Part shown: positions 1 to 64,000 of the stretch, in pieces
Layout: each line of letters opens with the position of its first letter
How positions within the stretch are numbered: the stretch's first letter is position 1
NCBI RefSeq assembly: GCF_041146795.1
Contig: NC_135170.1
Location: 29,313,533 to 29,377,532 of the forward strand
DNA from: Maylandia zebra
Taxonomy: Eukaryota > Chordata > Actinopteri > Cichliformes > Cichlidae
Direction: 5' to 3'
DNA length: 64,000 nt
Notes under the pieces: model-generated
The model's input: the letters and a program-made list of their open reading frames with translations, nothing else
The model's database searches: none
Told to the model about the DNA's origin: nothing
Made by a program: the position numbers and the translations under genes

Positions 1-2009
1 GATCTGGAAACTGAGGAGGCCGTTTGACATGGCGTGTTATCCTGCTCAAAGCAGCCATCAATAGATGGGAACGCTGTGGTAATTAAAAGGTCAGTATGAT
101 CAGCAAGAGGATTCATAGACATTTGCGTGTAAATAATGCACGACACCACCAGCAGAAGCCTAAGCCACTGATACAAGGCAGGACGCATCCATGTTTTCAT
201 ATAGTTTATGCCAGTTCTGCCCCTGCCTTCCAAATGTAGCAGCAGATATAGAGAGTCGTCAGACCAGGCGATATTTTTGTAATCTTCTATTATCCCATTT
301 TGGTGAGCCCATGCAAAATGAAACCTCAGAAGTGACACCCAGTATGGTCTTCTGCTGTTATAGCTCATCTTCAAGGTTGAACATGCTATGCATTCGCTCA
401 TGCTGTTATGCTTTCTTTAGTTATCAGGAGTGTTATTTGAGTTACTGTTGCTTTCAAAGCAGTCTGTCCTTTCTAGTCTGACCTCTGGTATCCACGAGAC
501 ATTTTTGCACCGAGAACTGCAGTTCTGACCATTCTTTGTAAACCCCACAGCTGGTTGTGTGGGAAAATGCCGGTAGATTAGCATTTTCGGAAATACAGCA
601 TGTCTGGGAACAACAACCTGGCCATGCCACTTTTGAAGTCACTTAAATAATTTTTTAACTGTCCTGATGCTCAATTTAAATTTTCTCCAGGTCATCTTAA
701 TCATGTCTACTTGTCTAAATGCACGGAGTTGCTGCCATGTTATTGGCTGATTAGATATTTGTGTTAACAAGCAAATGAAATTAAATGACCGGGAGTGTAT
801 ATATCTTAGTTGGGTTAATAATTAGCTTAAATCCAACTGAAATAACATTGCTTGTTCTGCTGGATGGAAAAACACTTTAACAATATCCACTTATATATGT
901 TAATAACAGTTGGTGGCAAAGGGGTACTTGATTCCATCTGAGAGGCCTGTGGGATACATCAGATGAAAAAGGTTAGGAACTGCTGGCTTAGGACTAATCT
1001 ATTGTTCATTCTCAGGTAATCGGTTAAATCAGCATTTTGATCCTATTGAAAAGGCCTTAATGAGATTACAAGTCTCATATCTTCTTGTTGCATGTATTTA
1101 TTTCTCACTAAGGAGTCCTTCAGATAAATGTCAGCTCTCTTTTCATGCAAGTTGTTTAGTACCTGAGGATTTGCATGAGTTGTTTCTTCAGGAAGTGTTA
1201 AATTAGAAGCTTAAGAATAAACTTTGATGTGTTTGAGAAACAGCTGCATCATACCGTGCTACAAAAAAGTGTGTTTGGAAATGTTCGCATTTTTTAAAAA
1301 AATAGGTGTTTTTGTGATTTGTATTTAATTTGTGTAAATTCCAATTCATGTATGTTATTTGTGATTTTCTCTCATTATGGGTCTGAAATCTTCCCTTCTG
1401 TACCTACGTTCTATCCAGACTACGCTCTGAAGAGAATTTATCTTCTCTTTTAATGAGTGATCTCTTTATTGATTTCTTTTCTTTTCGTATGTATCCATGC
1501 TTACTCTGACAACAGGGGCTTTGTTCTGGGATTGAACCGAGGTCGTGAGAGTGATGCAAATGGGAAGGTAAATCCGCCCGGAGAGAAACTTGCGTGTTTA
1601 TTGCTGCAGCGCAGTCAGTCAGAATGTGTTTTGAGTCTGATCCGTATTTGTGGGTTTGTGCGTGCTCACGAGCGCTCAGATGTGTGTGACATTACTGCGA
1701 GATGCGTCCAGGTTTTGCAGAGGCTGATTCTCACAGTTAGCATTTTTAGGCTAGTTGTAGAGATGGAATCCTCTCTCTTGTTGCATATTGCACATGCAAT
1801 TATACCTCTGGCCTCCCAACGTGCCAGCACTGTTATCAGGTAGAAACAGACTCTACTCTTTGCCGCCCGCGTATGCCTGTGAGAGAGTGAATATTCCAGG
1901 CGTGCATTTTAACAGTTATTGCACGCGAACTCCAGTCTTTCTAGCAGATTATTCATGAAGTAATTTCTGATTTTCCTTTTTTCCCTGTTTTTGTCTCATA
2001 TTCCCACAG
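1..2009. other. Upstream intron or flank of znf385c
   Basis: This stretch precedes the first recognisable znf385c exon and ends in a good acceptor (TTCCCACAG at 2001-2009). I see no exon that supplies the CxxC half of the zinc finger whose histidines start the next exon, so that exon must lie to the left of the window. The stretch is AT-rich with several short open frames that have no recognisable protein content. Most likely it is intron. Confidence 0.6.
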
Positions 2010-5000
2010 AACCAAGCAGAGGCCCACTATAAAGGTCACAAGCACGCGCGTAAACTCAAAGCCATGGAGGCCCAGAAAAACAGGCAGCGACGAGCTGGGG
2101 AGTCCTCATCCACAGGGCGAGACCGAGACCGAGACAGAGACCGGGAACGAGAGCGGGACATAAGCAAGACATCTACATCTGAGGCAGCCCTTCCCACACT
2201 TATGGATACTTGCTTAGAGGAGGGAACAAGTAGGTATAGTGGCAGAAAGATGGGACAAAGGCATCTGCAAGAGTGTGCTATTTGTAACCGATCCTTCTCC
2301 AATCCTCTCCACCTTCTTGATATCACTCTATCACTCTTTGATTCCTCTAACTCCTCTTCTGCTCCATTGCATCTTTCTAAACCCCATCAACCAATCTGCT
2401 TCTCACATTATTGACAGTTTCCATCCCCCTCCATATCTTGGCCACCTTTATCCCTTTCTCTCAGCTCCAGTGTGTTACACTTTGAGATTATATCTTCTGT
2501 ACACCTTATCCCTCATCCTCTTGGCCTCCTATCCCCACTATAAATTCAGACCTCTGAAATTGTAACTCACATTTTTTCCCCTAGAACTTTTCTGAACTGG
2601 TCCTCTGTCTTTGTGCCTTGTGATGGATGGAAGGCTCAGATGCTATGGGAATGGGGAAAAATCTGGGATAAAGAAATGCTGTGAAAATTCAGGGGCAGAC
2701 TGGGATCGATCAAAGCCTTACTGGGGCCATTTTTACCCCCTTTGCCTCGACTGCTTGACTTCACCTCAGTTACTCTATGCTCTCTTCTCTCAATCTCAGT
2801 TAGATGCAGAGGGTAGTTACAGAACCAGAATTGGTGTATCTGTGCAGCATGAAAAGAAAACCATATATTGCTTGTCCAGAATTGAGAGGGTTCCAGATTG
2901 TGGTGAGAGCATTCATTTAATGGGCTGTCAAATAGAAAATAAAGTTAGAAGACATCAAAGGCACTTATCTTCTTTTACAAAAAGTTCAAATGTTTTCACA
3001 CTGGCAGTGTAAATATAGACATTTTAACTTGTGATAAAGGAATAGAAGTGCATTGGTTTTCTTTCAACAGAAAATGAATGTTGACTTTTTCTCACCGCAC
3101 AGCTGCAACTTTACCTCAGAGAGCATGAATTGCTCCGGTGGCATTTTGACTGCAGAGTGAGCCCATTACCATCTCATGTTGCTCTTGTCTAGGTCCACAC
3201 TTTTCATTTATCCATCACAGCTGATGGGAATGGAGAAGAGCCAGAACACTTTTCCCCCCTCTGTCTTTTAGATTTTTACTTTCCTCCCCTAGAGAAGATC
3301 ACTGTCTAGGCAGAAATTCAAAATACTCTTGGATGCTAGATGGAAAATCAGAGACGAGATATGAAGGTGCTGGGGTTGGAAAGAGACTTTTTCCACTTCA
3401 TCCCATCTGACAGACATGTCCACATGCACATGAACACACATACACACACACTTTTTTTTTTTGCCTGGAGCACTTTTTGAGTCTCCTTCAGAAAGGAGAA
3501 AGTGGACAAAAGAGTAGAAGCCTGATAACGCTCTCATCAAATATCATTTTAATATTCCGCTGTTGCAAAGGAGAGCTCTGAAAGAGGAATGCAACAGCAG
3601 AGACGAAATGAGATGATGAGTGGGAAATGAAAGATAAGATGAAATGAATGAAGAACACTGAGGGAAAAGGGAAAGAATACGAGAAAGAGAAAGAACATGG
3701 AGGAGGGGGTCAGTGAAGAGAGAAAGTACATAAGTCAATGCTAGTTTTTATGCTGTGAATAATTTTGCAGTTCTAAAGCAATTTTGTGAGGAGGAACACT
3801 CTTTAATAAGCCCAATTGTGTGATTGGCCTAATGTGAAATTGAAATGCAGCAGTGCGAGCCAGTGCTGGCATGCACCACAATGCCAAACTGTAATGGAAT
3901 AGTGCTACAAATTAACACTCTATGAAATGAGTTATATCTGCCATGAAAGTAAAGGCTGGTGAGGAGCTGTCTGAGGCTAATGCCCACATTGTGTGCCATC
4001 AGGAGCCAATAACACACCTGTCTGCTATTCTTAGCACTCTGGCTCCCTGGCTCAGAGTAAACAGATTTCTTCTCAACCCACAAGGTCAGCCTCCTCAACC
4101 TCATTAGAAAATGCCTATATGCACATTTAGACACCGTAGACATTTACTACTCGTGCGCCACCTCTCGACATCAGCACTGGATGGGGTTCAAAGCGTATAT
4201 TAAACACAAGATGTTTTCCAAGAAAATTTGGAGAATTGCCACCATGGAGTGGTGTGGGTAATTAAAGTTTAAGCCTTTTCACAGCACAAATAAGAGAACC
4301 AATAATAGCAGGACACATGCATTCATAACAGTATAGCAGGGTGAGACATAAATGCATGTTTCGGTAACCATCCCACAACATGTTGGTTTCTTTAAAGTCT
4401 GACCACCTCATCTAGTTGGTAATTATTGTAACCATGATGACAAAGGTCTTCTGAGGATAATGAAGTACTGCTTTTAACCCGAGCCACAGTGTTGTGATTT
4501 CATTGTGTAAATCTAGCCATAATTGTGTGAGTTCAGAAAACAGTGCAGTTAGGAAGGCAGTGGCAAACAATGTTATTCTGTAGAATGAACTTATATTTGT
4601 TGTTTAGAGGTGCAGTGACAAATGTTGTACAACTTTGCTTTCAAAAAGTGCTTTGAAATGTTGATTAAAAACAGAATGTCCCAGTCTTTTAAAAGCAAAA
4701 ATATTAGATTTCATAAAAACAGCTGAAGTTTAGTCAGGAGCAATGAAAATTGAAAAAAAAAAAAAATGTGTGATGCTAACAAAAGACGCCTTGTAGAACT
4801 TCACACAGCCATTTGTGTTAAGTAATGTGATTGCCTATTCAAAAGAGCGCATCACAGAGAGGCTGAATCTTTCAAATGTAAAGATGGACAGGGATTCACC
4901 TCTGTGCGAAAGAGAGAGCTTGAATTTCAGTGAGGATTTCATTATCACATAACATTAAAAGATTCATAGAATCCATAGAAATCTCTTTATGCACGGATAA

Positions 5001-8000
5001 GGCCAAAAACATATCCAACTGGATCATGGCTTGAGGGCATTTCGAGCCAGTTTATCATTTACAAAACAAGTATTAAAAAGAAAAATGTATGAAAAACATA
5101 TCTATAAACTCTTAGGAAAATGTATTTTGTCAAAATGTGGATTTCTTTTCATGACTTCAAATGATCAAAAGTGCTCTTCTTGCTTACAAAAATTTAAATT
5201 TCTTTCACTTTAAAACAAACTATCCTTTCTTGGAGGGAACCTCAACAGTCCATACATTCAGAAAGGACAGGGAGTTGTACAAAGGGCACTAATCGATGCT
5301 TATAAACCATGTCCTATCCTAACAAAGGGCAGCGACTGAGCAAGTGAAGAGAGCACCAGCCTGGTGCTAAGAGACAGAGAGCCGGCATCAATCATGACAA
5401 GCATCAATCACCTTTGGCTTTGATTGACTCCACTGTTGAACCTGTCTTTGCTGGGACTATGTCTGTCACCAGTAATGATGATTTAAAGGCAAGAGTTTTC
5501 CCCAGAGAAGTTGTTTATGCTCTGAAGCTGCCTTGAATCAGCACTTGCCTGCTAAATCAAGTGCTCGGCGCTTGTATGTGTAAGAGAATTTGTGTTTAAT
5601 GACGCCAGTGTCCATATTTTTTTGTTATTTTGGCAGTGGTTAAAGTTCTCAGCGGATCAGTCTGCTGAATTGAGAGATCTAAAAGCTATTAAAACCTGTT
5701 TTATTAAACTAGACTGTCAAAAGATTAACTATTTAATAGATTAAGTCCTATTCAGATTAAAGAAATATGATGATTACCTGCATATCAGTGATCCATAATT
5801 TGCTGCTCTGTAGTTCTGCTCCACAGAAGGCCTGCTAAGAGCCCGCCTTTGATCTGATATTTTGCTAGTTTTGGTCTCTGCTTATAATGTAAACAGTCAG
5901 AGGACAAATGGGACAAATGACAATGAGACACAAAAGGCATTTTTGGATGCGTGGCAAAGTCATGGCATTAATATAAGGAAATACTGCTCATCAAAATTGT
6001 TACAGGTACCATTTGGCACATCCACCTATTATTAGATGCACATTGGACAGATTCACAGATTCACTCATGGGGCTAACACAAAGATGCTAATTATAGTATG
6101 CTCTATTCCACACCTACAAACAGTCACTAATTAATCAATCATAAATTTCACTATGCTGTAGAAGGAACCTGGCACAAACCCACACAGGGAACATGCAAAC
6201 TTCAGATAGAGACAAGATTCTTCAAACCTACATTAGTCTTGCTGTGAGAGGGTAATACTAACTACTGTCCCACCATGCCACCCCCTAGTCAAATCTGGAT
6301 CTAAATATTTAATTTGTTAAATTCGACTTCTTCAGCATTTTATTCTTTAGGTGCCAGAAATATAGTTAGTTTGTCTTAATAAATTACCAAAATGGGCACC
6401 AGTTTCATGTTGAATAATTGCATGAATTCTAGACTTATTTCAGCGCTAATGGTGGAAGAGTAAAGGTTTTCTTAGCTGTTGAAATGTAGTGTTTCTAAAA
6501 ATGGAGATCTTACCCCTGCCGAAACTCAGCAGGGGTATTTGATATTCATCCAGCAGCACAGAGTGAGGTACCTCATGATCTAAATCCTTGGATTTTTGAG
6601 GGCTTTGATTCCCACCAACCTCCATGTCTTCCTCTGCTTAATCCACTGATCAGTATCACTCCCCTCTAGAGACTTCTCAGGTGGCCCAGTCTTTCACCAA
6701 CACTCAGGATCATACCTGCCCCCACCCCCCTCAAGAGGAGCTCAGATCCCTCAAGGGTCACTCTCATTACACCAAGGGGACTGTTTAATCTTGCTTCTAT
6801 ATAGTTTCTTTTTCTTTAGTAGTAATGAGAAAGGAAGACCCTTATCTCCAATGATGAATTTACTCTGGGACGTAAAAAGGAAAAATCAATGGAGCGCAGT
6901 TGCACGGAGGGTGGTGTGTGTGTGTGTGAGAGAGAGAGAGAAAGAAAGAATGAACACTCTCCAAATGAAAATGGAGATATTCATTGAGCGTAGCACACAG
7001 TGCTCTGGGGTGAAGTGCGTGACTCCCTCGGGAGGGCCATGGGGTGAAGGGGAGACGTGTAATGGAACTCCAGTTACTTATGGGGCCAGCAGTCGATGGG
7101 TTTGTTTATTTTGACTAAGACTCCAGGTCCACTTGATATTTGAATGGAGAGGGAGAACGAAAAAGGGGAAAGAGAGAAAGAAGAATGGGAGGAGGCTGAT
7201 GGCATTTACTCACCTAAGCCAAGTGTAATCCAGTCTGTTCCACATGATTTAAAACAAAAGCTGATACTATATCAGAGAATTCCTCAAGGCTACCACATGA
7301 TAGGTTCTATTAACCTGGCTTTCATCACTTTATCATGAAAAAAATGTTTCTTTGAAGATTTTCATCTGGTGACTGTATATTCCTGTTCGTTGTATGTTAG
7401 GTTTTGTGCGCGTCTGATTGTTTTTCAGGCAGTATCATGCTCTGTAGAGATTATATTAATTCTGATCAAACAGCTTGTAGTCAGCCCAGGAAATGATACT
7501 TTGCAAATGCAACTATTCATTACAAGTTTAACAAGTAATTACATTTCCACTTTTTAGGCTTCATAGGAGTGTATGGGTAGGTTCTAACCAATTAGACCTC
7601 TAAATGTCACATACACTGTACTTTAGACATAGAGGAAGAAATAAACAAGGCATTAAAATTGAAATAAACTTCTATTTATTTGTTAAAGGGTGTCCACACA
7701 GTAATAGGCTACCAATGTCAATGAATTTCAGTGAATTATGTAGTAGTGATGTCAAGCAAAATAATAACTAGTGATGCAACATGTTCATGACGAACCATCA
7801 GTGATATTTGTTCTTTTTGGCCAATTGCTTCAAGCTAATGTGAACAAAAAACAATCTCTCCACTGAGCTCAGAGGGATTAAACTGTATTTGTTGAATACT
7901 GTTAAATAATAATAGTCAGCTATTGTTCTCTTTCCGTTCTTAATGTTTTTACAGGTCTTCAGTCTGATCTAGAATCAGCCAACCTGGAGGTGAAGCCCGA

Positions 8001-11000
8001 GGAGAATCCCAAGAGCTCGGTTATGCTGACACCTGTATCTGAGGTTTCTTCTATGGAGCTGGTCACTCTTTCCCCCCCTCAGATTTCGCCTTCTTCACAG
8101 CTCTCTGAGACAGCTTCAGACACCAGTGCCCCTGAAGTCCCAGATGCTGTGGGATCAACCAATGAGTCAGGCATTCGTGCCAACACATCGAGCACAAATG
8201 GGGTGCCTGGTACAGATGATGACAAAGACCCCAAGAAGAGCAAAGCTCACCTCCATTGTCCTGTTTGTAAAGTCACAGTAAACTCAATCTCCCAACTGGA
8301 AGCACATAACAGCGGTAAGAGCGTGATGTGTGACCTTGAGGCTTGCACTTTTTTTCTTGAAAACAGAAATGTTCTGAAATCTTTTTTCACATTTTCAACA
8401 TTTGGTTCAGTGTTACCAAATTATATACTCACACTACAACCTACCTGCCAACTCTCTGCTGTCTATACTAGGTACAAAGCACAAACTGATGCTGGAGGGT
8501 CACAGTGTTCTGCCACGACGCAGGGGCAAAGTGGTGGCAGCTCGTGCAGGCTGCAAGAGTAAGCGGCTGGGCAGCAAAGGCAGCGTTGGAGTTCCCAGCA
8601 AGAACTTCCAGTGTGAAGTGTGTGAGATCTTTGTGAATTCTGAGACCCAACTGAGTCAGGTAAAATAATTACTAATGTATCATTTACACCTTTTGCCCTG
8701 TAAAGGAGGTACTGTTCACATCGCATAAGAGTTGGCATAAATAAAAAGAAACGTATTTAACACGAGCACCACAAAGGGCATCACAGGTTTCTGCTGTTAT
8801 GTAGGAGGGCAGGGGGACAAAATTCAAGATCTAACACTCTCAGACTTATTTATCCTTCTTGTGTGGTATAAAATGAAATATGAGGAGGGAAACATGGGCT
8901 TGGGAAAGTCCTGCAGGTTTCTCAATGCATACTAAGTGAGAATCTTGCTAACCTGGTAGGATTTTGTTCAAAAGGACATAAGAGTGCTATTGACTCTGCA
9001 GGGAAAAGCACTCTAGCCCAATCATGCCACTCGGATAAAATGTTGCATACTGTATAATTACTTCACATTCACAGACAGATGATGTGGCCACAGAATTAAT
9101 TAGAAAACAAAAGTGTCTGCACACACAATTACCCCAGACACCGAGGGTTTAATATTGCATATTGAACTTAAATCACATTGCCCTGTAATGTCACAGTTAT
9201 AAAAGCTAAAAAAAAAATGATGTGCATTAAAGTGATAAATATGAATAATGAGATTTTAAAGACATTACTCGATCCGGGAGACAATTTTAACGTCACCTTG
9301 ATGGGGGAAATCTGCAAACTTAAATCAAAGCTGCTTCATTTACGGATGCATGAATCAAGCAATTGAAAGGAGGTTGTAAGTGCAGAATACATTCAAGCTG
9401 TTATTTTTACACAGATACCATCTGATGCTTTAACTAACTCCTCATTGAGCAATTATTTACCTCTCATTATTGCAAAAGCTTTCTCTATTTGCTCTGGTTA
9501 TACCAACATCAAACCGGGCTGAGATTGAATTTCTCTGCGTTTGATGTTCATTTACTGCTACATCTGTGTCGTGGGACTGTATATGCTGGAGTGGAAAAGA
9601 TGCAGGATATGTTGTCATGTGTCAGCACCCAGACTGCTTTAGCCTTAAATGCATTTCACCAGTCTTATATAAACCTCTATCCCATGAGGACGTACCCTTT
9701 AACTACTGGAGACAGAGAAGGAGCGCGGCAGAGGTAGAAAGTAATGTGATGTAATTTCTCTTCACTTCAGTCGTACTCAATGCCTATCCATTATTAATTC
9801 AGCAGATAACACTTGAAGTTGTTCCACTGTGGTACAACAGATTCTTGTTAGCTTGCTAATGGTATTTCCGCTGGTCTCAGCAGCACATGAATAGCAGAAG
9901 GCACAAGGATAGGCTGGCCGGAAAACCGCCCAAACCCAAATTTACCCCCCACAGCAAGAGCCAGCCAAGCTCCAGCTTAGCGGTAAGTCTCAGCATAAAG
10001 ACACAGGCAAACAAAACACTGTCATGCAAATATGCACACATACACACACTCAAGGAAAACAAACAAAGCATAATTGCCTTTTCTTACAGCAGATATGCTT
10101 GGATGTTCTTCCCAAAACTGGAATAATTTCAGTCTAGCTTGTAAACTAATGCATTTTTAAACAACAGTTTTAATTTTTCTCTGTAACAGTTAACTGATTT
10201 GACCCAGGCCCAGACAAACATTCAATGAAAACTGCAAACATGCAGATCACTTTACACAGGGTTCACTCAGGGACTTCAGTGTTTTGGTGAGGCAGCATGC
10301 TTGTGTGCCTGCAACTGTCATAGAGGTTAAGCATACTTTTGTACTCAGTAAGTCCCCTACCCCTGAGACAGGTCTAAAATAGTCCCCACTGACCAGCTCT
10401 GACAACAGCAGCCTGAATCAGCACTCCAGATTAATCATTTCTCTGCTCCTGTCATGTATACACCTCCCCATCTCTCCTTCTCCTCATCCCCCTCCTCCAT
10501 CCTACAGAACGTGAGATGGAGTGGCTATGCAGGCGTGGCTGTGTCTGCCATGAAGAAAGCATTCAGCCAGTACAACCTCACCTCCCTCTCCTCGCAGGTC
10601 AGTGGCAGGAGAGCCTGAGACTGGGGTTGGATTGGAAGGCGAGACTTGCAGCTGGCTGAACTTTAGGCCTGGCCATGGGCAGGGGACTTAGCAGATCTCA
10701 CAAAGAAGTCATGTTTGCATTAAAGGGATTGTTCTGATTTTTTTTTTTTTTTTTAGATTTGTTTCCATGGTTTACATGAGGTGCTACTTTTTTAACTAGC
10801 TAATGGTGATACCAATATAGCAGATGCCACTAAATAATATGGCTCCCCATGTGGCCAGTGCTATATAGCTATATTGGGCTTATCCAGGTATCTTCAAAGT
10901 TAACCCTGTGTTTTCGCTATTGCTCCTTATTCACAGGATAATATCACTATGGCAACGTATGCTTTTTGGTTATTTCATTTCATCGATTACAGTGTTCCTT

Positions 11001-13195
11001 ATCGCCAAGACTCATTAATATTGCAGTAATTGTAGCCATCATACCAAAATGATGGATGAAGCATGTTCTGAAATTAAAGTGATTAAAGTTGGTATCATGA
11101 CAGAGACTTAAATGTTTCTTATCTTGAGACTGTTTCAGGTTTTTCTTTTTTAATTGCCTACAATTTATGCAACATCTTGTGTAAATTTCTAAATTTATTT
11201 ATGATCAGTTTTATTTGCATTTTCTAAATATTACATTCTTACTTCTTTAAAAATTGTTTTAAACTATTTTTTTGTATTTAAATGTGTAAATGATTTCTCA
11301 TTCAAGCTATATCATGGCCAGTGATTAAAGCAATTGACCATTGATTAAGAAAAAAAATAAATCAGAACTATCCCTTTAATATTGGAGAGCTTTAGCGTTA
11401 CAGCCTCCAGCTTAACCCTTGTCCTGATGAAAAAGGCTGAAGTGCATCCATGCTGTGGTCCTAGATTTCAGCTGTTGTGTACAGATCTATGGAAGTTAGG
11501 CACCTCTGAATAATTTAATATTTTGTTGATTTTCAAAATGAAAATAAGTAAAAAAGCAACAACAAAAAACCCCCTCTGCAAAAACACATTAAAAATGAGC
11601 ATTTTTCACTCGTTAACGCACTGTTATTATTATTTTATTTTGAACATACTTGTGCAGATGTCTCTGAACTTCAACTGACTCTGAAGCAGGTCAAAAATGT
11701 CCTTTCAGACTTTAATAAACTCTGTGATTCATCAAAATTCACAACCTGGGGACTGCTATGAAGTAAAAAAAAAAAAAAAAAAAAAAGTGAAGTTAAAATG
11801 AAGCAAATACAGGGACTGTAAAGCGATGTCAGAGCACTTCCAGCTTGCAAGTTTTCTTGTCTGAAATGTAAATTTTAAAAATGACAGTTGAGGAGAACTT
11901 TGGATCGGACGGGAAGAAGAAAACATTCAGATAAATCTTAGGCATAGCAAAACCCTGCAAATGGCTGTAAAGGAGCTGCAGGAAGATTTAGCTGACACAT
12001 AAATGGCAGTGCACACTGCAGTGTGCAGCAGTCATGAATAAAAGGACCTACATATAGGAGTCAAAAAAACAAAACCTCACCTACACCCATATCACAAAGT
12101 TCATTATTTAAAGTATGAAAAGCAACATCTGGATAAGCCAGAGGTTGTTTTTTGGATGTGCTGTAGACAGATAAGGGAAAAGAGGGGCCCTTATGCCGCA
12201 ATTACCCAAGGATGTCTTTGGAAGGGTAAATAAAGGAGCAGCATTTGATGAAATACTAAAAGCAATGCCAAGGCTTAAGAACAAGGATGGAAATATTCTG
12301 CTTTGAGGTTTTGTGACAGCCAGTGGCACAAGCCATGGATAAACAGAAGAAAATATTCCATAAAATGTCAGAAGATTCTGGCTACAAATCTAATACAGTC
12401 TGCCAAGAGAGCAAAACTGAAAGACGCTGGCCTTTTCATTAGGACAATAATCCAAAATGTACTTCAAAATCTACTGTGACTACCTAAAGAAATTCAACTT
12501 AAAGCTTCTGAAATGGGAATTACCATTCCCTGACTTGAATATCATAGAAAATCAGTGGGTTCCTAAACATGCGTTGCATATTGCAAGGACCGAGGAAGTT
12601 ATGATAAGTGCCAAAGGTTGTTACTAAGTAATGACGTATAAAGGTTACTGCACCGCTGCACATGCAGATTGCACAGTCTATTAATTTTTAGCTTAATAAC
12701 ATGAACAGTGCTTAAACTTTGAAAACATTTTTAATGTTGGCTGTTTTTGCAGTGTTATTACAAAATATGGATTTTAACTAGAGGTGCCTAATGATTCAAG
12801 CCATCAGGAATCCAGGTCTGTTAGTAAGAACATGTACTACTCTGCTGCAGCTCTGTGTGGAAAAAGGGCCATGGCTTTGGGAGACATGTTTGTCCAGTAA
12901 ACGTGTTCTGTCCTCACTGTGTTCTTCTCTCACTTCTTGCCATTCCCCTTCCTGTTTTCTCCAGACCAAACTGGCCTTGCAGAAGCAGCTGACCAAGAGT
13001 TTGACAACTGGCTTCCTGCCCAGCCCCCTCACTCCGCCAACTCTGTGCACAGTGGCAACTAACCCACTGGCGTTGCGCCACCCAGTGGGTACAACCACCT
13101 TCATCCAGACCCCATTCCTGGGCCCTGCACTGTTCAGGCCTGCTCCGGGGCCCCTGCGGGCCACACACACACCTATCATTTTCTCCCCCTACTAA
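2010..13195 (+). CDS. znf385c: Zinc finger protein 385C-like, 3' part (six exons, 5' end outside window)
   Basis: This is a member of the ZNF385 family of matrin/U1-type C2H2 zinc-finger proteins, nuclear proteins thought to bind RNA or DNA. Exons read from the sequence are 2010-2229, 7955-8314, 8472-8659, 9884-9982, 10508-10597 and 12965-13195 (TAA at 13193), and all phases agree. The first exon opens in the middle of a finger ([12 protein letters not shown]), so its CxxC half is upstream. Exon 2 carries a second finger ([10 protein letters not shown]...LEAH) completed across the splice by GTKHK. Exons 3 and 4 form a third ([16 protein letters not shown] / [10 protein letters not shown]). 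The end is the family-typical proline-rich tail closing in IIFSPY. The paralogue assignment to C, rather than A, B or D, rests on the neighbour nkiras2. The first exon has an arginine/aspartate/glutamate dipeptide run. The 10508-10597 exon is not expected from remembered paralogues. Introns carry a TTAA MITE and a dead Tc1 copy. Confidence 0.88.
2115..2159 (+). repeat. Coding low-complexity run of R/D and R/E dipeptides
   Basis: Inside the first znf385c exon the codons alternate arginine with aspartate and then glutamate (core [14 protein letters not shown]). The DNA is a GA/CG-rich hexamer-like repeat, so length variation between alleles is plausible. RD/RE repeats are typical of splicing-related nuclear proteins, but no function can be claimed here. 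Confidence 0.8.
3570..3725 (+). repeat. Polypurine-rich tract
   Basis: About 155 bases on the plus strand are nearly all A and G, with occasional T or C, built from GAAA/GAGA/GATGA-like units. It lies in the large znf385c intron. Two minus-strand reading frames across it have low-complexity Ser/Leu/Phe content and are not genes. Confidence 0.6.
6120..6290. repeat. Decayed interspersed repeat (fish LINE/SINE 3' region)
   Basis: Words such as AACCCACACAGGGAACATGC and the later 'gctgtgag...actactgtcccaccatgcc' order match a repeat whose better copy is at about 27885-28168. The copy is degenerate and its limits are approximate. No family name is assigned. Confidence 0.45.
10508..10597 (+). CDS. 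znf385c: Extra 90-nt in-frame exon of znf385c (possible cassette exon)
   Basis: A strong polypyrimidine tract and CCTACAG precede it, and CAG|GTCAGT follows. It is exactly 30 codons, phase 0 at both ends, and open throughout (starting NVRWSGYAG and ending TSLSSQ). As I remember ZNF385B and D, the sequence runs straight from the SRRHKDR exon into the KLA-QK exon with nothing between, so this may be an alternative or paralogue-specific exon. Skipping it leaves the frame intact. Confidence 0.6.
10724..11375. mobile_element. MITE with TTAA target duplication in a znf385c intron
   Basis: The left end reads TTAA then AGGGATTGTTCTGATTTTTT. The right end is the reverse complement, reading ATCAGAACTATCCCT then TTAA (TTAA at 10720-10723 and 11376-11379). 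The 652-bp interior is AT-rich and has no transposase. A TTAA duplication is used by the piggyBac and Kolobok superfamilies; I cannot choose between them. It lies between the extra 90-nt exon and the last exon. Confidence 0.8.
11497..12790 (+). mobile_element. Decayed Tc1/mariner element in a znf385c intron
   Basis: The ends are inverted copies: TAGGCACCTCT at 11497 and AGAGGTGCCTA at 12780-12790, each including the TA target. The span of 1294 bp is close to that of a full Tc1 element. At 12440-12560 the plus strand still encodes, across stops and frameshifts, a Tc1 transposase C-terminus: a D-N-NPK-TSKSTV block, then FPDLN-IIEN. The copy is dead. A poly-A run (about 11766-11786) lies inside. 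Confidence 0.82.
12440..12600 (+). pseudogene. Tc1 transposase C-terminal remnant
   Basis: Translated pieces resemble the second catalytic aspartate block and the PDLNPIEN block of Tc1 DD34E transposases, interrupted by a stop and a frameshift. It has the same orientation as znf385c and no reading frame of useful length. Confidence 0.78.
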
Positions 13196-14025
13196 AGACT
13201 TGACCCACTTCCCATTTGAGCTCCACCCCTGTCCCTTTACCAAATCCAAGGCCCTCCTTAAGTGTGACCCATACAACAAAGGCCACACGCAAACTATGCA
13301 GCCTGCCTGACTTAAAATGGAAAGCGTGCACAACTTCAAACTCTCGAAAGGCCATTATGCCTAAGAGCTGTTCTTAAAAAAGGCCAAGATCCCCCATCAT
13401 GCCTTCTTTCTGCTCCTCTTAAAATTACCCAAGGAGCAGGACAGGCCTCCAGACAGTGACTGGTGAACTGAGGCCGCTTTTATAGCCATTTCATGGGTCA
13501 ACGTGGTTTGAATTATGAATATTATTGTGTAATTTATTAGAGAACAAATATAGACAAGTCTAGATGTATGTTTAGTGTGGTTGCCACAAAATAAGGTCCC
13601 TTTACTTGATGCTCTTATAAAAGATTTTTAACGTATTGGTTTGGAGGTTTGATGAAAGGTCATCATAGGTCATTAAAGCAGCTGATCCCAATCCAGATGG
13701 CTGCACGTGCCACTCTCAATGATCAGCGTCTTCAGCGAAGTCGCTTAAAGGATCAACTGAGGTCAAATGCTGAGGTTACGTTGCAGTTGGGATACGGCAA
13801 TTGTTAAAGCAACTGTCTGGAGAATTACCTCCACTTAACTTTGAGCTTTTATGAAGGATAAAAGTGACTGCTATTTGTGGATAGAGTGTGAATCAATAAC
13901 TACATACAGTATACTCATGTGTTAAAACCTCATTAACAACATTTTGCACCTCCAGCCCTCAACCAAATACTGTTTTCCCAGCCCTTAACTCTTACGAATA
14001 AAACACGTCTCTCTTTTTCTTTCTG
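13196..14025 (+). other. znf385c 3' UTR with polyadenylation signal
   Basis: This stretch follows the TAA at 13193-13195. A canonical AATAAA is at 13997-14002 with T-rich sequence just after it (CTCTTTTTCTTTCT), suggesting a 3' end near 14.02 kb. Confidence 0.6.
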
Positions 14026-16255
14026 AGTCACAGCCACAGTCATAGCCCTCCAGATTTCTTTCCGTTCCCGTATCCCCAGGATTAAGCAGTCATTACAGTC
14101 CAGAAAAGGTCAACCTGTCAACTTGACTTTCTTTCAATTTGCAAATCTGTCTTCAGAATGATTTTTGCCCCAGTGCATCATTCACGCAATGCAACTTGTA
14201 CATTATGTTCTTGCCAAGCTGGCGGCATGACAACATTTCTGCTGCTATGGATGTCTTATATTGCAAAACGCCATAGTTTCTTTCCCCTCATGACTGCTGT
14301 TCTTCTTTTCCTCCACCCCGCTTTCGTCACCTCGCTGTTGCCCTTGATTTTCTCTGGCGTTATCTCAGCATGAGATGATGAGCAGCAGGGAAAGCAACCC
14401 CCCTCCCCCTCCTCCCTCCCCCGGTCACAAGCACAACATCGCACACATAATGAAAACACAATGGATAACTTGAAGACTTGATGGGATTTCAGAGCTTGAT
14501 AAAAAGTTTGGATGACAGTAGGTGGGGAGGCTGCTCAACCAGTATTTGATTGACATCTTCTTGCAGTGTCTGCACACACACGTGGGCGGGAACAAAGCAC
14601 AGTGCCATGGCAACCACATTAAAAGCACCTTAAAACTAATTTACCTAAAAAGCAATGGAAATTGTGTTTATATTAAGCTTTTTTTGTGTATGTTCTATGA
14701 TCCCATGTCAATTTTAGTGATAATTTTTTTGGGGAAAAAAAACAATCAGGTGAGAGCGATCACATTATGGTTTATTAAGGACTATGATAAGTCTCACATT
14801 TAAAGCAATACATTCAATATGTTTATGTTTATGATGTGTTTCCAGTGTATCAATGGCTTTATCTATTCTCTACTGTAAACACCTGTAACGATGTATTATG
14901 TATTCCAACACAGCCAAGGGCCAACTCTGATATGTCAGCGAAGAGTCATTTGAAATATTGGGTTGTCCCGGTGCTGCCCTTGATGCTTGATGCTCATGGT
15001 CAGTCTCCACATGTTGTGACTGTGGGCTGAGCCGTTCCATTTATAGCTGCTCTTGCGCTGCAGAGAGGGTGCTTCAGCGCCATATGACATTGCTGTTTCA
15101 CTCTTTAGTGGAGCAGAAGACCCTTTGTATGACTTCCACTGAGCAAAACATTGCCGTCATAGTGAAGTGTTTTGGATAAGTGTCACAAGTGCAACATCAA
15201 ATGTCATATTGCTGTTTATGCTAGTGTGCCGTCTCCCCCTCCCACCCTGAATATCTGTTGACATTCACCCTTCCTTACGCCAAAATGGACTCTTGACAAG
15301 ATCTCACGAGGACTCGGAGCGCACACACAAGTCATCCTTCCCTCGGTGCTCATACCAAATCATGTTCTCTTAAATTACAGTAATGGAGCAAATCCTATGC
15401 ATTTCCCATTGTGCTACACGTGTAGTTGTGTGTGACACAGCAGTGCCATCTGTCGTGAAAACCCTATAACTGCCATGTACTACTAGAGCTTGTGATCCAA
15501 TGTACGTTTGTGTTGAAGGATCCCCCAAGCCTTTTTTTTGGACAGGCAAAGCCACCGGGTCTCCCTCGCCATACTAATATGATTCTCCCCAGTCGCACTA
15601 CTCAGTGAACCAGCCAGCCTTTAATCTTCACTGTATGTTTGTTTGTTTCTCTCGCTCAGTGGGAACTCTGACCTAAAGAAGTGAAACATTTTCTTAATAT
15701 AAAGAATCTAGAGAAGGCAAATTATATGTAGAAATCCTAGAGTAACTATAGAGATTTTACCAGAGTTGCTATCGTTATCTGTATCATAAAGAATTGCTAT
15801 CATATAAGAGAGTAGATTATGTTACCGTAGGCTCATACAGGGAAAGAACAAATGCTTTGCTTTATATTTTGTTTTTTGTTTACATGGTTTTTGCCGAAAT
15901 TTTTTTTTTTTAAAGTACAAGAGAATATTTAAACAAATTTTTTCAGTGTGTTTTTTTTCTCCTTGTTGACAATGACTTAATTAATAATGTAATTTTAAGG
16001 CCTTTTCAGATCCTAATGTCACATTAGCCAGGCCTTCTCAGGGGTGACAGGTTGAGCAACTGCTAACATGACCATCCATTCAGGGTATCCCTCCAAAGCT
16101 CTAGAGAGCAGGAAACACTGTACAAATGGATGGATTGACAAAAAACAAAATAAAAAAATCTTACAGTGCTGTACATTAGAGAGAAAGGGGTGGATTTTGG
16201 AAAATAAAGATTTTAGAACTTTGTGTGTATGTTTTTTAGTGTTTATGGAATAATA

Positions 16256-16329
<74 letters not shown>

Positions 16330-19300
16330 TTGGATAAAAATGAAAAACAGACGCATCCCAGAAGGCAGAACTTTAAATCAGACTGATATTTGAGCAAAAA
16401 CAATATGTGTGTGGGTGGGCGAAGAAAAAAATGGCAGAAAACTCAGGAAGATGGTTGCTAATGATTAAACGGTGACAACACAAATGCTTAGAATTCTGAA
16501 GATCAATATTTCACTTACAGTTACATTCCATACAGTTGAGAGACGCTTCAGATGTTAACAAAACACCACTCCTTTTAAACACTCTGCCAACTGAAATAAA
16601 AGGTGCAGGTTTTCTGGCTTTTCAGAAAGTGTGCAACACCCTCACAGCATCTGCTCATGTGGTATCCCACAGCTACCAGCTTCTATCCATTTCAGGAACA
16701 ACTTCTTACAGCTAGACCGGTGACACGAAGTATAGGTGGGAAAGCAAATGGAAACAGTTTACAGCTACTGTGTCTGGGCACTGCTGCATTTGTGGCACAC
16801 AGAGGAGCGATAGAGTAATATACCTGAGTGGCTGATATGGTTTAGAGACAAACTAATCTTCTTTATCTTCAGATGAGTCTCCACAGATGGCCAAAATAAT
16901 ACATTGTATTACCTCCAGCAGTTGCGAAAGATTTAATGCCAAACAATGAGTCCTCCTGGATTGTGGAACAGCAGATCACTGCTCTTCCACATTTAATATG
17001 TATTTGCCAAAATGAGACACTGTTGCCTGTCTGTGCTGTTCTTATTGAAGCCAGCTTTGAAATACCGAAACCAAGCAAAGGAGCATCTGGTCTGGACTCC
17101 TCGCGTGAGAGTCGATAATCGTGCATTTAGCTCAGTTTGGTCTGTATTAATTTCCCAGTTTCTTTAATGTTTTATTTGATGAGAAGCCCTTGAATTGTAT
17201 ATTGATGTTTCCCTTTACGCCTCAAGCCAACATGTCAGCCCTTCCTTTGTGGAAACAGCAGATAAGCACAACATTAAGCTGGCCACCTCCTGCCGTGCCA
17301 ATCAAAGAAAAACCATTGGAGCCTGGCACTTACTAGAGCTCAGTGATATGGCAGAAGGATGCGATGACCTTGCTAAGCTGTGACACTGGTGTGTCTGCCA
17401 TATTGATCCATTATCTTATCTGACTGCTCTCCAAGGAGAGAGTGACACTCTTGTCTCCTGCTGCGGTCAAACACTGCTCCTTCAGTCAAGAGTCAAGCTA
17501 CACTGCTTCTGTGTGTGTGCGTGCATGTGTGTGTTTATGTAGTTTTGTTTGATTTTTAATAATTTATAAGATGAACATTTTCTGTAAGATTGGCCTTAAT
17601 ATTCTTTCCATGAACAATTATACACGTATCTATATTATTTTAAATAAAAATGAAGATAAATATAAAATTTCACATAGGTTAACCTGGTTTTCTTGTTTTA
17701 TTTTGGATTTTTTTTTTTAAATTTACATCCTTTACAGCAAATAACTTTTTTAGATTGTATTACTGCTACAACAATATAATATAGTTTTAAAGACAGGAAA
17801 TGTGACTTCACACACATTTAAGATGAGAAATTTCACAATCGTCACTAGTCAGAATGTAACACAGAAAAACAGCATATTAATAAATAATAATAAATAATAT
17901 TAATAAACAACAGATAATCCTGATTATATTCAAAACACTGGGATGCTGTTGTGCTGTAAAATAGAAGCATCAATAGTGCCGTATTGATGCCACTGTTTGT
18001 GGTACAAAAAAAAACCAAATTGAGACTAGAGTTTGTTAAGCAGTGGAGTAAATCAATTTGTTCTTCAGCTTCCACTTTACTTTATTGATGATAAATGGTC
18101 TTTCTATTGACTGGCGAGACGTTTTGTCCGCTTGTTCCCAAGTGTTCGCCAGATGTGTCAAACACTTCCAACAGACTCACTGAATGCACATAAACACATC
18201 GTGGTTTAGGACAAAATACGAAAAACAACCTAGATCTTGTCTTTGCGAGGTTCAAAACGCCTTCAGCCCGACTTATTAAGATGAACTTACCCTGTGCTTT
18301 CAGGACAAATGCTCTGTCTCACAAGCTCGTGGGCAGTCAGCACAACAACTAGCATGCGACACGACTGATGGCTTAAAAGCAGCTGATATTTACAGCTAGA
18401 AGAAGGTCAGTAGCTCAGAGAATAAAGGTGGCACTGATACATAAACTGCTCGTGTTTACTGCTGTGTGGAATTGTTTTGTTACCCTGGTGTTTCGTGATG
18501 GTGAAAATGAAAAGAGCATCAGTGCGGCAGCTTCCATAGTGGAAGTTTTTGTTTTGTTTTTCCTTTGAAAAGACGACGGAATTTAAAATGTTATCTATTT
18601 TATGGGTCCCCGTGAGAGCTGGATGCTCAACCGCAATCATGAATCACACTGTCATGCATCAGTAAAAGAGTCGATGGTATTGCATTGCCTTGTTGCCCTG
18701 TGACTGTGACTAGCAAGTAAAAATCTTCCCTTTTGAGGTTAGTGTTGTCAAAAGGAGGAAGAACATTCATAAATCATCCAAGCAAGTGACAAATCAATCC
18801 TTCCACAGTGAATGTTTTAGAATTTGTGTTGTTAAAGTCTTTTTTTCTCTCCCTTTTTCTGTCTTTTATGCGGGTCAATACAGCCACTGAGCTATTACAC
18901 AGAGAGCCTTTGACAAGAAAACATATTGGCATTTTACAGAAATCTCTTCCTCGCTTTTTGAGCTCAGGGGCATGAAAATTAACACCATTGTGTACTGTCA
19001 TCGCCCAAATGTATGGTACAATCACTGAACCACTGGATCAATTCTAGGCCATTAAAAAGAACATGATTGAAATGAGATGGTACATGATAACACCCTCAGG
19101 GGGAAACTAAGGTGAGTGTAATATAATTTCTTAAATGTTCCACTTGAGGTTTTCTCATTATCTTGCATTAACCTTTCCAGTCAACATGCCTGTTTGGAGC
19201 CGGCAGATCATTTCCTTTGCTGAAATTTCCAGACCCTGTCTAACTGACATTGTTTCTGCTAAAACTTCTAAACAACAGATGAATGGAACAAAATTAATTC

Positions 19301-19558
19301 ATGTTCCAGTAACACTTTTTATCTTTAACTTGTTTTAGCTGTAAAATTGCAGATCAAAATCCACTGTATGTTGGTTTTGGTGAAATGTTAGGGCAATGAA
19401 CCAGTAGTCATTATTGTCCATGCTGCCCAGCATGGACACTAGTAAATTAAAATATTATTCCTGGATGGGGGTCAGACTTAATTGGACAATTGACCTACAA
19501 GCAGTTTCCTGACCTTCATGACAAATGAAAGAGACATAATGTTTTCAGTTGAGTCACA
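14026..19558. other. Intergenic region without recognisable genes
   Basis: I see only short open frames without protein-family resemblance. It contains a (TG)n microsatellite at 16258-16328 and poly-A/T runs. Some blocks (about 15050-15350, 16550-17400) look compositionally complex and could be conserved noncoding DNA, but nothing can be shown from a single sequence. Confidence 0.55.
16258..16328. repeat. (TG)n dinucleotide microsatellite
   Basis: About 35 uninterrupted TG units in the intergenic region downstream of znf385c. Confidence 0.97.
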
Positions 19559-19559
19559 G

Positions 19560-20460
19560 TGTTGAATTTTTATTTTATCATTTTCATTGTAATTTTAAAA
19601 ATGATGCCCAAAGAGAAATCAGTGCAATTAGGCTGGAGAAAAAAAAGCTATCAGAGAGGTGAATGCACTGCCCGGGTCAGATACACAAACAGACCAGAGA
19701 GACCACAGGAGGACACTAAAGTGCATTGTGACAGAATTATTTCCACAGGCAAGAGGACCAAATTTGACTTTTCCGGAAAGCATCTAAAAGACTTTGTAGA
19801 GTTCTGGGGAAAAAAATCTTTGGACAATAAGAAAACAATAAGAATTTGTATTACAATGGAAAGAGAAAAATATGAAGAGGGAGAGAAACAGCTGATGATC
19901 CAAGGCATACGCCATTATCATTCAACTTGAGGCAATGTATGCTGGCAACGTTATATATGGCTGCCAATAGAACCACTTCACTAATGATGTTATCGCTAAT
20001 AAATGGCACAGGATGAATCCTGAAGTCTACACACCTATACTCTTTATCCAGATTTGACCAAATGCTTAAAACTGATCAGTGTTTCATGAAGCAAATGGAT
20101 AGTGACCCAAAGTGAAATGCAAATGCAGCCCAAGAGTTTCTCAAGGTGAAGAAATGGAATACTTTTTAGTAGCTCAGTCAGTCAGTCCCAACAGAGCTTG
20201 ATTTTTGGTTAATAGATGGAAAACTGAATACAAAAAGACCCATAAACAAGCACAACTAAAGGTGGCTGCAGTAAAGGCCTGGCAGAGCCTCTCAAAGGAG
20301 AAAACACAGCGTTTATCTACATGGGTTTAAGACTTTAGGTAGTCACTGACTGCCAAAGATTTTCATCCAAGTATTAAAAACAATTCTTATATCTAAAATT
20401 ATGTTAGTGTGGCCAATTAAAAATGTCTCCAACTTCTAAAAATCTGTACATCAATCACAT
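19560..20460 (+). pseudogene. Decayed Tc1-like transposon, transposase pseudogene
   Basis: A start-like segment encoding MPKEKSVQLGWRKK at 19600 is followed by a degenerate frame. Near 20090-20300 the plus strand resembles the Tc1 block MDSDPK-NA-A-EFLK-KKW and, further on, QLKVAAVKAWQSLSKE. Stops and frameshifts interrupt it. The terminal inverted repeats could not be placed with confidence, so the limits are approximate. Confidence 0.68.
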
Positions 20461-20849
20461 TGGTTGTTTGATTTAACACCCGCTTATGTTGTGTACTGAG
20501 GCAAAATTACAAGTTCAAAACTCATGGACTTAACCGGAAACCCTCCCATGAAACACAGAGTGGAATTTATTGATTTACATCGGCAGAAAACTTTGTGCCT
20601 CACATAGACAAAAACTGCCTTTAAAAAACAATGTCTGTCTTCAGTAAAAAAAAAGTGTTTGCTACGTAGTTTTTGGTTATAGGCTAAAGTGCAAATCCTG
20701 TCTCAATCTATTCACATAGTTCAGAACATAACTGCAGAAAATCAATTGCTGCTTTTTGTTTTTATTGTGCTGGACAAACTTGACTCTATGATGTGGATTC
20801 CAGTATGTCCAGATGTATATCCTAGTGTGATGTTAAAAAAAGTGTATGT

Positions 20850-20941
20850 TTCTGTTCTGTGTACTGTTTGTTTGTATATGTGTTTTTCTGGCTGCTGTTA
20901 CAACCAAATTTCAATTAAAGGATTATTCTATCTTATTCTAC
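20850..20941 (+). mobile_element. 3' tail of a truncated LINE
   Basis: The sequence GCTGCTGTTACAACCAAATT followed by AATTAAAGGATTATTCTATC and a short TATTC-like repeat is the usual 3' end of a common fish non-LTR element (…acaaatttcccc…aataaag…pentamer tail). Only the tail is present. Confidence 0.55.
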
Positions 20942-21030
20942 AGTTCCTTACAGTGACCACTGGAGGGCACCAAATTCTCCTATTTCAGTGTGTATGTTTC
21001 AACACTAGCATCCCCAGGCTTCTACCTTTC

Positions 21031-21898
21031 TACCTATAAAACCCGGAGAGCAGCCAAATGGCTTTTAGCTAAGCTTTAGCTTCAGCCAAGTGGAAGCTAA
21101 ATTGGCTAGTCATTCATATGTATATTGGGTCGTTATCTGGGAATTCTGGAGGGAGGGGAGTGGGGGTGTGTGATTGAGGGCGTGGGGGAGCTGCTAAAAG
21201 CTGTGCACTTCCTTTTGTGTTTCATCTTGATGCATTCTCAATAATCCAGGGAAATAAATCTCCAAAAGTCACCAACTTGGAGTGTTTCAGTTTGCCGTCT
21301 TAGGGAGAAATCAACACACATGGGTGTATGTCCTTTGTTGCTCAGATTTATTGATAAAAACAGTACAAAAAACCAACCATTTGTACACATATTTACAAAT
21401 AATAATAAAAAGTGAGTGAGTACAAACAATTCAACATTTTCAGCAATCACTCACAATCCTGGCACTGCCATGGTATCTGTAGTCTGCATTTACCACATGT
21501 GTATCTTTTGCAGTGAACACATCGCACAGTGGCATGATTGTTCTTGCAGTTGTGTTTGACCTGACACGTGGCTCTTTTTCCAGGGCTAGGTGTGGAGGGT
21601 TGTGTCCGAAGCAACTGTTCTTTTCTTGCCTTCTTCGCAGCTACATGAGAGCGAGCCAACTCTGTTGCAAGCGCCACCAGGAAGTCCACCCGTCTTTCCT
21701 TCGTCCCGGTGCATGCTTGATACAGCACATGTGCATTCAGTGCTGCCATGTCAATCATGTTATAAAACACGGCGACTGGCCAGCGCCGTGTTCCTTTGCG
21801 GACAGTGTACTCCCGAACCATCTGGTCCATCACATCCACGCCACACTTTGTTTTGTTGTAAAGGGAGACAGTGTTTGGCTTCCTTTTGGTGGTGTTAT
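21031..21898 (-). repeat. Left arm of the piggyBac inverted duplication
   Basis: It is reverse-complementary to 23256-24121 over about 865 bp. Visible differences include one base in the TTTGCC(G/A)TCTTAG segment and one in the AAT(A/C)ATCC segment near 21240. It includes the transposase C-terminus (minus strand, stop at 21447) and 3' UTR. Confidence 0.9.
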
Positions 21899-23262
21899 CA
21901 GTCTGAACCACGCTGTGCATGCTGCTAAGAATATAGACTGTCTTCTTCCGTTTGGCCGCATACGCCGTCAGCGTGGCAGCAGAGGTTGAAAACACCTAAG
22001 AAATAAGATAAATTGTTATTTCCATAGCCCTTTTACACACAATGAAACACATAAACATAGAACCACAAAAGACCTGTAACATACCTGAGTGGTGAATACA
22101 TTGCGATCTGTCTGTCTAGTGGATTGAGGAATTTCCCTGCGAATCCTGTTGACTGTGCCGAGGATGGTGGTTTTCCGTCTAAGAAGTTTTTGTGCCAGTG
22201 AAAGCGATGTGAAAAAAATTGTCCGTGGTAACATTTCTGCCCTTGTCTAGGAATGGTTCCATCAGCCTCATTACTACATTTTCAGAAAGTCTCTCCCCAG
22301 TGGGACGATTGGGGTCCTCCCCACTGCTGTCAGACTCCACAACAAAGACTTTAACTGAACAAACACACACATCCACACATGTGCAATAACACTAAGTGCA
22401 ATAATCCTTTCTGGCATCGTTGTATTTTTACTCAGTTGTATATAGCATTCGTATTCTATTTTTATCTTATTGTATATTTTTATTCTATTTTATTCTACTG
22501 TATATAGTATATTATTTTATTCTATTCTGTACAGCTGTGTACTGTATTTATTCTTATTGTATTCTAATTTTTGCGTCATAACTTTTGCACTGTCCACTTC
22601 CTGCTGTGACAAAACAAATTTCCCACGTGTGGGACTAATAAAGGTTATCTTATCTTATCTTATCTTATATGGGAAGACATTGCAAATGTACTTGGATTTT
22701 AGGTCGCAAGCCACCCAAAACTTGATCCCAAACTTGTCAGGTTTACTTGCAATATACTGCAGGAAACAGCACCGAGTCTTTGATGGGAAAAGCTGTTCAT
22801 CAACGGTGATATGTAGACCAGGGTTGTAGCACGTGATGCAGTTGGTGACAAATGATCCCCACACACTGGAAATTGCAGCAAACTTGTCAGTCTTTGCTCG
22901 ATCACAGCGGGTGGACTTGTCATCAAAGCGTAGGTGTTGCATGATGTTTTGGAAGCGGTTTCGTGCCATAGTTCCAATTATCTGTGGGTTTCCCAGGTTT
23001 GCTGACCAGCAGTCATTTACAGATGGAACCCTGTAAACCCCCCGCAAGATCACAATTGCAATAAATGCCATTAGTTCAGGGAGGTCCATGAACCAATGAA
23101 CATGCTCCGTTTGCTGTGCATGTTGAATAGTCCATTCTTGAATGCTACGAAGCATGTCAAGAGTGATGAAACACAGGAAGCTCTGAAGGCGACTCGAGAT
23201 ACTTCTCCTGGCCTTAGCCGTTGGCTCTCCATCTGCAGCGTACGCTTCTATTGTCATAACAC
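21447..23262 (-). pseudogene. piggyBac transposase, N-truncated and LINE-interrupted
   Basis: On the minus strand the pieces run 23262-22669 (a PGBD domain stretch with QHLRFDDKSTR and a typical first catalytic-region VDEQLFPSKTR), then after the LINE 22318-22180 (GERLSENVVMRLMEPFLDKG, RNVTTDNFF), then 22150-22090, and finally 21995-21447 (KTKCGVDVMDQMVREYTVRKG). The end is a Cys-rich zinc-binding tail (CVHCKRYTCGKCRL...CQDC). This order is that of piggyBac transposases. Missing are roughly the first hundred residues, cut off at the inverted-duplication junction near 23256. The LINE and small breaks also disrupt the frame between 22090 and 21995. Non-functional as it stands. Confidence 0.85.
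22319..22668 (+). mobile_element. 5'-truncated LINE inserted in the piggyBac transposase
   Basis: On the plus strand it begins with the last codons of a LINE ORF (PTAVRLHNKDFN then TGA), continues with an AT-rich 3' UTR of TATTCTATTTTA-like words, and ends ACAAATTTCCCACGTGTGGG, AATAAAGG and a TTATC pentamer tail at 22643-22668. It splits the transposase between the VFPYK and DPNRPTGERL segments. The orientation is opposite to the host transposase. The target duplication could not be defined. Confidence 0.8.
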
Positions 23263-24121
23263 CACCAAAAGGAAGCCAAACACTGTCTCCCTTTACAACA
23301 AAACAAAGTGTGGCGTGGATGTGATGGACCAGATGGTTCGGGAGTACACTGTCCGCAAAGGAACACGGCGCTGGCCAGTCGCCGTGTTTTATAACATGAT
23401 TGACATGGCAGCACTGAATGCACATGTGCTGTATCAAGCATGCACCGGGACGAAGGAAAGACGGGTGGACTTCCTGGTGGCGCTTGCAACAGAGTTGGCT
23501 CGCTCTCATGTAGCTGCGAAGAAGGCAAGAAAAGAACAGTTGCTTCGGACACAACCCTCCACACCTAGCCCTGGAAAAAGAGCCACGTGTCAGGTCAAAC
23601 ACAACTGCAAGAACAATCATGCCACTGTGCGATGTGTTCACTGCAACAGATACACATGTGGTAAATGCAGACTACAGATACCATGGCAGTGCCAGGATTG
23701 TGAGTGATTGCTGAAAATGTTGAATTGTTTGTACTCACTCACTTTTTATTATTATTTGTAAATATGTGTACAAATGGTTGGTTTTTTGTACTGTTTTTAT
23801 CAATAAATCTGAGCAACAAAGGACATACACCCATGTGTGTTGATTTCTCCCTAAGATGGCAAACTGAAACACTCCAAGTTGGTGACTTTTGGAGATTTAT
23901 TTCCCTGGATGATTGAGAATGCATCAAGATGAAACACAAAAGGAAGTGCACAGCTTTTAGCAGCTCCCCCACGCCCTCAATCACACACCCCCACTCCCCT
24001 CCCTCCAGAATTCCCAGATAATGACCCAATATACATATGAATGATAAAATATAGCTTCCACTTGGCTGAAGCTAAAGCCTAGCTAAAAGCCATTTGGCTG
24101 CTCTCCGGGTTTTAAAGGTAG
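23256..24121 (+). repeat. Right arm of the piggyBac inverted duplication
   Basis: This is the inverted copy of 21031-21898. It encodes, now on the plus strand to a TGA at 23705-23707, the same transposase C-terminus starting at NTTKRKPNTVSLYNKTKCG and ending in the CQDCE tail. It lies head-on against the truncated N-terminal side of the minus-strand transposase. Confidence 0.9.
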
Positions 24122-24241
24122 AAAACGCCAAATGGCGATCCGTGGGGGTTTAAGTGTCAATCAAGGACTGCACAGTCGCTGATTTCAATGGTACGTTGGT
24201 CTATGTAGGTTCTCATTCATGCAAGTCGTGGCGGTCTTAAG

Positions 24242-25222
24242 CAGTGTTGGTCAAGTTACTTGAAAAAAGTAATCAGTAACTAATTACTGATTACTTCCCC
24301 AAAAAAGTAATCCCGTTACTTTACTGATTACTTATTTTCAAAAGTAATTAATTACTTAGTTACTTTTTAAAAACACGATTTACAACCTGAAGAGGTGATA
24401 AAGCATAGATCTTTCAGCCCAATTCTACTTTTTCTACATAATCCATCATACAAAATGTAATCAAATGGAGAGGTACCTTTTGATAAAAACTTGTTTTATC
24501 AGTTTTAATCTTTTAACTTTATGCATCAAGCAAAATTTTAATTATATGCAACATTCTCTGACTTGAATAAATTAGTTTAACATTTAAACCTATTTTCTGC
24601 ACATTCCAGCACATAAAATAAAATATTTTTTGTGTTTACACTCACTCTTTCAAATAGATGCAAGTAAAACACAGCAGAAAATAAATAAAGTCAAAGACTC
24701 AGCGGTCCTGTTGCTCTATTTTCACCTGTAAAGCAGAACTGCGGTAGGCGGAGGTTTACCCTGGTGCAGGTGTGCCACGGTCAGTTGAAGAATCCGCGAG
24801 TTTCTCTGTGAGTTTCCCATTACGTCATTGCGCACTCGGTGCTTGCTTGGAAGGGGTTTTTTCGCTGTAAAAAGAAGTTTTCTTCCCACGCACGATGGAC
24901 ACTAATGTTTTTGTCACTTTTTATGGAATCAAACTCAAAGTAAGGTCAATACTTCCACGCTTTAAACGCTGCACGCTCATACTCTCTCCCACAATCGATA
25001 TATGATCCATTGTTGATCTGCACACAGCTGTTGTCACTAACGACGCACTCGCTTACATCACTGTCGTGAGACATTCTCGCAAAAATCACGGTTTTAGTAA
25101 CGCAGCGTTTCTACGGGAAAGTAACGGTAATCTAATTACCGTTTTTGCAATAGTAATCCCTTACTTTACTCATTATTTGAAAAAGTAATCAGATTACAGT
25201 AACGCGTTACTGCCCATCTCTG
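24242..25222. mobile_element. Non-autonomous hAT transposon with perfect 8-bp duplication
   Basis: The flanks are GTCTTAAG at 24234-24241 and again at 25223-25230, an exact 8-bp target duplication as made by hAT transposases. The ends are imperfect inverted repeats: CAGTGTTGGTCAAGTTACTT at the left, and CAGAGATGGGCAGTAACGCG when the right is read in reverse. Many AGTAATCAGATTAC/AAGTAAT-type subterminal motifs lie near both ends. The 981-bp interior has no transposase frame. It sits only 88 bp beyond the piggyBac copy. Confidence 0.9.
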
Positions 25223-25230
25223 GTCTTAAG

Positions 25231-26990
25231 TGCTTGAGTTGAAGGGAGCTGCATTTTTTAAGCTTCTCCAAGCAGGCTCACCTCTCATCTAAAAAGTCTC
25301 TCCAGTTCTAAAAGCCCACAGTCACATTGATAATCATTGACCCACCCTGTCACTCACATTTAAGTCCACCAGCTCTAAGGCACTCTCGAGAGGCGTTTCA
25401 ACCCACACTCATGTAACCTAAAGGACTCCAATTAGAGGTGAAACATCTTAAAGGCGTGGGCAATTAATTTTCCTAAGGGGCCACATGAGAAACTGGGACT
25501 GTTGTGGAGTGCCACCCACATCACTCGTGGTCCTTCAAATGCCATGAGTCTATTTTCAAGCGTGTGAAGACAACAAACATGTTTTAACTGATATTAGATG
25601 TGACTTGTGATAATCGATTAGCTACAGTTGAAAGTCAAATGAAAGTAGGGTCTTTTTACAAAACCATGTGAAAAATCCTGTTTAACCACAAGATCAGAGA
25701 CTTCTGCAATAAAATAAGTGACAGCAGAGGTTGCTTTTACTCAAAATTTCTAAATCAGATTAAATCTTCAGTCTTCAATTCCAGCTTCTGTTTTTTGAGT
25801 TTTACATCTTACTGACACAATTTTGTAAATAGAAAAGTAGAAATAAGAAGAATGGTGCAGAAAATAGCAAACAGAAAAATAGAATGACACCTGTTCTATG
25901 TTGAATTACCTAACCCACAACCACAAATTCTAATTAGGCACAGTCAAAGGCTTTAATCTGTTTACAAAACATGCAAACATCTCAAAAAAGCACATTTTCA
26001 GGATATTTATACATAAAGGTTAATCTTCACAAGAAAAAAAAGCTGCATGATATAGTGTTGACAGACCCTGGAACTGACAAATTTTCACATTTCCCCATTT
26101 TAGTGAAACTAACATTAAAAGCTGCTCATACATGACTTCATGCTACACCAGTCCAGTGATAGGTTCTACTTTACACCCCAGAAGAAAAAAAAACCCAATA
26201 CACCGATTTCATCAGTGACGAATGAATCGTGTTGACATTGAAATGGAATTTAACTAAATCGAGTGTTCTCTTTTACATGCAACAAGAAAAAGTAGCACTT
26301 CAGCCTGCAGAAACACTGAAATATCATCTGACCATCTTGTAGTCAGACTCATCACACCCGTACAGAAAGCTAAATGTGATAAAGAATCTGAGTGATTCAC
26401 GTGACAATATTAAACAGTAAATCTCAGCAACAAACGTGTAAGGTGTAACAAATCTCCACATCAACAGACAGGACAGTTTATGTACAATATAAATAATGCA
26501 TCTATGAAACCCTTTCAGTCATCATTCCTTTTCCAATATGATATTCAGCATTTGTGTGATGCAGTTATTGGGTAACATTTGAAACTGCTGCCATTTTTGG
26601 TTCAGTCCGTGTATACATTTAGTGCACAGGTTTACCGAAAGAAAAAAAAAAGTAGCCAGTGTACAAACTATGTGTAAGGTCCTTCGTCATCATTACAGTG
26701 AGCCTCAAGTGACTATGATAGCTTAAATCTCTGGAATCTCAAATATAAACTGAGATCAAAATGATGATTGTCAGTAGATCAAGAGCTACAGTATGTAGCT
26801 CTAAATCACACAGTCTATCGCACATGTTTATCAATGCAGGTGAAACAGTTTGAACATTTTTCTACCTGGAAAAAATGGGAATTATTTGAGAACGGGAAAT
26901 GTGATACATATACAGATGACAGAGACATAAAGAATTTACAAAAATCATAATTAGTTAAGAATTTTGTTTTTAACAAATATGAAATGCAGG
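25231..26990. other. Intergenic DNA between hAT element and nkiras2
   Basis: No gene recognised. The part next to nkiras2 may be its long 3' UTR (minus strand); the first minus-strand AATAAA-like candidates lie near 26993-26998. Composition is AT-rich. Confidence 0.45.
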
Positions 26991-27183
26991 TGTTTTATTA
27001 ATATTAACAGTGCTCTCTGTTTACAAAGATCCATACAATCATCCTGCCTTCCTTCTCAACATAATTTCTCTGCCTTCTCAAATTTTTACTAAGTCAATCC
27101 TTCATGTTGATAAAATATATATGTTTTAATAAAACAGGGTTTCCTTTAACATGCCTCCCCTTTCAAAAGCTGTTTCGGATATT

Positions 27184-29120
27184 TTAGCTATCTGTTGAAC
27201 CACTGCCCTTATTCTTATTGCGGCTGAGAGGGAAAGTGGACTTGCTCTGTGGCTGGGTCATTTTGCTGGCGAGGTAGACAAAGGGTTCAATGAGTGTACG
27301 TCGGTCCACTACAGACACCTCCCACAGACGCACCTTCTCATTCTTCGCCCAATTCTGGGCCACGTTCAAGTCAACTCTCCTCTCTTCCTGCTTGTCCAGT
27401 TTATTACCCAGCACAACAATGGTTACCTATAGATCAGATTATCAAGTTAGTTCCACATTAGTCACTGTACAACTCTTCACATTGTGCTTCATGACAGCTG
27501 CTGTGGCTTCAGATACAGCAGATTGTCTGGTGAAAATTAAATATGACTGGGAGGAAACAATATTCAAATTAATAATTTAGAAATATCATCCCAGGACATA
27601 GGGCAGATGAATCAATATCTGGCATCTCTGGCTTGCTTGCTTCTTTAATATCCCAGAGACCTGTATCAGACCCAAAAAGCTCTCGAACTGCTGTGTCATG
27701 AATTTATAAAGGCTTGTCATCCCTCTTTAAGTGCACATTAATGAAACATGACCCCCAAAGCAAGGCTACAACAATGACTAAAGCCTGACAACTAATGTTA
27801 CAATATTAAATAACAATGCATTCTGCATACTGGTGCAGAATATTCTGCAGCTTTATGTATTCTATATTGTACTGTTTTTATCCATCCATTTTCTTTCCCT
27901 TATCCAATTTAGGGGACAGCCTGGACAGGCCCTCAGTTTAACGCAAGGCAAATAGAGAGATAAACAACCAGTCACACTCACATTTACACATAATGGCAAT
28001 TTAGAATCACCAATTAACCTAACTCATGCATGTCTTTGGACTGTGGGAAACTAGACAACCCAGAAAGAACCCAAGCAAAGATGGGCAGACAGTCACACAG
28101 AAAGGCTGGTGGATTAAAACCTAAGACCTCCTTACTGTGAAGCAACCGTGCTAATCACTACACCACCTATACTAAACCTTTTTATGTATATCTATTTATT
28201 AAAAAATAGTGATATATTAGATATCACATATATTAGATGAGCCACACTTTGAGCAGAATCTTTATGAGGTTTTTAATAAACATAACTTCTTCTATTCTGA
28301 AATTACTAGAACAGAACAAGTAACTGTGAGGTGTACCAATCAAAACCCATGCCCTCACTATACACATTAATTGTATTTACTGCTTACCTCTTTCTTGTCT
28401 CTGTGGCGATCAATGTCTTTCTTAAGGGCCTCCATTCGTTTAAAGGACTCTTTACTATCAATGCTGTAGACTAGTACGAAGCCATCAGCAAAAGTGTAGT
28501 AATGTCGGGGAAACTCCATCCCATCCCGGAGTCCACGGGTGTCATAGAAGCGCACCTGCTCTCGTGTGCCACGGTCAGTTTCTATGGAGCCAATATAGAT
28601 ATCCTCAAGGGTCTCCATTGGCTCTGAACCTACCAAGAAATAAACAAAGGTGGACACAAATGATGTGATATGCTGCACAAATATTAAGATGACAACATGC
28701 GAGTCTTAGATGTTATAAACTTTTAATACAACTGTTATATACTGTTAACTCACCAAGCGTTGAGTTAATTCATTTAAACTTTATATAGCACCAAATCAAT
28801 TTTGCTACGTTTTAATCACGATTTCAGTTACGATTACATACTGTCACATTAGTTATAAATAACTAATGGACGACAGAGAGAATACTCACTCAATAACATC
28901 AACACTACTGCAAGTCGACAACAAATTATATTATGCTTTGCTGCGATCACTCGGGGATAAACCACATTGACCATACATCATTTGACTCATTGAGGTAATA
29001 TATGATAATGTAGGGAAGCGACATACCTGCAACATGATTGGCATACAGTAGTTGTTCTAACACAGCCGTTTTTCCTACTGCGGCTTGACCACAAACCACC
29101 ACTTTACAGCTTTTACCCAT
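27184..29120 (-). CDS. nkiras2: NF-kappa-B inhibitor-interacting Ras-like protein 2 (kappaB-Ras2)
   Basis: This is an atypical Ras-like small GTPase that binds the PEST region of I-kappa-B proteins and slows their degradation, damping NF-kB; it also restrains Ral signalling (family knowledge). Three coding exons on the minus strand are 29120-29027, 28629-28388 and 27426-27184, with phases that join to about 192 residues (human 191). Seen: P-loop GQAAVGKTA at residues 11-19, the kappaB-Ras-typical DTRGLRDG in switch II instead of the Ras DTAGQE, and NKLD for guanine recognition. There is no CaaX box; the protein ends GSTDS, as known for this family. An acceptor-like CTAAACAG about 30 bases upstream of the ATG shows that a noncoding 5' exon lies further up, toward the shared promoter with dnajc7. 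The NKIRAS1 paralogue is the main alternative; neighbours favour NKIRAS2. Confidence 0.95.
27885..28168 (-). mobile_element. Interspersed repeat with (GATG)-type end in nkiras2 intron
   Basis: It begins TCCATCCATTTTCTTTCCCT, which on the minus strand is an AGAAAATGGATGGA end. It continues through the hallmark words CATGCATGTCTTTGGACTGT and ends CTAATCACTACACCACCTAT. The same word order is very common in fish genomes as a non-LTR or SINE 3' region. No family name is assigned. Confidence 0.6.
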
Positions 29121-29666
29121 GACGGTTTCTCACTCTCCAGTCCGAAAATCTGTTTAGGACAGAAGAAACAAAAAACAAAAACTACCCAATTGATCAAAGC
29201 CATTACTTAGAAACAATGCAAAACACAACAACACAGTACGCCTTATTTGGTTTCCTTTGTAGATAAACTGTGCTACTATGCACACTAGCTAACTTACAAG
29301 TTAGAAGAGCCCACTGGCAAAAAAAACCCCTTTTATCTGACATAGTTATTTTAAGTTTTTGCGTCGCAAACGATAGCTAATTTGGAGACGTTTGTACAGA
29401 AAATAGCTTAGCATTAGCTTCGGGAAGACACAAAACCACTATATCACAAAACCAGCCATTAATGTTGCCTGTATATGACAAATGCTAGTAAAAACGTGTC
29501 TTCAAAAATACACACGCTGATACTTCTGGTTATTTTGCCGACATTTATTTGCTAATTGTCATAATTTCGCTTGAGAAAACGCTTACCTTCCCAAATGTGC
29601 TACTTCCTGTTTATGTTGTACGTAACGACTGCAGTATGTAGCCCCGCCTTTCTCATTGACGGCAAA
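29121..29666. promoter_or_regulatory. Bidirectional promoter region nkiras2 / dnajc7
   Basis: Two genes diverge with only 546 bases between start codons. The dnajc7 side has an ETS-like ACTTCCTG at 29602-29609 and a YY1-like AAAATGGCGAC over the start codon. The nkiras2 side contains the 3' splice site of a noncoding leader exon. No TATA box is obvious. Transcription starts are not determined. Confidence 0.6.
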
Positions 29667-32600
29667 ATGGCGACGGAGAGCTGTGATGCTGTGAACATGG
29701 ACCCTGACATGGAACTGCTCAGCGATGAAGAATTAGAAAGGTGGTGGAAATTACAGCTATGTTGTCAGCGAATGAAAAACGCGTATATCAAAGTCTTTTA
29801 TTGATATGTGTGCTCAAAAGCCCCCGTCGTGTTAATTTTCTTGTCGCAACATGAGAGCTTACCAGCGCGCTACCGCTAACAGTTTAGCTAAATTTGGCCC
29901 TGGAAAGCATCTAGCTCGGTTGCCTTCCACTTTAGCTAGCCCTTGTGTTGGATTTCTGGGTTTCGTTCACAGTAACGTATGTAAGTTGGTGGTTAATCGT
30001 TAAGTGTGAAAGTTGATCGGAGTTAAGAGTTTTGCTTTCACATCCCAGAGATGACCAAAGCTGGCTAATTACTTAATGGCACCATTCAGTTAATGAGTGT
30101 TCGTGATGTGAAGTATGACAGGCCTCCAAAAAAAGTAACGGCAGTAGCCCTTCAGGATGGTGTCATATGTTCCTGGCTCAGTCTCATTGCTGCGTGTTGG
30201 CTGGGAATACGTGCACTCTGTCCTGCTAGTTTGACTTGTTCTATGTTTAGCTAACTCAGTCCAGCAAACTGTCAAATGCACATTGTGTCATTCTTTCTTT
30301 ACTCGAAAACATGAATATGAAAAAAAGTAATTACCTACCTCTAGTCAAGAAACAATTCAGCAAGTCTACCTCTACTTATCTTACCACCTGTCATGTGTTT
30401 TTCTCTTCTCACTTGTTTTAGATTTGCCTGCAAGCTTTATTTGATTTCTTTCTTTTTGCCCATTTCTACACAGGGAAGCAGAGAGCTTCAAAGAACAAGG
30501 CAATGCTTTTTATGTCAAGAAGGATTATGCAGAAGCATTCAATTATTACACCAAGGCCATTGGTAATTCTTTCTAAACAATTTCAGTATATATTTCTGTG
30601 GATAGAAGCTATGCTAATTTCTCATGTGGACGAGAATTTTAACATTTGCATCCAACATGTCCCTGGTAGAATATTAATAAAATTTTCTTAATTTAACATA
30701 ACAGATATGTGCCCAAAGAATGCAAGTTACTATGGAAATCGGGCAGCGACACTAATGATGTTGTGCCGGTATAGAGACGCTCTAGAGGATTGCCAGCAAG
30801 CAGTACGACTAGACAACACCTTCATCAAGGTGGGTTGAAGAATTAAAGAAATTCCATTCATATATATATATATATATAGATATATAGATAGTAGTGAGGA
30901 TTTTCCTTTGTAAATATTTCTAACAAGCAATGGCTTTAGAGCAATACAGATTTTCACATAGACTGTAAAAGCTTTTGTTTATTGCAGATCTTGTATAAGT
31001 CACCAGTGGTCTATATCTGTAGTATTACAAGGCCAATAAACACATAAGCTCCAGCACTGTTGTTGGTTGTAGTCTAGTAATATATTACATAACAGATAAA
31101 TATTTTAGAGGCAGTCATATGTTTTTAATGATGTTGGTCATTACAGGGTATTATCACTTTAGGCTGTGAACTGTAAATCTTTTACTTACAGGGCCATCTG
31201 CGAGAGGGCAAGTGCCACCTGTTGCTTGGGAATGCTATGGCTGCCAGCCGCTGTTTCCAGAGAGTTCTAGAGCTGGAGTCAGACAACAGCCAGGCCCAGC
31301 AGGAGGTGAGTTGGCCTCAGTTGCAGAGAGCATGACCTAACAACTTGGACATGATTATCCACTATTAAATTGGCTTTGGCCAAGCCAGTGAAAATAAAGA
31401 GCAAAAAAAGGTTTGAATGGAAATCCAGTAGTAGTAGTTCACAATCACTTGTACTTATTCTGACCTGGATTTAATAAGCATGGCACTCAAGAGACTAGCA
31501 GTTTCTGAGAAGCACTGAAGTTCTTCCTCATGGTTACTGAATATCATAAATTCCTTTGGCAGGTGAAGAATGCAGAATCTATCCTTGAATATGAGAGAAT
31601 GGCAGAGATTGGATTTGAGAAGAGAGATTTCAGGATGGTAAGCTACTCATTAGATACAGTTTTAGTTGTTTTTTTGTTTTGTGTGTGTGTGTTTTATTTG
31701 TGAGGTGTGTTATTTGTGAGGTGTATTATGTCATAAATACCTGCCAAGTCAAGCATCACGTACTGCAGGTATCTGCTTGTGTTTAGGTTGTCTTTTGCAT
31801 GGACCGTGCCTTGGATTCTGCCTCCGCTTGTCACAAGTTCAAGATACTAAAAGCAGAGTGTTTAGCCCTGCTGGGGCGATACCCCGAGGCTCAGTCTGTA
31901 GCCAGGTAAGAATGCACACTTGAAAAGATTTATTTATTTTTTGACATTATTGTCAAAGGGATATAATGGGGGAAAAGTCACTGAGGTATGTAGTTGCCCT
32001 AACATGAAGTACAACAAAACAGTATGCCTTTCTCAGACAGGGCCACTGAAATGTGCAAGCAGTGATTTCCATGCAGGTTGAAGAACTGTCAGGATGAAAA
32101 ATCACAGCTGGTCAGGGCACGGATCCTTAAATTTAATCACTCCAGTTTGCCTTGAACATGAAGATTCCTTGTTGTGTTTATATGTAGTGCTTACTATATG
32201 TTCTGAATAGTGGGAACAGCGATTGTCATGATTTGACTCTTCTGATCTTTACTAGGTTGTCTGCAATACATTAAACAGTTGAGTTTTCAGAAATGAACTT
32301 CTCCTTTGAAGATGGTGTAACAGTACATTTTTTAATGTGATTTATTCTTTTTAATTGCACTTTGCCTGTAATTATCTGTTTGTATCCAGTGATATTCTTC
32401 GAATGGACTCCACTAACGCGGACGCTCTGTACGTGCGTGGTCTTTGTCTGTACTATGAGGACTGCATTGATAAGGCTGTGCAGTTCTTTGTCCAGGCCCT
32501 GCGTATGGCTCCTGACCACGACAAGGCTCGGCTTGCGTGCAGAGTGAGTAACTCAGTAGCTAACAGCTAACACAAATTTAGCAGGGGGAAAAAAATCTCC

Positions 32601-34418
32601 TTCACCAGTCTGCTTGAGGTTTCAGTTAGCTCAGAGGAGCTTTTAAAGCTGCTGTATGAATTTTCTACCCAGAATGCCAAAGCGCTAAAAGCCAAGAAGG
32701 AGGAAGGAAACAAGGCATTCAAGGAGGGAAACTATGAGGCAGCATGTGAGCTGTACTCTGAGGCGCTAACAATAGACCCTAATAACATCAAGACAAATGC
32801 CAAGCTGTACTGTAATAGAGCTACAGTCGGATCAAAGGTAAGACATAACATTAGTTTCATTAAAATATGTCAATTGTAGGCATACAGACACCACAGGTCA
32901 CTACCTTTTCCTGTCTCTTTGCCTCACATGTTCACATTTTCTTTTTCTTTGAAAGCTCAAGAAACTAGAACAGGCCATTGAAGACTGCACGAAGGCCATC
33001 AAACTGGATGAGACCTACATCAAGGCCTATTTAAGGAGAGCACAGTGGTATGCCGAAGATTTTACTTTGTTGTTAGTAGACAGACCAACTTGTATGTCAT
33101 TTGGTTTCTTTAAGCAGAAGCTTCACTTTTTTACCGACACTTTTGTATTTTATAGTTCAAATTGAGTAACGAATTGACTGAAAGACTTGTGCTTGGTGTC
33201 CTGCAGCTACATGGACACGGAGCAGTACGAAGAGGCAGTGCGGGACTATGAAAAGGTTTACCAGACAGAGAAGACAAAAGGTGGGGGCAGAGCAGATATT
33301 ACCACCTCACAGTGCTCCTTTTCCACATATTGGCACCTTTGGACTAGTATTAAGTTGCCACTTTAGAGACATTACATAACTGTTTTTAATGCAATGCTTA
33401 CTAATCTACATGCTGTGTGTTTTTGACTTTATTACCTAGAACACAAGCAACTCCTGAAGAATTCCCAGCTGGAACTGAAGAAAAGCAAACGGAAAGATTA
33501 CTACAAAATCCTCGGGGTGGATAAGAACGCAACAGAAGAGGAGATCAAGAAAGCTTACCGCAAACGGGCACTTTTACATCACCCAGGTGCTTGATTTCTA
33601 CGTAAAAAGAGAACTAAACATCACATCAATGAAGAGTCCTGAATTGTAGGGGGAAGTTTTTCTGCAGCAAATATGGCCATATAATTTCCAGTGAAAAGAT
33701 ATTTTAAAACATTATATTAGGGAACTGTTTTTTTTTTTTAATCTTATCTTTATTCAGACATTTGAAATGAAAATCAGTTTAGATAATCCTTCAAAATAAC
33801 TGCCTAAATAAGTGACATGGGTGATTTTTGGTATGGCAGCTGAGCTGTGAGATTTGCTTCTAGAAGGACTTTGATTTAAATTACCAAATATAATACTGCT
33901 TTCATTTTTCCCCCTCCCTTTAGACCGTCACAGTGGAGCTAGTGCTGAGGTACAGAAGGAAGAGGAAAAGAAGTTTAAGGAAGTGGGCGAAGCTTTCAGC
34001 GTGCTTTCTGACGCAAAGAAAAAGTCTCGCTACGACACCGGACAGGATCTAGAGGATGACGGCATGAACATGGGAGGTGAGCATATGGGCCGACTTCAGT
34101 GTGTGAGGTCTCAAGGATGATCAGATTGAAATGATACGAGAAAATTCAGCCAGATAGTTCTGTGTTCATGTCGCTTCTTGTGTTTTCTTTCTTTCCAGAT
34201 TTTGATGCCAACAACATTTTCAAGGCATTCTTTGGAGGTCCAGGGGGTTTTAGTTTCGAAGGTAACATATGTTCTGTTTGAAAGTAAAAATCTGTCCCTC
34301 TGCCAGCCATTTGGAAGGAGTCCCACAATCTGAGAATATCCTAAATGCGCTAATGGTTTTGTTTTTTTTATTATTTTCAGCATCTGGACCTGGAAATTTC
34401 TTCTTCCAGTTTGGTTAA
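29667..34418 (+). CDS. dnajc7: DnaJ homolog subfamily C member 7 (TPR2)
   Basis: This is a cytosolic co-chaperone with tetratricopeptide repeats that bind Hsp70 and Hsp90 and a J domain that stimulates Hsp70 ATPase; it is proposed to pass clients between the two chaperones. Fourteen coding exons were read: 29667-29740, 30474-30562, 30705-30829, 31192-31305, 31563-31637, 31787-31905, 32390-32543, 32673-32837, 32956-33047, 33207-33280, 33440-33586, 33924-34076, 34199-34261 and 34381-34418. They sum to 493 codons (human 494), and all introns are GT-AG in phase. TPR units fill residues ~30-365 (e.g. [40 protein letters not shown]). The J domain starts at DYYKILGVD near residue 379; its HPD motif (residues ~408-410) is split by an intron after HHP. 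A Gly/Phe-rich tail ends FFFQFG. The start is the ATG in CAAAATGGCGAC. Confidence 0.97.
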
Positions 34419-35780
34419 TTGGAAGAGTCGACTACCTAAACAGTTACTACATCAGGACTTTCCAACAATGTCAACCCCACAACCCATCATCTGTATTTAA
34501 TAACTGACTGATTTGCAAGTCAGTTTCCTGTATATGCCATTGACTGAATGAATGCAACCCAATGCAGCAAATGCCCGTCTAGCAAAGGACACCAAGTTGG
34601 CTCAAACTGAGTTGGTAGTTTTACTGGTTTTGGATTTAGTTTTCTTCCTTCCAGAATTAAACAAACTTGAAAGTCGGTAATGGCTAACAACACTGGTCCA
34701 AATAGTCTGGATTTTTCAAATAGGAAAGATTGCACAGCTATTATATTAGAGCTTTTAGGGATCCATGCAGGAAGTGCCATCCTGGGGAAAACTCTCGAGC
34801 AAGCTATTATCCTGCTCATCTCAACTTACTGCTGAGGGGGGGTATTCTCTGCATGACAGTTAATAACTTGCTCAGTGATTTGTGATGGAAATCACTGAGC
34901 AAGCTGCACCATCCCCGTTTTTTTTTTTTTTTTTTTTTTTTTTTGACGAATCTGTCACACAGACAGTTGGCTGCTACGAATTCGCACTGAAAACTGCCTC
35001 CTTGTCATAAGCCTTTGGGAGCACTCAATCTTCTTTTTTAAGTTGACAACAGCTGGAGTCTAGACCTACGCATGTAATTCAGCCGAAGCACACTAGAAAG
35101 GCGGCAGAGGAGACGGCCGTGCTGGTTTTGTTGTCAGCAAAGTCTCCGTCCCTTCTGTTGTTTCACATTTGATGTTGCCATTCACAGATTGCTGCATTGT
35201 ACATTTTACTGGAATGTAAAGTGTTGATTTGTGATAATAGTTGAGTTTCTTTTTTTCCATTTTTTTATCGTCATAATGTATATTTATTGTAAATTTGCTG
35301 TCTGATATAAACGTCAGCGTAAGATGAAGATGCTCTTCTCCTAAGATTGAAAGAGGCACCCACCATGAACACTACGTTGGGAAAAAAAATAACCAAAAAA
35401 CCTCAGGAAGATGATTGGTTTGCTAGATCTGCATGGCATTTTAAGCTCAAATCGATTACAGTATACAGTAGAGGTTATTTGACATTGAAGCTGTCTAATT
35501 TTATTCAATGCAAGGTGGAGGCATCGAGCAAAAGTGACAACTTTATTGCTCCACATAAAGTGAAATCTGTTTGCTGTTGTCCAAAATGTTCAGGTGCTGT
35601 GTGATGATTGAAACGTAGGAATGTTTAATCATTTCCCCATTAGTCCATTGGTGCACTTGAGTATGAAGAGTGTCCTCATTTTGCTCTGATTGTTTTTGCT
35701 CTTTATGGTGAGAGTGAGACCATCCACTCTTTTCCCTGGAAAAGTACCAGCCATGACAATAAAGTTGGCCTCCTCTGGGT
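34419..35780 (+). other. dnajc7 3' UTR
   Basis: A long untranslated tail follows the TAA at 34416-34418. A poly-T run lies at about 34917-34944 and a canonical AATAAA at 35758-35763 followed by GT-rich sequence, which suggests the 3' end near 35.78 kb. The odad4 start is only about 0.6 kb further on. Confidence 0.65.
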
Positions 35781-36248
35781 TTCCCCTAGATTGATATCTT
35801 TCTTTTGTTTGGAATCATTAGTTTAGAAGTATTGCATAAAGATACCGTGTGGTTTTACAGATTGCTGTGGGAGTGAGTCCTGCAATCTGGTATCATGCCA
35901 AAAAAGTGATGTCCTGTATTTGCCAGAAAAGAATGATGTATCTCGTGAATAGAGCTGCAAACAGTTATTGGGGAAAGTGACTTTTATATGTCTTATTTGT
36001 TCTAGTAAAATTTCACGGACATTAAAAATGTCTTTTTCAAAAGAGATCTGACCAAGAGGGCAGCAGAAATTAAAACTTTAAAAATATTTTAAGTTGCCAA
36101 AAAAGAACTGGAGTGAGTAAAATGTGAACCATAGAGTGGGGAAAATATCACAGTCATAAAGAGGCTTCTAAAATAGGTTTATATCTTTGTTTTGTTTCGG
36201 AATTTTAAGAAAAAAGTAGCGTGGAGGTTGGTGTACTGCAGGAGATGA

Positions 36249-36265
36249 GCAGCAGAGGGCGCTGC
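36249..36265 (+). promoter_or_regulatory. CTCF-like motif upstream of odad4
   Basis: GCAGCAGAGGGCGCTGC matches the CTCF core well (CAGCAGAGGGCGC). It lies between the end of dnajc7 and the start of odad4, a place where an insulator or promoter-bound CTCF would make sense. This is a motif match only. Confidence 0.5.
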
Positions 36266-36288
36266 TTCCTCGCGATTCGTTTGTTGGT

Positions 36289-36302
36289 GTTGCTAGGATA
36301 CC
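36289..36302 (+). promoter_or_regulatory. Possible RFX X-box in odad4 promoter
   Basis: GTTGCTAGGATACC resembles an imperfect X-box (GTTGCC half, one-base spacer, GGNAAC-like half) about 90 bases before the odad4 ATG. RFX factors with FOXJ1 drive motile-cilia genes, so the context is apt, but the second half-site is weak. Confidence 0.35.
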
Positions 36303-36392
36303 AGCTAAACGTGGATCGATGCGTTGGGCTAAAGTTTATACGAGTTAAACTGGCTTCAAGTTGACGGAAAGAAAGTTTAAAAGTGGCCAAAA

Positions 36393-39300
36393 ATGGCAAA
36401 CATCGACGCAGACCTCGAAGACCAGCAATCTAAGGGCGTATTCGCAACTTTAATGGCCGATGGGAAATGGATGTACCAGGCAGGAGAGTATAAAAAAGCT
36501 ATAGACAGCTTCACAGAGGTAAGTGTTAAGTGTCGTTACCTTTTCTCTGATTTTTTTAAGCACTCTAGAAATGGCTCACTTCTTTTCTTTGTTTAGGCAC
36601 TGGCTTTAAAGCCTAGTGACAAGCAGTGCTTTGTTGCTCGGTCCAGATGTTACCTGAAGATGGGAGGGTTTGACAACGCTTTGAGAGATGCAGAAGCTTC
36701 ACTTAAAAGAGACAACTCGTTTTTTGAGGTAAATGTTTTTCTGCTGTCATGATAGAAAATGAGTAAAATGTATCTTTATATCCCCGCTAAAGGTTCAGTG
36801 CCTATTGTATACATTTGTTTTGAATCACCATTTTAGGGTTTGTACCTGAAGGCAGAAGCTTTATACTACATGGGAGAATTTGAATTTGCCCTGGTGTTTT
36901 ACCACAGAGGCCATAAACTACGTCCACAAATGCAGGAGTTCAGACTGGGTATCCAGAAAGCACAGGAGGCCATAGAAAACTCTGTTGGCAGTAAGTGTCT
37001 TGTTAATAGTGTTGCAATCATCTCACATCTCCTTACCTAAAATATGAGCCGCTTGTTCTTTGCCATCTTTTAGGTCCTTCCAATGTGAAATTGGAGATTA
37101 AAGGAGACCTGTCATTTCTCAACATAGGTGGTGAGGTGAGTCTTTGGTGCATATATCTTCAGTAAATAATAATAATAAAAACAACCCCACTGAGGTAAGT
37201 CACAATTATCACAGTACAGCACAAACTCAGTTAAACTTAAGGGACATCATCTTACCAGCTGGGATGCTTAAACCAATGTGAATCGTGCTTTGGTGCATTG
37301 GAGAGGTAAGACCAAGGAAACCTCCAAAAGTCTTTGCAGCTGGTAACTAGGATGAAACTAGATGTGTATCTAGGATGGCACATCTATTCAATGTGCCATT
37401 GCAATGACGTTTTCTTTGTCTCCCAACACAGTTACCAGAGTGTGGAGCAGTTTGGTCAGAGCAGCATGAATGATTAGCCTTCTGGAGGTCTTTTTGTAGG
37501 GCTGTGGCAGTGCTCCTCCTGTTCCTCCTTGCACCAAGGAAAAAAATACTGGTGCAGCTCTCTTTAACAGCCTTTCTCCTGATACAAGTTCCCTTAATTT
37601 TTATTTGAGCAATGTATTTAACATGCAGGCTTAGAGGCAGAGCTGTTCTAACGGTACAAGGGAAATAACAATAAAAATGACAGTATTTGTCATTTAGCCA
37701 GGATTCGTTGCAGGAAGGCACTACAGCTCGCTGTATATCAAAACTGCTAGACAATAGAAAGATTTCTTCCCTCTTGCTATGAATCCAATGAACAGTTGTC
37801 TTGATGCATGCTTAATCATCCAGGTAGGTAAATCCATGTCTGAAGAAGTCACTTGGATGAACAATGAAACATTTCTCCCACTGAAAGAGACTGAAAATGT
37901 TACATAAACAGTTAAATCCATGCACACTCAAATCCTATCACCACCTGTATGTATTCTGTAGAACAAGGCTGAGTCATTGCTTCAATTATGTGTCTTGTCT
38001 CAATCCCCCCAAAACCCCTGCAGTTTTCTGTATGCAATGTTTAGCCTGACCTGTCTTCTGATGCACAGTGTTATGTTATGTTTCTGAACTGTTAAGAGGG
38101 CCAAACCAATTGCAGCTATCCAGAATCTCACAAAGAAGAAAAATCAGAAGACTGAGAAAACCCCAAAGAGTGAAAAGACAACCAAACAACTTCTGGGCGA
38201 GTTTTATAGTGACAAGAAATATCTAGAAAATCTGATGAAAGATGAAGGTAATTTGCTATTTGTTCAAATTTACACACACTGTATGTTTCTATGTATCTAA
38301 CTGTCACCTAGCATATACTGTTCAAAATGTTTACTTAAAAAAAACAACTATATCTGTTTCATTCTTGTTGAATAATATTAATAGCTGTTATGTAATGATT
38401 TGCAGACTTGATAGAAGGTACAACAAAGAGTGGGGAGAAGGTGAAGGACATCATTCAGAGATGTCTGTCTTACCTTGACACTTGCACTGAATTTTGGCAC
38501 CAGGAGAAGCCTACTTCTGCACAAGAAATGAGGCAGAAGTTCATGCAAGAGAAATGTACAAAGCGCCGTAATAGCGCACTCTCTTCTGGATTTCTGCTGA
38601 AAAGCCTGGATGAAATTGACAGAGGCAAGATAGCATTCTGGATAAACATAGACCTTGATTCTCTCTTTTACTTTCAGTTTAAAAATTCTCACTGTCCTCT
38701 TTGTCATCCCAGAGTTTATGTCCGGAAATGCAGAAGGCACTCTGAAGAAGGCAGAAGAAGTCATGAAGATGGTGCAGAGGTGGTCTGAGAAAGAGGTTCC
38801 TAATAAAAAAGAGGTTTTGGGCACCTTGCACAGTTGCATTGGCAATGCTTTAGTTGACCTGGGAAACATGGACAAAGCATTGGAGCATCATCAGAAAGAC
38901 CTGGAGTTGGCCAAACAGTGGTGAGAAGAAAGGCAGAATAGGAGTAAAACTACATATTTGGACGAGAGATTAAATCCACCACACAAACTTCTTCATAGAC
39001 CAGAACCAGTTCTATAGAACATATTACTATTGACCGTCAGCAGCTTCACTGGCTTCTTGTAAAGTATTGCATTCATTTTAAGATTTAGCTTCTTACTTTC
39101 AAGTCTCTCCATAATCTCGCACAACCATATCTCTCTGGTCTTCTGCACATTGCTACTCCTTGCTATACCTTGAGATCCTCCTCCTCTTTTTCTTTCATTA
39201 TACCACCTACTCGTCTGACTACCATGGATTTTAGAGCTTTCAGCCGAGTGGACCTCTCATCTTTAGAAATCTCTCCTGTAGCACACTCACAATATTGATT

Positions 39301-40285
39301 TTCTTCCTATTATTAAAACCAGCATTAAAATACATCCTTTTAAGCTCGCTTATTCTCTTTGATTCTGTAGTATTGAATTTTAATTCTACAATTTTTCCAT
39401 TTTTTATACATACAGTTATGTGTCCCTGAGTGTCTTGAAAGGTTCCTATAAATATTTTTTAATCACTATTATTATTATTATTATTATTAAACATTAAGAA
39501 ATCTTTTTTTTTTTTTACCTACAGCAAGCTCCCAGGAGCACTGTCCAGAGCTCTGGACAACATTGGCCGAGTCTATGTTCGAAATGAAGAGTTTGCAGAG
39601 GCCATTCAAGTGTAAGTAAATAATCAAATAATACCTGCACTTGAATTCATCCAAAAACTATGTTTATTTCTGACACATTTATTTAATCCTTTTTATTCCA
39701 TTTTGTTTATAAGCTGGGAAAAGAAGCTTCCGCTGGTTTGCAGTGATTTGGAGAAGACATGGTTGTTACATGAGATCGGTTTGTGTTACCTGAAGCTCGA
39801 TCACCACGAAGAAGCTCGAGATTATGGCGTCCGTTCAGTAGCTGCTGCTGATGGAATCGCCGATAAGAAGTGGCAGTTGAATGCCAATGTTTTGGTTGCA
39901 CAGTCAGAATGTAATTGGTTATTTATTTATGATGCATCACTTTATATTAACAAAACAGAGACACGCAACTTTAATACTTTACTTCTTAAACCACAGTGTG
40001 TTTGAATCAGTCATACTGTTGCACAGTTCTTTAACCTGATCCCAGTTTACTCTTTTATATCAGTGAAGCTTGGAAACTATGAATCTTGTGTCACCCACTT
40101 TGAAAGAGCTTTGTCCTATGCCAAACTTCTAGAAGATGATTCTGCCATGGATGCTATTGAGAAGGTTCGTGCTTCTTTGTTGTATACATTCTTTTGTTTT
40201 CCTTTTTACGTACGTTTTTTCAGTCCTGACATTTCTCATTTGTTTTCAGGCCCTTCATGAAGCAAAGCAACACCTAACACAATGA
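36393..40285 (+). CDS. odad4: Outer dynein arm docking complex subunit 4 (TTC25)
   Basis: This TPR protein of the outer dynein arm docking machinery is needed to attach outer arms to axonemal doublets in motile cilia. Exons read: 36393-36518, 36597-36728, 36837-36990, 37074-37135, 38097-38247, 38406-38624, 38713-38920, 39525-39611, 39714-39910, 40064-40164 and 40250-40285. Phases agree and give about 490 codons. Recognised blocks are FALVFYHRGHKLRP and GIQKAQEAIENSVGSPS near residues 100-140, KQLLGEFYSDKKYLE, EVPNKKEVLGTLHSCIGNA, then SRALDNIGRVYVRNEEFAEA and LEKTWLLHEIGLCYL, all typical of the family. The human protein is about 672 residues; the fish gene stops after the TPR region (KQHLTQ) without the long charged tail. 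Intron 38625-38712 has a GC donor. Introns carry an L2-like LINE piece and a dead Tc1 piece. Confidence 0.95.
37370..37560 (-). pseudogene. Tc1-like transposase fragment in odad4 intron
   Basis: The minus strand encodes ARRNRRSTATALQKDLQKA, very close to a segment I remember from a common fish Tc1-type transposase (ARRSRRSTARALQNDLQQA). Flanking sequence is degenerate, and termini were not found. Confidence 0.65.
37790..37930 (+). repeat. Interspersed repeat fragment in odad4 intron
   Basis: The run ATCCATGTCTGAAGAAGTCA then CTTGGATGAACAATGAAACA resembles a repeat seen widely in fish genomes (…gaagaagtc.cttggatgag…gaaacgt…). Family unknown to me, and limits are approximate. Confidence 0.4.
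39005..39420 (+). pseudogene. Decayed L2-clade LINE fragment in odad4 intron
   Basis: The plus strand encodes, with stops and frameshifts, the C-terminal end of a LINE reverse-transcriptase polyprotein: LHWLPVKY-IHFKI, then LLTFKSLHNLA-PYLSGLLH, TLRSSSS, and finally TSFKLAYSL. This order is characteristic of L2/Maui-like fish LINEs. It lies between exons 7 and 8 of odad4. Confidence 0.78.
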
Positions 40286-40575
<290 letters not shown>

Positions 40576-40579
40576 AAAA

Positions 40580-42060
40580 CTTGAATTTCGGATGTTCAGA
40601 AGAACAATGCATACCGACATTTTCTGTAGCATTTTTACTAAAGCTATAATTCTTAAAGCTTATGCAGAATTATAGTAGTTCTGAAAAACTCTTCTTTTTT
40701 TTTTTTTAAATGAATATATTCAGGTACAGTCATGATGTAATTGCTGAGCCCATATTTTTGTTCTGTGCAAGTTCCATGACAAACTGAAATGTTATCTGGA
40801 AAATGTGTCACTTGATATACAAAGTTCTGTTTACTGATATAAATACTGAAACCTGGCAACCATTAAGTCCCATTAATCAGTATTACCTTAGAGCTTCCAT
40901 ATATAGAGATTAACTTATTATAGAGAACTTCCTTATTTCACCTTCCTAGTACCCCTATTACAAGGCGTGCACTGTGTGATTTGCAAACAGATGACTGCTT
41001 CTTGCAAATTTCCCATTGATAGAAACACAGCCTGCTTACAGTTCATAGTTTCTTCACAGAACCTTTATTTTACTGAAGTTTTAATAAGATGTTTTTCCAT
41101 TAAAGAGAAGTTGTGTTACTGTCACGTACCCAAGTGTTTATGCAAACTTTTTTTTTACTGAAACACAATTGTTGTGATATAAGTGACAGTGTGTGTAGTG
41201 CCCTTTGAATTTTAACCACATAAAATGTTTGCATAATATTACCTGTATATGCAAACTAAGATATACTAGAAACCTGTTTGCCTTTTTAAAATTTGGATAT
41301 CTGTTTTTTTTCCTCTCTTGACTCTGTGACTCTTGTGTGACTTTTGTTTGGTAGTGGTTGTGACAACGGAAAATTACTTCCCTTTCTTTTACTTATACTG
41401 TTGTTGATATCTGTATAATTTAATTTAGTCTGAGGGTAGGTTAAAAGGAGGATATGTTTTATAAACACCTTTATTCGTGATTAGGACAAAAGTATTTGTG
41501 CCTGAAAACATAATACTTTGCAAAGTGAGATTCAGCCTTACTGTCAACTTTGCATTGTGTACAGGTTTAAACAATGGCTTTTCCACTGACCCAATGTGAA
41601 CAAAATATACGTAAAATGGAACAGAGAGCTGTAACAATATGGATAAGAAACTACAAATGAGGTATCAAATATAAATAGGAATTACAAGAGATATATTAAA
41701 GCCTATATAACTGCTATAGATTAAAATATGTCTACAAGGTTCTAATTGTCATTAATATTTTAACTGCCATTCATTTTATAAAATGGGGAGTATAACTAAT
41801 TAAACAGCAGATGCTCTATTATGTTAATATCAGCATCTATTAATACTATTTTGTCTGTAGTTTTAGTTCCATTCACGAGCTTCTCCTGAAATCAATGCAA
41901 ATACACTGGAAAAAAGAAAAATAACCGATAAAATAAAGATTAGATTAAAGGTACAGCTTCCACAAAAGACTTCCGGTCTATAGGGGCGTGTCCTTGACCA
42001 CGCCCAGATGCGCGTTCCCGGGATTTACTTTTTTTTTTTTTTTTTTTCCGCCTTCCACCC
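40580..42060. other. Intergenic AT-rich stretch between odad4 and cnp
   Basis: No gene recognised; composition is AT-rich with short frames only. A change to GC-rich sequence at about 41985 marks the cnp promoter. Confidence 0.5.
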
Positions 42061-42174
42061 CTTGAAGAGTGGGGCGGGTACCCGTCTGTGCTCAGGATTG
42101 CGTTGTCATTGTATTCAGAGAGAAACGCGTGGTCAGCGGCAGCCACGACCAGCTCCACAGCAGCGACATAACTG
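41985..42174 (+). promoter_or_regulatory. cnp promoter and noncoding first exon (inferred)
   Basis: A GC-rich block rises from AT-rich flanks (GGGGCGTG, GGGGCGGG GC-box-like words at about 41982 and 42071). A good donor ACTG|GTAAGC ends at 42174. With the acceptor TTTAAG just before 43668 this gives a noncoding first exon for cnp. Exon start not determined. Confidence 0.55.
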
Positions 42175-43704
42175 GTAAGCGGACGTTTTAGCGAACAAAA
42201 CTCTTTTGAACTGCTTGCTTCAACGCTTTTGTTTTCCCGAACTACCTTAAAAAAAAATTGGCCCAGTAACACGCGTCGACTTGTTTACACCCTGCGTGTT
42301 AAAGTTGTCGAGTCGTGGCGTTACGCCTGCTGATGGTCCAGCTAATTTCTACTGACTGCCAGATTAAATTGGTTTTGTCTGGGCTGCTAACGGTAGGTGC
42401 ACGCCACTCCCCGCCTAGCCACAATGTGCTGATAGTAAAATGCAGGCTAATCGCCAAACTCCCATCGATTTCCTTTGTTTAAAACGGTATTTAAGGTCCT
42501 CTGGAGGCTATCTCATAGATTTGGTTAAAAGAAATAGTTAGCGTGGTGTCTTTAATGTAATTCAAACTTTATTTAATCAACAAAATGAGAATTATCGTCA
42601 TTTACTGATTATTGTGTATGAGATAAAGACGAACCCATTTTTTTTTCTGTTCTTGTTGCCCCTCTTTGTGTCTCTGGTTTCGATTGCTGTGCATTTAGGG
42701 TTTTTTTTTTTTTTTTTCTAAACTGGAAAACACCGGGATTAACGACGGCCAGCTTGGCTTTGTTGCCACATTGTTTCGTGAGAGCTTCCCCCTTCTCCCC
42801 AATGACACGTCGTAGTTTCACCCTATCTGTTAAATCCAGCGTTTAGCAACGCTTTAATATTTGGTCAGAGCTTGCCATACGGTTACACTATGAAGTAACT
42901 ACACTTCCGCGATGCCCCATTTTCTTTATTGCCCTTTGTCTTGTTTTTTGCTGGCAAGCTGTGGCGCATATGCAAGGTTTTAATACAGTGCTTTCCCTCA
43001 ATTTACCAGTGAACTGGAGATTTTTGTGGTTTTACCAGATGAATAGGAATTCACGTAAAAGGGGGAGGAGAAGAAGACGGCATTCTTCTTTCACTTCTTC
43101 TATGTGCACAAAGCTGCAAAACCCCCTCCGTCTCCAAAAATGAACATTAAAGCTCAAGTTATTTGCATGCCAGAATTTTCTTTTTTTCTCCCCACCTTCT
43201 GCAGATGTAAAATAGTGTGTGTGTTACTGATTTAGGGGAGAGGAGTATAATACAGCCTCTGCAAATTTTCAATATTGTGTAACTTCCCCTTAAGACATTC
43301 TGATTGCAATTCTTGCAGCACTGTTTAAATTGATGACCATCAAAAGACTTCAGAAGTGACAGTTATGGGGGGAAAAAAAGACTAGGAGTTCCTTTTTCAA
43401 ATATGTTTGCTGCACATTTGCATCGTCAGTTGTAGTTAAAGTGGGGTGTTTTTGTTTTTTGTTTGTTTTAACTGGAATTGATTATTTTTCTGTCTGATAC
43501 ACTTCTGGAAATCCCAAAATGTAACCTGGTCTTAAATTTTTAAGTTAGGCTAATGTGCTAGATCCGTTTTAAAAGTGATAAATGAATTTAATATCCTTAG
43601 TGAGCCTTTCCTTTCCTGAATTCAGTAAATTGATAAAACTATTTGTCTTCTGATTGTATGTTTAAGGTACATGGTGGTGTTTAAAGTTGGACTTTGAACC
43701 AGAA

Positions 43705-45839
43705 ATGGATACTGAGAAGAGTGGTGAGGTTTTAGGTGCGTCAGAGACTCCACAGCAAGCGGAGACTGCAGTGGAAAAAGCAGCTGTGGAGACGCCAGTG
43801 GAATCCACAGAGCTTGAGAAGTCACCAGCTGCTGAGGAAGCAACTGGGAAGATGGCAGTACATGGTCAGGAAAGCGAGGTCGTGAAAGAAATGGAGGCGC
43901 TGAGTGTGACAGACAAGGTGGCGATGCCCACAGAAAAAGCTGATGCAGACTCGGTGCCTGGCGCAGCAGCGTCACAGCAACCAGAAGAGTCATCTGAAAA
44001 GAAAATCTCTGAACAGCAGCCAGAGAACAACCCAGAATCTTTGGCTTTGCAAACGCCCCTGGCAGAGAGCGCCCCTGAACCAGCGCCAGAGAAAGCGGCC
44101 GAATCTGTTCCAGAAATAAAAGTGCAAACATTACCTGACTCGGCCATGACACAGCAGCCAGTAGATACACAGCCACCGGGCCCAAAAGAGAAGGAACAAG
44201 CTGAGTCTGTGGGAGAACTGCAAAAAGCAATGGATACTGAGGCTGAAGGTGACTCCGGAGCTAAGCCTAAGGAGAAGGAAGAAGCCAAACCAGAAGAGAC
44301 TGTTGTGGTGTCTGACACTTCTTCAGAAAAGCCAGCAGAAGCTGAAATGCTAAAGACTGAGGCTTCAGCAGAAGTTGGAAATGTGAGCCCTGAGTCGGAG
44401 CCTCAAAAAGAAGAGGATATCGTCCCAGCTTCTGGCTCTCTGTCTTTTGCCTTTTTAGAACAGGAGCAGACCAAAGATGCCCTCCGAATCTCTCGTACCC
44501 TTGTTGTCCTTAGAGGCCTTCCAGGGAGCGGTAAAACCTTTTTGGCACGTGCCATAGCCGACACCTACAAAGACCACTGCACCGTCATTAGTGCTGATGA
44601 CCATGGTGTTAAACCTGAAAAACCAGAATCTAATGCAGAGGGCTACAAAGCACTGGATGAAGCTGTAGTTGCTCGTTGCACAGACGGAAACTCTTCCTCT
44701 GTGCTGATAGTGGTAGACGACACCAACCACACCCAGGATCGCCTGGCCCGTCTAGGAGAGATTGCCGAGGAGAACAATCTTGTTGCTATCTTCTTGGAGC
44801 CAAAAACTGAATGGAACAGAGATCTTGGACAGCTGACCAAGAAGACCAAGCGTGGCCTAGAGGAAGCCCATCTGGCAGCCATGAAAGGACCACTTGAAGA
44901 AGTGTCCCTTCCTCTTTACTTTGGCTGGTTCCTTCTGTCCTCTATCCAGGACAAGATTAAATGCACGTCAATGGACTTCCTGAAAACACTGGACACCTTG
45001 GAGGCCTTCAAGAAACATTTGATTGACTGTGAGTGTCTAATTTTTATTACCAAGTAACTGAACTCTCTTAATTAGGGGTGAAAACTTATTTCTTTCTTTT
45101 CCTTTTTTGTCATAAACAGTTTCAGGAAAAGCTGAGGAGGTGGACCTTGAGCAGTACTTTCAACCAACAGGAATTCTCCATTGCACTACGAAATTCTGTA
45201 ACTATGGAAAAGCTGAGGGTGCCAAAGAATATGCAGAGAAACAGGCAAGAAACAATTCAATTTTCCCAGAAATGAAAGCATTATTCATTTACTTGTAATT
45301 GCTGAACTAACATTGAATACTAACCATAATTTCATTTAATTTGATCTCTTTTTATATTTCCTCTTCTCTAGGCTGTAAAAGATTCCTATGGTTCCATCTT
45401 CAATCTGTCACTTGGTGCCCTCTTTGTAACCCCTCGCACATTTGGTGCCAGAGTGTCTCTCACTGAGGAACAGCTTCAGTTGTGGCCAGCTGATGCTGAT
45501 GCTGAAAAGCAGGTGGAGTCGGTCCCCGCAGCTGCCTCACTGCCTCTGGGAAGCCGCGCCCATGTCACTCTGGGCTGCGCAGAGGGTGTCGAGCCCGTTC
45601 AGACGGGCATCGATCTGCTGGAAATCTTGACCCTGCAGCAGGAAGGCCAGCAGGGGGAGCAAGTTGAAGAGATGGAGCTCGGCACGCTGACCTATTACGG
45701 TACGGGAAAGTGGCTGCTCAACCTCAGAGAGCCAATTAGTGCACCAGCCTGCTTCTCCAGCTTCTACGGGTGCAAGGAACCTGAGCCGACCAAAAAAGAC
45801 CACGAGAAGAAAAAGAAGCCAAAGTGTATGATCTTGTAA
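43705..45839 (+). CDS. cnp: 2',3'-cyclic nucleotide 3'-phosphodiesterase, fish RICH type
   Basis: It hydrolyses 2',3'-cyclic nucleotides to 2'-nucleotides and associates with membranes and cytoskeleton; the fish orthologues are the RICH proteins induced during optic-nerve regeneration. Exons: 43705-45028, 45120-45244 and 45372-45839, giving 638 codons. Residues 1 to ~250 form an acidic Glu/Pro/Ala-rich region, much longer than in mammals (421 residues in all). A P-loop GLPGSGKT sits at ~271-278 in the kinase-like domain. The 2H phosphodiesterase domain has both H-x-T motifs, HCTT at ~462 and HVTL at ~547. The C-terminus is a lysine-rich stretch ending CMIL, a CaaX prenylation box whose last Leu predicts geranylgeranylation. 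Intron 45245-45371 has a GC donor (CAG|GCAAGA). An in-frame TTG lies upstream, but the ATG at 43705 is the natural start. Catalytic residues look intact. Confidence 0.95.
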
Positions 45840-46715
45840 ATGGCAAACATGGGATGTGTGAGCTAGGATGACTGGAATTAAACTTGGGCTTCTTCTGTGC
45901 AAAGTTTGTGTGTTAGTTTGGGGTTTCACTTATAGCCATCCTAAATCCACAAGTTGTGTGCCTTTTTTACCATTGATTTGCACCACAACCCAAGATGCCT
46001 TCAATCCCATTAGGCTTGTTAACACGGTTCAGTATTTTCTTTTACAGATCAGTGCCAGAGGTTGCAGTACCTGGCTGTTTGAGGTCTTGTTAGCTGCAGT
46101 TTTACATAGTCTGCCCTCCTTCAGCTCCACTTATCACTTCTTTCTAGATTTCCTGTCTACATCAGTGTTTCTCACTATACTCAGCTGTGATAAACTAGGT
46201 ACTTTCATTGCATGCTATGACGTATTTACACATTACTGACCTGCTAAGAGTAGCTCTGCCACTTTAACAGAATTTGTCTTTCCTTTGACGTAGTAGTGTC
46301 ATTTCTGTGTGTTTGCGCAGCCTAGGAAGTAATAGTGACAATAACATATGGGCCAAAGTTGCGTATTTGAATAAGTGTATTAGATTGAATGTCATTTTTA
46401 GAGAACCTTCCTAGTAAGAATCTTTGCACTGTGCATAGTTTGAGAGGGAGAATGCTGATGGCATTTTGTTTCTGCAGCTTGCACTTAGTACTTATCAAAT
46501 GCTGTGAATCAAAGTCCATGTGTTGCAATTTTCTTTTTTGTACTGCGCAATACTCATTCATTCTCTACAAAAAGCACTTCATGCATTGAATTACAATTTG
46601 TATCCTGTGATGGAACCTTCTGAAGGGCAAGTCCTACTTTGTGTCGCTCTTATGAATCACTATTTTTGCACTTGTTTTGTACACTTAATAAAAAGAACAT
46701 GCTTTGCTCCAGTAA
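45840..46715 (+). other. cnp 3' UTR
   Basis: It runs from the TAA at 45837-45839 to a canonical AATAAA at 46687-46692. Confidence 0.65.
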
Positions 46716-46804
46716 TCTGTCTAGTTACTCTGGTTCCATGCATGCAAACTGAAAAAGTCATTATCTCCAGATGGTCGTTTTCTCACAGTGCTTGTAGTTG
46801 AGCA

Positions 46805-46821
46805 CTCCAGCAGAGGGTGCT
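46805..46821 (+). promoter_or_regulatory. CTCF-like motif between cnp and acly
   Basis: CTCCAGCAGAGGGTGCTG resembles the CTCF core with one mismatch (GGT for GGC). It lies just after the cnp 3' end. Motif match only. Confidence 0.35.
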
Positions 46822-47189
46822 GTTGGTTGCCCCATGCTGCCATTACACTTTGTTTTTGTTTGTGGTAAAGTGTTGCCTGCAAACCATTAATAGCTTGTCA
46901 TTTAACGTTCAAGAACTAGCTTTAATACTTTGCAAATACTGCAAGAAGATATGAAACATTACAATCACAGATTGGCTTGCAATACTTGTCTGAACATCGG
47001 TGTACCTTGCACAAGAATCTGGCACAGTATACATGTTTCAAACTTCTTCATAGACATGATGGCTGCCAAAAGTATTTCACGTGATGAAGCAAGTGCTCAG
47101 ATGTAATCTGCATTTATAAGCTGACATGGTTAACATGTTCTAATATAGTGTGATATTTCATCTATCCTTCTATTACCCCATTAGTTTAA

Positions 47190-47311
47190 AAAAAAAAAAA
47201 AAAAATCCATTAGTTGTGCATACTGTTACAATACAAATACTACTTCTGGTTCCACCTCTACCCCCCCCCCCCCCCACCCCCCAGGCTGTATTGATTTTTT
47301 TTTTTTTTTTT
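47190..47311. repeat. Cluster of homopolymer runs (poly-A, poly-C, poly-T)
   Basis: A17-18 at about 47188-47204, a C-rich run at 47263-47282 and a T17 run at about 47296-47312 follow closely in the cnp-acly intergenic DNA. These are hard to sequence, and lengths may be inaccurate. Confidence 0.8.
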
Positions 47312-47984
47312 CCTTTTTTCCCATGCCGCTATCTAAAGTGCGCTTACCCTTCACTGCACCTTTTGAGCTAAAAATAACTGACCATGGATGGGTAAACTCG
47401 GCCATAACCCGGTGCTCTATATGTCATAAAGTTGACCTCTTAGTTCATTTTCTGTGCAAGACTGGATGTGCTGGTTGTGTGTTGGATCAAGTGACTTCCT
47501 CATTGGCTCAGGGTAGATAAAGAACAATGACAACCAATCAACGTCAGGGGTGCACGATCGCACTGTTTTCGTTCTCTGCCAGGTTTGTGAGAAAACCATT
47601 GATAGCTTCAAGTGCTCCCAGAAATCTTTCCTCTTATTGTTTCTAGTATGCCTGCTTTTCCTGTGTAAGGTTAATCTCTGTCGATGCTTCATATTTTAAA
47701 ATGTTATTATAAATGTATTATTTAATTGTCTGATTATCTTCAAGCGCAGTATGAATAAAACTGCCCACTCACACATCCATCAATAAAGACAATAATGTAG
47801 GAAAGATGCGCACGTGGGCTAAAAACGTTTAATATCAAAGCTATAGCTACAGAAGCAAAAAGATAAGCATTAAAAATTATGTATTAAAATTAAATTACAT
47901 ATACAGTGTTACCAGTTTATTTGCCTCGAGTGTGTCTTCCGTAACTTAGTTGTAATATTTCTTACTGTTCATGAAGGCAGCAAA

Positions 47985-48199
47985 AGTGTACGTTATGGAA
48001 AGAGCCAATCAGAGCCCAGGAAACATCAGCTAAGCCTGTCAGCAGATAGGCGATGGAGACAAAACTGACTGGGAACCTCGTTCTCCCGCACCAGTGGTCA
48101 CCGCAGGCGGCAAGAGTGGAGCAACACTGCCGAGGAAATTCACCCATCAGACCATAACAAACTTATACAGCTGCTGACGACATAAAAACAAAAAACAAG
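47985..48199 (+). promoter_or_regulatory. acly promoter and noncoding first exon (inferred)
   Basis: A CCAAT box lies at 48005-48009 (GCCAATCAGAG), and two further CCAAT-type words in nearby upstream DNA (CATTGGCTC near 47501 and CCAATCAACG near 47535). A donor CAAG|GTAAAA ends a likely noncoding exon at 48199; the acceptor GAGCAG| at 50463 joins it two bases before the start codon. Mammalian ACLY is driven by SREBP with NF-Y, so CCAAT boxes are apt. I see no clear SRE. Confidence 0.55.
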
Positions 48200-50301
48200 G
48201 TAAAATACGCCACTTTGTTACTTAAAAACGTGTCTGTGGTTTTTCTTTCTAACTTCCTTTAACTATTTGTCTATTGTTTTCTCTCTCTGTCTGATAAGAG
48301 AAGTTAAACTAGTCAGTCCGTAAACCACGTTTAACTTGTACTTTTCCTACATCCTGGTTTTTAGTAAGTTTGAGTAAGACTTTAGTGAGTAGTGATGTGG
48401 ATGTTTGCCGGATAACTGCGAGGCTGTCTGACCGGTTTGTAAATGAATGAACCAGACTGACCAAATCCTTCCACTGAGGGATGTGTGACTCAATCAGTAA
48501 CTCGGTCCTTTAACTGTGTCAGGAAGATTTTGTTGTAATAGTTAGTGGGGTTATAATGAAAGCTAAAAATTATACAATGACCTCCAATTTTGATATTGGA
48601 TTGCATTCTTTTATAACGGCTTTTTATTTTGCTTCAGTTCTCCCTTCCCCAGGCATCCATCACCCTTTGTTATTAATTTAGGTTATAGTGTGTAATCTGA
48701 ACCAGTGTTTCTGTGGATCAGTGATATTTAACACCTTTGACAGGTCAGGTGCAACAGAGAAATGAGATGATGTATGTGACCCCCGATGAGCTTTGCTTGA
48801 ACCACATTTGCTGGTCTGGACTCGGTGCTGTTGTGACTCAGAGACAGCAGTGATCAATAATGAGAAAGCTCCATGACAGTCCCATTAATCCGTTAAAGAA
48901 ATAGCTGCCAGGTCCGCAGTGTAGCACGCAGAGAACTGCGAGCAGACGTCAGAGCTTTCAGCTTATTAAATCTCTTATAGCAACAGACTGAGCAGGTACT
49001 CCATCCCTGAAAGGTTACATGGAGAATCCAGAGCGTCATCAGTTTACCAACACACTGTTGGAGGGTCAACTACATCAGTCAGTGTATCAGAAGTGTATGA
49101 CATAAACACAAGTGAAGGCATGCAGTTAAAATAACAATGCTTAAATAAAAAATTAAATTTAAAAAACTAAAAACTTCAATGATCTTAAAACAGATCAGAT
49201 CTAATGGACACCAAGAAATGATGGTAAGAAGGCACATACGTAGATTTTCTCAGTAAAACTGAAATGTCTAACAAGTTCGAAATGGAAATGGTCATAATTT
49301 CAGTAAGTTGAAGTTGAACCTAAAAAGAAAAAAAAGCTAAGATCTAATGCCGTGCTTCTGCAAGATGTTCTGCACAGTATGCAAAGAAAAATGCAAGTCT
49401 TCAGTGTGAGATTTTCTCCTGTTTAAAAATGAACAGCTGTCATCGGAGATGGGTTCGGTGATGCTGCAGAAGTACTAGTTTCCTTATATTTTTGCTGCTT
49501 CTACATTATTTCTCTCATTTTTAAGTCCTGAAGCTGTTCATGACTGTTCATATCAGCATATTTACTTTGCTGTGGTCTTGGTATTATGAAATCAGATGTG
49601 TCTGTGCATAATAGGCTGCTTATAAAACTCAAACACTGATGTCCTGTTTTGACCTCTGTTGACTCCAGTGGAGATGACCTCACTGAGTGAAACATGCGGC
49701 AAAAGTGTAAAGTTCACGCCCCACCCTTTAGCAGTAAAATTTTACAGATGTTATTACAGATGCCTGAATTTCTTACTTTACTTCCGTCACATTTTGTCAG
49801 TAAAGGAAAGCAGGTCCTGCATCCAAAGATTATTTCTTATCTGTGCTGCATATTTATTGTTTATAATCATCATATAATTCATCTTGCAACTGTAAATTTG
49901 TGAGGTGAGTTTATTTAGTCATTTCTCCTCCTGCTCTGCTGGAGCTTTTGTGTGGATCCGGTTGTTGAGCAAATAACTAACTGCCCATGACTTCATTAGT
50001 GTGCAGATGAAACAAACCCATACTAATCACATTAGGGTTGGCTTTACTGTTCGTGTCCTGTCAGGTTGAAACAAACCTCATATGTGATTGTCCAGAAGGA
50101 TAGAAGGCCTGATAGTGCCTCTAACCATGTTTCTTATTGCTTTACCGTTAAGTATGTCTGTTATTACTCACACTGAATATAAACCGCTGAGCTGTCTTTC
50201 AGTCATCTTGTTAGCAGACCATTTCTTGACAGTTCTGGGAGCACAGCAGTGCATTAGGGAACTCTTGCATAATTTTTTAGTTTAAAAAAAAACAACCCCC
50301 C

Positions 50302-50332
<31 letters not shown>

Positions 50333-50463
50333 GCATGCTTCAATGTAACATCTTGTGCTTAGTTTTGTTTCTATCCACCACATGTTTGCTTTTCTGTATC
50401 AACCCTTACTTCTCATCTGCATATCTCCTCATACATCTCTCTCTGTTTGTCTCACCCGAGCAG
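48200..50463 (+). other. First intron of acly
   Basis: It runs from the inferred leader exon to the start-codon exon. It contains a C27 homopolymer at 50296-50322 flanked by A runs. No coding exon recognised. Confidence 0.55.
50296..50322. repeat. Poly-C homopolymer (27 C)
   Basis: An uninterrupted C run flanked by A runs about 140 bases before the acly start codon. Either a true G/C tract able to form quadruplex or i-motif, or an assembly-length artefact. Confidence 0.9.
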
Positions 50464-50465
50464 TC

Positions 50466-63951
<13,486 letters not shown>

Positions 63952-64000
63952 GTATGTTTTTCCTGATATGTTATAAATTTAGGCTTCATATTGTAATCTA

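Follow-up and report, generated by a model that had tools for sequence, protein, structure and literature searches.

The window, a 64,000-nt stretch of the Maylandia zebra genome (C4:29313533-29377532 of a 962-Mb assembly in 63 contigs), contains a transposon-derived element lying between two genes that converge on it. The left neighbour is a C2H2 zinc-finger gene, presumably ZNF385-like, with a zf-met match at 7906-8559 (Pfam) and a last exon, without Pfam match, that we read at 12782-13192. The right neighbour is a Ras-family gene (Pfam), which we take to be NKIRAS, and CNPase is found further right (Pfam). The inferred coding ends of the zinc-finger and Ras-family genes are near 13195 and 27184. 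Other repeats are also present in the window. A Tc1-like element at 55329-56965 carries inverted repeats of 217 bp (98%) and a transposase stretch of 286 codons without a stop (HTH_Tnp_Tc3_2, DDE_3); an AT-rich inverted and direct repeat (GTAATCAGTAACTAATTACTG...) at 24260-24380, to the right of the element, looks like another fish repeat; and a 36-bp match occurs at 37799-37834.

The complete element spans 21003-24156 (3154 bp), with a 4-bp target-site duplication (TSD), TCAA, on either side. Its true ends are known because it was compared with its family relatives in the same genome (33 loci, L009-L041). A degenerate terminus tried in the left flank scored no better than shuffles (1105 of 2000 reached its score), and the real end is seen only through the relatives. 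The features of the element are as follows:

20999-21002, no strand: left TSD copy, TCAA, the same 4-mer being present at both family-defined ends
21003-21026, plus strand: A-type terminus (CACTAGCATCCCCAGG...), located at the 5´ side in the long copies L023, L024, L026, L028 and L032
21027-21898, minus strand: left arm, comprising inverted repeat, 3´ UTR and C-terminal coding part, continuous with the transposase
21447-21995, minus strand: transposase exon 3, coding for the C-terminal catalytic portion and a cysteine-rich tail; its edge is set by analogy with L026, which has an open frame
21899-23253, minus strand: spacer with the remaining exon 3, the intron and a truncated exon 2
21996-22084, minus strand: intron, by analogy with L026
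22319-22666, no strand: later insertion of 348 bp with a TTATC-repeat tail
23254-23255, no strand: 2-nt filler at the inversion junction
23256-24124, plus strand: right arm, an inverted copy of the left arm that stops within exon 3
24125-24156, minus strand: B-type terminus (CACTTAAACCCCCACGG... on the minus strand), the parental 3´-end type, containing TTAA at 24150
24157-24160, no strand: right TSD copy, TCAA

The initial annotation described this locus as a snap-back piggyBac in which the 3´ half is duplicated in inverse orientation, and alignment of its two near-identical arms (21027-21898 and 23256-24124) bears this out. The gapped alignment covers 872 columns, of which 12 differ (9 substitutions and one 3-nt gap; 98.6% identity), and an ungapped stretch of 789 nt is 99% complementary. 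A chance origin of arms this long at such identity is ruled out. Both arms encode the C-terminal part of a piggyBac-type transposase plus the 3´ UTR (DDE_Tnp_1_7; 6x67, E 5.4e-14). The Pfam DDE_Tnp_1_7 model scores over the cut-off in three of four window fragments and just under it in the fourth (22.2 vs 22.4 bits). The spacer (1357 bp) carries on the left-arm transposase on the minus strand (6x67, E 3.5e-28), with one frameshift in exon 2 near 22200. The 348-bp insertion, which we take to be LINE-like, was not found at this place in the relatives that cover it.

Two other statements of the initial annotation changed on comparison with the family. The loss of the 5´ part of the transposase gene stands, since the upstream region, exon 1 and the first part of exon 2 are absent; the 5´ end of the element itself, also thought to be missing, is present as the A-type terminus, the type found at the 5´ end of the five parent copies. 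A TTAA with a terminal repeat had been placed only at the right, and this proved mistaken: both ends exist, TCAA is the duplicated site, and the TTAA at 24150 is internal to the B end. The long arms forming much of the element (872 bp in 3154 bp) are a feature of the fold-back class. MITEs are short, non-coding and present in many copies of one length; the window element has 3154 bp, coding remnants and a unique junction. Rfam gave no match at gathering scores over 20500-24800, and no relatives were found among viral contigs, either by protein (13 pattern stretches, none confirmed) or by the 26-nt subterminal pattern.

The relatives were obtained by searching the source genome with the left arm, which gave 42 matches from the best 40 of 927 candidates; a second search, with exon 2, scored the best 40 of 301 candidates. 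The family set comprises 34 loci, the window and the 33 others. Most of the outer ends terminate at one shared position, ...AGTG, with the 4-bp target site directly after it. Two end types occur in the family, A and B, with A located 5´ and B 3´ of the gene in the five long copies listed above. The A end has 190 occurrences in the genome at up to one mismatch, and its reversed control has none. The family ends start with CACT, and the CCC termini used as a piggyBac criterion were not found. This start is no bar to membership, because CACTA has been reported as an end motif of the superfamily (PMC10813416).

The same 4-mer is present on both sides in 17 of the 21 loci with both ends called, whereas shifted controls (55 x 55) average 0.19 matching loci and never exceed 3. 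The A end of L034 was a false pattern match, and TTAA was used to place one end in L010, L013, L018 and L023; when these five are left out, the duplication matches in 14 of 16 loci. The duplicated site is TTAA in 10 of the 17 cases, and the remaining seven are TCAA (window), TTGA (L009), TTCA (L019), CTAA (L025), GTAA (L033) and CTAG (two cases, L032 and L037). The family tolerates target sites besides TTAA. L016 and L020 have flanking sequence in common and probably go back to a single insertion that was duplicated.

In 19 of 20 loci (L034 left out) an A end is combined with a B end. The rule is not absolute. A TTAA-flanked copy with two A ends lies at L038:2417-4967, and at least two further close inverted A-A pairs are found among the matches listed (C1:29969795/29971722 and C9:4810364/4811828).

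Several members of the family retain the complete gene. An uninterrupted three-exon transposase frame of 538 aa is present in L024, L026, L028, L034 and L035, and one of 536 aa in L023, while the frame spliced by the same landmarks is broken in L014, L021, L029, L032 and L040. The protein of L026 matches Pfam DDE_Tnp_1_7 (E 5e-77) and the piggyBac transposase 6x67 (E 4.5e-68). L026 is 4036 bp long and has inverted repeats at 25-495 and 4003-3532 (472 columns, 99.15%), which already take in the last codons of the transposase gene (stop at 3579). Upstream of its start codon there is a 91-bp tandem repeat in 11.8 copies, whose units contain an inverted 53-bp piece of exon 3 at 92.5%. Because the units hold this inverted piece, the 5´ end of the parent seems to be what is left of an earlier fold-back. 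The pre-transposase repeat unit, in varying copy number, was seen in L026 (L026:3055-7090) and also in L021, L023, L024, L028, L029, L032, L034, L035 and L038. In L021, a long copy, the A-type and B-type ends are swapped relative to the gene.

Seen against these parents, about half of each window arm is the inverted repeat that they already carry, and the newly duplicated part amounts to just ~400 bp of exon 3. The A end of the window copy is fused to the 3´ half of the transposase gene and the other arm is closed by the B end. The A side carries 3´-half sequence down to position 2115 of L026, the B arm ends at 3128, and two filler bases lie between them. The initial annotation had proposed looking for other copies with the junction at 23256; a search of the 962-Mb assembly at up to 2 mismatches found this single occurrence and no sister copies. 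The window fold-back therefore shows no sign of having multiplied; it may have arisen in situ from a parent already inserted there, or have moved a single time.

The window element is likely to be a non-autonomous fold-back derivative of a long-terminal-repeat piggyBac family, generated by an inverted-repeat template switch followed by end joining. The starting point would be a parent whose two short termini differ but are each followed, on the inner side, by one of two near-identical 472-bp inverted repeats. While a copy was being repaired or replicated, the strand growing from one terminus would cross over, through its inverted repeat, to the corresponding repeat at the far end. It would then copy the 3´ rather than the 5´ half of the gene, so that both arms run inward from the 3´ side. 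The gap would be closed by end joining with a 2-nt filler, at the cost of the upstream region, exon 1 and some of exon 2. Since one A and one B terminus would be retained, the ends could still be paired by a piggyBac transposase, allowing mobilisation in trans. We infer the template switch, the order of events, the mobilisation in trans and any movement of the window copy as a fold-back. PiggyBac excision usually closes without DNA synthesis, so gap repair would not be the normal piggyBac route; template switching during replication fits the sequence equally well. The window copy can be derived in two ways: the switch may have taken place at the A end of a normal parent, or at the B end of a parent whose interior was inverted. 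L021 looks like a parent of the latter type.

Arms that reach beyond the parental repeat and take in 3´-half gene sequence were found in 10 of the 34 loci (window, L015, L018, L019, L025, L030, L031, L036, L037 and L041); as the loci were picked by likeness to the window arm, this proportion is no genome-wide rate. L022 (528 bp, 88%) was excluded from the count as borderline. The ten loci have 8 distinct junctions, one of them common to L025, L031 and L036. Both ends and a matching duplication are present in seven of the ten, namely the window and L019, L025, L030, L031, L036 and L037, and are not found together in L015, L018 and L041. L030, L025, L031 and L036 are near-palindromes, of 1970 to 2754 columns.

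In the young subfamily, 5´ and 3´ ends differ over the outer ~50 bases. In L025, L030 and L037 a 5´-specific outer end (100% to L026 1-495) is joined to 3´-half sequence, the hallmark of copying that began in the 5´ repeat and switched to the 3´ one. Unlike these three, L031 and L036 carry 3´ alleles up to the last 24 nt. Fillers at the fold-back junctions measure 2 nt in the window, 4 in L037 and 29 in L030, and the junction of L025, L031 and L036 has an imperfect 6-nt overlap that includes a mismatch, making the microhomology weak. Plain internal deletions in the family have fillers of 19 nt (L012) and 4 nt (L010) or overlaps of 2 and 5 nt (L027 and L033). These fillers and overlaps are consistent with end joining, which leaves such marks. 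A 13-nt "filler" in L009 was rejected as such, being arm sequence that is missing in L026; the window arm matches right up to it.

The junction of L025, L031 and L036 occurs at exactly three sites in the genome (up to 2 mismatches). The 400-bp flanks of the three copies are mutually unrelated and their TSDs are CTAA, TTAA and TTAA, respectively, while L025 and L031 differ by only 5 mismatches and 1 gap in 2794 positions. This fold-back has transposed, as one junction is found at three sites with unrelated flanks and separate duplications. The arms of L031 and L036 are identical from nt 25 to 1355, and inverting the centre of L031 yields L036, apart from 1 mismatch and 18 gap columns. These gaps are put down to cutting at equal distances from unequal ends, and the simplest reading of the inverted centre is recombination between the arms. 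Like the ends, end types, duplications and junctions, the fold-back at three sites and its inverted-centre isomer are direct observations. Taken together, the sequences suggest that fold-backs have formed several times in this genome and that at least one of the resulting hairpin-shaped elements has jumped. Inverted arms of ~1.3 kb at three sites on different contigs, mutually identical in two of them, bear on the stability of palindromes in vertebrates.

The exon 2 search gave further inverted arrangements. Two more inverted exon 2 pairs are found among the matches listed (C17:10746552/10747904 and C14:13929423/13930573). In addition, the same inverted 53-bp exon 2 piece lies ~26 bp past the exon 2 match in four copies (C4:7184051, C15:7062824, C7:4229418 and C8:8726339). 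These four, known from their positions only, are perhaps another amplified derivative.

The relationship between the two window arms bears on how the element arose. The duplication had been described as recent, which is right in kind: the arms are ~1% apart. The left arm is nearest to an arm of L009 (4 differences in 872 positions, compared with 9 in 869 from its own partner), and the right arm is nearest to L010 (8 in 898). The tree places the left window arm with the L009 arm (support 90/73), in weak agreement with the distances, and constraining the two window arms together is borderline (AU p 0.054). The two window arms have no base in common that is lacking in the other 58 arms of the comparison, and this tells against the ongoing gene conversion suggested in the initial annotation. 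Given the lack of exclusive common bases, the tree and the nearest relatives found elsewhere, the window arms were probably not homogenised once they had formed, and a different member of the family may have been the template for the second arm. The differences between the arms cluster outward: the outer 83 columns contain 6 events and the remaining 789 contain 4 (Fisher 1e-4, for a boundary set after the fact; permutation 2e-5 on all 10 events and 0.0018 once neighbours are merged into 7). Conversion of the inner part of the arms, first suggested by this clustering, was set aside, as comparison with the relatives shows most outer differences to be private to the right arm or to follow the end type; the clustering is not fully explained.

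That neither window arm has its partner as closest relative, together with the AU value, would also suit an origin from two adjacent piggyBac copies in opposite orientation, joined by deletion of the intervening DNA, the arms being the 3´ halves of separate insertions. Such a deletion predicts two outer B ends, whereas the window has one A and one B, and a single matching TCAA duplication flanks the whole element. Moreover, six other fold-backs (L019, L025, L030, L031, L036 and L037) show the same A and B combination with TSDs of their own. An origin of the window element from two copies is thus very unlikely. Long inverted repeats are a hazard for genome assembly, and a fold-back of this kind could in principle be created by the assembler. 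Here, however, the arms differ by 9 substitutions and a gap, 1357 bp of unique spacer lie between them, the TSD is present on both sides, and nine more loci have extended arms, with 8 distinct junctions over all ten; an assembly artefact is hardly credible. The template switch with end joining, in which one A and one B terminus are kept, is the reading that we prefer.

The predicted fold of the window element has 861 inter-arm pairs (MFE -2094 kcal/mol), and a transcript running through it could form a long hairpin and dsRNA. By analogy with Mu killer of maize, the transposase 3´ half, transcribed as a hairpin, might feed small RNAs directed against active copies of the family. The architecture is alike, an internally deleted element with an inverted partial transposase gene; the pairing predicted between the window arms would suit such a role, as would the fact that one arm of L031 and of L036 is 100% identical to the open-frame copy L026, over 1331 and 1364 bp, respectively. 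Against this, the window arm is only ~94% like the young copies, the element lies between convergent genes, ~7.8 kb and 3.0 kb past their inferred coding ends, and the hairpin model has been questioned even for Mu killer (PMC3440606). A silencing function of the window locus is accordingly improbable. A broader proposal, which we regard as doubtful, is that the long inverted repeats of a recently active piggyBac family serve as a switch: template switching between them would repeatedly convert coding copies into near-perfect, mobile hairpins of the transposase 3´ half, and the family would thus produce its own potential dsRNA repressors, spread by its own transposase. If true, this self-repressing hairpin family would be the equivalent of Mu killer in a vertebrate, and a mobile one. 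This genome would allow tests of the template-switch model, of whether an A end has to be paired with a B end, and of self-silencing through hairpin transcripts.

Several traits of the family are already on record in other systems. In the piggyBac superfamily, CACTA is one of four reported end motifs and the TSDs include TCAA, CTAA, GTAA and TTAG; like the fish family, PiggyBac-2_Cvir of the oyster has a long TIR, which measures 528 bp in the oyster element (PMC10813416). Unlike the fish family, the long-TIR elements are presented in that account, as far as available, with no description of fold-back derivatives or inversion isomers (PMC10813416). Fold-back derivatives of piggyBac were not found described among the open-licence literature matches listed, and this form seems new within that literature, whereas long piggyBac TIRs, CACTA ends, TCAA duplications and, for Galileo, the recruitment of an ORF end are not. 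Tm1, a Foldback-like element of root-knot nematodes, resembles the fish family in its long composite inverted repeats, asymmetric outer motifs and many non-autonomous copies (PMC3169594). Its repeats consist of ~14-bp tandem motifs and its transposase is Mutator/Phantom-like, whereas the fish arms are copied gene sequence (PMC3169594).

Mu killer, a MuDR derivative for which silencing has been reported, shares with the window element the internal deletion and the partial inverted duplication of the transposase (PMC3440606). Its two TIRs come from one end of the element, in contrast to the A and B ends of the window element, and the accessible part of the source text mentions no movement (PMC3440606). 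Another parallel is Galileo, a fold-back-like DNA transposon of the P superfamily in Drosophila, whose long inverted repeats have also taken in the terminal part of the transposase ORF. In one copy this part exceeds 500 bp, and in 2014 such ORF recruitment was called unique to Galileo so far (PMC4168063). The fish piggyBac belongs to a different superfamily and host, and goes beyond Galileo in that end-specific termini reveal which end copied which half and one extended form is found at three sites. With these termini, open-frame parents, several junctions and a fold-back that has moved, all in one genome, it provides a readable case of the birth of a fold-back transposon.
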